A stretch of DNA of 47,750 bases, taken from contig JAHDHZ010000016.1 in assembly GCA_020631045.1 (NCBI GenBank), positions 1 through 47,750 on the forward strand, written 5' to 3'. The notes below the pieces were generated by a model. The model was not told where the DNA came from, ran no database searches, and worked only from the letters and a program-made list of their open reading frames with translations. The DNA comes from Flavobacteriales bacterium. GTDB taxonomy: Bacteria > Bacteroidota > Bacteroidia > Flavobacteriales_G > JALEGO01. The translations under genes and the position numbers were made by a program. Of the stretch, positions 1 through 47,750 are shown piece after piece; within the stretch, counting starts at the first letter, position 1; every line of letters begins with the position of its first letter.

Positions 1-559
1 TGTAAGACCGCTCATAAAGAGTTGTGACTTGCTGTGCGTAGGCCCAATCAAAGTAAGCTTTAGCAGCTAAAATAAGCAAGGCTCTTTTCTCAAATTCTTG
101 GTTAATGGCTTCAGCCTTGACTTGAAATTTTGCTTTTTGCAAGCTTGCTCTTCGTTTATCATAAAACAATCCGTTGCCAATTTGAGCTGAAAAACCTGCA
201 AACCATAAACCTTGCATAGGCACATTTTGCTCATCATTTAAGAACAACCCTCTATTGTTTTCATACCCTGTTAAAAGGTCTACTCCGAACCAAGTAGGAA
301 TTTTCACTCCCGCATTAAGATGAGAAAAATAAGTCTTGTCTTTAAAATATTTTTGATCTAAACCTCCTACCAGCTTAGGGTCAAAAGCGCCTCTTTGCTC
401 GAGTAAAAGCCCCTTTGCTTGTTCTACACTTAAAGTAGTATTGACAATCAAAGGATGATGCTCTTGCACCATTTTCATATATGCATCAAACAAAAGCGTA
501 TCTGCAAACAAGCCTTTACAACTCAACAAGAATATCAATATGACTATATTCAGTCTCAT
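1..559 (-). CDS. TolC-family outer membrane efflux protein, N-terminal part (cut by window edge)
   Basis: This reading frame starts at an ATG at 559 and stays open to the left edge, so only about 186 N-terminal residues are visible. It begins with a signal peptide (MRLNIVILIFLLSCKGLFA). It continues with the TolC pattern: a helix starting LLFDAYMKMVQEHHPLI, and later a long helical stretch (RRASLQKAKFQVKAEAINQEFEKRALLI) ending in AAKAYFDWAYAQQ. TolC proteins form the outer-membrane duct of tripartite export systems. The start codon overlaps the HlyD stop by four bases (ATGA), so it is the last visible gene of the TetR-ABC-HlyD-TolC operon and should complete that exporter. The family call is firm; the substrate is unknown. 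Confidence 0.85.
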   Translation of the reverse strand, partial: MRLNIVILIFLLSCKGLFADTLLFDAYMKMVQEHHPLIVNTTLSVEQAKGLLLEQRGAFDPKLVGGLDQKYFKDKTYFSHLNAGVKIPTWFGVDLLTGYENNRGLFLNDEQNVPMQGLWFAGFSAQIGNGLFYDKRRASLQKAKFQVKAEAINQEFEKRALLILAAKAYFDWAYAQQVTTLYERSY

Positions 560-1902
560 TTTTTCAAAGCGGCTTTTTCTTCTTTTTTATAAAAATCTGG
601 CGGAAAACTGTTGATCTGTCGCCACAACTCATACCAAATAGATACGTTGTTTAATAAAATCATACCATTGGTCGCGCTTCCTACCCTAAGGGCTTGTGGC
701 CAGTGGTATTCAGAAGTGTCAGGCGCAATTAAAATTCGGTATTTGCCATTCTCACTGATGAAATTGTCAACAGCAAATATTTTACCTCCAAACGTGCCAT
801 AACTCACATTGGGCCATCCTGAAAATACAATCGCAGGCCATCCATCAAACTGCAAACGCACCTCTTGTTCTTTGTTCATCAATGGCAAATCAATGGGGCG
901 CACATACGTCTCAACGGCCAGATCAAAGTTTTTAGGCATAATGGTTAAAATAGATTGCCCTTCTTTTAATGTTTCTCCAATACCCGATGAAATAGTTTTA
1001 GTCACATACCCATCTTGCGGAGCCAAAATATAATACATGCTGTTTCTTGCACTGTAATTTGCCAGATTGTTCTCTAATTTACGCACCTCAGCCTGAGCAT
1101 TGAATCGTGATGATTCATTGCTGAATTTATCGGCAGAAGCCTTGGCAATTTTATTGTCGTATTCTGCTTTTATGGCTGATAAATCTACTTGGGCATTCAA
1201 CAACTTATTTTTTGAAGCCAAAAATTTATTTTGTTTCTCATTTAATGAAGCTTTCGCTTTTTGGAGTTTTAACTTTTTATCTTCAAAATCAGTTTTTGAC
1301 TTTAAGCCAGCTTGATATAATTTATCTATTCGATCAAATTGAGCTTTTGCGATATCTATATTTGTTTGAGATGCTTCTAACTCTATACTGTCTATTTTAA
1401 TCTGAAGATTTGCCTGAATAATTTTATTTTCAGCCGCCTGAACTTTTAATTTTTTGTTGTTTACAAGCGCGCTAATTTGGGAGGATAGCGCTTGGGTTTT
1501 TTGCCCATAAAAATCTACTGAAGCTGATTTAGCATTTACCTGATCTTGAGTGTTAGTCACTAAATTTGGATCTAAATACTCAGATTTAATCTCTGAAATT
1601 CTAAGCAAAGTGTCTCCTTTTTGAACATAATCGCCCTCTCTGATGTACCATTTTTGAATCTGTCCTGAGATGGCGGCCTGTAATTTTTGTGGTTTTTGCT
1701 CAGGTCTGAGTGTAGTTACTGTACCTGTGGTTCTTACATTTTGAGTCCAAGGTAAGAACAAACACAAGACCATGATAATGGTAAACCAAATCAAAAACCG
1801 CTTTAAGCGCTTAGCAGACTTTAATTGTGATGTATAGTTTAGGGTTCTATACTTTTTTTGATCGATGTAATCGTCAATTTTATTTTTTGAAATATTTAAC
1901 AT
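556..1902 (-). CDS. HlyD-family periplasmic adaptor (membrane fusion protein)
   Basis: This 448-residue protein should link the inner-membrane ABC transporter to the TolC duct. One membrane segment lies at about residues 35-52, after a basic cytoplasmic tail. A first half-lipoyl motif follows (AISGQIQKWYIREGDYVQKGD), then a long alpha-helical coiled-coil region at roughly 120-285 rich in Lys, Ala and Gln. The second half-lipoyl motif (ILAPQDGYVTKTISSGIGE) and a beta-barrel-like C-terminus complete it. The order is typical of HlyD/EmrA adaptors. Its ATG overlaps the stop of the ABC gene (TAATG) and its stop overlaps the TolC start (ATGA), indicating translational coupling. The substrate cannot be read from the sequence. 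Confidence 0.9.
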   Translation of the reverse strand: MLNISKNKIDDYIDQKKYRTLNYTSQLKSAKRLKRFLIWFTIIMVLCLFLPWTQNVRTTGTVTTLRPEQKPQKLQAAISGQIQKWYIREGDYVQKGDTLLRISEIKSEYLDPNLVTNTQDQVNAKSASVDFYGQKTQALSSQISALVNNKKLKVQAAENKIIQANLQIKIDSIELEASQTNIDIAKAQFDRIDKLYQAGLKSKTDFEDKKLKLQKAKASLNEKQNKFLASKNKLLNAQVDLSAIKAEYDNKIAKASADKFSNESSRFNAQAEVRKLENNLANYSARNSMYYILAPQDGYVTKTISSGIGETLKEGQSILTIMPKNFDLAVETYVRPIDLPLMNKEQEVRLQFDGWPAIVFSGWPNVSYGTFGGKIFAVDNFISENGKYRILIAPDTSEYHWPQALRVGSATNGMILLNNVSIWYELWRQINSFPPDFYKKEEKAALKK

Positions 1903-3596
1903 TAGCGTAACAAGTCTTTTCTATCAAGGGTTTTCTCAGTGCATTTATGCTCAATGCTGCCTTGATCCATAACAATTAAACAATCTACTTTTTGAGCCAA
2001 ATACTTATCAGAAGAAACGGCAATCATTGTCCAAGGGGTGTCTTTAGAACATAGAAAATCAATGATTGAATCATGTTCACCTGAATCAATGTGTTCAAAA
2101 GAATCTTCAACCAATAATAACCTTGGTTTATCAGCAATACTTCTTGCCAACAAAAGCTTTTGCACAATACTTTCAGGCAAGTTTCTGCCTTCAGGTTGTA
2201 AAAACGTGTCTAACCCTAAATCAAGGCTATTGATGTAATGATCTAAATGCAAATTTTTAATTGCCCAGCGCACATTTTCAAGCGTTGCATTTGTTCTGCC
2301 AACCGTGATGTTCTCAAGTACTGTACCTTCAAACAACAACTCGTGAGAAAGACTATCACCAATGATAGAATGCAATGATTTTAGATCGACTCTTTTAAGC
2401 GCAACCCCATTAAATTTGACACTGCCTTCGTACTCATGGTACAAACCCGCCATTAAACGCAACAATGAACTCTTACCAGAACCGTTGGTGCCACATATCA
2501 TGATTTTTTCTCCTTTCTTGACCTCTAAACTAATGTTTGAAAGAGTCTTTCTCTTTGATTTAGGGTACTGAAAACTCACATTGTCAATTTCAATTTCTAA
2601 TCCACCCTCTTCAAGATTCTCAATTATGTCAACCCCACCGTGCCGCTCTAATTGTAGATCAGTCACAAAGCCCATTTTCTCAACAGATGTAAGCACATCA
2701 TAAATGGTCTCTAAACTCATGATAATTTTCTCAACAGAACTTAAAATCAAGATGATGATTACCTCAGCTGCAACAAACTGACCAATGTTCATTTGTTGTT
2801 CCATGACCAAAAATCCACCCACAGCCAACAAGCCCAATACAATCAAAGCTTTTAGACCAATCATCATGGTATATTGGCGTACCAAAACCTTAAAATGACT
2901 TTCTCTAGCACCCAAATACTTGTGCGTTTCTTCATCAGTTTTAGTGAGTTGAAAATCGGTGTTTCCTGCCAATTTAAAACTAGTGGCAGTTCTAGCTATC
3001 TCTTCTAACCAATGTAAGACCTTGTACTTGTATCCAGACTCTCGAATGCTTGTATCTAAAGCCTGTTGGGCTGTAAAACGAAAAATAAAATAAGTGATAA
3101 ACAACAAAGAGACACTAAACATAATAAAGAAGGGATGGTACAAACTTAAAAGCAAGAGGCCAAATACGATTTGAAGAATTGCGGTAGAAAAGTCAATCAA
3201 CAATTTTGGCAAGCCTTTTTGTAAAGAAATCGTATCAAAAAATCGGTTCATCAATTCGGGTGGATAATACTTATGAATCACATCCAACCGAATTTTAGGA
3301 ATGCGGTAAGCAAATTCAAAGGCCGCTTTGGTAAAGATTTTTTGTTGTAAATTCTCAGTGATTCTAAGTTGAGAGACTTGTAAAATACCTGTGGCAATTA
3401 CTCCACCCACAACAATTAACAGCAAGACGATCCAAGAGGTGTTTACACTGCCACCTTGAATTAAGTTGACAATTGCTTGAATACCCAAAGGCAAAGAAAG
3501 GTTAATTAATCCACTGAAAGCAGCAAACAAATAAATGTTGCGAATCTCTTTACTATCTGGTTTTAAAAGGTTAAAAAAGCGCTGAGTAGCATTCAT
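1902..3596 (-). CDS. ABC exporter with fused membrane and ATPase domains, degenerate ATPase motifs
   Basis: The protein has 564 residues. Residues about 20-310 form a six-helix ABC exporter membrane domain, and residues about 330-560 form the nucleotide-binding domain. Walker A is intact (CGTNGSGKSSLL). Other motifs deviate. The LSGGQ signature position reads LPESIVQKLLLARS. Walker B reads LLLVEDS, so the usual Asp-Glu pair appears as Glu-Asp. The H-loop position reads AVSSDK without His. No N-terminal C39 peptidase domain is present. It sits between the TetR gene (2-bp gap) and the HlyD adaptor (1-bp overlap), so it should energise a type I-like or efflux system. Whether the ATPase is fully active is uncertain because of the altered residues. 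Confidence 0.9.
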   Translation of the reverse strand: MNATQRFFNLLKPDSKEIRNIYLFAAFSGLINLSLPLGIQAIVNLIQGGSVNTSWIVLLLIVVGGVIATGILQVSQLRITENLQQKIFTKAAFEFAYRIPKIRLDVIHKYYPPELMNRFFDTISLQKGLPKLLIDFSTAILQIVFGLLLLSLYHPFFIMFSVSLLFITYFIFRFTAQQALDTSIRESGYKYKVLHWLEEIARTATSFKLAGNTDFQLTKTDEETHKYLGARESHFKVLVRQYTMMIGLKALIVLGLLAVGGFLVMEQQMNIGQFVAAEVIIILILSSVEKIIMSLETIYDVLTSVEKMGFVTDLQLERHGGVDIIENLEEGGLEIEIDNVSFQYPKSKRKTLSNISLEVKKGEKIMICGTNGSGKSSLLRLMAGLYHEYEGSVKFNGVALKRVDLKSLHSIIGDSLSHELLFEGTVLENITVGRTNATLENVRWAIKNLHLDHYINSLDLGLDTFLQPEGRNLPESIVQKLLLARSIADKPRLLLVEDSFEHIDSGEHDSIIDFLCSKDTPWTMIAVSSDKYLAQKVDCLIVMDQGSIEHKCTEKTLDRKDLLR

Positions 3597-3598
3597 AA

Positions 3599-4273
3599 TT
3601 AAGCAATTGTATTAAAGACCATTTTTTTATAAAACTCGACCACCGCATCTTCTTTTTTGCAAGTGTCAGTCAAACGTGGTAAGTGTTGAGCAAAATAGCG
3701 TTGCAAGTGTGCCCCTTCAATCATTGTGGTGATTAACATGTGTGGATATTTAAATTTAGGACTAATCTCAAGAATAATGGCACTAACTCTTGCCACAAGT
3801 TGTTTGTACCCTAAATACACCCCTTGTTTGTTCTCTTTGTCAACAGCACGGGTCAAAAAAGCTTTTGAAGCATCTTCAATGACAATGGCTTGTAGTTTGG
3901 TTTCATTGATGTGTGCAAACGCATCATCTTCTTCAATTTGGGTGGTGAGCAATACCACTGCTTTTTCTAATCGCTTTTTTGGTGATTCAATATTAGCAGT
4001 GCTAAATACCAATCTATACTCTAACCACGACCAATACCAAGTAATCAAATACAACAATAACTTGTGCTTACTTTCAAAGTATCGATACACTGAGGCTTCT
4101 GTACTTGAAATATGGGTAGCCAGTTTTTTAAATGTAAAGGCTTCAAAGCCTATTTTTTCAATTAAATCAACGCTGCCTTGTACAATTTTTTTACCCAACT
4201 CACTGCTTTCAGGATCTTTGATAAACGTGAATGGATGTACGTTGATTTTAATATTTGAAAGTATATTTTTCAT
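3599..4273 (-). CDS. TetR-family transcriptional regulator
   Basis: From the ATG at 4273 the protein has 224 residues. An upstream in-frame start at 4396 would add a hydrophobic leader that does not fit a cytoplasmic repressor and would overlap the divergent mscS gene, so 4273 is preferred. A TetR-type helix-turn-helix lies near residues 20-65 (LGKKIVQGSVDLIEKIGFEA, then TFKKLATHISSTEASVYRYF). The remainder is the helical ligand-binding domain. It is the first gene of the export operon, 2 bp ahead of the ABC gene. A palindrome six bases upstream of its start suggests it represses its own operon. The inducer is unknown. Confidence 0.88.
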   Translation of the reverse strand: MKNILSNIKINVHPFTFIKDPESSELGKKIVQGSVDLIEKIGFEAFTFKKLATHISSTEASVYRYFESKHKLLLYLITWYWSWLEYRLVFSTANIESPKKRLEKAVVLLTTQIEEDDAFAHINETKLQAIVIEDASKAFLTRAVDKENKQGVYLGYKQLVARVSAIILEISPKFKYPHMLITTMIEGAHLQRYFAQHLPRLTDTCKKEDAVVEFYKKMVFNTIA

Positions 4274-4279
4274 GAAAAA

Positions 4280-4299
4280 TACATTTGCATACAAATGTA
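4280..4299. promoter_or_regulatory. Probable TetR operator palindrome overlapping promoter elements
   Basis: TACATTTG-CATA-CAAATGTA is a perfect 8-bp inverted repeat with a 4-base spacer. It lies in the 87-bp intergenic space between the divergent TetR operon and mscS. Each arm also reads as TAnnTTTG, the Bacteroidota -7 element, in both directions. A bound repressor would therefore cover the promoter. A second, weaker pair (TTTTACT at 4304-4310, AGTAAAA at 4323-4329) lies beside it. Confidence 0.6.
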
Positions 4300-4360
4300 A
4301 TAGTTTTACTATTGATAATGCAAGTAAAATAATTAAAAAGTTAAATTGTAAATTTGAACT

Positions 4361-5212
4361 ATGTTTAATCAGTATCTTCCTGAGTTTATTCAGCAACTCA
4401 TTTTAAGTTTCATAATTGTATGTCTCACATTTATCTTAGCCTCTTGGGTGAAAAGAGCTTTTGATCGAATATTTACTCAAATCAAAAAGAGTGATAGTGA
4501 TTATACTAACTATGCCTTCTTGCGCTATTTCATCATAGCAGGAGTATACATTGTAGGGTTTGGTTTAGCCATTTATATGATTCCTAAACTAAGAAGTATT
4601 GGTGGTACTCTTTTAGCTGGGGCAGGAGTGTTTGCACTTGCCATTAGTTTTGCCTCTCAGCAAGCCTTGAGCAATATTGTGAGTGGTTTGTTTATTGTTA
4701 TTTTCAAACCCTTTAGAATAGGAGATCGCCTTCAGTTGCAAGATCAATCTTTGAGCGGGAAAGTAGAAGATATTACCTTGAGACACACTGTAATTCGAGA
4801 TTTTGAACAAAGAAGAATCATTGTTCCAAATACAGTGATTAGCGATCAAATTATCATCAACTCAGATTATTCAGACGATTACATTTGCAAGCACATAGAT
4901 GTATCTATAAGCTATGAGAGTGATCTTAAAGGGGCAAAAGCCATTATGGCCAGTTTGTGTGCTGCCCATGATCTAAGCATTAAAAGCAAAGAGGATCCCA
5001 CCTCAAATGTGCACGCTGATGATGTTTTAGTGCGCCTTGTCTCACTTGCAGAATCTTCGGTAAATCTCAGAGCTTGGGTGTGGGCGAAAAACTTTGATGA
5101 AGCATTTATATTGAGTTGTGATTTATTAGAGCAGATTAAAGAGCAGTTTGATCAAAAGGGGATAGAAATCCCTTATCCTCACAGAACTGTGATTCAAAAA
5201 AACAACATGTGA
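4361..5212 (+). CDS. MscS-family mechanosensitive ion channel
   Basis: A 283-residue small-conductance mechanosensitive channel of the inner membrane, expected to release solutes on hypo-osmotic shock. The N-terminal half has membrane segments at about 12-32, 50-70 and 82-105. The pore helix is Gly/Ala-rich (GGTLLAGAGVFALAISFASQ) and is followed by the conserved ALSNIVSGLFIVIFKPFRIG and a soluble beta domain (VEDITLRHTVIRDFEQRRII.PN). The length fits the compact MscS type. It is divergent from the TetR operon and overlaps the next gene by one base (TGATG), so mscS and the ThiF-like gene are co-transcribed. No functional link between the two is evident. Confidence 0.93.
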   Translation: MFNQYLPEFIQQLILSFIIVCLTFILASWVKRAFDRIFTQIKKSDSDYTNYAFLRYFIIAGVYIVGFGLAIYMIPKLRSIGGTLLAGAGVFALAISFASQQALSNIVSGLFIVIFKPFRIGDRLQLQDQSLSGKVEDITLRHTVIRDFEQRRIIVPNTVISDQIIINSDYSDDYICKHIDVSISYESDLKGAKAIMASLCAAHDLSIKSKEDPTSNVHADDVLVRLVSLAESSVNLRAWVWAKNFDEAFILSCDLLEQIKEQFDQKGIEIPYPHRTVIQKNNM

Positions 5213-6255
5213 TGTTAAGCCTAGAAGAAAAAAAGCAATATTCTAGACACCTTTTGCTTGATCAAATCGGTGAAAAAGGGCAATTAAAACTCAAAAACAC
5301 GCGCGTTTTAGTGATTGGAGCAGGCGGAATCGGCTCTCCACTTTTACAGTACATAGCCGCTGCTGGTGTTGGTAAAATTACCATTGTAGATGGTGATCGT
5401 ATTGAACAACACAACTTGCAAAGACAGGTCTTATTCACTATTCAAGATGTCGGAGCCTCTAAAGCTAGAGTGGCGCAAAAAAAATTGCAAGCCTTAAATC
5501 CTTTCATTGAAATTCATGCGCATGATACTTTTATAAATGCTGAAAATGCTGAAAAATTTATTACTGGGGTAGATGTTATACTTGACGGAAGCGATAATTT
5601 CTCAACGCGTTACCTGGTAAACGATACCTGCGTGAAACTTCAAAAGCCTTTGATCCATGGATCGATTCACAAATTTGAGGCGCAAGTGGCTATTTTCAAT
5701 GCTCAAAAAGAGGGTGGATATTCAGCTGACTTGAGAAGTTTGTTTGCTGAGCCTCCGCCATCTGAACTGGTACCTGATTGCTCAACAGTTGGAGTCATAG
5801 GCGCATTGGCAGGCATCTGCGGCTCACTCATGGCTTTAGAATTGGTAAAACTGGTTTGTAATATTGGTAATCCTTTAATTGAACAACTCTTAATTTTTGA
5901 TGGATTGAGCATGCAACAGCAAATATTAAGCTTTGAAGGGCAAAACCCATCCACCCAAAATAAAAACCAATCGCAAAACCCTTCAGAAATTTCTTATCAA
6001 GCCTTTAAAAACTTAGATAAAAAGACGATTCAACTCATTGATGTGCGCAGCAAAACAGAAGTTGAGGCTTTTAATATTGGAGGATTACACATTGCCTTAG
6101 ATAGCATTGAAGAAAATTTAGATAAACTCGATACTTCAAAGCAGATTATTGTGCATTGTAAAAGTGGAGCTCGAAGTTTAAAGGCGGCTGAAACGCTTAG
6201 AGAAAAAGGAATAAATGCGTTAAGTTTGAAGGGTGGAATTTTAAATTTCAAATGA
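5212..6255 (+). CDS. ThiF/MoeB/HesA-family adenylyltransferase with C-terminal rhodanese domain
   Basis: A 347-residue E1-like enzyme expected to adenylate the C-terminus of a small sulfur carrier (ThiS or MoaD type) and to supply sulfur through its rhodanese part. The nucleotide-binding motif is GAGGIGSPLLQYIAAAGVG, followed by VDGDRIEQHNLQRQ and a conserved RYLVND. Residues about 255-345 are a rhodanese domain with an active-site loop VHCKSGARSLKA carrying the catalytic Cys. The first CxxC zinc pair of E. coli MoeB is replaced by YSADLRSLF here, so zinc is probably not bound in that way. The ATG at 5212 overlaps the mscS stop; a GTG three bases upstream is a less likely start. Whether it serves thiamine or molybdopterin synthesis is open. 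Confidence 0.88.
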   Translation: MLSLEEKKQYSRHLLLDQIGEKGQLKLKNTRVLVIGAGGIGSPLLQYIAAAGVGKITIVDGDRIEQHNLQRQVLFTIQDVGASKARVAQKKLQALNPFIEIHAHDTFINAENAEKFITGVDVILDGSDNFSTRYLVNDTCVKLQKPLIHGSIHKFEAQVAIFNAQKEGGYSADLRSLFAEPPPSELVPDCSTVGVIGALAGICGSLMALELVKLVCNIGNPLIEQLLIFDGLSMQQQILSFEGQNPSTQNKNQSQNPSEISYQAFKNLDKKTIQLIDVRSKTEVEAFNIGGLHIALDSIEENLDKLDTSKQIIVHCKSGARSLKAAETLREKGINALSLKGGILNFK

Positions 6256-8957
6256 AAAAACTCATTGTCATCTCTTTATTCTTTTGTAGGTCTACAAGCT
6301 TGTTTTCACAACATTCTATCGCCAGAGATTGGAATGAAATCATCTTAGAAAATATTCGTGAAGATTTTGCAAGGCCTACTGTACATGCTAGAAATCTATT
6401 TCATTTATCTGTAGTGATGTATGATCTGTGGGCAGTGTATAATCAAAATGCCAATCCCTATTTTCTGGGAAACACCCTTGATGGATACCCAATAGATTTT
6501 GAGGCTTTCGATTTACCACAAGATAGAATTGCAGCAACACATCAAGCAATTTCTTATGCAGCATATAGGTTATTAAGACATCGATTTAGTCAATCACCCA
6601 ATCAAACCCTAGCCTACCAAAGACTTGATAATAAAATGAATACACTGGGTTATGATATTCAGTTTAATGCAGTAAACTATCAAGACGGTAACCCTGCTGC
6701 ACTAGGCAATTATATCGCACAAAAAATGATTGAATTTGGTTTGCAAGACGGGTCAAATGAAAGTAACGGATATGCAAATACCATCTATCAACCCTCGAAT
6801 GCACCCTTATACATGCCCATGTCTGGCAATGCAAATGTTCAAAACATCAATCTTTGGCAACCCCTTACTTTTGATGTATTTATAGATCAATCAGGAAATG
6901 TAGTGCCCATCAATACCCCCGAATTTTTGAGCCCTGAATGGGGAAATGTGCTTGGTTTTGCTTTAGATGCTAATGATTTAACCATTCACAATAAAAACAA
7001 TGAAGATTGGTACGTATACCATGATCCAGGCCCTCCGCCGCTGCTTTCAAATAATGCCAATGATTCGTTGAGTGCTCAATATCGATGGGGCTTTGAAATG
7101 GTGAGTGTGTGGTCTTCACATTTAGACCCTACAGATACCACCATGATTGATATTTCTCCTGCAAGTATCGGAAATATCAACCCCTTAGATTATCCTGATG
7201 ATTTTCAAAACTACGATCAGTTTTATAAATTTTTTGAAGGTGGAGATGCCTCTCAAGGTCACCAAACAAACCCCTTTACCAATATGCCTTATCAGCAACA
7301 ATGGGTAAAAAGAGCTGATTATGCAAGAGTTTTAGCTGAGTTTTGGGCCGACGGGCCTGATTCAGAAACCCCTCCCGGACACTGGTACACGCTTTTAAAT
7401 TATGTGAGCGATCACCCGGTTTTTGAAAAACGCTACAAAGGTCAATCAGATACGCTAAGTGCTCTAGAATGGGATGTAAAGGCCTATTTGACTTTAGGTG
7501 GAGCTATGCATGATTGTGCCATTACCGCTTGGGGCATCAAAGGATTTTATGATTATGTGAGGCCTGTGTCTGTCATTCGCCATCTGGCAGAACTAGGGCA
7601 ATGCTCAGATAGTACTGCTATGAATTACCACCCAAGAGGAATTGATTTGATACCTGGATATATAGAGCTTGTTCAGCCCACTGATTCATTGGCTTTAGTG
7701 AACTCAAATAACATTGGTGAGATTAAAATTTTGGCATGGCGTGGCCCTAATTTTATTTCTAACACCCAAACTGATCATGCTGGAGTGGGGTGGATTTTAG
7801 CCAAAGATTGGTGGCCTTATCAGCGCCCAAGTTTTGTTACGCCAAATTTTGCGGGATACATTTCAGGGCACTCTACATTTTCGAGTGCAGCTGCTCGTAT
7901 ATTAGAATTATTGACTGGAGATGCCTTTTTTCCGGGAGGAATGGGAGAATTTGAAGTAGAAAAAGATAATTTTTTAGTCTTTGAGAACGGCCCCTCAGAA
8001 AATCTCACCTTACAATGGGCAACCTACAAAGACGCCTCTGAACAAACAAGTTTATCAAGAATTTGGGGAGGTATCCATCCTCCGGCAGACGATATCATTG
8101 GTCGAAAAATAGGTACAAAAATTGCAGATGATGTCTTTGATTTGGTTGAAGATCTTTTCATCAAAGATCAAGACAATGATGGATGGTTGTTTGCTGAAGA
8201 TTGCAACGATACCAATGCCACTATTTATCCTGGAGCCATTGAGCTTTGTAATGGTATTGACGATGATTGTGATGGGCTCATAGATGATAGCATCACTATG
8301 TATACTTATTACAGAGATTTTGATGGTGATGGATTTGGCGATGCTAATCAACCAAAAGACACTTGCTCTGCTACTGACATACCTCTTGGATATGTTTACA
8401 ATGACTTAGATTGTAATGATCAAGACAGTTTGATCAATCCTTTGATTACTGAGCTTTGTAACGATGTAGATGATGATTGTGATGGATTGGTAGATGACAG
8501 TCTACAGATCTATACTTATTACATTGATTTAGACGGTGATGGATTTGGTGATGCACAATTTTTTATTGAATCATGTGATAGTGTTGCAGCTGCAAACTAT
8601 GTATCAAATAATCAAGATTGTAACGATCAAGATTACTTGATTTACCCTGGTGCAAATGAAATTTCAGACAATGGTATTGACGAAGATTGTTCTGGATCAG
8701 ATTTATATGTTCAAACAAGTGTTATATATGAGCCTACTATACACAGTATGGTCGTTAAATACAACTCTACTGATCCATCGCCCATATTGAGCGTGTCAAG
8801 CATAAAAGGTGAGGTTTTACAAGAAGAAAGTCTGAGCTTAAATCAACACTATTGTAGGGTTAGGCTTTCAGAAAAAATTATCCCTGGAATATACTACGTT
8901 AAAATCATTGATCAATATCAACAGTCAGTTGAGACTTATAAAATTTTGATTTTATAA
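6252..8957 (+). CDS. Secreted vanadium-haloperoxidase/PAP2-like protein with MopE-type repeats and T9SS tail
   Basis: The protein has 901 residues and overlaps the previous stop (ATGA). A signal peptide (KKLIVISLFFCRSTSLFSQ) leads into an alpha-helical domain with the three vanadate/phosphate-binding signatures: K-x6-RP (KGFYDYVRP, about 428), SGHS (FAGYISGHSTFSS, about 538) and SR-x5-H-x3-D (SRIWGGIHPPADD, about 600). Known members are vanadium chloro-/bromoperoxidases and acid phosphatases of the PAP2 superfamily. Residues about 638-818 hold three Asp- and Cys-rich MopE-like units (CNGIDDDCDGLIDD, CNDVDDDCDGLVDD and a shorter third one) that likely bind metal. The last about 75 residues resemble a type IX sorting domain. 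I infer a surface or released oxidase or phosphatase; halogen use cannot be read from sequence. Confidence 0.85.
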   Translation: MKKLIVISLFFCRSTSLFSQHSIARDWNEIILENIREDFARPTVHARNLFHLSVVMYDLWAVYNQNANPYFLGNTLDGYPIDFEAFDLPQDRIAATHQAISYAAYRLLRHRFSQSPNQTLAYQRLDNKMNTLGYDIQFNAVNYQDGNPAALGNYIAQKMIEFGLQDGSNESNGYANTIYQPSNAPLYMPMSGNANVQNINLWQPLTFDVFIDQSGNVVPINTPEFLSPEWGNVLGFALDANDLTIHNKNNEDWYVYHDPGPPPLLSNNANDSLSAQYRWGFEMVSVWSSHLDPTDTTMIDISPASIGNINPLDYPDDFQNYDQFYKFFEGGDASQGHQTNPFTNMPYQQQWVKRADYARVLAEFWADGPDSETPPGHWYTLLNYVSDHPVFEKRYKGQSDTLSALEWDVKAYLTLGGAMHDCAITAWGIKGFYDYVRPVSVIRHLAELGQCSDSTAMNYHPRGIDLIPGYIELVQPTDSLALVNSNNIGEIKILAWRGPNFISNTQTDHAGVGWILAKDWWPYQRPSFVTPNFAGYISGHSTFSSAAARILELLTGDAFFPGGMGEFEVEKDNFLVFENGPSENLTLQWATYKDASEQTSLSRIWGGIHPPADDIIGRKIGTKIADDVFDLVEDLFIKDQDNDGWLFAEDCNDTNATIYPGAIELCNGIDDDCDGLIDDSITMYTYYRDFDGDGFGDANQPKDTCSATDIPLGYVYNDLDCNDQDSLINPLITELCNDVDDDCDGLVDDSLQIYTYYIDLDGDGFGDAQFFIESCDSVAAANYVSNNQDCNDQDYLIYPGANEISDNGIDEDCSGSDLYVQTSVIYEPTIHSMVVKYNSTDPSPILSVSSIKGEVLQEESLSLNQHYCRVRLSEKIIPGIYYVKIIDQYQQSVETYKILIL

Positions 8958-9920
8958 ACCCATGACTGATCTCACCCTTTTTAAAGTCTCACCTGCAATT
9001 TTATCGGCACGCTGAGCGCCTTGTAATAAAACAGCGTCAAGTTGTGTAGTATCTTGCATCAAAGTATCATAGCTTTTTCTTGCATCACTAAAGTGTTCTA
9101 ACACACACTCAAATAGTGCTTGCTTGGCATGACCATAACCATAATTTCCGGCTAAATACTTAGTGCGCATATCATCAATTTGCGCTTGTTTAGCCAACAA
9201 ACTAAACAATTTAAACACCAAGCAGGTGTCTGGATCTTTGGGTTCTTCTAATTCTTTAGAATCTGTTTTGATTTTCATAATTTGCTTGCGCAGTTGCTTT
9301 TCAGGTAAAAAGATGTTGATGGTGTTGCCATAAGACTTGCTCATCTTTTGACCATCGACCCCAGGAATCACCATTACTTTTTCATCAATCACAGATTCAG
9401 GAATCGTTAACACCTCACCGTAAGTTCTATTGAAGCCCTCAGCAATATCTCTAGTCATTTCAAGGTGTTGTTTTTGGTCTTTGCCTACTGGCACCAAATC
9501 TGCATCATAAAGTAAAATATCTGCGGCCATTAAGACTGGGTAAGTGAACAGACCAGCGTTGACATCTGAAAGACGCGCTGACTTGTCTTTAAAAGAGTGT
9601 GCGTTGGCAAGCATTGGGTAAGGCGTAAAACAATTCAAATACCAAGTAAGTTCAGTTACTTTAGCCACGTCACTCTGACGATAAAAAATCGTTTTTTCAG
9701 CATCTAAACCCAGCGCTAACCAAGCAGCAGCTGTGGCATAGGTGTTTTGTTTGACTACTTGAGCATCTTTTATAGCTGTGTAAGTATGCATGTTGGCAAT
9801 GAAAAGCAAACTTTCATTTTCACCTTTTTTTGCCATTTCAATGGCGGGTAGAATAGCGCCTAAAATATTTCCTAGGTGGGGTACCCCCGTAGATTGAATG
9901 CCTGTTAAAACTCTTGCCAT
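8952..9920 (-). CDS. trpS: Tryptophanyl-tRNA synthetase
   Basis: A 322-residue class I aminoacyl-tRNA synthetase that charges tRNA-Trp. The HIGH-equivalent is PHLGN at residues 14-18 and the KMSKS loop is at 192-196. Other TrpRS features are present (GLFTYPVLMAADILLYDADLVPVGKDQKQHLE, read in two adjoining blocks). The length matches bacterial TrpS. It is convergent with the haloperoxidase gene, overlapping its end by six bases, and divergent from the gene at 9976. Confidence 0.97.
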   Translation of the reverse strand: MARVLTGIQSTGVPHLGNILGAILPAIEMAKKGENESLLFIANMHTYTAIKDAQVVKQNTYATAAAWLALGLDAEKTIFYRQSDVAKVTELTWYLNCFTPYPMLANAHSFKDKSARLSDVNAGLFTYPVLMAADILLYDADLVPVGKDQKQHLEMTRDIAEGFNRTYGEVLTIPESVIDEKVMVIPGVDGQKMSKSYGNTINIFLPEKQLRKQIMKIKTDSKELEEPKDPDTCLVFKLFSLLAKQAQIDDMRTKYLAGNYGYGHAKQALFECVLEHFSDARKSYDTLMQDTTQLDAVLLQGAQRADKIAGETLKRVRSVMGL

Positions 9921-9975
9921 ACAACAAAAGTAATCAAATGATGAAAACCTGTATATTTAAAGAAACCTTTTCAAG

Positions 9976-10401
9976 ATGATTGTTGAAGTTACCCACCAAG
10001 ATAAACAAACCATAAAACAAATTGATGCCTTCATCGGTAAGCCTTTTGGGTTTTTAACTGCTTTAAAAATGGGTGGAATTGGTTCTAAAAGAATGACCAT
10101 TCAATCAGTAAGCTCTCAACTAGAACACACCCAAAACTCCACCCCTGAAATCAAATACTGTAACATTGAACTGCGCCCCAAAGGCATTATTGTGCGCATC
10201 AATAAAGGACTTAAAGACTTTGCTTGGGTAATTTTATACCCTCATCTCTCAATATTTAAATCTAAGACTTATAATATTCACGCACAAGGCGTGCACATGC
10301 ACCTCAACCTTGATCGATATTACCAAGAAAACATCAGTTTTTTAAAAAAGCTTTTGCGTAAAAAAACTGAATTTACAAGTGCTCTAAGTACTCAACCATA
10401 A
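9976..10401 (+). CDS. Conserved hypothetical protein, 141 residues
   Basis: I do not recognise a named family. The protein has no signal peptide and no membrane segment. It opens with a mixed alpha/beta stretch (MIVEVTHQDKQTIKQIDAFIGKPFGF). The middle suggests several beta strands (IKYCNIELRPKGIIVRINKG, FAWVILYPHLSIFKS). It ends in a basic helix (ENISFLKKLLRKKTEF). It is divergent from trpS and lies 60 bp upstream of rpoN on the same strand. Plausible codon usage and the compact arrangement argue that it is a real gene. Confidence 0.7.
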   Translation: MIVEVTHQDKQTIKQIDAFIGKPFGFLTALKMGGIGSKRMTIQSVSSQLEHTQNSTPEIKYCNIELRPKGIIVRINKGLKDFAWVILYPHLSIFKSKTYNIHAQGVHMHLNLDRYYQENISFLKKLLRKKTEFTSALSTQP

Positions 10402-10461
10402 AAAGCATTCTGTTTTCGAAACCTGATTTTTGTTCTTGCGTAAAGTGGTGAAAAGACCCTC

Positions 10462-11904
10462 ATGTTAAGACAAACCTTAAGTCAAAAACTGCTTCAAAAG
10501 CTCTCTCCGCAACAGATTCAATTAATGAAGCTCTTGCAACTGCCTATGGTGGCACTTGAACAGAGAATCAAAGAAGAGTTAGAAGACAATCCAGCCCTTG
10601 AAGAAGCCGCTGACGCAGAGCGCATTGATGACCCTTATGGCGAAGAACTTGATAATGACTTTTCTGAGGAATTTGACTTTGATGATTACATGTCAGATGA
10701 CGATACACCATCTTATCAGCTTTATTCTTCATCGGGCGGAGAAGATGCCAAAGAAACAGCCATTCCCTTCTCAGGCGGAAGCACCTTTCAAGAACTTCTC
10801 AAAGCTCAATTAAGTCTTCAGGTGCTCAACGATGATGAACAAACCATTGCAGAGGTATTGATCGGAAACCTCGATGAGGCAGGCTATCTCAGAAGAGAAC
10901 TCGAGGCCATCGTCGATGATTTGGCCTTCTCTCACAGTGTAGATGCAACACTTGAAGAAATCGTCACAGTCTTACACATCATTCAAGGCTTTGACCCCGC
11001 GGGCATTGGAGCGAGAAGCCTACAAGAATGCTTGTTGCTTCAACTTGAGCGCAATCTTTCAGGAGATCAGGCAGTAGCGAATGCCAAACTAGTTTTAAAA
11101 GAACAATTTGACGCCTTTACCAAAAAACATTACACCAAAATCATCGACAAATGTGGCATTACTGAAGATGAGCTCAAAGCTGCAATTGCAGAGGTCTTAA
11201 AGCTCAACCCAAAACCGGGAAACGCTTTGAATGACGCCTTAAAACAAGTCGAGCAGATCATTCCTGACTTTATCATTAATGTGCAAGACGGCGCACTCAC
11301 CTTTCAAATGAACAACCGTACGATTCCTGAACTGAATGTAAACAAACGCTATTCAGAAATGTTTGAATCCTTCCAAGAAAAAAAAGGCAAGCACAACTCA
11401 GAAGAGAAAAAAGCGGTGATGTTTGTCAAACAAAAACTTGATTCTGCCAAGTGGTTTATTGATGCGGTGAAGCAACGCCAACAAACCCTTACGCTCACTA
11501 TGGATGCCATTATGCACCATCAACAAACTTATTTTTTAAGCGGAGATGAGACCAAATTAAAACCCATGATCTTAAAAGATATTGCCGAGAAGGTAAATCT
11601 TGACATCTCAACCATTTCAAGGGTGGTAAACAGCAAATATGTGCAGACTCCTTACGGAACCTTTTTACTGAAAACCTTCTTTTCAGAAAAATACATTACC
11701 GAAAGCGGCGAGGAAGTATCGACTCGTGAGATCAAAAAAATCTTACAAGAACTCATCGAGGCTGAAGACAAACAAAAGCCCATTACCGATGAAAAAATCG
11801 CTGTGCACCTCAAAGAAAAAGGCTACAACATTGCCAGAAGAACAGTAGCCAAATACCGTGAGCAATTAAAAATTCCGGTCGCCAGACTCAGAAAGGTGTT
11901 GTAA
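10462..11904 (+). CDS. rpoN: RNA polymerase sigma-54 factor
   Basis: A 480-residue alternative sigma factor that needs AAA+ enhancer-binding proteins. Region I is the Gln/Leu-rich activator-interacting segment (SQKLLQKLSPQQIQLMKLLQ, with a downstream LEDNPALEE). An acidic region II follows at about 50-100. The core-binding and helix-turn-helix parts lie in the middle (DIAEKVNLDISTISRVVNSK). The RpoN box ARRTVAKYRE is at about 458-467, close to the C-terminus as expected. No sigma-54 activator is encoded in this window, so its regulon is not evident here. Confidence 0.97.
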   Translation: MLRQTLSQKLLQKLSPQQIQLMKLLQLPMVALEQRIKEELEDNPALEEAADAERIDDPYGEELDNDFSEEFDFDDYMSDDDTPSYQLYSSSGGEDAKETAIPFSGGSTFQELLKAQLSLQVLNDDEQTIAEVLIGNLDEAGYLRRELEAIVDDLAFSHSVDATLEEIVTVLHIIQGFDPAGIGARSLQECLLLQLERNLSGDQAVANAKLVLKEQFDAFTKKHYTKIIDKCGITEDELKAAIAEVLKLNPKPGNALNDALKQVEQIIPDFIINVQDGALTFQMNNRTIPELNVNKRYSEMFESFQEKKGKHNSEEKKAVMFVKQKLDSAKWFIDAVKQRQQTLTLTMDAIMHHQQTYFLSGDETKLKPMILKDIAEKVNLDISTISRVVNSKYVQTPYGTFLLKTFFSEKYITESGEEVSTREIKKILQELIEAEDKQKPITDEKIAVHLKEKGYNIARRTVAKYREQLKIPVARLRKVL

Positions 11905-11923
11905 AAACACTACTTTAGTGCAC

Positions 11924-12544
11924 ATGAGTTTAGAAACCCGCATTGCAAAGTCTATATCTATTGTACTGCACCCCATTTTGGTACCTTTTTATGGGTTTTT
12001 AACCCTCATGTTCACAGGCTCATTTGTAGCGCACATTTTCTCTTTAGAACTCAAATTAGCCATCTTAGGACTCATTTTTTTAGTCACTGTTTTACTGCCC
12101 AGCATTTTTGTGTTGCTGCTCAAAAGAAAGCAAATCATTAGCTCTGTACACCTTGAAAATCGCGCTGAACGCTATCTACCTTATGGTATGACCATGATCT
12201 TGTACGCCATTGGTTTTTACCATTTATACAACAGTGGTTTGCCCCAAATTTTAGCCTATTTTTTACTTGCCGCCGCCCTCACACTTTTAGCTGTAATCAT
12301 CTCAAATTATGTAACCAAAATCAGTGCGCACATGGTTGGCATCGCTGGTCTTGCTGCCTCGTGCCTGATTTTAAATAATAAGTTCGAGGTAAACTTGACT
12401 GCTCTATTTTTGTTTATCGTTTTTTTGGGTGGATTAGTGGGCTATGCCAGACTCACATTAAATGCCCATACCCCAAAACAGCTTTATTGGGGGGCTGTAA
12501 TAGGCTTTTTCGTGCAATTTCTGATCTTACATATTTTGGTTTAA
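11924..12544 (+). CDS. Multi-pass membrane protein with weak PAP2-like motifs
   Basis: About 206 residues with roughly six hydrophobic segments. The upstream GTG at 11918 is possible, but the ATG at 11924 is preferred. Conserved-looking cytoplasmic elements are VHLENRAERYLPYGM and, later, NYVTKISAHMVGIAG plus GYARLTLNAHTPKQLYWG. The last two recall the SGH and SR-x5-H-x3-D positions of PAP2 phosphatases but lack several catalytic residues. It may therefore be a non-catalytic or divergent PAP2-superfamily protein. It lies 19 bp after rpoN, probably in one transcript. The function is unknown. Confidence 0.7.
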   Translation: MSLETRIAKSISIVLHPILVPFYGFLTLMFTGSFVAHIFSLELKLAILGLIFLVTVLLPSIFVLLLKRKQIISSVHLENRAERYLPYGMTMILYAIGFYHLYNSGLPQILAYFLLAAALTLLAVIISNYVTKISAHMVGIAGLAASCLILNNKFEVNLTALFLFIVFLGGLVGYARLTLNAHTPKQLYWGAVIGFFVQFLILHILV

Positions 12545-12614
12545 CTTCTTTTAATACTATAGGGAGGCTACAAGAAAATAATTCTTAGTAAATTCGTGAA
12601 AATTTGGCCTTACT

Positions 12615-15600
12615 ATGTCGTATCAAAAACTCAACAACATCATCGGTTGGATTGTCTTTGCAATCGCCTCAGCCGTTTACTTAATGACCATTGAACCAAC
12701 CGTTAGTTTCTGGGATTGTGGTGAATTTATTGCCTCTGCCTTTAAACTTGAAGTAGGTCACCCTCCCGGAGCTCCATTTTTTATGTTGATCGGTAGGTTG
12801 TTTTCATTTTTAGCCCCTAAAGAAGAAGCGGCCAAAATGATCAATATTTTATCAGCCCTTTGTTCATCATTCACAATTCTGTTTCTCTTTTGGACCATCA
12901 CCCACCTTGCGCGCAAAGCTTTTGCTAAAGCCAAAGAAGCTTTAAGCTCTGGAGAAACTCTAGCCATTATGGGTGCTGGTGTTGTAGGAGCTTTGGCCTA
13001 CACGTTTTCAGATACCTTTTGGTTTTCAGCTGTTGAAGGTGAGGTATATGCCATGTCTTCATTGTTTACCGCCCTTGTTTTTTGGGCCATGCTCAAGTGG
13101 GAATCAGTTGCTGACGAACCTTACGCTAACCGTTGGATCGTCTTGATTGCTTACTTAATGGGCTTGTCAATTGGAGTTCACTTGCTGAACCTTTTGGCGA
13201 TTCCAGCCATGGTAATGGTGTACTACTTTAAAAAATATGAGACCTCACGCACAGGATTGATTAAAGCAGGTGTGATTTCTATTGTGATTCTTGGATTTGT
13301 GCAAGCCGGTATCATTCCTTACACGGTGAAAATCGCTTCATGGTTTGAATTGTTGTTTGTCAATACCTTAGGAATGGGCTTCAACTCAGGGGTCTTTATT
13401 TACTTGCTTTTGCTTTTGGGTGGAATTGGCTATGCCATTTATTTCACTTCAAAAGAAAACAAGTATGCATTACACAACACAGCTTTATTGAGCGTGTTGA
13501 TGTTGTTGATTGGATACTCTTCTTTTGCCTTGATCATTATCAGGTCAAATGCCAATCCACCCATGGATGAAAACAACCCAGAACATGTGTTCTCACTACT
13601 TTCATATTTAAATCGTGAACAATATGGCGATCGTCCTTTATTATACGGCCAGTACTTCAATTCTCCGCTTGACAATAAAGAGCCATACAAAGATGGTGAC
13701 CCGGTGCGTTTTAAAGACAAAAAATCAGGCAAATACATCATCTCAGATGATAAGAAAAACTCAAAACCCAATTATGCTTCAGAGTTTTGCTCAATCTTTC
13801 CTAGAATGTATAGCACTGAGGGCAGACATGTTAGAAAATATAAAGAGTGGTCAGATTTCAAAGGCACAAAAAAGCGTTATTTAGACCCTAGAACAGGTAA
13901 GACTGAAACCATTGCCAAGCCCACCATGTTTGAAAACATCAAATTTTTGTGGCGCTACCAAATTGATTGGATGTACATCAGATACTTTATGTGGAATTTT
14001 GCAGGCCGTCAAAACGACATTCAAGGCCATGGAGGTGTGATGGATGGTAATTGGATTTCAGGCATTGATTTTATCGACAAAATGCGTCTTGGATTCTCAA
14101 TGAGTGAATTACCAGAAACCTACACTAACAATAAGGCTTTAAATAAGTTTTATTTCTTACCGCTGATTTTAGGTCTGCTTGGATTTTTGTTTCACTTAGA
14201 AAAAAACAACAAAGACGCCTTAGTGGTCGGATTACTCTTTATCTTAACGGGGCTGGCTATTGTGATTTACCTGAATCAATATCCCTATCAACCCCGTGAG
14301 CGAGACTATGCATATGCAGGCTCTTTTTATGCCTTTGCCATTTGGATTGGACTGGGCGTATTGTTTATTTACGACAAGCTCAAGTCGTTTTTGAGTGAGG
14401 CGCCTTCTGCTTTAGTCACTTCATTGATTTGCTTGCTATTTGTGCCGGGATTGATGGCCAAAGAGGGCTGGGATGATCACGATCGTTCAAACACCTTTAC
14501 AGCAAGAGATTTTGCGAAAAACTACTTGAATTCTTGTGAAGAAAATGCAGTACTGTTTACCAATGGTGATAACGATACTTTCCCGTTGTGGTACGTACAA
14601 GAGGTTGAAGAATACAGAACAGATGTAAGAGTATGTAACTTAAGTTTATTGAATACTGATTGGTACATTGAGCAAATGTCTCGTAAAGCCTATGAATCAG
14701 ATGCAGTGCCTTTCGGAATGTCTGAAAACTTATACAGACAGGGCACGCGAGATTACTTGCAAGTATTGCCAATGACTGAAGAATATATTGATGTTGATGA
14801 TTTGATCAACTTTATTTCAAAACCCATTACCGAACAAGCCAAGTTCATCAAAGACAAAAACATGGCCAATCAAATCATTTCAGGCAAGCGCTATTTTATG
14901 CCAGGTAAAAAGGTAAGCCTTAAGGTTGATTCTGCTAAAGTATTAGCAAATGGCACATTAGATGAGCGCTTTAAAGATCGTATGGTAAGCGATGTCAAAT
15001 GGCAAATCAATAAAGGGTATATCTTTAAAAATGATATGATGATCTTAGATCTCTTGTCAAACAACGATTGGAATCGTCCTGTATATTTTGCAATCACTAC
15101 AGGGTCTTCTGCTTACATAGGCCTTGATGAGCACTTTCAAATCGAGGGGCTTACTTATCGTTTAGTGCCTATGAGAACACCTGCTCAAAACGGAGAAACA
15201 GGTTATGTACATACCGATAAGATGTATGACAATATTATGAATAAGTTCGTTTGGGGAGGGCTTGATCAGCATGAGATTTACATGAATGAGAACAATAGAA
15301 GAATGTGCATGAACTTGCGTAATAATTTTGCACGTCTTTCAAACGCATTGGTTGCCGAAGGCAAAAAAGACAAGGCTATTGAGGTGTTAGATCGTTGCCA
15401 AGAGGTGATGCCTGAACACAATGTGCCTTATGATTACTTTATGGTACCTGTAACGCGTGCATACTACAATGCTGGGGCAAAAGAAAAAGCGGCCACAGTT
15501 GCAAAACGCATGTTTGAATTGTATGAGTCTGAATTGAACTTTATTTTGTCACTTGATAGAGCCGAGCGAAACAGCTTAAAACAACAAGCTCAACAAGACA

Positions 15601-15722
15601 TCACGGTATTGTATCAAGTAATGGACATTACAAAACGTGCTGGTGATGAAGTGTTAGCTAAAGACTTTGAAGATAGATTCAATGCCCTGCAAGCTGATTA
15701 TGGGGTAAAGATTGGCGCTTAA
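12615..15722 (+). CDS. DUF2723-family membrane protein (GT117/TMEM260-like glycosyltransferase)
   Basis: A 1035-residue integral membrane protein. The N-terminal signature of DUF2723 is clear: TIEPTVSFWDCGEFIASAFK, then VGHPPGAPFFMLIGRLF, matching the acidic lumenal/periplasmic loop of GT-C glycosyltransferases. About 10-12 membrane helices span residues 10-330 and 515-625. The C-terminal third is soluble (YRQGTRDYLQVLPMT onward) and ends in a helical, TPR-like stretch. The animal homologue TMEM260 is an O-mannosyltransferase, and the Bacteroidota members are assigned to family GT117. I infer periplasmic protein O-glycosylation; the sugar donor is not visible. Confidence 0.85.
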   Translation: MSYQKLNNIIGWIVFAIASAVYLMTIEPTVSFWDCGEFIASAFKLEVGHPPGAPFFMLIGRLFSFLAPKEEAAKMINILSALCSSFTILFLFWTITHLARKAFAKAKEALSSGETLAIMGAGVVGALAYTFSDTFWFSAVEGEVYAMSSLFTALVFWAMLKWESVADEPYANRWIVLIAYLMGLSIGVHLLNLLAIPAMVMVYYFKKYETSRTGLIKAGVISIVILGFVQAGIIPYTVKIASWFELLFVNTLGMGFNSGVFIYLLLLLGGIGYAIYFTSKENKYALHNTALLSVLMLLIGYSSFALIIIRSNANPPMDENNPEHVFSLLSYLNREQYGDRPLLYGQYFNSPLDNKEPYKDGDPVRFKDKKSGKYIISDDKKNSKPNYASEFCSIFPRMYSTEGRHVRKYKEWSDFKGTKKRYLDPRTGKTETIAKPTMFENIKFLWRYQIDWMYIRYFMWNFAGRQNDIQGHGGVMDGNWISGIDFIDKMRLGFSMSELPETYTNNKALNKFYFLPLILGLLGFLFHLEKNNKDALVVGLLFILTGLAIVIYLNQYPYQPRERDYAYAGSFYAFAIWIGLGVLFIYDKLKSFLSEAPSALVTSLICLLFVPGLMAKEGWDDHDRSNTFTARDFAKNYLNSCEENAVLFTNGDNDTFPLWYVQEVEEYRTDVRVCNLSLLNTDWYIEQMSRKAYESDAVPFGMSENLYRQGTRDYLQVLPMTEEYIDVDDLINFISKPITEQAKFIKDKNMANQIISGKRYFMPGKKVSLKVDSAKVLANGTLDERFKDRMVSDVKWQINKGYIFKNDMMILDLLSNNDWNRPVYFAITTGSSAYIGLDEHFQIEGLTYRLVPMRTPAQNGETGYVHTDKMYDNIMNKFVWGGLDQHEIYMNENNRRMCMNLRNNFARLSNALVAEGKKDKAIEVLDRCQEVMPEHNVPYDYFMVPVTRAYYNAGAKEKAATVAKRMFELYESELNFILSLDRAERNSLKQQAQQDITVLYQVMDITKRAGDEVLAKDFEDRFNALQADYGVKIGA

Positions 15723-15732
15723 TGAAACTAAG

Positions 15733-16356
15733 ATGAGGCGAATATTTTATCAGCTTTTTCAAAAGCTATTAAATGTTCGCTTTTTTGATGCTACTTCTGA
15801 GAAAATCGTCTATCTCACTTTTGATGATGGGCCTCATCCTGAGATTACTCCTTGGCTGCTCGATTTTTTAGAAAAAGAAAAGATCAAAGCAACTTTTTTT
15901 TGTTTGGCTAGGCACATTCAACAACACCCTACTCTTTTTGATTCATATAAAACACAAGGGCATATGGTTGCTAGTCATGGGCATGAGCACCTCAGTGGTT
16001 TTAAGATCTCTCTTAAAAGCTTTCAAAAGAATGTTGAAAAAGCTCAAGGGTTTTTTGCATCAAAAGCCTTTCGGCCCCCTTACGGTAAACTGGGGTTAAG
16101 ACAATATCTTTGGCTCAGAAAAACACATCACATCATTTTGTGGGATGTCATGGCTTATGATTTTTCAAACACATCGCCTGAAAAACTCTTAAAACGCCTT
16201 AAACGCTTAACAAAACCAGGGAGCATTGTAGTCTTTCACGAGAACAAAAAGGCTTTTGAAAACTTAAAAGTGTTATTGCCTGAATATATTAAGCATTTAA
16301 AAGGGCTTGGTTATACTTTTAAGCTTGATATTCCTCCATCAACTCCAATCACTTGA
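15733..16356 (+). CDS. Polysaccharide deacetylase family protein (NodB domain)
   Basis: About 207 residues from the ATG at 15733; a TTG at 15712 would overlap the previous gene and is less likely. The NodB motifs are in order: TFDDGPHPEIT with the catalytic Asp pair, SHGHEH as the metal-binding His motif, and RPPYGKLGLRQ. The family removes N-acetyl groups from sugars of cell-wall or exopolysaccharides. No signal peptide is obvious, though the N-terminus is basic and hydrophobic. Its 3' end overlaps the convergent SDR gene by 46 bp, so antisense transcription between the two is possible. Confidence 0.88.
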   Translation: MRRIFYQLFQKLLNVRFFDATSEKIVYLTFDDGPHPEITPWLLDFLEKEKIKATFFCLARHIQQHPTLFDSYKTQGHMVASHGHEHLSGFKISLKSFQKNVEKAQGFFASKAFRPPYGKLGLRQYLWLRKTHHIILWDVMAYDFSNTSPEKLLKRLKRLTKPGSIVVFHENKKAFENLKVLLPEYIKHLKGLGYTFKLDIPPSTPIT

Positions 16357-17000
16357 CCTGTGATAAAAGAAGCTTGGTCACTGAGTAAAAAAGCTCCCAT
16401 TTTAGCCACATCTTCAGGGCTTGCAACCTTCTTTAGAGGATGGCGCTGAGCGTTGGCCTGAACTTTTTGCTCGGTATTCAATAGTTTTTCAGCCAAAGGT
16501 GTGTTGGTGATGGATGGCGCGATGGCATTGACCCTAATTTTAGGGGCAAATTCTGCTGCCAGAGCTTTGGTTAATCCTTCTAAAGCACCCTTAATGGTTG
16601 AGACTTGTGCATGAAAATTAAAGCCCGTCTGAACTGCTACGGTTGAGAACAATAAAATGGATGCTTGTTCAGATGCTTTTAAAGCAGGCAAAGCAGCTTG
16701 AATGGAAGTAATCGCACTGGTCACTTGATTGTTAAAATCAGTTAGAAAATTATCTTTTTTGATTCTTGCAAAAGGCACCAAATTAATGCCTCCTGGCAAG
16801 TAGGCGATGCCATCAAGGGTATCTGGTAAAAAGGACCAATCGCCTTGGGTTTGAGTATCAAAATGATGGTAGGTAATCTTGCCTGTATCTTCTTGTTTAT
16901 TGTTTCTGTAAGTGGCGTATACCCGGTTTTCTTTTGAAAGTAGTTCAACCAAAGATTTACCTATGCCTGAAGAGCCGCCGATGATGAGATAGTTTTTCAT
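16311..17000 (-). CDS. Short-chain dehydrogenase/reductase lacking the catalytic tyrosine
   Basis: A 229-residue classical SDR fold. The dinucleotide motif GGSSGIGKS is at residues 8-16. Ser119 sits in LLFSTVAVQTG, and Lys137 in STIKGALEGLTKALAAEF. The C-terminal elements NAIAPSITNTPLAE and FITGQVIGVDGG are typical. The Tyr of the Tyr-x3-Lys motif is Val133; the codon GTC is clear. Either the protein uses another acid or it is a non-enzymatic NAD(P)-binding member. It lies 219 bp downstream of the photolyase operon, with a terminator-like hairpin between, so it may be a separate unit of the same light-associated cluster. Confidence 0.88.
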   Translation of the reverse strand: MKNYLIIGGSSGIGKSLVELLSKENRVYATYRNNKQEDTGKITYHHFDTQTQGDWSFLPDTLDGIAYLPGGINLVPFARIKKDNFLTDFNNQVTSAITSIQAALPALKASEQASILLFSTVAVQTGFNFHAQVSTIKGALEGLTKALAAEFAPKIRVNAIAPSITNTPLAEKLLNTEQKVQANAQRHPLKKVASPEDVAKMGAFLLSDQASFITGQVIGVDGGISSLKV

Positions 17001-17123
17001 AATAGTTTATTTTAATTCAATAGACCTTGGTTCAAGCTACAAAAAATTCAAAGGGAATTAGCATTTGATGAATCGTCAGAAAAAAGCATGAAAAATAGCA
17101 AAGCAGGGCTGGCCTGTGCGCCA

Positions 17124-17151
17124 AAAAGTTCAGCTCAATTTCTGAACTTTT
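17124..17151 (-). terminator. Rho-independent terminator of the photolyase operon
   Basis: AAAAGTTCAG and CTGAACTTTT form a perfect 10-bp stem with an 8-base loop. On the minus strand the stem is followed by TTTTTGG, a short U-run. It lies about 70 bases after the stop of the last photolyase gene (17220). The rest of the 17001-17219 gap shows no gene. Confidence 0.65.
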
Positions 17152-17219
17152 AGGAGGGTTTGCTAATTTTTCTTTGGTTTTTTCTGCAGATGAAAGCAAA
17201 TGTTAATTTGGTCATATTC

Positions 17220-18698
17220 TCAATTTAATCGTTTTAAATAGTCTTCTGCCAATTTCAAATGACTTTCTTGCTTATTTAGAGACATTTTATCAAAGCTTCT
17301 TACAAGCATGGAAAGTCTGGGGTTTTTTAAGAAAAAATCTCTATTGATGTGCATGAATCTCCAAAATAAGGCGTCCCAAATTTCAGACCATGGCCCTTTT
17401 TTATAATTGCTCATCTTTAACAGATAATTACTGCCACTGATGTAGGGTTTTGTAGCAAATAAGCCTCCGTCAGCAAATTGACTCATGCCATATACATTGG
17501 GCACCATTACCCAATCATAAGCATCGATAAAAACTTCAGAAAACCAACGATACACCTCATCAGGGTCAAACTCACACAAGAGCATGAAATTACCCAAAAC
17601 CATCAAGCGTTCGATGTGGTGACAGTACCCTGTATTCAATACTTTTTGAATGGTGTGATCAATGGGGTCTATGCCTGTAGTTGCATCATAAAAACTCTTG
17701 GGGATTTTTCTTTTAAAGCCCCAGTAATTGGTGGTGCGCATAGGCACAGATTTCACCGTGTAGATGCCTCTAATGAACTCGCGCCAGCCTATGAGTTGTC
17801 TGATGAATCCTTCGGTGTTGTTGATGTGAACTTTGTGTTTATGCGCATAATTAAGTGCTTTTTTAATGATTTTTTGAGGTGCAATTAACCCCACGTTGAG
17901 CATAGGAGTAAGCACACTGTGGTGCAGCACTAAATGTTCTCTTACAATGGCATCTTCATAATCGCCAAAATAACTGAAACGCTGATGCAAAAATGCATCT
18001 AGCCAAGCATCGCTTGAATCAAAACAGATCGGATACAACGTGCTGGTGTTGATTTTTCCTAAGTTGTCTGAAAAATGGGTGTTTACATAATCAATCGCCT
18101 CTTTATAATACTTACAGGTTTCAGCAAATTCTACAAAAGGAGGATTGTTTTTTGTGGGGTACTTTTTTCTATTTTCAGCATCAAAGGTCCATTTGCCACC
18201 CTCAGGTTTTTCTTGATTCATTAAGATGTTTAGCCTTACCCGCTCTGACTTATAAAAGCTGGTTTGAAAAAATTTCTTTTTCTCAGGCTTGAAAAATGAA
18301 GTGAAGTCTTTTCGAGTATTGATAAACAGCGGATTGTCTAAAAACTCAAAAGCTATATTTTGCTTTCTGCACTGCTTTGAAATGCGTTTTTCTAACCAAT
18401 CATCTTCGGGATGATACATGATAAGACGATCTGTACGCTCTAATTCTTGCTCGATTAACACCCTAATATCTGATCTTGCATCTATGGCCTGAATATAGTT
18501 TACCTCAATACCTTTTTTTGAAAGATAACCGGCGTATTTTTTCATGCTTGCCCGGTGAAAAACCAATTTTTGCCTATGAAAATTAAACTGATTGAACAAT
18601 AAAGTCTCTTCAATCAAATAGACCTGATCTGCTTTTTTTAACTGAGCAGTATCTTCAAAGAGTTGATTGGGCAATATGATACATATAGTTTTGCTCAT
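17220..18698 (-). CDS. Photolyase-related protein (FeS-BCP / DPRP family) without the iron-sulfur ligands
   Basis: A 492-residue member of the photolyase-related family whose studied members are bacterial (6-4) photolyases. The N-terminal Rossmann domain has the family pattern (VYLIEETLLFNQFNFHRQK, HRASMKKYAGYLSKKGIEV). The FAD-binding half has GWREFIRGIY, CHHIERLMVLGNFMLL and IDAYDWVMVPNVYGMSQFADGG. Family members normally bind a [4Fe-4S] cluster through four Cys, of which three sit after the MSDY segment. Here that segment is MSNYKKGPWSEIWDALFW and is shorter, and the region around 341-353 has no Cys. The start overlaps the DUF2256 stop by one base (TGATG). It is the last gene of the six-gene operon. 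Confidence 0.88.
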   Translation of the reverse strand: MSKTICIILPNQLFEDTAQLKKADQVYLIEETLLFNQFNFHRQKLVFHRASMKKYAGYLSKKGIEVNYIQAIDARSDIRVLIEQELERTDRLIMYHPEDDWLEKRISKQCRKQNIAFEFLDNPLFINTRKDFTSFFKPEKKKFFQTSFYKSERVRLNILMNQEKPEGGKWTFDAENRKKYPTKNNPPFVEFAETCKYYKEAIDYVNTHFSDNLGKINTSTLYPICFDSSDAWLDAFLHQRFSYFGDYEDAIVREHLVLHHSVLTPMLNVGLIAPQKIIKKALNYAHKHKVHINNTEGFIRQLIGWREFIRGIYTVKSVPMRTTNYWGFKRKIPKSFYDATTGIDPIDHTIQKVLNTGYCHHIERLMVLGNFMLLCEFDPDEVYRWFSEVFIDAYDWVMVPNVYGMSQFADGGLFATKPYISGSNYLLKMSNYKKGPWSEIWDALFWRFMHINRDFFLKNPRLSMLVRSFDKMSLNKQESHLKLAEDYLKRLN

Positions 18699-18835
18699 CA
18701 GGAAGTGTTTTTATTTCTTCGACAACGCTCTGAGCAATACTTTACCTGATCCCAAACTAGTTTCCACTTTCTTCTCCACACAAAAGGCCTTTGACACACC
18801 ACACATATTTTTTGATCTAAATGCTGTTTTTTCAA
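18698..18835 (-). CDS. DUF2256-type small zinc-binding protein, TTG start
   Basis: A 45-residue protein that is easy to miss because it is short and has no ATG. It reads [20 protein letters not shown], then RKWKLVWDQVKYCSERCR and ends RNKNTS. The CxxC and CxxxC pairs around an aromatic, basic centre match the DUF2256 family. An in-frame stop lies directly upstream, and TTG at 18833-18835 is the only usual start. That TTG overlaps the stop of the TIGR03643-like gene as TTGA, and the gene's own stop overlaps the next ATG as TGATG. The neighbouring families (TIGR03643-like and photolyase) are recurrent partners of DUF2256. The biochemical role is unknown; a zinc ribbon binding nucleic acid or protein is plausible. 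Confidence 0.85.
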   Translation of the reverse strand: MKKQHLDQKICVVCQRPFVWRRKWKLVWDQVKYCSERCRRNKNTS

Positions 18836-19107
18836 CGTTTTGATATTCTATTGTTTGAAATCTGTCTTTGTCTTGAACACTTAAACCGACTAATCTGGGC
18901 ACTTCTCTTTTTTAGATGTTTCTGACTTACTCCACTGTTGACTCGCTTTCGCCACAATCTAAAACTTGAAGGCTTTAAGTGTTTGCGCATCAATTTAATC
19001 ACTTGAGCCTCTGAGAGGTTAAACTGAAATTCAATGGCCTCAAAAGGCGTACGGTCTTCCCATGCCATTTCAATGATTCTGTTGGTATCTCTTGTTAAAT
19101 AAGTCAT
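18832..19107 (-). CDS. TIGR03643-like small protein
   Basis: A 91-residue basic protein. Residues 1-68 have the family pattern: [40 protein letters not shown] and [12 protein letters not shown]. This looks like a small helix-turn-helix ([20 protein letters not shown]) followed by an Arg/Lys-rich tail. The usual family length is near 70; about 20 extra residues here ([20 protein letters not shown]) lie over the start of the next gene. The gene overlaps the upstream photolyase stop (ATGA) and the DUF2256 start (TTGA). It could bind DNA or act as a photolyase accessory; neither has been shown, to my knowledge. Confidence 0.82.
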
Positions 19108-20576
19108 TTTTTTGGTTTTGCCTTGCGTACATGTAAGGCTAAAATTCGGGTTTTATCTTGTTTGACTGCTGGATGTTTTCTGTGCCCATAAATTTTAATT
19201 CTAGCGGCCTTTGCTGCTTGTTCTAAATGCACAATGGGTCTTGGATAGTCTTTGCCTAAGGTAAAGTCATAGAGCTGCTCTTCTAATGGTGTAATTTGTG
19301 ATGGATCAATGGCTAATTTGGGTGGAAGGTTTTTCAATTCTGGCACCCATTTATATATAAACTCAGCCTGTGGGTCATGGTCTTGAGCTTGTTTGACAGG
19401 GTTGTACATACGAATGGTGTTAATACCAGTAACACCTGCCTGCATTTGAAATTGAGTGAAGTGGATGCCTGGCTCATAATCTAAAAATTGCTGAGCCAAA
19501 TGCATGGTACCCTCTCGCCAATCTTGATCTAAATGAAAGCATAAAAATGAGACCAACATGGCGCGCATTCTAAAATTGATGTATCCTGTTTCAATCACAG
19601 CGCGCATGCAGGCATCAATTAAGGGAAAGCCTGTTTGACCTGTTTTCCAAGCCTTAATGAAGCTTTCGTTTTTATCGTGCTTTAACAGTTCAAATCCCCT
19701 GTTGACGCACAGATTTTCATAGGCACAATCACTTTCAAATTTTTGAATAAAATGACAATGCCATTTTAACCTTGTAATCATGGCATTGAAGGCACGTTTG
19801 TTGCTTGGGTAGTTTTCATGATTTTTAGTCAATTGAACAGCTTGTTTGATTGAGATGTTGCCAAAGGCCAAGTAAGGAGAAAGTCTTGAACAAGAAGTTC
19901 TGCTCTTTAAAGGTTTTGATATGAAGCGATGGTAATTTTTGCCTCTGTTCTCTAAAAACGAATTCAAATAACGGTGCGCATTTTGTTCTCCAGCAGGCTG
20001 CATCTGAGCACTATAGTCTTCTAATTCATTTATAAAATCTTTACTAAGCTCAAAACCACTTTGCTTAACCCTTAGGTTTGTTGAAGCGCTAAAGCTGTTT
20101 TGAATTTGAGCAGAGCTCATGGTAACATACCATGCTTTATCCCATCCATCACGATTTTTGATGGCTCTGTGTATACCGTCTCTTTGAAATTCTTTAAATA
20201 CTGAGCTGTTTTGCCTTGCCCATTTGTGTACTTTTTTATCAATCTCAAAAGTATGCGCACAGCCCGTTTCTTGATGCGCGAAAATGGTGTTCACAGTATA
20301 TTGTTTAGCAATAAAATCAAGCACCTCAAGCATCTCCGATTTATAAATATGTATGCGTTTTTCAAAAGCATTTAAACGCCCTTGCATGTCTTGCAAGCTC
20401 AAATACGCAAACTGTAAATGCCTGAATGAAGTATCAGGATAATTGATTACGCTAGGCTGAAACACATACAAAACTAAATAGGGAATTCCTGCCTTTTCTG
20501 CCTGAAAAAAAGGAGCATGATCTTGCAATCTTAAATCACGCTTAAGCCAAACAATATTTATTGCACTTCTGGCCAC
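19104..20576 (-). CDS. Cryptochrome/photolyase family protein with non-canonical flavin site
   Basis: The protein has 490 residues. The N-terminal antenna-type domain begins [20 protein letters not shown]. The FAD-binding domain includes [38 protein letters not shown] and [22 protein letters not shown]. Class I photolyases carry D-G-D-L-A-x-N followed by W-Q-W near the flavin. Here the same place reads D366-Y-E-P-G-I-H372 and F376-Q-M378. The Asn near flavin N5 is His and the proximal Trp of the electron-transfer chain is Phe. This suggests a distinct class, perhaps a sensor rather than a CPD repair enzyme. It overlaps the preceding gene by 19 bp and the next by ATGA. Confidence 0.9.
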
Positions 20577-21667
20577 TCAATTTGTTTTTTACAACACTTA
20601 AAATATCCAAAAAAAGAAGGGAAATACCCCTGAACATCAAACATGAAATCTCTTTGGTGTTCAATGCCCTTATAGTTGTTTAAAGGGTGTGCTTTGTAAT
20701 GCAATTCAGAAGATTTCAGGTGTTTTTGTAGGGCTGAAAATTCTCCATAAAATACCTGAATGTCTTTGATGTTTTTAGACAGCGCTAAACTAAACTCAAG
20801 CACTGATGCACTGATGGGCAAGCATTCAAATACAGATGGTTCAATTAAAAATATGCGGTTAGCCGAAAGACCCGCACCAAATTCAGCATCTAGATTGTAA
20901 AAATTATATAAAAAAGTAGGCTTATCTTCATCAATTTCAAGCTGTTTAGTAGTATTTGGTATTACAGGGTTAAGATCAGGTGCTTTTCTTTCTAAAAGTA
21001 CCTCAGGAATTTCCAAGCGTTCAAAAGCTTGATAAGGCACATCTAAAAAAGTGCCTTGATCATTCGTCTTGCAATACTTGTTGATGTTTTCTTGATTGGC
21101 GTAGTATTTCTTGTTGGCATTTGCACCACATACCCACTGCCAACTCAATACATTTGACGCCCAATCAGCGTCTAGTAAATGATAGTACATCCACCGAGCG
21201 CCTGTCATGAAATCAATTTTTGCAACATTGCACACAATGCTAGCCACATACATACGCATGTGATTGTGCATATACCCAGTTTCGTAAAGCTCCTTGATCG
21301 CCTCATCAACAGCACTAATACCTGTATTCGCTTCTAAAACTGCCAAAGGCATTTGATCACTCACCGCCCCTTCTTGTGGGCGCTTCAAGGGATTGTTAAT
21401 GTCTTTGTGCAACCAGATCTGTTGCCAATAATCTCTCCAGGCCAACTCTTGTATCAATTTCTCACACTTTGCATAAGGTAAATTCAAGGTCTTGATGTGC
21501 TGAAAAACCTGTTTTGTTGAGATCACTCCTCTTGAGATATAAGGCGATAACCGCGTAACACTTCCATCTAAAAAATTACGCGATCTGGCATACCCATCAG
21601 GGTCTATGGCCTTGATTTTTTGCTCTACATGCTCTAGGTCAGTAGAAAAAGTGTTAGAAGAACTCAT
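20558..21667 (-). CDS. Rearranged photolyase-like protein: FAD-binding domain followed by Rossmann-like domain
   Basis: A 369-residue protein in which the flavin domain comes first. Residues 20-200 contain the photolyase FAD-binding core: [46 protein letters not shown], and D166-A-D-W-A-S-N172 followed by WQW at 176-178. These flavin and electron-transfer residues are canonical. Residues about 265-355 ([20 protein letters not shown], then [10 protein letters not shown]) resemble the N-terminal Rossmann domain of DPRP photolyases (VYLIEETLLF...), placed at the wrong end. This is the domain order of a circular permutation. ATGA joins it to the DUF2867 gene upstream. Repair, sensing or antenna function cannot be decided. 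Confidence 0.85.
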
Positions 21668-23082
21668 AAAGACGTAATTTTTCTGAGCATGCCCTCAAAA
21701 ATAATTCCGTGCAAAGGCAAAACCATATACCAATACAATCTACCCGATAAACCTTTGGGTCTAAAAGTGGCGGTTTGAATAAGCTTATTGCCTTCAGTCT
21801 TAAACTCCAACCACGCCTCTCCGGGCAATCGCATTTCTGCAAACAACAGAAGCCTACCTTCTTTTTTATTGGCATACAAGACCCTCCAAAAATCAACGGC
21901 ATCACCAACCAACAACTCTTTTTTATTGGTGCGCCCTCTTCTAAGGCCTACTCCACCCACCAGCTTGTCTAAATATCCTCTGATGCGCCATAAAAAATTG
22001 GCATAATACCAACCTGTTTCTCCGCCTATGGCCCAAAGCTTATTCAACGTCTGTACTCTTGAAGAAAAAGTTCTTGAGCGCTGGTCGGTATAACATCCGT
22101 GTGTCGGAACAGTTAAAAACTCAGAGAGCTTGAAATTAAACCTACCACTGATAAAGGCATCTTTCCAAGAAGAAATTGTGCCTTTCTCGGCGATGTTTAA
22201 AAGTGTTTTTTCAATGGCTTGTGTGTAACCCATGGGGCTAATCTGTAGTTTTTCAGCCAACTCATTGGGTTTGCAGACCACCTCAATTTTCATGCTGTTT
22301 ACGAGCGCCACCGCCAATTTGTAAGAGGTCGAGGTGACAAAATACAACCAATAAGAAGAAAGTCTAGGACTCATCACGGGAACTGTAATGATACTTCTTT
22401 TAAGGCCCCTTACTTTGGCATAACCCAGCAGCATTTGTTTGTAATTTAACACGTCTTTTCCGCCAATATCAAAGTGTTTGTCATAGCAAAATGGCTGACC
22501 CAACACACCTTTCAAGAAAGCCAATACATCTTCAACAGCAATGGGTTGACATTTTGTTTTCAGCCATTTAGGAGCAATCATAACAGGCAGTTTCTCAACT
22601 AAATCTCTGATGATTTCATAAGAAGCACTGCCAGAACCAATGATGATGCCCGCCCTTAAAGTGGTGAGATTAAAGGTAGATCTTGAGAGAATTTGCTCAA
22701 CTGCCAGTCTTGAAGTCAAGTGTTTAGAGAGTGTTCTTTCGTTCGATATTCCGCTCAAATAAATGACCTGTTTGACAGTTGTCTGGCTGACTTGATGCAC
22801 AAAATTTTGGGCAGCTTGTTGCTCTAAAACCTCATAGTTTTCAGAAGTTGACATGGCATGCATCAAGTAATACGCTGCGTCAATATCTTTTGGAATGTTT
22901 TGCAAACTGTTTTGATCTAAAAAGTCTACTTCAATCACTTCTATGAAATCTACCAGTGATGAGGGTGGATTAAATCTCGCTTTATCTCTCACACTACACA
23001 CCACTTTATGCCCTGCATCAATTAAAATGGGCAAAAGTAATTTACCAATGTATCCGGTGGCGCCTGTGAGGAGTATTTTCAT
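21664..23082 (-). CDS. NAD(P)-binding SDR protein with C-terminal DUF2867
   Basis: The protein has 472 residues. The first about 290 form an atypical (NmrA/complex-I-subunit-like) SDR domain beginning MKILLTGATGYIGKLLLPIL, with VIYLSGISNE and a LRAGIIIGSGSASYEIIRDL segment. Residues about 330-470 are DUF2867: WAIGGETGWYYANFLWRIRG, GVGLRRGR, DFWRVLYANKKEGRLLLFAEM and LSGRLYWYMVLPLH. It is the first gene of the six-gene photolyase operon. Fusions of this type occur beside photolyases in other bacteria. A role in making or repairing a lipid or chromophore under light stress is inference only. Confidence 0.88.
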   Translation of the reverse strand: MKILLTGATGYIGKLLLPILIDAGHKVVCSVRDKARFNPPSSLVDFIEVIEVDFLDQNSLQNIPKDIDAAYYLMHAMSTSENYEVLEQQAAQNFVHQVSQTTVKQVIYLSGISNERTLSKHLTSRLAVEQILSRSTFNLTTLRAGIIIGSGSASYEIIRDLVEKLPVMIAPKWLKTKCQPIAVEDVLAFLKGVLGQPFCYDKHFDIGGKDVLNYKQMLLGYAKVRGLKRSIITVPVMSPRLSSYWLYFVTSTSYKLAVALVNSMKIEVVCKPNELAEKLQISPMGYTQAIEKTLLNIAEKGTISSWKDAFISGRFNFKLSEFLTVPTHGCYTDQRSRTFSSRVQTLNKLWAIGGETGWYYANFLWRIRGYLDKLVGGVGLRRGRTNKKELLVGDAVDFWRVLYANKKEGRLLLFAEMRLPGEAWLEFKTEGNKLIQTATFRPKGLSGRLYWYMVLPLHGIIFEGMLRKITSL

Positions 23083-23092
23083 TTATTTGAGA

Positions 23093-23108
23093 GTGAGTAA
23101 TTACTTAC
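23093..23108. promoter_or_regulatory. Palindrome upstream of the photolyase operon, possible operator
   Basis: GTGAGTAATTACTTAC is a 16-bp palindrome with one mismatched pair and a perfect AGTAATTACT core. It lies 11 bp upstream of the first gene of the light-associated operon. No matching regulator gene is encoded next to it. The rest of 23083-23286 is an AT-rich intergenic space holding the promoters of two divergent genes. Confidence 0.35.
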
Positions 23109-23286
23109 TTTTTGTTTTTAAGGCAACAATTTTAATAAATGAATATAAAAAGAAAAGGGGTTTTAGTAAATATTAAGCGCTTGTTTAGAATGTATTAAGA
23201 TTGATTTTTTAAATAAATAAACCCCTAACCCAACCTTTTTGTTTCATTTCTTGTCTAAAGAAACATAACAAATTAAAATAAATAAA

Positions 23287-23781
23287 ATGAAGAATTTAAA
23301 CATATTCAAAACCCTTTCGATTTCTGGAATACTCATTCTATCAAGTTGCTCTAGCGAAACCACTTATGATAAAATTCAAGGGGTGTGGAATGCAGCTGAG
23401 ATATGGGAGGATGAGTGTTGTGATTTAATTCAAGAAACAGGCTGGGAAGTCGACTTAACCTTTAATGAGTGTTCAAGTAGTTCTTGTAAGTTAGATATAA
23501 AATTCTTGACAAATGGTATTGTTGGTTCTGCTGGTTATGCCCTGAGTGACTATTTTGGGTCAGACGATCAGTATGTGGTTTATAACACAGACAGCACTAC
23601 AGCTACCCTGTCAAATGAGTATTTTATAAATGAAGATGGCAATAAATTAACACTAATTGAATTACACGATAATTCGCAATGGGTATATGATATTTTAGCC
23701 TTAGATGAGAACACATTGCACTTTGAGTTAGAAGGCTCTTCTGGATCAAAAGCATCAGAATTTTTGCTCACAAAAAATTAA
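23287..23781 (+). CDS. Lipocalin-like lipoprotein
   Basis: A 164-residue putative lipoprotein. The signal peptide ends in a lipobox (ISGILILSSC, acylated Cys at about 21). The mature part starts with YDKIQGVWNAAEIWEDE, the opening seen in Bacteroidota lipocalin-like proteins. It has two Cys-rich spots (DECCDL, ECSSSSCKLD) and predicted beta strands to the end (NTLHFELEGSSG). It is divergent from the photolyase operon and directly precedes the ECF sigma gene on the same strand. No specific function can be assigned. Confidence 0.75.
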   Translation: MKNLNIFKTLSISGILILSSCSSETTYDKIQGVWNAAEIWEDECCDLIQETGWEVDLTFNECSSSSCKLDIKFLTNGIVGSAGYALSDYFGSDDQYVVYNTDSTTATLSNEYFINEDGNKLTLIELHDNSQWVYDILALDENTLHFELEGSSGSKASEFLLTKN

Positions 23782-23807
23782 TTTTATTCTGATTAACTTT
23801 AAAAAAC

Positions 23808-24392
23808 ATCAACTTAAAAGAAAGAAATATAATTGAAAGGTGTCAGAAAAATGACAGAGAAGCACAAAACGATTTATATAATAAATATGCTCCAAAATTA
23901 TTTAGTGTTTGCTTGAGATACTCAAATAATTACGAAGATGCTGAAGATCTTCTTTCTGATGTTTTTATTAAGATTTTCAGTCAAATAAAAAAATTTAAAT
24001 TCAAAGGGTCTTTTGAGGGCTGGATAAAACGTATAACTATTAACTCAGCCCTTAATAAGATAAAATCTGATAAAAAAAGATTATACCTTTCTCTAGATTA
24101 TTTTTCTAGCGATTTATTTGAAGATAATTCAGGTGATGTTATTGATTTCTTATCAGCTAATGAATTACTTGAATTAATTCATGACCTGTCTCCAAAATAC
24201 AGGGCCGTTTTTTCACTATATGTTATCGAAGGTTACTCTCATAAAGAAATTGCAAAGGCTTTAGAAATCTCTGTTGGAACTTCAAAGTCTAATTTACATG
24301 ACGCTAAATTAATTTTACAAAAAAAAATTAAAAGGATAGAACGGGTTTCTTTAACAGCAGAAAAAGGATTATTAACAATTTCAAACCATTAA
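23808..24392 (+). CDS. ECF-type RNA polymerase sigma factor, start codon unclear
   Basis: About 194 residues when read from 23808. Region 2 is complete only upstream of the first usual start: IIERCQKNDREAQNDLYNKY, then APKLFSVCLRYSNNYEDAED. Region 4 follows (LSPKYRAVFSLYVIEGYSHK, EIAKALEISVGTSKSNLHDA). The frame opens after a stop at 23790-23792 and has no ATG or GTG before the conserved part; the only TTG (23913) would delete most of region 2.1. Possible initiators are ATC 23808 and ATT 23832. A rare start or a start-codon mutation is therefore likely. It precedes a membrane/beta-barrel gene by 7 bp, a usual ECF/anti-sigma arrangement in this phylum. Confidence 0.75.
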   Translation: MNLKERNIIERCQKNDREAQNDLYNKYAPKLFSVCLRYSNNYEDAEDLLSDVFIKIFSQIKKFKFKGSFEGWIKRITINSALNKIKSDKKRLYLSLDYFSSDLFEDNSGDVIDFLSANELLELIHDLSPKYRAVFSLYVIEGYSHKEIAKALEISVGTSKSNLHDAKLILQKKIKRIERVSLTAEKGLLTISNH

Positions 24393-24399
24393 AAAAAAC

Positions 24400-25683
24400 T
24401 TGAGTTTTGATAAAAAAATAAAAAACAAACTGGAAGGTTTTCAACCAGCACCTTCAAACAAGGTGTGGCAAAAAATAGAAAGTCAATTAGATTCACCAAA
24501 GGTAGTAGTTCATAATAAAAATGACTACGTATTGGTTTATGGTGTTTTGACTTTTATTGTATTTCTCAGTATTGCATTTATTTTAAATAATAGATTAAAC
24601 ACCTCCAATTACCAAGCAAATCAAAATGCAAAAAATGCTACTTTGAACTTAAACAAACAAACTAAAATCAGATTTATGAATGATCATCTTATGTCTGATG
24701 CCAAAAATTTAGGCTCAAGCAAAACTAAAAAAACACTTCAAAAGCCTAAAAAAAATATACTTGTCAAAAAAGAACATGAAGCTCTTTTGAAAGAGAGGGA
24801 GAATAAAAAGGGTGATCACTTTGATGATTATTACAAAAAAGAAATCAAGCATCCATCCCTACAACCATCAGAAGAATTATTTTACTTAGGTGTTTTGAAA
24901 CCTTTTTTAAACGCAAAAGCATCGATTAATAAGATTAACAGCTTATCGTTTAGAAATAACAATAAAAAAAATAAATTAAACCCAAGAATTTCATATAAAA
25001 TGTCTGTGAGGTATGAAAAATCAAGTCTTTGGTTTAATTCTAATAAAACTTCATCAAATGAAGAGCTGAAAAAATTTCTTAATACAAATTTTTCGAAAAT
25101 ACACTCAATAAGCTATGGTTTTGAATCTTATATTCAAATAAAAAACAGAAGCTATTTTGGTGTTGGTATTGGTGTTAAAACTCTTTCATTTATATCTAAC
25201 ATGAAGTACAATACAATAGAGGACAATTTAAGTGTATTTGATGAAGATAAGGTCAAATCGATTACTCCATTTGGATTTTGGTTCAGCGACCAAAATGAAT
25301 ACAATACATTAAAAAATAAAGCAAGTAAAATAACTGTGAATTATGTCTATATTCCTATTTCATATGAATACTATTTCTTAAATAGGCAGTTTTTAGGTAG
25401 TATTTCATTGGAAAATCAAGTTAATATACTTGCCAATAACACATTTCAAATTAAAGAATCAGCAAATGATATTAAGTTGAAAAAATCGAATGTTTTAGGT
25501 CAGAAAAAGTTGTTTAATGAACTGACTCTATCTTTAAATATTGAAAAAAATATTGGGAATAAAATGCTTTTAGGTGTCTCGCCTTTTTTAAAGACATCTA
25601 CTGGATCAATATCTAAAACTATTGACACTGATATTAAGACTATGATGAGAACATTCGGAGTAGGTATTTATGTTAAATATTAG
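24400..25683 (+). CDS. Single-pass membrane protein with C-terminal beta-barrel-like region, probable anti-sigma partner
   Basis: A 427-residue protein with a TTG start. The cytoplasmic N-terminus (LEGFQPAPSNKVWQKIESQL) is the short motif found in many Bacteroidota membrane proteins encoded just after an ECF sigma factor. One membrane helix follows (YVLVYGVLTFIVFLSIAFIL, about 44-63). A long Lys/Asn-rich linker runs to about 190. The rest has alternating, aromatic-ending strands (YFGVGIGVKTLSF, YVYIPISYEYYFL, MRTFGVGIYVKY) like an outer-membrane beta-barrel. I infer a protein that holds the ECF factor at the inner membrane and senses the envelope; direct evidence is lacking. Confidence 0.7.
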   Translation: MSFDKKIKNKLEGFQPAPSNKVWQKIESQLDSPKVVVHNKNDYVLVYGVLTFIVFLSIAFILNNRLNTSNYQANQNAKNATLNLNKQTKIRFMNDHLMSDAKNLGSSKTKKTLQKPKKNILVKKEHEALLKERENKKGDHFDDYYKKEIKHPSLQPSEELFYLGVLKPFLNAKASINKINSLSFRNNNKKNKLNPRISYKMSVRYEKSSLWFNSNKTSSNEELKKFLNTNFSKIHSISYGFESYIQIKNRSYFGVGIGVKTLSFISNMKYNTIEDNLSVFDEDKVKSITPFGFWFSDQNEYNTLKNKASKITVNYVYIPISYEYYFLNRQFLGSISLENQVNILANNTFQIKESANDIKLKKSNVLGQKKLFNELTLSLNIEKNIGNKMLLGVSPFLKTSTGSISKTIDTDIKTMMRTFGVGIYVKY

Positions 25684-25781
25684 ATACAGTTTAGATCTTA
25701 GTCACAAAATCTCCTTATAAATTCTTTTTCACCCTACCTTGAGCCCTTATTCTTGGATAGCTGTTATTGTTATTGGTAAAC

Positions 25782-25804
25782 GATTTTTTGAGAGTTAAAA
25801 AATC
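25782..25804. terminator. AT-rich hairpin between convergent genes, possible bidirectional terminator
   Basis: GATTTTTT and AAAAAATC form an 8-bp stem with a 7-base loop (GAGAGTT). It lies in the 201-bp gap between the convergent genes ending at 25683 and 25885. T-rich arms would serve transcription from both sides. The stem is weak, so the call is tentative. I see nothing else in this gap. Confidence 0.4.
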
Positions 25805-25884
25805 TTAGGCTATAATTATTTCCAAGAAAATCGCAGGAAGGGGGTTTCTTATGTTTTTTGGGTGAGCGTGAAATACTCAAAACA

Positions 25885-26415
25885 TTAAACTGCACTTTTC
25901 TTTACCCTTCGCTTCGCTTTATAAAACCCCTTATCAGCCACATAAATTGTTTTATGTACCTCACAAAACACCTTACTTTGATTTTTGTCTGTTAATTCAG
26001 AAGTTTTAATCAATTCTATCTCATTTTTTGCTTTCACTTCAGCTTTGATTTGCTCTAGCTCTTCGGTAGTAAAAATGAACCTGGTATATAAATCTTGATT
26101 TGCAGGGCGCTTGAAGTTAATTTGAGCAGATTTATCCCACACCACATAGTCATCACCCAATAAATTGATCAATTGCACCATGTAAATTGGGTCTACCGCT
26201 GAGAACATGCTGCCTCCGAAAATAGTGCCTACATAGTTCTTGTTTTTGTAGCTAATGGGTAGCTTTACCTCAATATTTAATAAATCTTTTGAAACCTCAA
26301 CAATCTTTGCGGTACTTCTGCGGTACATCGGCGAGAGGTTGAAAGCATGCTTGAATAAAGTGTGCTTTGAAATTACTTTTGTGCCAATTTTAGTGAGGGT
26401 TTGATAAAAGCCCAT
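25885..26415 (-). CDS. DUF4442 hotdog-fold protein
   Basis: A 176-residue protein of the DUF4442 family, related to hotdog thioesterases such as PaaI. Characteristic parts are RRSTAKIVEVSKDLLNIEVK, then NYVGTIFGGSMFSAVDPIYM (the central helix of the hotdog fold) and VWDKSAQINFKRPANQDL. No membrane segment or signal peptide is present. A thioesterase role on acyl-CoA is possible, but substrates of this subfamily are not established. It stands alone, with a strong hairpin between it and the next gene upstream. Confidence 0.85.
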   Translation of the reverse strand: MGFYQTLTKIGTKVISKHTLFKHAFNLSPMYRRSTAKIVEVSKDLLNIEVKLPISYKNKNYVGTIFGGSMFSAVDPIYMVQLINLLGDDYVVWDKSAQINFKRPANQDLYTRFIFTTEELEQIKAEVKAKNEIELIKTSELTDKNQSKVFCEVHKTIYVADKGFYKAKRRVKKSAV

Positions 26416-26450
26416 GGGGTTTGATTTTTGGGGTGGATGTAAAGTGAAAA

Positions 26451-26487
26451 GGGGCTAAACGCAGTTCGAAGAATTGCGTTTAGCCCC
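26451..26487 (-). terminator. Strong Rho-independent terminator after the DUF937-like gene
   Basis: GGGGCTAAACGCA pairs perfectly with TGCGTTTAGCCCC (13 bp). Four more inner pairs, one of them G-U, close on a GAA loop. Read on the minus strand the stem is followed by TTTT. It lies 24 bases downstream of the stop at 26511. Confidence 0.75.
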
Positions 26488-26510
26488 CTAAATGGTTGTT
26501 TTGTTGTTGA

Positions 26511-26966
26511 TTATTTCCCGAATAATCCGCCGATTTTATCTTTCAAAAGATTTCCAGCGATGTTTTTTACCATATCACCAGCAGAGCCTGATCCACCCAA
26601 AAGACCTAAAAGGTTAGACTCGTTTCCGCCCACTTTGTCTGAAAATAATTTGGTAATAATCGGGATCAAATACTGAGTAATGCCAGAAGCCTTTGCATTG
26701 TCAAATCCTAATTTACCAACTAAATTAGAGGTTAAATTAGAAGTTAATCCATTTAAAATAGCATTGCCTCCAGCATTGTTGTCTTGGCTAGAAAACAAGT
26801 TTAACATGCCTTCTAATCCATTAGAAGATTCTTTTTCAATGGTTCCGTTTACTGTGTCTTTAATTGCCCCCAAAGTTGAGTCAATTTGATTGTTGTCTAA
26901 TCCGAATTTTGAGCCTAAGTTTTCAGCCACCTCTGACTTTAACCCATCTAATATTGCATCGATCAT
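26511..26966 (-). CDS. DUF937-like helical repeat protein
   Basis: A 151-residue protein that is Gly-, Asn- and Leu-rich. It contains two related helical units (LKSEVAENLGSKFGLDNNQI and LTSNLTSNLVGKLGFDNAKA) and a tail LLGLLGGSGSAGDMVKNIAG. This is the appearance of DUF937/YidB-like proteins. No signal peptide or membrane anchor is visible. The function of the family is not known. It has its own strong terminator and is probably transcribed alone. Confidence 0.75.
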   Translation of the reverse strand: MIDAILDGLKSEVAENLGSKFGLDNNQIDSTLGAIKDTVNGTIEKESSNGLEGMLNLFSSQDNNAGGNAILNGLTSNLTSNLVGKLGFDNAKASGITQYLIPIITKLFSDKVGGNESNLLGLLGGSGSAGDMVKNIAGNLLKDKIGGLFGK

Positions 26967-27048
26967 GATTCTTAAAGTTTTAAATTGTAACTCAAAAATA
27001 AACTAAAAAGCCTTACTGATGCTTTAAAAGTTGGTCAGCAACCAATTA

Positions 27049-28452
27049 TTACTTGCCAGAAGAGAAAATAAAATCGTAAGTAATAAACAACATAATGGCA
27101 TAATACCTGCTTTTTACGTTGTTTTTCACTGTAAAATCAAACAAATTATCAGCTGTAATGTTTCTTGAAAGATCAACCAATTGACGCCCTCCTCCGCTCG
27201 AGCTATAGGCAAAATCAAGCCCTATGGCAAATTCATTTTTATTAGCCTGAAAACTACCTCCCGTTGAAAAGTGAAACACATCGCCTACCGAACCTAAATA
27301 TTCAGTTTTTTGGTTTACTGAAATGATATTGTCTTGATTAAAATCTGTTCTAAAACCTGTAAACCAAGTCAGTCTGTCAGAGACCTTATGTTGAATACCC
27401 ATCGCTAAATTAAACACCGCCTTGTTTTTACTAGTTACGATTGTGGGAACATTAGAAGGCGTAGCGGTTAATCCATCAAAACTATCGTCAACATCTTCAA
27501 AGACTGTGTAGTTCTTAATCTTAAAAAAATATTCACAAGCCATAGATACTTTTGTGTCATGCACATTAAAATCTACTCCTAAACCTATTGAACTAGGAGA
27601 TTTATACTGCACTTGATCGACACTCCTTCTATTTGAGATTGAAAGTGAAATCGCTGAAGAAGTGTCTATTCGATGATCTTCAATATTATATCCACCACGT
27701 GTTCTGTATGCTGCATATTGAGGTGAAGTGTAGGTAAGGCCCAGCCCGAAGTTTTTACCAGTGTAGCTAAATCCAAACTTTGTGATAAAAGCACTCTGAA
27801 TATCAATGTTGTATGCAAATTCATTGCGCCAAGAAGCAATCAAATTAGTAGGTAGATCTCTATCTGTAATTTCTTTTTTGAAATTAAAGTTTAAATCTTC
27901 TCCATGCCATACAGAATACTGAGAAAATCCTACAGCAATTTTTTCATTGATCTTAAAGGCACTACCAACAGCCAACCACTCCTCAAAAACCTGTCTTCTG
28001 AAATTAATGTCTGCCCTAAAAAGCTCTAAATCTGGAGTGGTCAAGTCAACTACACGATCTCTAAATTTAATGTCTGTTCTATATCTTCTAAAAGTCGCTA
28101 ATCCAACAATAAAACGATCTGTTTTTAAGGGCTTGAAACGCACTCCAGCAAAACCAGGAGCATAAAATAATCCATCGTCTTGAATGGTGTTGTTGTCTCC
28201 TAAGAAATTGTCTGTTCTAAGATTTGCATAAGTAGGGCTTAAATAAGAAAACGTAAAACCCAAATTGTTGTCTTGAGCCATCGCGCCAGGATTATAAAAA
28301 ATTGAGGTTTCACCAGCAGGAGAGGCAATCACAGCTCCATTCAATAAAAGCCCTTTAGCCCCATATTGATAAGACCAGTAATGAGCATCTTGTTGTGCAA
28401 ACACACTAACAACAAACAAACATTGAAGAGCTATATATATTCCCTTTTTCAT
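27049..28452 (-). CDS. OmpP1/FadL-type outer membrane porin
   Basis: The protein has 467 residues. A signal peptide (KKGIYIALQCLFVVSVFAQ) is followed by the FadL N-terminal plug-like segment (GAVIASPAGETSIFYNPGAM, AQDNNLGFTFSYLSP). The rest is a run of amphipathic strands typical of a 14-stranded barrel (FGLGLTYTSPQYAAY, FNLAMGIQHKVSDRLTWFTG), ending in YAIMLFITYDFIF. FadL proteins let hydrophobic compounds, such as long-chain fatty acids, cross the outer membrane. The Bacteroidota subgroup is broad, so the ligand is unknown. It appears monocistronic. Confidence 0.85.
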   Translation of the reverse strand: MKKGIYIALQCLFVVSVFAQQDAHYWSYQYGAKGLLLNGAVIASPAGETSIFYNPGAMAQDNNLGFTFSYLSPTYANLRTDNFLGDNNTIQDDGLFYAPGFAGVRFKPLKTDRFIVGLATFRRYRTDIKFRDRVVDLTTPDLELFRADINFRRQVFEEWLAVGSAFKINEKIAVGFSQYSVWHGEDLNFNFKKEITDRDLPTNLIASWRNEFAYNIDIQSAFITKFGFSYTGKNFGLGLTYTSPQYAAYRTRGGYNIEDHRIDTSSAISLSISNRRSVDQVQYKSPSSIGLGVDFNVHDTKVSMACEYFFKIKNYTVFEDVDDSFDGLTATPSNVPTIVTSKNKAVFNLAMGIQHKVSDRLTWFTGFRTDFNQDNIISVNQKTEYLGSVGDVFHFSTGGSFQANKNEFAIGLDFAYSSSGGGRQLVDLSRNITADNLFDFTVKNNVKSRYYAIMLFITYDFIFSSGK

Positions 28453-28532
28453 AAAAACAGTAGAGAAATATACAATTATTTATAGTTTTTGGGGTATAAA
28501 AACAAATGCATGTTTTAACTATAAGCAGTTTC

Positions 28533-29021
28533 TTAATCTAAAATCTCATCATCACTCACTCTTTGAATTAAGCTGTCAATTTCTTTAATGACTTCTCTGC
28601 GCTTTTGTTTTGCTTTTACGATAATTTCTTCAGGGTTTGAAGTGTTGGCAATTTGAATATTGTAAAAATTAATAAGCGTATTTAAGGCGTTTAAACGGGC
28701 TGTGATTTTCATTTGTTCTACTTGCTCTGTCAATGCTTTTTCTGATTTCACTTGTGCTTTAGCAGATTTTTTAAGCTCGGTTCTGTTTAGCTCTATTTCT
28801 TTTCTTTGTAGCAATAAATCTTCTTTTTGAAGTATTATGGTATAAAGCAGTCCAGCAAAGGCAAGGCCTGAAAATAAAGCATTTACAGCACCAAACAAGT
28901 CTCCAAATGCACCTCGATCTGACCAATTATTTATAAAAAAATAAATGAATAAAAACGAGAGCATCCAAACAACTACAACAGCAATAGCTAGAGCCAAAAA
29001 TCGACCTGGTTTTCGAATCAT
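28533..29021 (-). CDS. Small membrane protein with coiled coil
   Basis: A 162-residue protein with two membrane helices (about 8-30: FLALAIAVVVVWMLSFLFIYFF; about 43-63: GAVNALFSGLAFAGLLYTII, each read as the core of the segment). A charged helix follows that should form a coiled coil (QKEDLLLQRKEIELNRTELK, KSEKALTEQVEQMKIT). Proteins of this architecture are scattered in many genomes, often in accessory regions. The function is unknown. It lies just downstream of the MscS remnant. Confidence 0.7.
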   Translation of the reverse strand: MIRKPGRFLALAIAVVVVWMLSFLFIYFFINNWSDRGAFGDLFGAVNALFSGLAFAGLLYTIILQKEDLLLQRKEIELNRTELKKSAKAQVKSEKALTEQVEQMKITARLNALNTLINFYNIQIANTSNPEEIIVKAKQKRREVIKEIDSLIQRVSDDEILD

Positions 29022-29026
29022 AGAGA

Positions 29027-29281
29027 TTAAAGTTTTAATGGGCTTTTAATGTGTATATCAGTTTGGGGGAATGCTACCACTACATTGTGTGCTCTAAATA
29101 ATTCATCAATTTTAAAACACAACTCACTTTTCACATCACCCACTCTGAATAATTCTTTTGTCCAAAAATAAACTTCAAAATCTAAAAAAGAAGAACCAAA
29201 ATCATTAAATCTTACAAAAGGAGATGGGTTTTTCAATACAGCTTCATTTAAATTTGTTGCTTTTAAAAGAAGTTTTTCATA
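29027..29281 (-). pseudogene. Headless C-terminal fragment of an MscS-family channel
   Basis: Read from TAT at 29279-29281, the frame gives about 84 residues: YEKLLLKATNLNEAVLKNPS, PFVRFNDFGSSFLDFEVYFW, then TKELFRVGDVKSELCFKIDE and a tail ending DIHIKSPLKL. This is the C-terminal beta/alpha domain of a MscS-type channel, with the conserved PSPFVRFNDFG and PQTDIHIK. The membrane part and any start are missing. The fragment begins directly after the stop codon of the deacylase gene and is in its frame, which marks a recombination joint. It differs from the intact mscS at 4361. Confidence 0.75.
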
Positions 29282-30241
29282 TCACGCAATTATTCCTAAA
29301 TGCAGAATTCTTCCGCCTGTTTGATTTACAGGGTTAACGCTTTTTCCGATTACAATACCATCTTGTGGTGCAAAATATTCTTGAATTAAGCCTCCAAACA
29401 AATCTCGCTGTTGTGCAATTAAGTCTCCTTTTTTTATGAACTGAGTAATAGAAGGAAGTACAGTGAGTAAGCCTCCAGTGCTTGTGTAAATCCAATACGA
29501 TTTTTTACAAACTACAGCTGGTGTTTCAGGTTCATCGATTTCTCCTTGCACCATTTTTAAGTACACTAAGGCATTGTATAGACCAGTTAAGCCAGAGCGA
29601 ATCATGCCTTTTTGAAAAGTGTGAGGGTTTCCTACTTCAAGAGTAATGGCAGGAATATTTTTTTCATTAGCCGCCCCTCTAAGTGTTCCATCAGAGGCAG
29701 TTTTATGTACCACTATTTGGCCATTTTGAAGCAAGGCTAATTTTTTTGTAATGGTATCAGAAAGATCAGCTCTTATATAATAAGAGTTTATTCTACCTGT
29801 AGATGCAGTATGTAAATCAATGAGATAATCTACATCTTTAACTACTTTATTAAAGAAATTATATACATATGCTTCACTTACATTTCCATTTTCAATGCCA
29901 GGAAAAATATGATTTAAATCAACATTGTCAATAAACCGTCTTTTTTTTCGATGAAAAGCAGGAATATTTACCACAGGAACGCCAATAATGTTTCCATGTA
30001 ATTCAGTAAAATTGACCTCATCAAACAACCTTTGAATCACAGGAATTCCGTTGAGCTCATTGCCATGAACTGCTGCGGTAATACCCACTGTTTTTCCATC
30101 AAAAGCCCCTTTTGCAACTATTACAGGGATAGATAAAGGTGTTGCGGTAGGCCCATCAACAATTTTTAACCAAAACTTGTGCACCCCAGGCTCTAGAAGA
30201 TCGATTTGTAGATGTTCAATTTTAGGAATTTCCATATTCAT
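29282..30241 (-). CDS. Succinylglutamate desuccinylase/aspartoacylase (M14-type) family deacylase
   Basis: The protein has 319 residues. The zinc-binding His and Glu are in AAVHGNELNGIPVIQ, the third ligand in YLIDLHTASTGRI, and the likely catalytic Glu in ITLEVGNPHTFQKG. This is the pattern of the AstE/AspA family, which hydrolyses N-acyl amino acids or related amides. A C-terminal beta domain follows (KKSYWIYTSTGGLLTVLPSI; LHLGIIA). It is the last gene of the ATP-grasp cluster and overlaps the GshB-like gene by 20 bp. Together they could form and trim an amide bond. Start choice is either of two Met codons two residues apart. Confidence 0.88.
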   Translation of the reverse strand: MNMEIPKIEHLQIDLLEPGVHKFWLKIVDGPTATPLSIPVIVAKGAFDGKTVGITAAVHGNELNGIPVIQRLFDEVNFTELHGNIIGVPVVNIPAFHRKKRRFIDNVDLNHIFPGIENGNVSEAYVYNFFNKVVKDVDYLIDLHTASTGRINSYYIRADLSDTITKKLALLQNGQIVVHKTASDGTLRGAANEKNIPAITLEVGNPHTFQKGMIRSGLTGLYNALVYLKMVQGEIDEPETPAVVCKKSYWIYTSTGGLLTVLPSITQFIKKGDLIAQQRDLFGGLIQEYFAPQDGIVIGKSVNPVNQTGGRILHLGIIA

Positions 30242-31217
30242 CTTCTAAGAATTTAATAAGTTCATTTGAATACTGTTTAAATACATTTTTTTGCCCAAAA
30301 CTATATAATGGCTGTAGACCACCAATGCTTAAAGTATTAATTTCTGAAATCATTCTTTTGCCAACAGAATTGGTCAGTAAATCAATGCCATACATAAAGA
30401 CTTTGTGCTTTTTAAAAATGGGGTTTAAATATTCTACAATTGCTCGATCTCGTTTATCTAAACTGCTAATTTCAGAGATACCCCCTTGAGCTGCGTTACA
30501 CATCCATCCACCATCTTTTGGTTTTCTAATTAAAGCGCCTAAGGGTTTACCATTTACTACAACAATGCGTTTGTCTCCCTCTTCAATTAAAGGCATATAC
30601 TTCATTGCCAAGTATGGCTGTTTATTCAGCTCATACCATTCTTGAAAATCATCAAGACTCATCTGTTTTTGATGACCAAAATATGCAATGCCTTTTTGAA
30701 GCTTGATAATGCCTTTTCCGCCATAATTTTTTAAAGGCTTCAACACAATGGCAAACCGTGCATAAAAAGCCTCAATATCTTGCCAATTTAAACAAAGTTT
30801 TACTGGAGGTACATACTGATCTAATTGCATTAAAAAAGACTTATCACTTAAAGCTTCTATTGATTCAATATTGTTGATGACAGCACAGTTTTTAAAACGC
30901 CCTTTAATGCTTTTAAAGAAATTGGGGTGTACCGGTCTTGGCAATCTAAACAAAATAGTATTGATAGCCATGGGGAGGTGCTTTTTAGCATTCAATATTT
31001 TGCTTTTAAATGTTTTAACATCAATTTTTTCATCAACTTCTAAAATATACATTGAAGCTGAACGCTCTCCGTTAAAAAAAGCATCATTTCTTTTGTCAGA
31101 TCTACTGCACACAAAAACTTTATCAATTTTTCTGTGCTTCACTAATGCATTGGTAATTCCGTAAAACGAATTACTAGAATTGTGCTTTTTATGATCTGTT
31201 AAAACAAGTACATTCAT
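30222..31217 (-). CDS. GshB-like ATP-grasp ligase
   Basis: A 331-residue protein resembling bacterial glutathione synthetase. The ATP-grasp glycine-rich loop is VLKPLKNYGGKGIIKLQ. The substrate-side elements are EGDKRIVVVNGKPLGALIRK, CNAAQGGISE and, near the end, MISEINTLSIGGLQPLY with the Mg-binding Glu-x-Asn. Enzymes of this fold join a carboxylate to an amine through an acyl phosphate. The N-terminal domain (MNVLVLTDHKKHNSSNSFYG) is GshB-like but not identical. Overlaps with both neighbours (ATGA with VOC; 20 bp with the deacylase) imply one translated unit. Whether it makes glutathione or a dedicated peptide is open. Confidence 0.85.
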   Translation of the reverse strand: MNVLVLTDHKKHNSSNSFYGITNALVKHRKIDKVFVCSRSDKRNDAFFNGERSASMYILEVDEKIDVKTFKSKILNAKKHLPMAINTILFRLPRPVHPNFFKSIKGRFKNCAVINNIESIEALSDKSFLMQLDQYVPPVKLCLNWQDIEAFYARFAIVLKPLKNYGGKGIIKLQKGIAYFGHQKQMSLDDFQEWYELNKQPYLAMKYMPLIEEGDKRIVVVNGKPLGALIRKPKDGGWMCNAAQGGISEISSLDKRDRAIVEYLNPIFKKHKVFMYGIDLLTNSVGKRMISEINTLSIGGLQPLYSFGQKNVFKQYSNELIKFLEDEYGNS

Positions 31218-31639
31218 TGTTTTTCAATAGGAGTAAAAATGTGCCTTTTATCTTTAAAGGCTTTAAATTCAATCATGTTTTCACTAGGATCTTTCACAAA
31301 CATGGAGTATTGCTCATAGTTTGACCCTTCAAAAAAAGTAGTTGAAAGGTTTAAAATTTCTACTTTTTTTTCAGTTAAATAGCGTTTCATTGAATGCCAT
31401 GCTTGTTCTGATAAAATAATGCCAAAATGGTGTGGTGGAACAGCTAGTTCATGCAAGCGTTTATTGTTTCTCGGTTTTGTTTTTTGTTCATCTAGCTGAA
31501 CGGTAAGTTGATGATTATAAAAATTTACATCAAACCATTTTGTCGTTTGCCTACCAATATCAAGGCCAAGAATATTTTTATAAAACTGCTTGGCCTTATC
31601 AATATCATTTACTGTAATTGCCAGATGAAAAACATTCAT
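31214..31639 (-). CDS. VOC/glyoxalase-fold protein
   Basis: A 141-residue protein from the ATG at 31639; a longer frame from 31672 would overlap the previous gene. It starts FHLAITVNDIDKAKQFYKNI, the typical first beta-alpha unit of the vicinal-oxygen-chelate fold. Likely metal ligands are His5, a His in PPHHFGIILSEQ and Glu in SENMIEFKAF. Family members include glyoxalases, dioxygenases and antibiotic-resistance proteins. It sits 4 bp after the small secreted protein gene and overlaps the GshB-like gene (ATGA). It could act on the cluster's product. Confidence 0.82.
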   Translation of the reverse strand: MNVFHLAITVNDIDKAKQFYKNILGLDIGRQTTKWFDVNFYNHQLTVQLDEQKTKPRNNKRLHELAVPPHHFGIILSEQAWHSMKRYLTEKKVEILNLSTTFFEGSNYEQYSMFVKDPSENMIEFKAFKDKRHIFTPIEKQ

Positions 31640-31643
31640 GTTT

Positions 31644-31976
31644 CTAGTTTTCATCATCTTCTTCAATTTCAAATTCTTCTTCTTCAGCTGGCTTTAAAGT
31701 TTTGAGTATATATATATCATCACCATCAAGATCTTCTTGGATTTTATAAGTAAGCTCAAAAACCACACCTTCTGAAGTGCTTGTATTTAACTCGTATTGT
31801 TTGATCAGGGCTTCAGGAACTTCTTCAAAAAAGTATGAGATTCCTCCTTCAGTTTCAAATTCGTAATTGTGTTGAAAAAAGCCATTATAAACCGCTACAA
31901 TGCGTTGGGAAAAAGCTGCGTTACTATTTAGTAAAAATGCTAAAATAGATCCTTTAAAAAAGTTTATTTTATTCAT
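31644..31976 (-). CDS. Small secreted acidic protein, 110 residues
   Basis: No known family is recognised. A signal peptide (MNKINFFKGSILAFLLNSNAAFSQ, cut after FSQ by analogy) leads to a small beta-rich domain (RIVAVYNGFFQHNYEFETEG, VVFELTYKIQEDLDGDDIYI) and a very acidic tail (EEEEFEIEEDDEN). It is inside the ATP-grasp cluster, 25 bp after the large ATP-grasp gene. It may be an exported partner, substrate or binding protein of the system; the acidic tail could be a modification site, but that is speculation. Confidence 0.7.
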   Translation of the reverse strand: MNKINFFKGSILAFLLNSNAAFSQRIVAVYNGFFQHNYEFETEGGISYFFEEVPEALIKQYELNTSTSEGVVFELTYKIQEDLDGDDIYILKTLKPAEEEEFEIEEDDEN

Positions 31977-32001
31977 GTTTAAAAATTAATGGGTTATATT
32001 A

Positions 32002-33447
32002 TTATTCTTTAATTAGTTCGCTTTGTATTTCATTTATTAGTATTTGATCATTGTTTAATGATTTAAAAAGCTTTGTTTTAAGTCCGCCTTTTTGAGATTT
32101 CAAGTTAATTGCTAATTTATCAATTGCAATGGTTGATAGCACTACCTGAATGAAGCCTTCAATTAAATCATCTATGCTTATACCTAATTGATTAAACCCT
32201 CTTCTTTCCATAACTAATAATCTTGATGTGTCGCTTGACCAAGACAAGTCTTTGTTTTTGATAGAGAGATTTGTGCCCAGTATTTCCCAAGAAGATTGCC
32301 CTTCTTTTAAGTGCCCAGTTAAGGGTTTTAAAGCTCTTCTAGAATACAAAGAAAGTGGTCTTAGGCCTTCTTTTGTTGCATGCACCATAATTCTAAAGTC
32401 TAACACATATGAAAACCCTTTTTTATTGGGCATAGAACCCACATGGTAAAACACGCCTTCACTTGAGGTAGAGCTCCAATTATAATTTCCAATCAAGCTC
32501 TGTACAATAAATTTTTCGTAGTGAAACTCTTGGTTCATGAAATCTTTAAGCTCTTTTTCGCTGGTAATGGTAAAAACCCCTTGCCCTGCATTGCTGTAAG
32601 GAATTTTTATAACGCCTTTTCCTCCCAGTTTTTGAATCCACAACGGAATTTCTTCTTTGTTAACATCCCAAATGGTTTGTGGGGTTAAAATCTTCAGGTT
32701 TTTTTCGGCAAGCTCCGCATTGTAAAAAGAGTATGCTTTTGAGGCTACAAGTTTATTTCTTCCTCCGGCTAAACAAGTAATAACGGGGTTAATGATTGTA
32801 GTTTTAGAAGCAATAGGAAGTCTATTCCATGGCTTTTGCGTTAAGTATCTAAAAACAAAATCTAGTTGAATCCATTTTTTTGAATCAAAAAATTCTAAAT
32901 AGCCTGATTTTGATAGACGAATATGACTTTTATCTTCATGATTATAAAATGCAATTAAGTGCACTTGTTTTTTTGTTGCTTCAGCTAAGGCATGCGCATA
33001 GCCAGAGGCTTCCATATAATTTTTATCATATATTACGGCCAAAGTCCCGTTTTTGACTTTATTTTTATACAATCCTAAAATTGTTTGATCAACAAACCTT
33101 TTATACCCCCCCATTTCTTCATATTCATCAATTAAAGGCATTGATTTTTGCCCTGAAGGACAAGAGTTATTCTCAATAACAATCATTTTTTTATTGCCTT
33201 CTTTTGTGGTTACATGAAGTAAATCTGCTCCAGAAAGCAGATAATGCTTAGGCTTGTAACTCAATATTTGGCCAAGCTCTTGAGGCGATACTTTAGGATT
33301 TAAATGACAGTAGCGCTCAACAATTTGTTTGTTAGACAGGCCAAAGAAAAATTTAATGGCTGGATGAATGGTCGCATTAATTGCTTTTTCATACCAATGA
33401 TTTTCTGGCACAAAGTTTTCTGGTTGAATTTGAAGTGTTTTTTGCAT
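32002..33447 (-). CDS. Large ATP-grasp ligase-like protein, 481 residues
   Basis: The preferred start is the ATG at 33447, 7 bp after the SET gene stop; an upstream ATG at 33516 would overlap it. The N-terminal half contains ADLLHVTTKEGNKKMIVIEN and NSCPSGQKSMPLIDEYEEMG. The ATP-grasp core follows: KLGGKGVIKIPYSNAGQGVF (glycine-rich loop), YEKFIVQSLIGNYNWSSTSS and YVLDFRIMVHATKEGLRPLS. This order fits an ATP-dependent carboxylate-amine ligase. I do not recognise the exact subfamily. It is the biggest enzyme of the cluster, and with the GshB-like protein it gives two ligases in one operon. Confidence 0.78.
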   Translation of the reverse strand: MQKTLQIQPENFVPENHWYEKAINATIHPAIKFFFGLSNKQIVERYCHLNPKVSPQELGQILSYKPKHYLLSGADLLHVTTKEGNKKMIVIENNSCPSGQKSMPLIDEYEEMGGYKRFVDQTILGLYKNKVKNGTLAVIYDKNYMEASGYAHALAEATKKQVHLIAFYNHEDKSHIRLSKSGYLEFFDSKKWIQLDFVFRYLTQKPWNRLPIASKTTIINPVITCLAGGRNKLVASKAYSFYNAELAEKNLKILTPQTIWDVNKEEIPLWIQKLGGKGVIKIPYSNAGQGVFTITSEKELKDFMNQEFHYEKFIVQSLIGNYNWSSTSSEGVFYHVGSMPNKKGFSYVLDFRIMVHATKEGLRPLSLYSRRALKPLTGHLKEGQSSWEILGTNLSIKNKDLSWSSDTSRLLVMERRGFNQLGISIDDLIEGFIQVVLSTIAIDKLAINLKSQKGGLKTKLFKSLNNDQILINEIQSELIKE

Positions 33448-33454
33448 AATTCTA

Positions 33455-34018
33455 CTAAGAGTTAGATGGATTTTCAAAAATGATTGAGTCAAAAAAATCC
33501 CATAAAGGCTGGGCAATTAATTCTTTTAGTGGTTGATGTACAGATCTGATTTGGTGCACAGCACTTAACAGTTTTTTATTCCAATATGAAGCCATTATTT
33601 CGGGTTGATTTAATTTATAGGCGTAAATTCCTACTTCTTTTAAATCTTCTGCTTCGATGTTGGTAGAAAAGTCTTTTTCAAAACCATTGCAATAACTTAC
33701 CACAGACCCGGGATAAATATCTTTCGTAGCAACTTCAAATCCCAAACCGGTAAAAGAAATGTTTGCTTGTTTGTTATAAGCAATGTATTTGCGATGATCC
33801 CAGGCTAAAACGTATGTGCCAAAAGCATTTTTAAAACAATGTTTATCTTTTACTTTTGTAAGCTTTGGGTGTACAAACAATAAATCAAGTTCTGTAAACA
33901 AGCGATCAAAATCATCTTTAACCCAAGTGATTGTACCCATAGGCACAAAATCTTTAGCTACAACAAAGTACGTGTTGTTGGTTGCATTAAACTGAGACGA
34001 AAAATCTGGATGTACCAT
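33455..34018 (-). CDS. SET-domain protein with altered core motif
   Basis: A 187-residue protein with the layout of a compact SET domain: YFVVAKDFVPMGTITWVKDD at the start, then FGTYVLAWDHRKYIA and GFEVATKDIYPGSVVSYCNGF. In SET methyltransferases the motif NHSCxPN binds S-adenosylmethionine. Here residues 80-86 read AYNKQAN, so only the last Asn is kept. The final Tyr region is also different. It may have lost methylation or use another chemistry. It is coupled by shared bases to the gene before it and is followed by the ATP-grasp gene. Confidence 0.72.
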   Translation of the reverse strand: MVHPDFSSQFNATNNTYFVVAKDFVPMGTITWVKDDFDRLFTELDLLFVHPKLTKVKDKHCFKNAFGTYVLAWDHRKYIAYNKQANISFTGLGFEVATKDIYPGSVVSYCNGFEKDFSTNIEAEDLKEVGIYAYKLNQPEIMASYWNKKLLSAVHQIRSVHQPLKELIAQPLWDFFDSIIFENPSNS

Positions 34019-34302
34019 TACAAGTTGTTTTCAAATTCAAAATCGATATCGTTATCAAAAAAATCTTTCATTGACATCTCATAAATAAGATCTGGCCCTA
34101 ACATATCATTGATTTGCTGCTTATCTACTTTGATTAAGTATGTGCAATTTTCAGTTGCAACAAGAATAGCTTTGCTTGATGTTCCATCTTTTTCTTTAAT
34201 GTTAATCATGTGCTTGTCAATACCAAACATATAATTAGATCTAATCTGCTTTAATAAATCTGATGATAGATTTGAAAGCCCAACAATAATCTTAGTTTTC
34301 AT
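34018..34302 (-). CDS. Small protein of unknown function, 94 residues
   Basis: No family is recognised. The sequence is alpha/beta: KIIVGLSNLSSDLLKQIRSN, then ILVATENCTYLIKVDKQQIN and an acidic end (KDFFDNDIDFEFENNL). There is no signal peptide or membrane segment. Its start shares one base with the stop of the preceding gene, and its stop shares one with the SET gene start, so the three are translated together. It could be an adaptor or a substrate of the ATP-grasp enzymes; nothing in the sequence decides this. Confidence 0.65.
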   Translation of the reverse strand: MKTKIIVGLSNLSSDLLKQIRSNYMFGIDKHMINIKEKDGTSSKAILVATENCTYLIKVDKQQINDMLGPDLIYEMSMKDFFDNDIDFEFENNL

Positions 34303-34580
34303 TAGTAAAGGGTTTCTATTTTAATAATTCTACAAATAGGGATAATCATGTTTTTTTTTAGTATTACTTGACTATCTGTAACACCCCAGATGGTTGTCTC
34401 TACAATTTTTTCTCCTTCGATGTCTTCGAAATAAATACGCACTTTATGGTGGTAATCATTGCCTAACATCATAGATTCTTTAAGTGCACTAGAACGCTGT
34501 TGAATCATTATCTTATCAATTAACACATCTTCTTTAGGGAAGTGTAGAAAATCAATGTATTCTTTTGGAAATGTTTGCAT
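34302..34580 (-). CDS. Small protein of unknown function, 92 residues
   Basis: No family is recognised. The C-terminal half looks like a small beta-barrel (KVRIYFEDIEGEKIVETTIW, GVTDSQVILKKNMIIPICRI). A Met-rich stretch precedes it (IMIQQRSSALKESMMLGNDY). It is the first gene of the ATP-grasp operon, directly downstream of the repeat region 34620-34753. Its stop overlaps the start of the 94-residue gene. Cytoplasmic location is expected. Confidence 0.65.
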   Translation of the reverse strand: MQTFPKEYIDFLHFPKEDVLIDKIMIQQRSSALKESMMLGNDYHHKVRIYFEDIEGEKIVETTIWGVTDSQVILKKNMIIPICRIIKIETLY

Positions 34581-34619
34581 CTTGTTAATCTTAAATACAA
34601 TATCAAAAATGAAGATTCT

Positions 34620-34753
34620 ATTCTGTAAGAATTAGGCTCTAATTCTGTAGATATTCTGTAGAAAAAAGGGCTTTGATCATCTCTAAAAAACCCGAATTGA
34701 GATTTTAGCAAGATGTATAGATTCTGAAGGATTACTAGACTGAATTCTGTAGA
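34620..34753. repeat. ATTCTGTAGA direct repeats, probable response-regulator binding sites
   Basis: Exact copies of ATTCTGTAGA lie at 34642-34651, 34653-34662 and 34744-34753. Near copies are ATTCTGTAAG at 34620 and ATTCTGAAGG at 34721; a weak one (ATTAGGCTCT) is at 34631. The first four start 11 bp apart, one helical turn. The 173-bp gap holding them separates the histidine kinase gene from the ATP-grasp operon. OmpR/PhoB regulators bind such head-to-tail repeats, and an OmpR-type regulator is encoded two genes upstream. No other gene is seen in this gap. Confidence 0.65.
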
Positions 34754-35590
34754 TCAGAAGTAGACTTCAAATATGTGCTTTTTGTCTATAAAAGCATATT
34801 TAAATGTGAAATCTAAGTGGTGTATGATTTTATTGACTATTGATAATCCTAAACCGATAGAGTGGCTCGAAGAAGATTTACTTTCAAATCGTTGGAAAAT
34901 AGAAGAGGGTAATATCTTTTGATGATTACTGTTGTTTGATATTTTAATTTTCTCTTTTGATAGCTCAATAAGAATAGCCCCATTTTTAATATTATGAAAT
35001 ACTGCATTTTTAATCAAATTCATAATTAAAATCTCGAGCAAATCTCCATTTGTTTTGAGAATTGTTTTTTCAAAAAGGAGTTTTCTAACTGTAATGTTTT
35101 TTTCTCTAATTTGAAATTCAAATAAATTTAAAACCTCATCAACAATCGAATTTATATTCACTTTTGAAATTTCATCATATACATCCCCATCAATTTTAGA
35201 AAGTAAAATAAGAGATTTATTCACTTTAGTAAGTTTTTGAACGTGCTGCATAATGCTTCCTACGATCTCAAAATCTTTTTCTTGAAGACTTTTTGACTGA
35301 AGTAAAAGTTCAATTTTCCCTGTAATTACTGAAATTGGAGTCAATAATTCATGACTAAAATTTTCAACATAACTTTGCTTTGACAACACCTGCTCAACCT
35401 TTTTATTAATGATTGTATAGGTTTGTTCAATGTGATTTCTAAGTGTGCTTTTGGCATTAAGCTGTTTTTTAAACTTATTAGAAGGATATTGGTCAATAAA
35501 AATTAAAAATCGTTGCCTAAATAATCTTACGTAAACACAAAGAGCACATGCTCCAAAAAGAACTCCAAGAAGAAAAATTAATATTCCCAT
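34754..35590 (-). CDS. Short membrane histidine kinase
   Basis: About 278 residues from the ATG at 35590; a GTG at 35602, overlapping the regulator stop by 8 bp, is an alternative. One N-terminal membrane helix (MGILIFLLGVLFGACALCVY) is followed directly by a helical linker. The H-box is VENFSHELLTPISVITGKIE. The N-box (LIMNLIKNAVFHN) and GLGLSIVNKIIHHL complete the ATPase domain. No periplasmic sensor domain is present, as in kinases that sense through another membrane protein or in the membrane itself. It pairs with the regulator encoded just upstream. Confidence 0.9.
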   Translation of the reverse strand: MGILIFLLGVLFGACALCVYVRLFRQRFLIFIDQYPSNKFKKQLNAKSTLRNHIEQTYTIINKKVEQVLSKQSYVENFSHELLTPISVITGKIELLLQSKSLQEKDFEIVGSIMQHVQKLTKVNKSLILLSKIDGDVYDEISKVNINSIVDEVLNLFEFQIREKNITVRKLLFEKTILKTNGDLLEILIMNLIKNAVFHNIKNGAILIELSKEKIKISNNSNHQKILPSSIFQRFESKSSSSHSIGLGLSIVNKIIHHLDFTFKYAFIDKKHIFEVYF

Positions 35591-35594
35591 TAAG

Positions 35595-36287
35595 CTATTC
35601 ACCTACCTCTTTTACTAGAAATTTATACCCAATGCCATACACTGTTTTTATATAGTCTTTACACCCTAGTGCTAACATTTTTTTTCTCAAATTTTTAAGC
35701 TGAGCATAGACGTGGTCAAAGGAAACTGAATAATCCATGTAATCTCCCCAAATATGCTGAGAAAGGGTTTGTTTTGTAACTACTTTATTTCTATTATTTA
35801 TAAGAAACAACAAAAGCTCGAACTCTTTTTTTGTAAGTGTCATCTCAGTATTTTGAATCAAAACATTTTGAGCGGCAATATCTATTTTAATTTCATTTAA
35901 CTTAATTGTATTTTTATTGTTAAATGTTTTTCTTCTGACAATTGATCGTATTCTTGCATTTAACTCTGCTAAATGAAAGGGTTTGGTTAAGTAATCATCA
36001 GCACCCAAATCAAGGCCATCAATTTTATCGTCTATTGAGCTGTTTGCAGATAGAATAATTACTCCACACTTCTCTTGCTTTTTATGGATTGTTTCTAAAA
36101 GCGCTAAACCACTTCCTCCTGGTAAATTAATATCAAGCAAAATACAATCAAAACTTGAGTCATTTATTTTTTCTAAAGCGCCTTTAAATGTTTTAGCTGT
36201 TTCACTAACATATCCAATTGGATCAAAATATGTTACCATATTTCGAATAAGCTCAACATCATCTTCAACTATTAAGAGTTTAATCAT
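35595..36287 (-). CDS. OmpR/PhoB-family response regulator
   Basis: A 230-residue regulator. The receiver domain has the acidic pair in LLIVEDDVELIRNM, the phosphorylated Asp52 in CILLDINLPGGSGLA, and the Lys in DDYLTKPFHLAELNARI. The winged-helix effector follows (MTLTKKEFELLLFLINNRNK, then HVYAQLKNLRKKMLA and KTVYGIGYKFLV). It is encoded immediately before its kinase. The ATTCTGTAGA repeats between the kinase and the ATP-grasp operon are its likely target. The gene starts 70 bp from tRNA-Gln. Confidence 0.93.
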   Translation of the reverse strand: MIKLLIVEDDVELIRNMVTYFDPIGYVSETAKTFKGALEKINDSSFDCILLDINLPGGSGLALLETIHKKQEKCGVIILSANSSIDDKIDGLDLGADDYLTKPFHLAELNARIRSIVRRKTFNNKNTIKLNEIKIDIAAQNVLIQNTEMTLTKKEFELLLFLINNRNKVVTKQTLSQHIWGDYMDYSVSFDHVYAQLKNLRKKMLALGCKDYIKTVYGIGYKFLVKEVGE

Positions 36288-36306
36288 TTATCTAGATAAA
36301 TACAAC

Positions 36307-36341
36307 AAAAAAAGCCGCAACACAATGTATTACGGCTTTTT
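36307..36341 (-). terminator. Hairpin terminator downstream of tRNA-Gln
   Basis: AAAAAGCCG pairs with CGGCTTTTT around a 15-base loop. On the minus strand it is followed by a run of T (GGCTTTTTTTG). It lies 16 bases beyond the 3' end of tRNA-Gln and upstream of the response regulator gene, separating the two transcripts. Confidence 0.7.
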
Positions 36342-36356
36342 ATAAAAATTTGTTGT

Positions 36357-36426
36357 TGCCCGGCAAGGATTCGAACCCTGACCAAAGGTACCAAAAACCC
36401 ATGTGCTACCATTACACCACCAGGCA
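36357..36426 (-). tRNA. tRNA-Gln (anticodon TTG)
   Basis: A cloverleaf can be drawn by eye: acceptor TGCCTGG with CCGGGCA, a D-arm GGTGTAATGGTAGCACA, anticodon loop TTTTGGT between GGT and ACC (anticodon TTG), and a T-arm CAGGG-TTCGAAT-CCTTG. The encoded 3' end has no CCA. The outer anticodon-stem pair is mismatched, yet the overall form is normal. It stands at the border of the two-component/ATP-grasp cluster. Confidence 0.9.
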
Positions 36427-36552
36427 ATCAGACACAAAATTAAACATTTTAAGAAATTGATCGTGATTTTAAAGTAAAAAATTATTGTGAACCTACTTGT
36501 TTTTAAAAGAGCATGCTTCAAATATCATAGAACTCTTGTATATTTATGATAC

Positions 36553-39500
36553 TTGAAAAAGTATTTATTCAATATCATATTTTTACTAGGTTCTGGTCAC
36601 TTGTTAATTGCTCAATTTTACAACGGAACCTCTTCAATGACTTACGGCAAAAACCGCATACAGACCGAAGAGTATTTTTGGGAGTTTAAAAAGTATGATA
36701 GATACAGTATTTATTTCTATGAGGGTGGAGCGCAACTCTCAGATTATGCCGCCCAAGTATGCAGAGAGACAATTGATGAATTTGCAGCTAAGTTTCCGAA
36801 TACAGAGATCAACTCTACTGAGTTTAATGTGCTGGTTTACAACAAGCTTGAAGATTTTAGAAAAACCAATATCGGACTGAATCAACAAAATGCTCAGATA
36901 GGTGGAGTGGTTAAAATTAGTGGCAATAATATTTTTGTCTACTTTAATGGAAATCACAATGATTTTAAAGAAAACATTCGCGCTTCTATTGCTCAGATTT
37001 TAGTGCACAAAATGTTGTTCGGAAGCAGTTGGATTGAAGTAGTAAAAAACAACGCTTTAATTCACATTCCAGATTGGTATGCACAAGGATTGGTCGGCTA
37101 TTTTGCACATGACTATCAGTACTATCAATTTAAGATTCAAGACGCCATTCAATTCGATCGATTTAAAAAATTTAATCGTCTAAGTGATCGCGAAAAACAG
37201 GTGTTTGGATATGCTTTTTGGTATTACTTATCTGTTGTTTATGGTGAAAATCTATTTGAAAACATTTTGTATATATCAAGGGTCAACAGAAGTGTTGAGG
37301 CAGGATTTTTAACTGTTTTAGGACTCTCCTTCAAGCAAATTAAAAAAGAAATGGTTCTTTTCTATCAACAGGAGTATCGTTCTGATGAAAAACAAAACTT
37401 AAAAAATGATGCAAAGAATATGGTAGTCAAAACTAAAAAGGGTAGAACCTACCATAACATTTCTCTTTCAAACAATGGTCGATTTTTAGCTTACAGCGAG
37501 AACAATAAAGGCAAAACAAAAGTCTTTATGTATGATCTCAACGAGAAAAAAAGAACCCTAGTTTTCAAACAAGGCCATAAACTTGAACGCATTGAAAATG
37601 ATTTTTACCCCTTGCTGAAATGGCATCCTTCTTCAAAAATGCTCTCTGTTATTACAGAAAATCAGGGACAAGTCTACATTAATTATTATTTCACTGACAA
37701 GCAAAAACCTCAACAAAAACCTCTTTTTGAAGTTGAAAAAGTAACTAGTTTTAATTTTTCAAAAGATGGTAAAAAAATTGTGTTTTCAGCCGTTAAAAAT
37801 GGTGTTTCAGATATTTACATCTATAAAATAATATCAAACACCCAACAAAACATCACCCAAGATTTTGCCGATGATATTGATCCTATGTTTTTTGATGATC
37901 AGACCATCATATATGCTTCTAATCGAAATGCAGACACCCTAAATATGGGATATGACATTACTGAATTACAAGATCAGTTTGATTTGTTTCAAATTCAACT
38001 CACAGAAAAAAATAAAGCAAAATCTATTCGAAATATTTCTAAAACTCCCCTCACTTCAGAAATCAAACCCAAATTCTACGATGCTGATCGTTTTGCATAC
38101 TTGTCAAAAAATACAAACTCCATCGAAAAAAAACTTGCTCATCAAGACAGCGCAATCTCTCACATCGACACTACCATTCATTACCGCTATTTTCTCAATT
38201 CAAAAACTCTTGAATACGATCAGCATCTCACAGACTTTGATTATACCAAAAACAATTCAAAAGGTGCAAATATATTCTATGAAAACGGAAGAGAACAAAT
38301 TACTTTGTTTACAAAGACAGACAGTTTAGCCCCCAGACAAAAAAGCAATCAACCCATTGAAAAAACCCTTTTAAATGCACGATCAAAACAAATACAAGCC
38401 AAAAAACTAAACATCACTTATGATACTTTAATCATCAAAAACCTTTTTGAAATTAATACTGATAATTATCAAATTGGTCAATACCAAAACACCTCACCCT
38501 CTTCCCTTAAAGACCCCTCAAAAATCACAAACCCATCCACCCAAAAAACATCAGAAAATCAGGAATCAATTATTCAAAATCTCATTGTAAAACCCAGAAA
38601 ATACAACATCAATTTTACAGGCAATGAAATCACCTCAAGCTTTGATTTTAATTTTGCCGACCAACTCTACCAACCTTTCAACGGCGGGCCGTACATTCAA
38701 CCCTCAATGGGATTGGTTTTAAAAATGAGCGCCATTGATTTGTTTGAAGATTACAAATTAGAAGGCGGAATTCGTTATGCTCTTGGCAATGATGTAACTG
38801 AATTTTTCTTACACATTGAAGATGTTTCAAAACGTCTAGACAAACGCTATTCTTTTGAGCGACAAGTCACTCAAATCAATGGTAATTTCACTTCTCAAAA
38901 AAACATCACTACTGTTTTAAAAGCTAAGTTCTCTTATCCGTTTTCAGAAGTAAGTTCTGTGCGCCTCACCCCACTTTTAAGACAAGATAGAACCATTTTA
39001 CTGTCCACTGATCCGCTCACTGCAGAGGCCAAAGATCAATTTGATCATTGGGCGGGTTTAAAACTTGAGTATGTTTTTGATAACAATCTTTACAGGGGCT
39101 TGAATCTATATGAAGGATTTAAAGCGAAACTCTTTGCTGAACACTATCGCATCATTGATGATTTAAACACAGACTTTTATGTTGTGGGTACCGATATCAG
39201 ACATGGTTTAAAGATTCATAGAAATCTAATTTGGTTCAATCGTTTTTCTGCTTCAAGCTCTTTTGGAACAAGAAAACTCGTGCATTATCTTGGTGCTGTT
39301 GAACAATGGGCAAAGCTTTCTGAAGGACCGACCTTTAATTTTGACACACCTATTGCGCAAGATCAAGGATATTATTTTCAGACGATTGTTCCGCCATTGA
39401 GAGGGTTTTTACAAAACGCTCGAAACGGAAATAGCTTTGCGTTGCTCAACTCAGAACTAAGGTTTCCGATTGTAGACTACTTGGTTTCAAATCCTGTAAA

Positions 39501-39789
39501 ATCTGAATTTTTTGCTCACTTACAACTCACCGGATTCTTTGATTTAGGCACTGCCTGGAACGGACCTTCTCCTTACTCTGAAGAAAACGCTTTTAACACA
39601 CAAACCATTACTGATGGAAATATTTCTATTACTTTAAAAAATCAGATTGACCCCTTAGCTGCCGGAACAGGATTTGGGCTTAGAACCAAACTCTTAGGGT
39701 ATTTCGTGAAATTAGATCGTGCTTGGGGTATTGAAAACGGAGATTTTAAATCACCTGTATGGTATTTTTCAATTGAAACCGACTTTTAA
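36553..39789 (+). CDS. Outer-membrane protein: inactive peptidase-like domain, PD40 propeller and C-terminal barrel
   Basis: A 1078-residue protein with a TTG start and a signal peptide (KKYLFNIIFLLGSGHLLIAQ). Residues about 60-270 resemble MA-clan gluzincin peptidases (IAQILVHKMLFG, then IPDWYAQGLVGYFAHDY). The HExxH motif reads HKMLF and the third-ligand Glu is Gln, so it is not an active peptidase. Residues about 290-560 are TolB-like PD40 repeats (SNNGRFLAYSENNKGKTKVF, SKDGKKIVFSAVKNGVSDIY). The last about 350 residues look like a surface-antigen/Omp85-type barrel, ending FKSPVWYFSIETDF. It may handle outer-membrane protein or lipid traffic; this is inference. It abuts the M20 gene. Confidence 0.8.
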   Translation: MKKYLFNIIFLLGSGHLLIAQFYNGTSSMTYGKNRIQTEEYFWEFKKYDRYSIYFYEGGAQLSDYAAQVCRETIDEFAAKFPNTEINSTEFNVLVYNKLEDFRKTNIGLNQQNAQIGGVVKISGNNIFVYFNGNHNDFKENIRASIAQILVHKMLFGSSWIEVVKNNALIHIPDWYAQGLVGYFAHDYQYYQFKIQDAIQFDRFKKFNRLSDREKQVFGYAFWYYLSVVYGENLFENILYISRVNRSVEAGFLTVLGLSFKQIKKEMVLFYQQEYRSDEKQNLKNDAKNMVVKTKKGRTYHNISLSNNGRFLAYSENNKGKTKVFMYDLNEKKRTLVFKQGHKLERIENDFYPLLKWHPSSKMLSVITENQGQVYINYYFTDKQKPQQKPLFEVEKVTSFNFSKDGKKIVFSAVKNGVSDIYIYKIISNTQQNITQDFADDIDPMFFDDQTIIYASNRNADTLNMGYDITELQDQFDLFQIQLTEKNKAKSIRNISKTPLTSEIKPKFYDADRFAYLSKNTNSIEKKLAHQDSAISHIDTTIHYRYFLNSKTLEYDQHLTDFDYTKNNSKGANIFYENGREQITLFTKTDSLAPRQKSNQPIEKTLLNARSKQIQAKKLNITYDTLIIKNLFEINTDNYQIGQYQNTSPSSLKDPSKITNPSTQKTSENQESIIQNLIVKPRKYNINFTGNEITSSFDFNFADQLYQPFNGGPYIQPSMGLVLKMSAIDLFEDYKLEGGIRYALGNDVTEFFLHIEDVSKRLDKRYSFERQVTQINGNFTSQKNITTVLKAKFSYPFSEVSSVRLTPLLRQDRTILLSTDPLTAEAKDQFDHWAGLKLEYVFDNNLYRGLNLYEGFKAKLFAEHYRIIDDLNTDFYVVGTDIRHGLKIHRNLIWFNRFSASSSFGTRKLVHYLGAVEQWAKLSEGPTFNFDTPIAQDQGYYFQTIVPPLRGFLQNARNGNSFALLNSELRFPIVDYLVSNPVKSEFFAHLQLTGFFDLGTAWNGPSPYSEENAFNTQTITDGNISITLKNQIDPLAAGTGFGLRTKLLGYFVKLDRAWGIENGDFKSPVWYFSIETDF

Positions 39790-40965
39790 ATGCTTCAGAA
39801 GATTAAAAGCATAGCGCAAAAGTACAAAGATCAAGTGCAGGTAATTAGAGCACATCTGCACCAATATCCAGAACTATCGTTTCAAGAACACAATACCTCA
39901 AACTACATCAAAAACATACTTCAAGAGCGCGGCATTGAATTTGAATCAATCGCTGATACAGGTATTGTAGCAACGATTAATGGAAAGTCTCCCCAAGCTA
40001 TCGGACTAAGAGCTGAACTTGATGCTTTGCCCATCCAAGAAGAAAATAATACTTCATATACCTCTAAAAACAAAGGGGTGATGCATGCCTGTGGGCATGA
40101 TGTGCATATGGCAAGCCTACTGGGCACTACTTTTATTTTAAACGAACTAAAAGAGGCATTGCCCTTTACTATTAAGGTATTGTTTCAACCTGGTGAAGAG
40201 AAATTACCTGGCGGAGCAAGCATTGTACTTAAAGAAGGGTTTATTGAAAAACATCAAATCAAAAAAATGATTGCCCAGCATGTTGCCCCTTCACTACCAG
40301 TAGGTCAGGTTGGATTTAAATCTGGCATGTATATGGCCTCTTGCGATGAACTTTACCTCACTGTTACAGGAAAAGGAGGGCATGCCGCTTTAAAAGAAAC
40401 TTACAACAATCCTTTGTTGATTGCCAGTGATTTTTTGTTGCAAGCAGAACAAGTTATTAATAATTGCACTGACTTGCCTTGCCCTTCTGTGTTGAGTTTT
40501 GGTAAGATTAATTCGGTTGGAGGAGCTACCAATGTGATCCCTGATCAGGTAAAACTCTTAGGTACCTTTAGAACATTTGATGAAGGGTTTAGAGCTCAAA
40601 CCCACAAAAAACTCGCTGAACTCTCTGATCAATTGGCTGAAAAGCACAAGGCAACCCTTGATTTAGAGATTAAAAAAGGCTACCCATTTTTAAAAAACGA
40701 TCAAGACTTTACTGAACAATGTAAAAGTGCTGCCACTGAATTTCTCGGGTCTGATCAAATCATAGATTTGCCTTTGCGCATGACTTCTGAAGATTTTGCT
40801 TATTTCTCTCAAAAAGTACCCGTTTGTTTTTACCGTTTAGGGGTAAGAAACGAGCTAAAAAATATCACTTCAATGGTGCATACACCAACCTTTGATGTTG
40901 ATCAAGATGTATTTGACCATGCCAGCGGATTAATGGCTTATATTACTTTAAATTTACCACTATGA
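39790..40965 (+). CDS. M20-family amidohydrolase (hippurate/IAA-amino-acid hydrolase type)
   Basis: The protein has 391 residues and starts at the base after the previous stop. Metal-binding motifs are MHACGHDVHMASLLGT, the Glu pair in FQPGEEKLPGGAS, and His in QHVAPSLPVG. MTSEDFAYFSQKVP carries the C-terminal ligand region. The dimerisation domain is inserted in the middle (GGHAALKETYNNPLLIASDF). Members split N-acyl amino acids such as hippurate. It overlaps the following lipoprotein gene by ATGA. No signal peptide, so cytoplasmic. Confidence 0.93.
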   Translation: MLQKIKSIAQKYKDQVQVIRAHLHQYPELSFQEHNTSNYIKNILQERGIEFESIADTGIVATINGKSPQAIGLRAELDALPIQEENNTSYTSKNKGVMHACGHDVHMASLLGTTFILNELKEALPFTIKVLFQPGEEKLPGGASIVLKEGFIEKHQIKKMIAQHVAPSLPVGQVGFKSGMYMASCDELYLTVTGKGGHAALKETYNNPLLIASDFLLQAEQVINNCTDLPCPSVLSFGKINSVGGATNVIPDQVKLLGTFRTFDEGFRAQTHKKLAELSDQLAEKHKATLDLEIKKGYPFLKNDQDFTEQCKSAATEFLGSDQIIDLPLRMTSEDFAYFSQKVPVCFYRLGVRNELKNITSMVHTPTFDVDQDVFDHASGLMAYITLNLPL

Positions 40966-41495
40966 AGAAATTTATTTTTGCCCTTTTTGTATGTACTTTA
41001 TATTACTCGTGCTCTAAAAAAGAAGGTTGTACTGACCCATCAGCCACAAACTATGATCAGCAGGCTGAAAAATCTTGCGCTGATTGTTGTACTTTTTCAA
41101 TGGCTCCTTCATTAAAAGAGCAGCGAGAAGCCCTTTTAACAAACACTCCCAAATGGTATTGGAGAGCCTCTACACTACTGTCATACAGTTGTCAAACCGA
41201 TCAACTCACAGATAGCAGCACCAATAACATTTCAAATTCCCAGAGCTATATGGTTTTCAATCAAGACCAAACAGGCAATTTTAACAATGTAGTGGTGAAC
41301 ACCCCTTTTACATGGTCACTTTCTGAAACAGGAACAGTTTTAACCAGAGTATATACAAGCAATAATGATACAAGCTTTTATGATATAAACATGCTAAACG
41401 ACACAATACTTTCTATTACTGCCTCTTCTTCTTGGTGTGCTCAATTTGGAGAATATTATGTTCAAACAGAAGTGCTAAAAACAGATACTTTGTAA
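40962..41495 (+). CDS. Lipoprotein with Cys-rich GCTD motif
   Basis: A 177-residue putative lipoprotein: the signal peptide ends FVCTLYYSC, with the lipidated Cys at 17. The mature part starts KKEGCTDPSATNYDQQAEKS and CADCC, a motif common in Bacteroidota surface proteins and possibly metal-binding. The remainder is beta-rich and lipocalin-like in length (YMVFNQDQTGNFNNVVVNTP, FTWSLSETGTVLTRVYT). It is co-transcribed with the M20 gene. The function is unknown. Confidence 0.78.
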   Translation: MKKFIFALFVCTLYYSCSKKEGCTDPSATNYDQQAEKSCADCCTFSMAPSLKEQREALLTNTPKWYWRASTLLSYSCQTDQLTDSSTNNISNSQSYMVFNQDQTGNFNNVVVNTPFTWSLSETGTVLTRVYTSNNDTSFYDINMLNDTILSITASSSWCAQFGEYYVQTEVLKTDTL

Positions 41496-41496
41496 T

Positions 41497-42960
41497 TTAA
41501 TCTATCAAGAGTACTTTTTGACTATCTCCCTGTGTTTGAAAAACATATAGTCCAGCAGAAAAGGCTGTCATATCAACCCAAAGATCTTTTACTCCTGAAA
41601 AGCTTTGATTGAATACCAGTTTTCCTTCACTTGAAAATGCGTTAAGCCCATTTTTAGCACCTAACACTTGTACTTTTTTATCAGAAAAAGGCAATACTTT
41701 AAAAACATTGTTATTGAACAACACATTACTGGTAATGGTCTGAATAAAAAACTCTACAGTATCAACTGCATAACTCAAATTTGGCGATTGCGCCCATAAA
41801 ATAGCACTTTGAATGCCAGTTTGAGTAAAGGTGTGGATGGGGTTTTCAGTTGTAGAGGTAGTTGCATCACTAAATTGCCAATAGTAATTAATTGCTCCTT
41901 GGGTATTGTTTTGAAAGCTTACTGTTGAGGCATCAATCGTATATGTAACTTCAATGTTAGGCTCATGTTGAGCATAGTAAAAATCAAGGGTTTTATTGAC
42001 TACAGTATCCCAATATACATTGGGCCCGAATAAAAAATTTCCATTTAATCCACCATAAAATTCATGATCTCCTCCATCAACAAAATACGTTTCATGGTGA
42101 ATCTCTAAATTATTTAATCTTTGTGAAATTAGTTGACTGCCATAGGTGTTAGGAAATGGAGCCACATCTGCAAAAGGGCCGTCATAATCAAATGGCACAA
42201 TAAAATCACTGGTGCCATGCATTAAGTATAAAGGCGTTTGATCAGCATTTTGAATAAAATTAGTGTCTAATAAACTGCCCCACAAAGCAATAACTGCATT
42301 GGCTTGAGACTCAAAACTAATATAAGCACCTGTATCTAAAGGACCTAAATAAGGAACTGTTTGAAACAAATAAGTATACTCTTGAATTTCATCAGGAAAC
42401 TCTAAAGGGTCATCCATATACAAATTGTGCAAAATGGCCAACGCACCAGCACTCGAACCCAAAACATAAACCTGAGAAGCATCAACCTTATACACATCCG
42501 CATGGGCCCTAAAGTATCGAATGGCCGCCCGCAGATCTTGTACGCTCCGATACATTGCCCTTAGTGAACTTTTAGAATCTGCTAAATTGATGCCCAATCT
42601 ATATTCAATACTCACCGCCACATACCCCTTTGAAGCAAATGAATCACAGAACATTTGCATATCTTCATTTTCTTTACTGCCTATGATAAACCCTCCGCCA
42701 TGAACGCAGATAATTAAAGGCCTTAAATCATGTGTATCACCTTGTGGGGTATACAAATCAAACGTTAAGTCTTTTGGGTCAATGTCTGCCTCGCTGGGGT
42801 TTAATCCACCCACATCCATCGTTTGGCTTGCATAAATAATATCTTTTACCACTTCAACTGAGTAGTTAGAAGCTTTGTATCGGGTATTTACTATATTATT
42901 TTGACTTTGAATAGAAACTACAAAACAAGAGATAATCAAAAACAACCCTGCCCGTTTCAT
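41497..42960 (-). CDS. Secreted alpha/beta hydrolase (esterase/lipase) with PKD-like domain and T9SS tail
   Basis: A 487-residue protein with a signal peptide (KRAGLFLIISCFVVSIQS). The hydrolase domain has the oxyanion motif ICVHGGGFIIGS, the nucleophile in YVLGSSAGALAI, a downstream His in VDGGDHEFYGG and an Asp region GTSDFIVPFDYD. This is the hormone-sensitive-lipase/carboxylesterase type. A PKD-like segment follows (YYWQFSDATTSTTENPIHTF) and the end (FSAGLYVFQTQGDSQKVLLI) resembles a type IX sorting signal. It overlaps the paaZ stop by ATGA. Release or surface display is inferred. Confidence 0.88.
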   Translation of the reverse strand: MKRAGLFLIISCFVVSIQSQNNIVNTRYKASNYSVEVVKDIIYASQTMDVGGLNPSEADIDPKDLTFDLYTPQGDTHDLRPLIICVHGGGFIIGSKENEDMQMFCDSFASKGYVAVSIEYRLGINLADSKSSLRAMYRSVQDLRAAIRYFRAHADVYKVDASQVYVLGSSAGALAILHNLYMDDPLEFPDEIQEYTYLFQTVPYLGPLDTGAYISFESQANAVIALWGSLLDTNFIQNADQTPLYLMHGTSDFIVPFDYDGPFADVAPFPNTYGSQLISQRLNNLEIHHETYFVDGGDHEFYGGLNGNFLFGPNVYWDTVVNKTLDFYYAQHEPNIEVTYTIDASTVSFQNNTQGAINYYWQFSDATTSTTENPIHTFTQTGIQSAILWAQSPNLSYAVDTVEFFIQTITSNVLFNNNVFKVLPFSDKKVQVLGAKNGLNAFSSEGKLVFNQSFSGVKDLWVDMTAFSAGLYVFQTQGDSQKVLLID

Positions 42961-45008
42961 GCCTTTTGATCTTTATTCTTTACCATCGTTAAAATAGTGG
43001 CCAAGGCTACCGTTTCATCCTCTTGATCATAGACCTCAACCATAAACTTGACAATGCCTTTTTTTATGTCATCTTGATCGCGTTTTTCTTGCTGAGTCTT
43101 TTCTTTCACCGTGAGTTTTACGCCGATGGTAGTACCTGGATAAACAGGCTTTGTAAAACGTGCTTCATCAATACCATAATTAAGCAACACAGGGCCTTTT
43201 CTGGGGTCTACAAACATGCCAGCGGCTTTGCTTAAAATATAATACCCATGGGCAACCCTACGTTCAAAAATGGTGCCCTCTAAAGAAGTTTCATCGGTGT
43301 GGGCATAAAAATGATCGCCACTCACATTAGCAAAGTTTACAATATCAGCATCGGTAATGGTGTGTTTGTGGGTAATGTAGGTTTGCCCAACTTTCAGATC
43401 TTCAAAATGCTTTTGAAACAAATGCTCAACAGGGTATTCTTGCTTGGCACCATATTGATAGACTTCGGTAATGGCTGAAATCATCGAAGGAGAACCCTGA
43501 ATGGCGGTACGTTGCAAATAGTGCTTTACCCCACGAATGCCACCCATTTCTTCTCCTCCTCCTGCACGACCTGGTCCTCCGTGTACCAATAAAGGCATAG
43601 GTGATCCATGGCCTGTGCTCTCTTTGGCACATTCAGCGTTGAGTGTTAATATTCTACCATGATATGAGGCTGCACCGATTGAAAAATCCCGCGCTATTTT
43701 TGCATCATTGGTCACAATCGAGCAACACAAAGAGCCCAAGCCCATTTTGGTGATTTCTATGGCCTCATCTAATGTTTTATAAGGAATAATCGTGCTTACT
43801 GGGCCAAATGCTTCAATATTATGCGTATCTGTTTTTTTATATGGATCGTCATTTCTAAGCAACACAGGAGACATAAAGGCGCCTAGATCTGCTTTTGCCC
43901 CCAATACCTCAACTTTTGAAGGGTCTCCAAACACAATTTCAGAAGACTTTAAAAGCTTACCCAATTGCATTTGCACATCTTTTAATTGCTCTTTTCCTGC
44001 CAGTGCACCCATGCGCACTTCTTTGTTTGTAGGGTCTCCAATGATGGTTTTTGCTAGTCTAATACTTACGGCTTGCTGCACCTGATCAATCAAGTTTTCA
44101 GGCACCAAAATTCTGCGCACCGCAGTACATTTTTGACCTGCTTTAATGGTGATTTCTTTAGCTACTTCTTTTACGAACAACTCAAACTCTTCACTGTCTT
44201 CTTTTACATCTGGGCCTAAAACCGATGAATTTAAAGAATCTGCCTCCATATTAAAAGGTACCGATTCACTGATAATTTTCGGGTGAGTTTTTAGGTTTTG
44301 ACCTGTTGCAGCTGACCCTGTAAAAGTGACTACGTCTTGACACATCACATGATCTAGCATATCGCCAGCCGATCCACACACCAACTGCAAAGCACCTTTA
44401 GGCAAAATACGTGATTGTTCAATTTCTTTCACCATAGCATGGGTCAAGAAACTGGTTACTGTAGCGGGTTTTACAATCGCGGGCATTCCGGCTAGTAGAT
44501 TTACAGCAATTTTCTCAAGCATGCCCCAAATCGGAAAATTATAAGCATTGATGTGCACTGCTACACCTTCTTTAGGCACCATAATATGATGGCCTATAAA
44601 CGTACCGCCTTTTGAAAGGGGCGCATGATCACCATCAACATAATAAGTCTGATCTGCAAATTGTTTTCTCAAAGAAGCATTGGCAAATAGATTGCCGATT
44701 CCTCCTTCAATATCAATCCAAGAATCAATTTTAGTGGCCCCTGTCTGATAACTTATAGGATAAAATTTATCTTTAATGCTATGTAAATGCAAAGCCAGAG
44801 CTTTGAGCATGCGTCCGCGCTCATGAAAGGTCATTTTTCGAAGTGCCTGACCTCCCGTTTGGCGACCATATTCAAATGCAGCTTTAAAATCAAGCCCTTT
44901 GGTGCTTGCTAGCGCAATTTGCTGTCCGTTCACAGAGTTATAAAGGGCAGTGCCTTCTCCGTCAGCTGTGATCCATTTTCCGCACAAGTAATTTTCTAAT
45001 TTTTGCAT
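42957..45008 (-). CDS. paaZ: Bifunctional aldehyde dehydrogenase/enoyl-CoA hydratase PaaZ
   Basis: The protein has 683 residues, typical for PaaZ, which opens the oxepin-CoA ring in phenylacetate breakdown and oxidises the aldehyde. The N-terminal ALDH domain has Glu255 in NMEADSLNSSVLGPD and Cys294 in AGQKCTAVRRILVP. The C-terminal MaoC-like hydratase domain (about 545-680) has YAHTDETSLEGTIFERRVAH and GYYILSKAAGMF. No other paa genes are in the window, so the pathway must be completed elsewhere or the enzyme may serve another ring substrate. The secreted esterase gene follows with an ATGA overlap. Confidence 0.95.
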   Translation of the reverse strand: MQKLENYLCGKWITADGEGTALYNSVNGQQIALASTKGLDFKAAFEYGRQTGGQALRKMTFHERGRMLKALALHLHSIKDKFYPISYQTGATKIDSWIDIEGGIGNLFANASLRKQFADQTYYVDGDHAPLSKGGTFIGHHIMVPKEGVAVHINAYNFPIWGMLEKIAVNLLAGMPAIVKPATVTSFLTHAMVKEIEQSRILPKGALQLVCGSAGDMLDHVMCQDVVTFTGSAATGQNLKTHPKIISESVPFNMEADSLNSSVLGPDVKEDSEEFELFVKEVAKEITIKAGQKCTAVRRILVPENLIDQVQQAVSIRLAKTIIGDPTNKEVRMGALAGKEQLKDVQMQLGKLLKSSEIVFGDPSKVEVLGAKADLGAFMSPVLLRNDDPYKKTDTHNIEAFGPVSTIIPYKTLDEAIEITKMGLGSLCCSIVTNDAKIARDFSIGAASYHGRILTLNAECAKESTGHGSPMPLLVHGGPGRAGGGEEMGGIRGVKHYLQRTAIQGSPSMISAITEVYQYGAKQEYPVEHLFQKHFEDLKVGQTYITHKHTITDADIVNFANVSGDHFYAHTDETSLEGTIFERRVAHGYYILSKAAGMFVDPRKGPVLLNYGIDEARFTKPVYPGTTIGVKLTVKEKTQQEKRDQDDIKKGIVKFMVEVYDQEDETVALATILTMVKNKDQKA

Positions 45009-45050
45009 AACATCAAAGTTAGAAAGTATTTGTACATTTTTACTTTTAAC

Positions 45051-45332
45051 ATGCTAATGAACCTATTTTACATCTTCTACCCGCTCACTTTCTTAGTGAT
45101 TTATACTACATATTTAGTTTATTTCGGATCGGTTGGAGATGGTTTAGACCGTGGCTTCTACTCTTTAATCGCTTGGGGTTTAGCAATCTTAAACACCTTT
45201 TTATTAGCTGTTTTTAGATTTAAGTATACTGCTCAATTTAAACAAATTCCCCTATTACATAAACTCATTTTCATCTTGTTGGGTACTCCTGTTTTGTTTG
45301 GATTCATTTATTTTTTCACAGTTGTTGTATAG
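45051..45332 (+). CDS. Small membrane protein
   Basis: About 93 residues from the ATG at 45051. Three hydrophobic segments are visible (LFYIFYPLTFLVIYTTYLVY; LIAWGLAILNTFLLAVF; KLIFILLGTPVLFGFIYFF). An upstream TTG at 45003 would run into the divergent paaZ gene and is rejected. It is followed after 4 bp by the YjbR-like gene, and the two are probably co-transcribed. No family is recognised. Confidence 0.65.
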   Translation: MLMNLFYIFYPLTFLVIYTTYLVYFGSVGDGLDRGFYSLIAWGLAILNTFLLAVFRFKYTAQFKQIPLLHKLIFILLGTPVLFGFIYFFTVVV

Positions 45333-45336
45333 ACAA

Positions 45337-45711
45337 ATGAACGTAGAAGAATTTCGCACCTATTGCCTTTCAAAAAAAGGGGTCACTGAAGGTTTCCCTT
45401 TTGCTAAATTCAAAGATGGTGAGCATGTACTGGTCTTTAAAGTAGGGGGTAAAATGTTTGCTTTAACTGATCTTCATGCTGAGGCATTTAAAATCAATTT
45501 AAAATGCGATCCTGATTGGGCTCAAGAATTAAGAGGGCAATTCTCAGAAATTGTGGGGGCCTATCACATGCATAAAAAACATTGGAACAGCGTGCAGTTA
45601 GATACTCAAAGCGTGGGAGATGATTTAGTCTTTAAAATGATTGATCACTCTTATGACTTGGTGTTTAAATCACTGACTAAGAAACTTCAAAAAGAAGTGT
45701 TAGAGGCTTAG
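45337..45711 (+). CDS. MmcQ/YjbR (DUF419) family protein
   Basis: A 124-residue protein from the ATG at 45337; a longer frame starts in the preceding gene. It shows the family order: EEFRTYCLSKKGVTEGFPF, then VLVFKVGGKMFALTDLHAEA, AFKINLKCDPDWAQELRGQF and AYHMHKKHWNSVQLD. The fold is a MmcQ-like alpha/beta sandwich proposed to bind DNA; the cell role is not established. Its end overlaps the convergent epimerase gene by 12 bp. Confidence 0.9.
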   Translation: MNVEEFRTYCLSKKGVTEGFPFAKFKDGEHVLVFKVGGKMFALTDLHAEAFKINLKCDPDWAQELRGQFSEIVGAYHMHKKHWNSVQLDTQSVGDDLVFKMIDHSYDLVFKSLTKKLQKEVLEA

Positions 45712-46647
45712 CATTTGCTCAAGACCTTCTTTTAAATGCAGGGTTGGATGATAGCCTAAAAGTTTAGTGATTTTATCAATCGAGGCAAATGATTTTTGAA
45801 TGTCTCCTGCACGAGGCTGAGCATGAATCGGTTCAATGTTTGCTATTTGAGCATCTTGTTTGGTTAATATTGTACGGATGGTTTCAAAGAGCTCAATTAA
45901 GTTGGTTTGTTTTCCGCACGCCACGTTAAACACCTGGTTAAAACACTCCTTTTTCGTAGTGGTCAGGGCCAGCATGTTGGCTTGCACGACATTGGCCACA
46001 TTGGTAAAATCTCTAAGTTGAGTGCCATCTCCGTTAATGATAGGAGCCTTGTGGTTTTTTAGTAATTCTACAAACTTAGGAATCACTGCGGCGTATGCTC
46101 CCTGAGGGCTTTGACGTGGACCAAATACATTGAAATAACGCAATCCAACCACTTGCATACCGTGCAGTTCTGCATACACCTTTGCGTACAATTCATTGGT
46201 CTTTTTAGTAATAGCATAAGGCGAGAGCGGATTTCCCACTTTCTCTTCTACTTTAGGTAAATCAGGATGATCTCCATACACAGAAGAAGAAGAAGCATAC
46301 ACAAAGCGCTTAATATCTTGTTGTTTGGCGGCGTGCAATAAATTGATAAAGCCTGTGGCATTGTTTGCATGGGTGTTTAAAGGTTTTTCGATCGAACGAG
46401 GTACAGAACCTAGTGCTGCTTGGTGCGATATAGCATCAATGTCTTTACAAAAGGTCACACATTTTTCTGCATTGGTAATATCTGATTGAATAAATTCAAA
46501 GTTCGGGTTAGACTGCAAATGCGCAATGTTTGATGCAAAGCCTGTTGATAGATTATCAATGCACCGCACTTGATGGCCTGCATTGAGCAATCCATCACAA
46601 ATATGTGAACCAATAAAACCTGCTCCGCCTGTGACTAAAATGCGCAT
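45700..46647 (-). CDS. NAD-dependent sugar-nucleotide epimerase (UDP-GlcNAc 4-epimerase type)
   Basis: A 315-residue extended SDR. The NAD motif is VTGGAGFIGSHICDGLLNAG. The catalytic Ser is in FVYASSSSVYGDHPDLP and the Tyr-x3-Lys is in PYAITKKTNELYAKVY. VGLRYFNVFGPRQSPQGAYA is typical of WbpP/GalE-like enzymes. The likely role is to interconvert UDP-hexoses or UDP-HexNAc for surface polysaccharide. It is divergent from the GSCFA gene and convergent with the YjbR gene. The exact substrate is not shown by the sequence. Confidence 0.9.
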   Translation of the reverse strand: MRILVTGGAGFIGSHICDGLLNAGHQVRCIDNLSTGFASNIAHLQSNPNFEFIQSDITNAEKCVTFCKDIDAISHQAALGSVPRSIEKPLNTHANNATGFINLLHAAKQQDIKRFVYASSSSVYGDHPDLPKVEEKVGNPLSPYAITKKTNELYAKVYAELHGMQVVGLRYFNVFGPRQSPQGAYAAVIPKFVELLKNHKAPIINGDGTQLRDFTNVANVVQANMLALTTTKKECFNQVFNVACGKQTNLIELFETIRTILTKQDAQIANIEPIHAQPRAGDIQKSFASIDKITKLLGYHPTLHLKEGLEQMLSL

Positions 46648-46691
46648 GATAATGTGTAATTTAGAGTCTTAAACACCTGAGCACAAAGCTA

Positions 46692-47645
46692 ATGAAATTT
46701 AGAACAGCAGTTGAGTTAGAACAGCCCTCTTTTCAAATAAATTATACCCATAAAAGTTTGTTTTTAGGTTCATGCTTTGCTGAGCATATTGCTAAAAAGT
46801 TTAAAGATTTACGCCTTGACTGCCTTTCAAATCCTTTTGGGGTGTTGTACAATCCGGTGAGTATTGCCAAGAACTTAAGACGATCGATTGGGGGTTATCG
46901 CATAAGTGAGGGGGATATTTTTGAGTATGAAGGGTTGTTTGGATGTTTAGATGTGCATTCTGAGTTTACAAAAACTGAAAAATCAAGAGTTTTAGAAACG
47001 ATTCAAAAAGCGTATGATGTTACTTGTGAAAAAATCAAACAAACTGACGTGCTATTTATTTCATTTTCAGGTGCTATGGCTTTTAGAGAAAAAAATTCTA
47101 AAAATATAGTAGCCAATTGTTATAAATTACCCTCTAGTAACTTCACACAAGAACTGCTTGATTTAGATCTACTTAAAAAAGATTATCAAGAACTCTTTAC
47201 ACAACTCTTTACGCTCAATCCCAATATACAAATTGTGCTTACGGTAAGTCCTGTGCGGCATATTCGATACGGATTAGTACAAAACAATTTAAGCAAAGCT
47301 CGAGTATTTGAACTTACCCATTTTTTAGTGAATACATTTGATCAAACACACTATTTTGCTTCTTTTGAACTTCTAAATGATGAACTAAGAGACTACCGTT
47401 TTTTCAAAGAAGATATGGTACATCCCACCGCACAAGCCATCCAACACATCTTCAACACATTCTCAGAATATTACTTTGATCATCAAACAAAATCATACTG
47501 CGAAGCCCTTCGCAAAATCTTACTTCAAAAAAACCACCAAGCCCTTAATCCAAAAAGTGCTGCCCATCAAAATTTTTTAAAGGCTTTAAAAACACAAATC
47601 AGCGCATTTGAAAAACAATATGACGTAAGCTTAAATTTAGAATAA
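46692..47645 (+). CDS. GSCFA-domain protein
   Basis: A 317-residue protein of the GSCFA family, named after the motif here read LFLGSCFAEHIAKKF. SNPFGVLYNPVSIAKNLRR and LTVSPVRHIRYGLVQNNLSK are further conserved parts. RDYRFFKEDMVHPTAQAIQH carries a distal His. The arrangement is like SGNH hydrolases, with Ser near the start and Asp/His near the end. A hydrolase acting on surface glycans is a reasonable guess. No signal peptide is present. Confidence 0.9.
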   Translation: MKFRTAVELEQPSFQINYTHKSLFLGSCFAEHIAKKFKDLRLDCLSNPFGVLYNPVSIAKNLRRSIGGYRISEGDIFEYEGLFGCLDVHSEFTKTEKSRVLETIQKAYDVTCEKIKQTDVLFISFSGAMAFREKNSKNIVANCYKLPSSNFTQELLDLDLLKKDYQELFTQLFTLNPNIQIVLTVSPVRHIRYGLVQNNLSKARVFELTHFLVNTFDQTHYFASFELLNDELRDYRFFKEDMVHPTAQAIQHIFNTFSEYYFDHQTKSYCEALRKILLQKNHQALNPKSAAHQNFLKALKTQISAFEKQYDVSLNLE

Positions 47646-47681
47646 CCATCATCCTGAGCTTGTAAGGCTTTAAAAAAGACA

Positions 47682-47731
47682 AATTGTTTTGCGTGCATTC
47701 AAAATTTATTTTGTCAGCATAAAAAACAATT
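47682..47731 (+). terminator. Possible terminator after the GSCFA gene
   Basis: AATTGTTTT at 47682-47690 and AAAACAATT at 47723-47731 are complementary, with a 32-base loop, followed by TCTCTTTTTT. The long loop makes it weak. The final 105 bases of the window show no gene. Confidence 0.3.
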
Positions 47732-47750
47732 CTCTTTTTTAAAGTGATAT

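Follow-up and report, generated by a model that had tools for sequence, protein, structure and literature searches.

One known form of bacterial pseudogene is a copy truncated at its 5' side, from which the start is missing and in which the conserved residues decay. A remnant of this kind, derived from an mscS channel gene, very probably lies directly behind a deacylase gene in the stretch of DNA analysed here (the window, 47,750 nucleotides, which is contig C31 of the genome G000, an assembly of 2.34 Mb in 86 contigs, 98.6% complete). Truncation pseudogenes of bacteria have been the subject of surveys (PMC522871, PMC9336565). Among the titles and openings of abstracts searched, no arrangement combining ATP-grasp and deacylase genes with a mechanosensitive channel was found.

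The remnant occupies positions 29030..29281 of the minus strand and was assigned from a profile match, an alignment with the channel of the congener G001 and a tree. Its 84 stop-free codons retain the natural C-terminus of the channel and end with a TAA (29027-29029, minus strand). They are in the frame of the deacylase, and the first of them, TAT, comes directly after the deacylase TGA (29282-29284). The open reading frame and the profile thus confirm what a sequence-only reading had described, namely 84 C-terminal residues of an MscS channel beginning at the codon after the TGA, in the same frame, with neither a start nor a membrane part. That reading had not stated the strand, and the end it proposed, 29290, includes the TGA and the last two codons of the deacylase. 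ATG is absent from all 84 codons, the earliest codon of the ATG/GTG/TTG type being a TTG at 29236. Residues 3-67 match the Pfam family PF21082 (MS_channel_3rd) over positions 21-86 of the 88 in the profile (E=4.2e-11), and the score of 43.5 bits (cut-off 21) identifies them as the C-terminal domain. No other channel domain is carried: the membrane helices and the middle beta domain (PF00924) are missing, so that the piece does not amount to a functional channel, and the four matches of the PF00924 profile in G000 all lie away from this locus. With 84 residues against the 276 of the intact orthologue in G001, it is truncated in the manner of a pseudogene. The chance that a random sequence of the same base composition would hold an open frame of 84 codons is about 0.0008.

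The fragment finds a match at E<=0.001 in 45 of the 60 genomes searched, G000 being counted among the 60. Outside its own genome the best match is the intact 276-residue channel of G001 (57-58% identity), and trees place the remnant as its sister, with a support of 0.93 for the C-terminal block and 0.96 for the full alignment. Four complete MscS-family genes are present in G000, each 25-30% identical to the G001 channel; the 5' part that the remnant lacks was found neither in the window nor anywhere in the G000 genome. In G001 the mscS gene stands at another locus, downstream of a gene for a 295-aa protein and a rhodanese-like gene. The same two genes are adjacent on contig C56 of G000, where they are followed by ParA/ParB-like genes; the channel is absent, and the 97 bp behind the pair have no match to the G001 mscS. 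Gene order has been reshuffled elsewhere too, since the G001 homologue of a DUF937 gene in the window adjoins an apparent asparaginyl-tRNA synthetase (neighbouring genes in both genomes were named by reading the sequence). G001 is the single congener compared and the DNA downstream of the deacylase differs outside the genus; the comparison of gene order is therefore unpolarised.

The deacylase, of the AstE/AspA type (29282..30241, minus strand, 319 aa, complete), is the last gene of a conserved block running in the order response regulator, histidine kinase, two small ORFs, 504-aa-type protein, VOC protein, ATP-grasp ligase, deacylase. Like the deacylase, the ATP-grasp ligase of the glutathione-synthetase type (30222..31217, minus strand) and the VOC (glyoxalase-fold) protein (31214..31672, minus strand) were assigned by profile and by the G001 gene order. 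The 504-aa protein (32002..33516, minus strand) is a conserved neighbour of the deacylase at many related loci and matches no Pfam or NCBIfam family above the cut-off; it would be ATP-grasp-like solely through the name that the sequence-only reading had given to the cluster. The histidine kinase and response regulator (34754..36287, minus strand), named by reading the sequence, form the upstream end. G001 retains this order in full, its conserved part also stops at the deacylase, and the neighbours of the block differ between the two genomes on both sides. Judged by this gene order, the remnant marks the downstream border of the conserved block, as the sequence-only reading had proposed. Behind the G001 deacylase there is an inverted repeat with a T run, an apparent terminator as read from the sequence, and then a tRNA-Met gene. 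A tRNA gene adjoins the block in both species, at opposite ends: a called tRNA-Gln(ttg) just beyond the upstream end in the window (36355..36426, minus strand) and tRNA-Met downstream in G001 (L058, 9452-9526). On the other side of the remnant, a 162-aa ORF with N-terminal membrane helices, as seen by inspection (28533..29021, minus strand), starts 5 bp after the channel TAA. It is unmatched in G001, has matches in 4 of the 60 genomes (its own included) and shares 66% identity with a G013 protein. A defence role was considered for it and set aside, the profile matches being weak (REase_II, E=0.00095, 16.1 bits; PrgH below the cut-off).

The joint between the two genes (29276..29290, minus strand) was located from the similarity to G001 on both sides and from the uniqueness of its sequence. 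Similarity to the G001 deacylase stops just before the TGA and similarity to the channel begins one or two codons after it; the first residue of the remnant is Y, in a column that is V in 27 of 28 relatives. The 36 bases at 29265-29300 occur a single time in the genome, even with up to 3 mismatches allowed. For comparison, deacylase C-termini were drawn from 91 loci (L005-L009, L025, L092-L163, L168-L180) and restricted to the 69 distinct ones with a GGRI-HLG motif, in 68 of which the stop is visible. Three residues between motif and stop is the commonest length (27 of the 68, the window's own counted), and it is the length found in the window; TGA serves as the stop in 11 of the 68. On this comparison with the family, the TGA sits where the normal stop is expected. 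A third of all joints would keep the frame by chance, and the length of the deacylase is the usual one; the in-frame joint therefore carries no functional weight and is most likely due to chance. A search of 28400-30300 for terminator-like sites gave none, but with an average of 0.8 in shuffled sequences this says little.

The state of decay was judged against 28 intact relatives, that is, ORFs of at least 200 aa at loci L001-L004 and L029-L057 with a fragment match at E<=1e-3, a level that the four MscS paralogues of G000 do not reach, so that they are absent from the set. Twenty-five columns of the remnant are near-invariant, meaning at least 85% conserved in these relatives. Six are changed in the remnant and 19 survive, against one change in the G001 copy; the substitutions include an R to C (R in 28/28 relatives) and an R to T (R in 27/28). 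Half of the relatives (14/28) show no departure at such columns, and one, L057, departs at 6 with its frame intact. Private changes number 19 in the remnant and 3 in the G001 copy when the nearest outgroup (G003, L030) is used (chi2 11.6); five other outgroups give 11:7, 12:9, 16:4, 12:7 and 11:8. This points to the relaxed constraint of a pseudogene, with chi2 above 3.84 for only two of the six outgroups and the same direction for all six. Three genes of the cluster are balanced in their private changes (window against G001, 7:11, 22:18 and 2:4). Between the remnant and G001, differences per codon are 0.40, 0.19 and 0.55 at positions 1, 2 and 3, much like those of the intact histidine kinase pair (0.34, 0.19 and 0.54). 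Second positions are still the least changed, as in the intact kinase, so the greater part of the divergence accumulated under selection; given the likeness to an intact, fast-evolving gene pair, the gene was probably truncated late. When random substitutions were simulated in a simple way, the probability that the frame remained open was 0.60, 0.39 and 0.17 after 10, 20 and 40 of them; an open frame therefore does not prove that it is used.

These data are best explained, and with considerable confidence, if the fragment is an mscS pseudogene remnant left by a one-sided deletion or rearrangement at its joint with the deacylase. The starting point would have been a native mscS gene of this species' lineage. 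An illegitimate deletion, or another one-sided rearrangement, would have removed the 5' two thirds of this gene and brought its interior up against the end of the deacylase gene, which would have been left complete, with its normal end at the TGA; the leftover piece, unable to form a channel, would since have drifted. The joint presumably arose by deletion and not by inversion or translocation, and fairly recently, because the frame is still open; the remnant is presumably untranslated. The homology, the absent 5' part, the sister channel in G001, the different flank there and the loss of conserved residues all support this explanation. Against it can be set the open frame without a frameshift, the codon pattern like that of an intact gene, the 19 of 25 columns kept and the equal loss in L057. 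The sequence-only reading had proposed that an insertion or deletion set the cluster against a broken channel gene: the broken gene and a one-sided deletion or rearrangement are supported, and an insertion into mscS is not, the 5' part being missing.

A special case of this explanation, overlapping with it, has the channel as the true last gene of an ATP-grasp/deacylase operon, with a function shared with the cluster, for example the release of solutes, until an internal deletion cut the intergenic DNA together with the 5' part of the channel. The loci surveyed for a downstream channel make this unlikely, although they also provide its attraction. From 107 loci (L006-L027, L092-L163, L168-L180; L164, where the deacylase was unmatched, and the window's own locus being excluded), those below 43% deacylase identity and exact duplicates were removed; 86 remained, and 75 of these extend for 1000 bp or more beyond the deacylase. 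In two of the 75 an intact MscS-type gene follows the deacylase on the same strand, 30 bp after its stop in L007 (genome G017, 599-1453, minus strand) and 18 bp after it in L125 (10966-11859, plus strand). These channels, however, belong to another subfamily and group with a gene at 4361-5212 of the window, not with the remnant, and the other 73 loci, G001 included, have no channel directly behind the deacylase. An artefact of a fragmented, probably metagenome-derived assembly is improbable: the assembly has 86 contigs and the joint is known from this one assembly of the species, but the joint sequence is unique, so that a wrong join cannot be put down to any repeat kept in the assembly; no other contig region holds an intact copy of the channel, and the remnant shows independent signs of decay.

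Insertion of the cluster as a unit into mscS is more doubtful still. In its favour, neither flank of the block is shared with G001, and each genome has a tRNA gene near one end of it; but such an event should have left the 5' two thirds of mscS at the far end of the block or elsewhere, and these were found nowhere in the window or genome, so that the block is not flanked by two halves of a channel gene. No integrase or transposase was noticed by eye among the listed ORFs, and in the comparison with relatives, suggested earlier as a check, the intact mscS of G001 is at another locus and not at the site of the block. Equally remote is a functional fragment, made by read-through of the TGA as a deacylase-MscS fusion or as a small protein initiated inside the frame, for instance at the TTG at 29236: the frame is open, free of frameshifts and continuous with the deacylase, with no terminator-like site found in between, but read-through explains nothing in a deacylase that already ends at the commonest length of its family, near-invariant residues are lost, and neither a fusion nor a stand-alone fragment, the two cases that could have overturned the sequence-only reading, was seen among the surveyed loci.

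As one more gene remnant, the fragment has little weight alone; it does fix the downstream border of the block, and it drew attention to the intact channel genes behind the deacylase in the genomes of L007 and L125, which hint weakly at what the cluster does. Two such cases compare with a chance expectation of 0.07 in 75 loci, a rough estimate from about 4 channel genes in about 2100 and one strand of two; three further loci among the 75 have an MscS-like ORF 3.6-6.6 kb from the deacylase. The adjacency hints at a link without demonstrating one. One speculative model, to which we give little credence, assumes that MscS channels are recurrent partners of ATP-grasp/deacylase clusters, that two subfamilies were recruited independently to the place behind the deacylase and that this species lost its own; the cluster would then make a solute of a peptide-like or acyl-amino nature, let out upon osmotic downshift.

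Compared with the MscS family, the remnant is homologous to the C-terminal domain PF21082 over 65 residues at the E value given above, and its C-terminus aligns with that of the intact G001 channel; it differs from a channel in having neither the membrane part nor PF00924, and in the replacement of two near-universal arginines. It resembles the bacterial truncation pseudogenes, as generally known, in its 5' truncation, its missing start and the decay of its conserved residues, and differs from them in its open frame and in a joint placed exactly behind the stop of its neighbour, which we take to be chance.

Follow-up and report, generated by a model that had tools for sequence, protein, structure and literature searches.

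Four 11-bp repeats at an operon promoter as the probable docking sites of a neighbouring response regulator in a Flavobacteriales bacterium

We analysed a 47,750-nucleotide stretch of the genome of a Flavobacteriales bacterium (contig JAHDHZ010000016.1, hereafter the window) in which short repeats are located between a two-component system and the next operon. Very probably, these repeats are where the neighbouring response regulator docks at the promoter of that operon, in four sites spaced by one turn of the DNA. On the minus strand the order is response regulator, histidine kinase, array, z, y, x, a 480-aa protein, a 110-aa protein, a VOC protein, an ATP-grasp ligase and an AstE/AspA-type deacylase (Table 1). 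We are confident that the core array is the operator of the adjacent regulator, namely a class II activator site of the OmpR/PhoB type that would switch on the z operon. Sequence, register, conservation, promoter geometry and co-occurrence with the regulator subfamily are all seen directly in the genomes compared.

Table 1. Features of the array region in the window, with the basis of each assignment
Feature	Coordinates	Strand	Basis
OmpR/PhoB-type response regulator, predicted array binder	35595..36287	-	Pfam Response_reg and Trans_reg_C
Short histidine kinase, 282 aa	34754..35602	-	HisKA and HATPase_c; closest to PorY family
Out-of-phase copy TCTACAGAAT	34744..34753	-	Directly after kinase stop; missing from genus-mate
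Out-of-phase copy CCTTCAGAAT	34721..34730	-	Outside conserved array; missing from genus-mate gap
Core operator (predicted), four head-to-tail 11-bp units CTACAGAATAT CTACAGAATTA GAGCCTAATTC TTACAGAATAG	34618..34661	-	Sequence, register, conservation
Predicted -7 element CATTTTTG	34604..34611	-	Consensus TAnnTTTG; fixed position relative to array
Gene z, first of operon, small conserved protein	34302..34580	-	Homologues after array in L011, L214, L226, L227, L228
Gene y, small protein	34018..34302	-	Homologue after z in L011, L228; after array in L013
Gene x, degenerate SET-like protein	33455..34018	-	Aligns with L226 and L229 proteins matching Pfam SET
Remaining putative operon: 480-aa, 110-aa, VOC, glutathione-synthetase-like ATP-grasp ligase, AstE/AspA-type deacylase	29282..33447	-	ORFs and Pfam

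A reading of the sequence alone had described three exact and two near copies of a 10-mer in the only sizeable gap of the cluster, and had given four of them an exact 11-bp spacing. All five copies were located: ATTCTGTAGA occurs exactly at 34642-34651, 34653-34662 and 34744-34753, and with two mismatches at 34620-34629 and 34721-34730. The gap, bounded by the kinase (34754-35602) and the first small ORF (34302-34580), measures 173 bp and is indeed the largest in the cluster. Shuffling this gap 20,000 times yielded some 10-mer in three copies in 11 cases and a 10-mer pair at 11-bp distance in 10, and no second 173-bp stretch of the window (20-bp steps) holds a triple 10-mer or such a pair. Single copies with at most two mismatches are common: the window has 61, and 60.8 are expected.

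The claimed spacing proved true for part of the copies. Positions 34642 and 34653 are 11 bp apart and 34620 is in phase at 22, which gives three of the five named copies in register; slot 34631 (ATTAGGCTCT), between 34620 and 34642, is degenerate. The copies at 34721 and 34744 are 23 bp apart and out of phase (7.18 and 9.27 periods from 34642), and were ruled out as part of the core array by their phase and lack of conservation. The latter copy occupies the place, after the kinase stop, where the two-unit box of the wider family usually lies, and is possibly a relic of such a box. Relatives identify the four-unit register as the real object, since most of them have a unit in the slot where the window has only a degenerate one.

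Read on the operon strand (34661 down to 34618), the core consists of four 11-bp units (CTACAGAATNN), the third of which is degenerate, and is followed by AATCTT and then CATTTTTG. The last 9-mer of the array ends 8 bp ahead of this element, which resembles the -7 box of Bacteroidota. Flavobacterial sigma-A recognises a -7 box TAnnTTTG, placed at -12 to -5 (PMC9723704). From this likeness transcription is predicted to start near 34599, which leaves 19 nt to the ATG of z. Relative to this start the array covers about -62 to -19, the place of a -33 element, and no recognisable -33 element was found under the boxes. The distance between box and -7 element is nearly invariant, and the position beside the core promoter is fixed, with TAnnTTTG visible in the column frequencies. 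E. coli-type promoters, which are not expected in this phylum, showed no excess over shuffles, and an Rfam search for known RNA elements gave just a tRNA.

The proposed mechanism is as follows. The phosphorylated regulator would bind the array as head-to-tail dimers of two 11-bp units each, so that two dimers would fit the four units. With the array over the -33 place and its last 9-mer 8 bp from the -7 element, the bound regulator would act as a class II activator: it would bring in sigma-A RNA polymerase and so switch on the operon starting with z at 34580. Here we infer binding, phosphorylation dependence, dimer count, activation over repression and, from gene spacing only, a single transcript down to 29282. 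The same regulator might also act in the opposite sense, by covering the promoter and repressing it. We consider this unlikely: although the array overlaps the region of -33 contact and geometry alone leaves the sign of control unfixed, a near-invariant distance to the -7 element combined with a missing -33 element is what one expects if the regulator must touch RNA polymerase.

Conservation of the array was evaluated in related genomes, of which a single one among those searched belongs to the same genus. The cluster of this genus-mate is identical in content to that of the window, except that x and the 110-aa protein have no match. Its array reads CTACAGAATTT CTACAGAATTT CTACTAAAATC TTACAGAATCT, with CATATTTG as far behind it as the -7-like element lies in the window. 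The flanking DNA has diverged while the array and its spacing are kept, and the counterpart of the window's degenerate unit can be recognised. A quick tree groups the regulators of the window, the genus-mate and L214 (SH-aLRT 84), and these with the regulators of family f21 (94).

The array is present in six further genomes with related regulators, preceded in five by a short kinase. In L214 and L226-L229 the regulator and the short kinase are followed by 4-6 units that keep the 11-bp register. Gene z comes after the array in L214, L226, L227 and L228, where the array follows the short kinase in all four; in L229 z was not found and a SET homologue is the next recognised gene. In L013, from the family of the window, the regulator has no recognised kinase for a neighbour, and the array ahead of a y homologue consists of two strong units and two weak ones. 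Scored with a motif built from the wider family, strong units of these arrays reach about 6-14, where the background has a median of -14. Weak third units score -7.8 (window), 3.8 (L011) and 0.8 (L214), and the weak third and fourth units of L013 score -5.0 and 2.6. Register and position are conserved over several genomes and two families. The sequence-only reading was to fall if the repeats were lost in relatives that have the cluster; array, 11-bp pitch and -7 distance are kept there, and in the genus-mate gap the conservation extends to the core array and not to the copies at 34721 and 34744.

A related two-unit box is found beside homologous regulators across Bacteroidota. The unit motif was compiled by visual inspection of the window, its genus-mate and the first fetched loci, and test loci were fetched by protein similarity alone. 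Among 36 regulator homologues from named genomes outside the training set, an upstream box with a score of 10 or more is present at spacing 11 in 14; no other spacing tested gave more than 2, and the control regulators gave 0-1 of 36. The latter are mostly non-Bacteroidota, OmpR-family regulators whose loci differ in base composition from the test loci, and the within-locus comparison of spacings is therefore the stronger control. In 40 further non-training loci a box scoring at least 12 at spacing 11 was found upstream of the regulator in 20 and after the kinase in 19; other spacings gave at most 2 and at most 1, respectively. Pooling all loci, some of them training loci, places a box at one or both positions in 74 of 95. 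About a fifth of the regulator homologue loci have no box at the threshold used.

The tie to the promoter was also observed in the wider family. Of 112 boxes (a count that again partly includes training loci), 54 have a TTTG behind them at offset 11 and 4 at offset 12, with at most one at any other offset. As the promoter was absent from the motif definition, this offset is independent evidence of the link between box and promoter. Recognition helix and box vary together: KNLR pairs with AG in the downstream unit in 47 of 58 cases and KNLK in 13 of 42, which suggests that the regulator reads the box, although phylogeny confounds the comparison.

Another DNA-binding protein could use the array in place of the adjacent regulator, the predicted binder, given that the genome encodes other OmpR-family regulators too (14 matches). 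This is quite improbable, however, since the box lies beside this regulator subfamily at two places of the locus and over many families, and no enrichment was seen upstream of the other OmpR-family regulators of the control set. Other OmpR-type regulators of the family might read similar repeats. The proposed search of the whole genome for further pairs at 11 bp turned up no second exact site, and weaker matches equal the control pattern. That the repeats are a functionless product of chance or slippage can practically be dismissed: short copies with two mismatches are frequent, and of the five copies two lack both phase and conservation, but the idea is contradicted by the conserved register and position in several genomes of two families, the sharp spacing and the promoter offset.

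The preferred reading, the array as operator of the adjacent regulator, fits what this protein looks like. It has receiver and winged-helix (Trans_reg_C) domains and remains below the cut-offs for PhoB (NF053854, 148.4 against 270 bits; TIGR02154, 161.4 against 296.2 bits) and for PmrA/BasR (NF007928, 170.5 against 330 bits), the latter being its best NCBIfam match and also among its best structural matches. The pho box of PhoB and the PmrA/BasR box consist of head-to-tail half-sites at 11-bp pitch next to the core promoter. The array shares these properties, and the domain layout of its regulator, with the direct-repeat operators of PhoB, PmrA and PhoP. The earlier attribution of an 11-bp head-to-tail period to the OmpR/PhoB class agrees with the sites of M. 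tuberculosis PhoP, described in PMC4832192 as 7-bp motifs with a 4-bp spacer. Differences are equally clear: the half-site (CTACAGAAT, generally TNCARAAT) is not known from other OmpR/PhoB-family operators, the clade of the window has 4-6 units against two and ties them to the Bacteroidota -7 element, and the regulator is far under the PmrA and PhoB family cut-offs.

The kinase of the window aligns with the PorY family (NF052314) over residues 199-418 only, the C-terminal half, at 223.9 bits and thus below the cut-off of 350; most of the sensor region is missing. In contrast, full-length kinases beside homologous regulators exceed this cut-off (L012 451.8, L061 426.2 and L079 474.6 bits). Across the branch of the window the kinase is cut to 215-328 aa. 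It has 282 aa in window and genus-mate and only 215-220 aa in L226-L228, whose kinases show neither a membrane segment nor a sensor domain in their N-terminal part. PorX is a different kind of partner from an OmpR-type response regulator. PorY is known as the kinase that works with PorX in type IX secretion (PMC10951265). In 31 of 78 loci BLAST finds the next gene similar to three short exported seed proteins of PepSY-like appearance, a tentative name, as one of them gave a weak, sub-cut-off match to Pfam PepSY_like. A terminator-like hairpin of 15 pairs (36309-36341, minus strand) lies between a tRNA gene (36356-36426) and the regulator start at 36287, leaving little room for a promoter of the regulator.

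Few operator sequences seem known for two-component systems of Bacteroidota. Searches of the open-access literature, combining TTCAGAAT with response regulators and TTCAGAATT with Bacteroid-, gave no paper with a title or abstract on such an operator, and in the open-access papers searched we found no earlier report of the box. A comparable Bacteroidota two-component pair is HaeSR of Porphyromonas gingivalis (PG0719-PG0720), whose regulator binds its own promoter (PMC3764172) and protects about 52 bp at one target (PMC8757827). Neither paper contains 'consensus' or 'direct repeat', and the passages considered give no operator motif.

The prediction that the adjacent regulator controls the operon at 34580 gains from the motif tracking the regulator subfamily, upstream of the regulator and after the kinase stop; as to the genes controlled, the predicted conserved target is the small-protein operon and not the ATP-grasp genes, which are linked to the array only in the genus of the window. 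The 480-aa and AstE-type genes are present in four other genomes that do not have the two-component system. This rules out the array as a general feature of the ATP-grasp operon, and makes the place of these genes in the regulon look like a later addition. In the branch of the window the array is followed by z and often by y; in L226, homologues of the 110-aa protein and of a SET-domain protein are present as well.

Homologues of z occur in 48 of 100 related genomes, often distant from any such kinase. The predicted fold of z is confident (mean pLDDT 88.9), with Hfq (Sm-like) proteins and a WYL-domain regulator as best PDB matches; as the best E is 0.015 and none reaches 0.001, this likeness is only a lead. 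Compared with the SET-domain proteins of L226 and L229, x has lost the NHS and GEELTDDYG motifs and may therefore be catalytically dead. For the 504-aa ORF at 32002-33516, the true start is probably the ATG at 33447, giving the 480-aa protein, because alignments with homologues begin at about residue 23-30 and the longer version would run into x; sequence searches of Pfam and PDB gave no significant match for it. Genes resembling arginine decarboxylase, agmatinase and deoxyhypusine synthase, names read off the sequences rather than taken from a family search, occur near ATP-grasp/AstE genes or the regulator-z cluster in L057, L058, L214 and L226, hinting at polyamine-related chemistry.

Summarizing, the results can be placed in a wider reading that we put forward tentatively, as somewhat short of an even chance. 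A widespread Bacteroidota two-component family, with a PorY-type kinase and an OmpR-type regulator and often near a PepSY-like exported protein, may use one undescribed operator-promoter code. In the branch of the window the sensor region would have been lost, and the operator would have grown to 4-6 units and acquired new targets, namely cytoplasmic small proteins, a SET-like protein and, in the genus, ATP-grasp genes. The input signal would then arise within the cell. With a 20-bp box whose distance from the -7 element is fixed, the regulons of a widespread regulator family could be predicted one genome after another, and with the same code beside related regulators across Bacteroidota, target genes become predictable and testable. 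Likewise, an operon of small proteins, a SET-like protein and ATP-grasp ligases would be tied to a specific signalling pair, through which its function can be tested.
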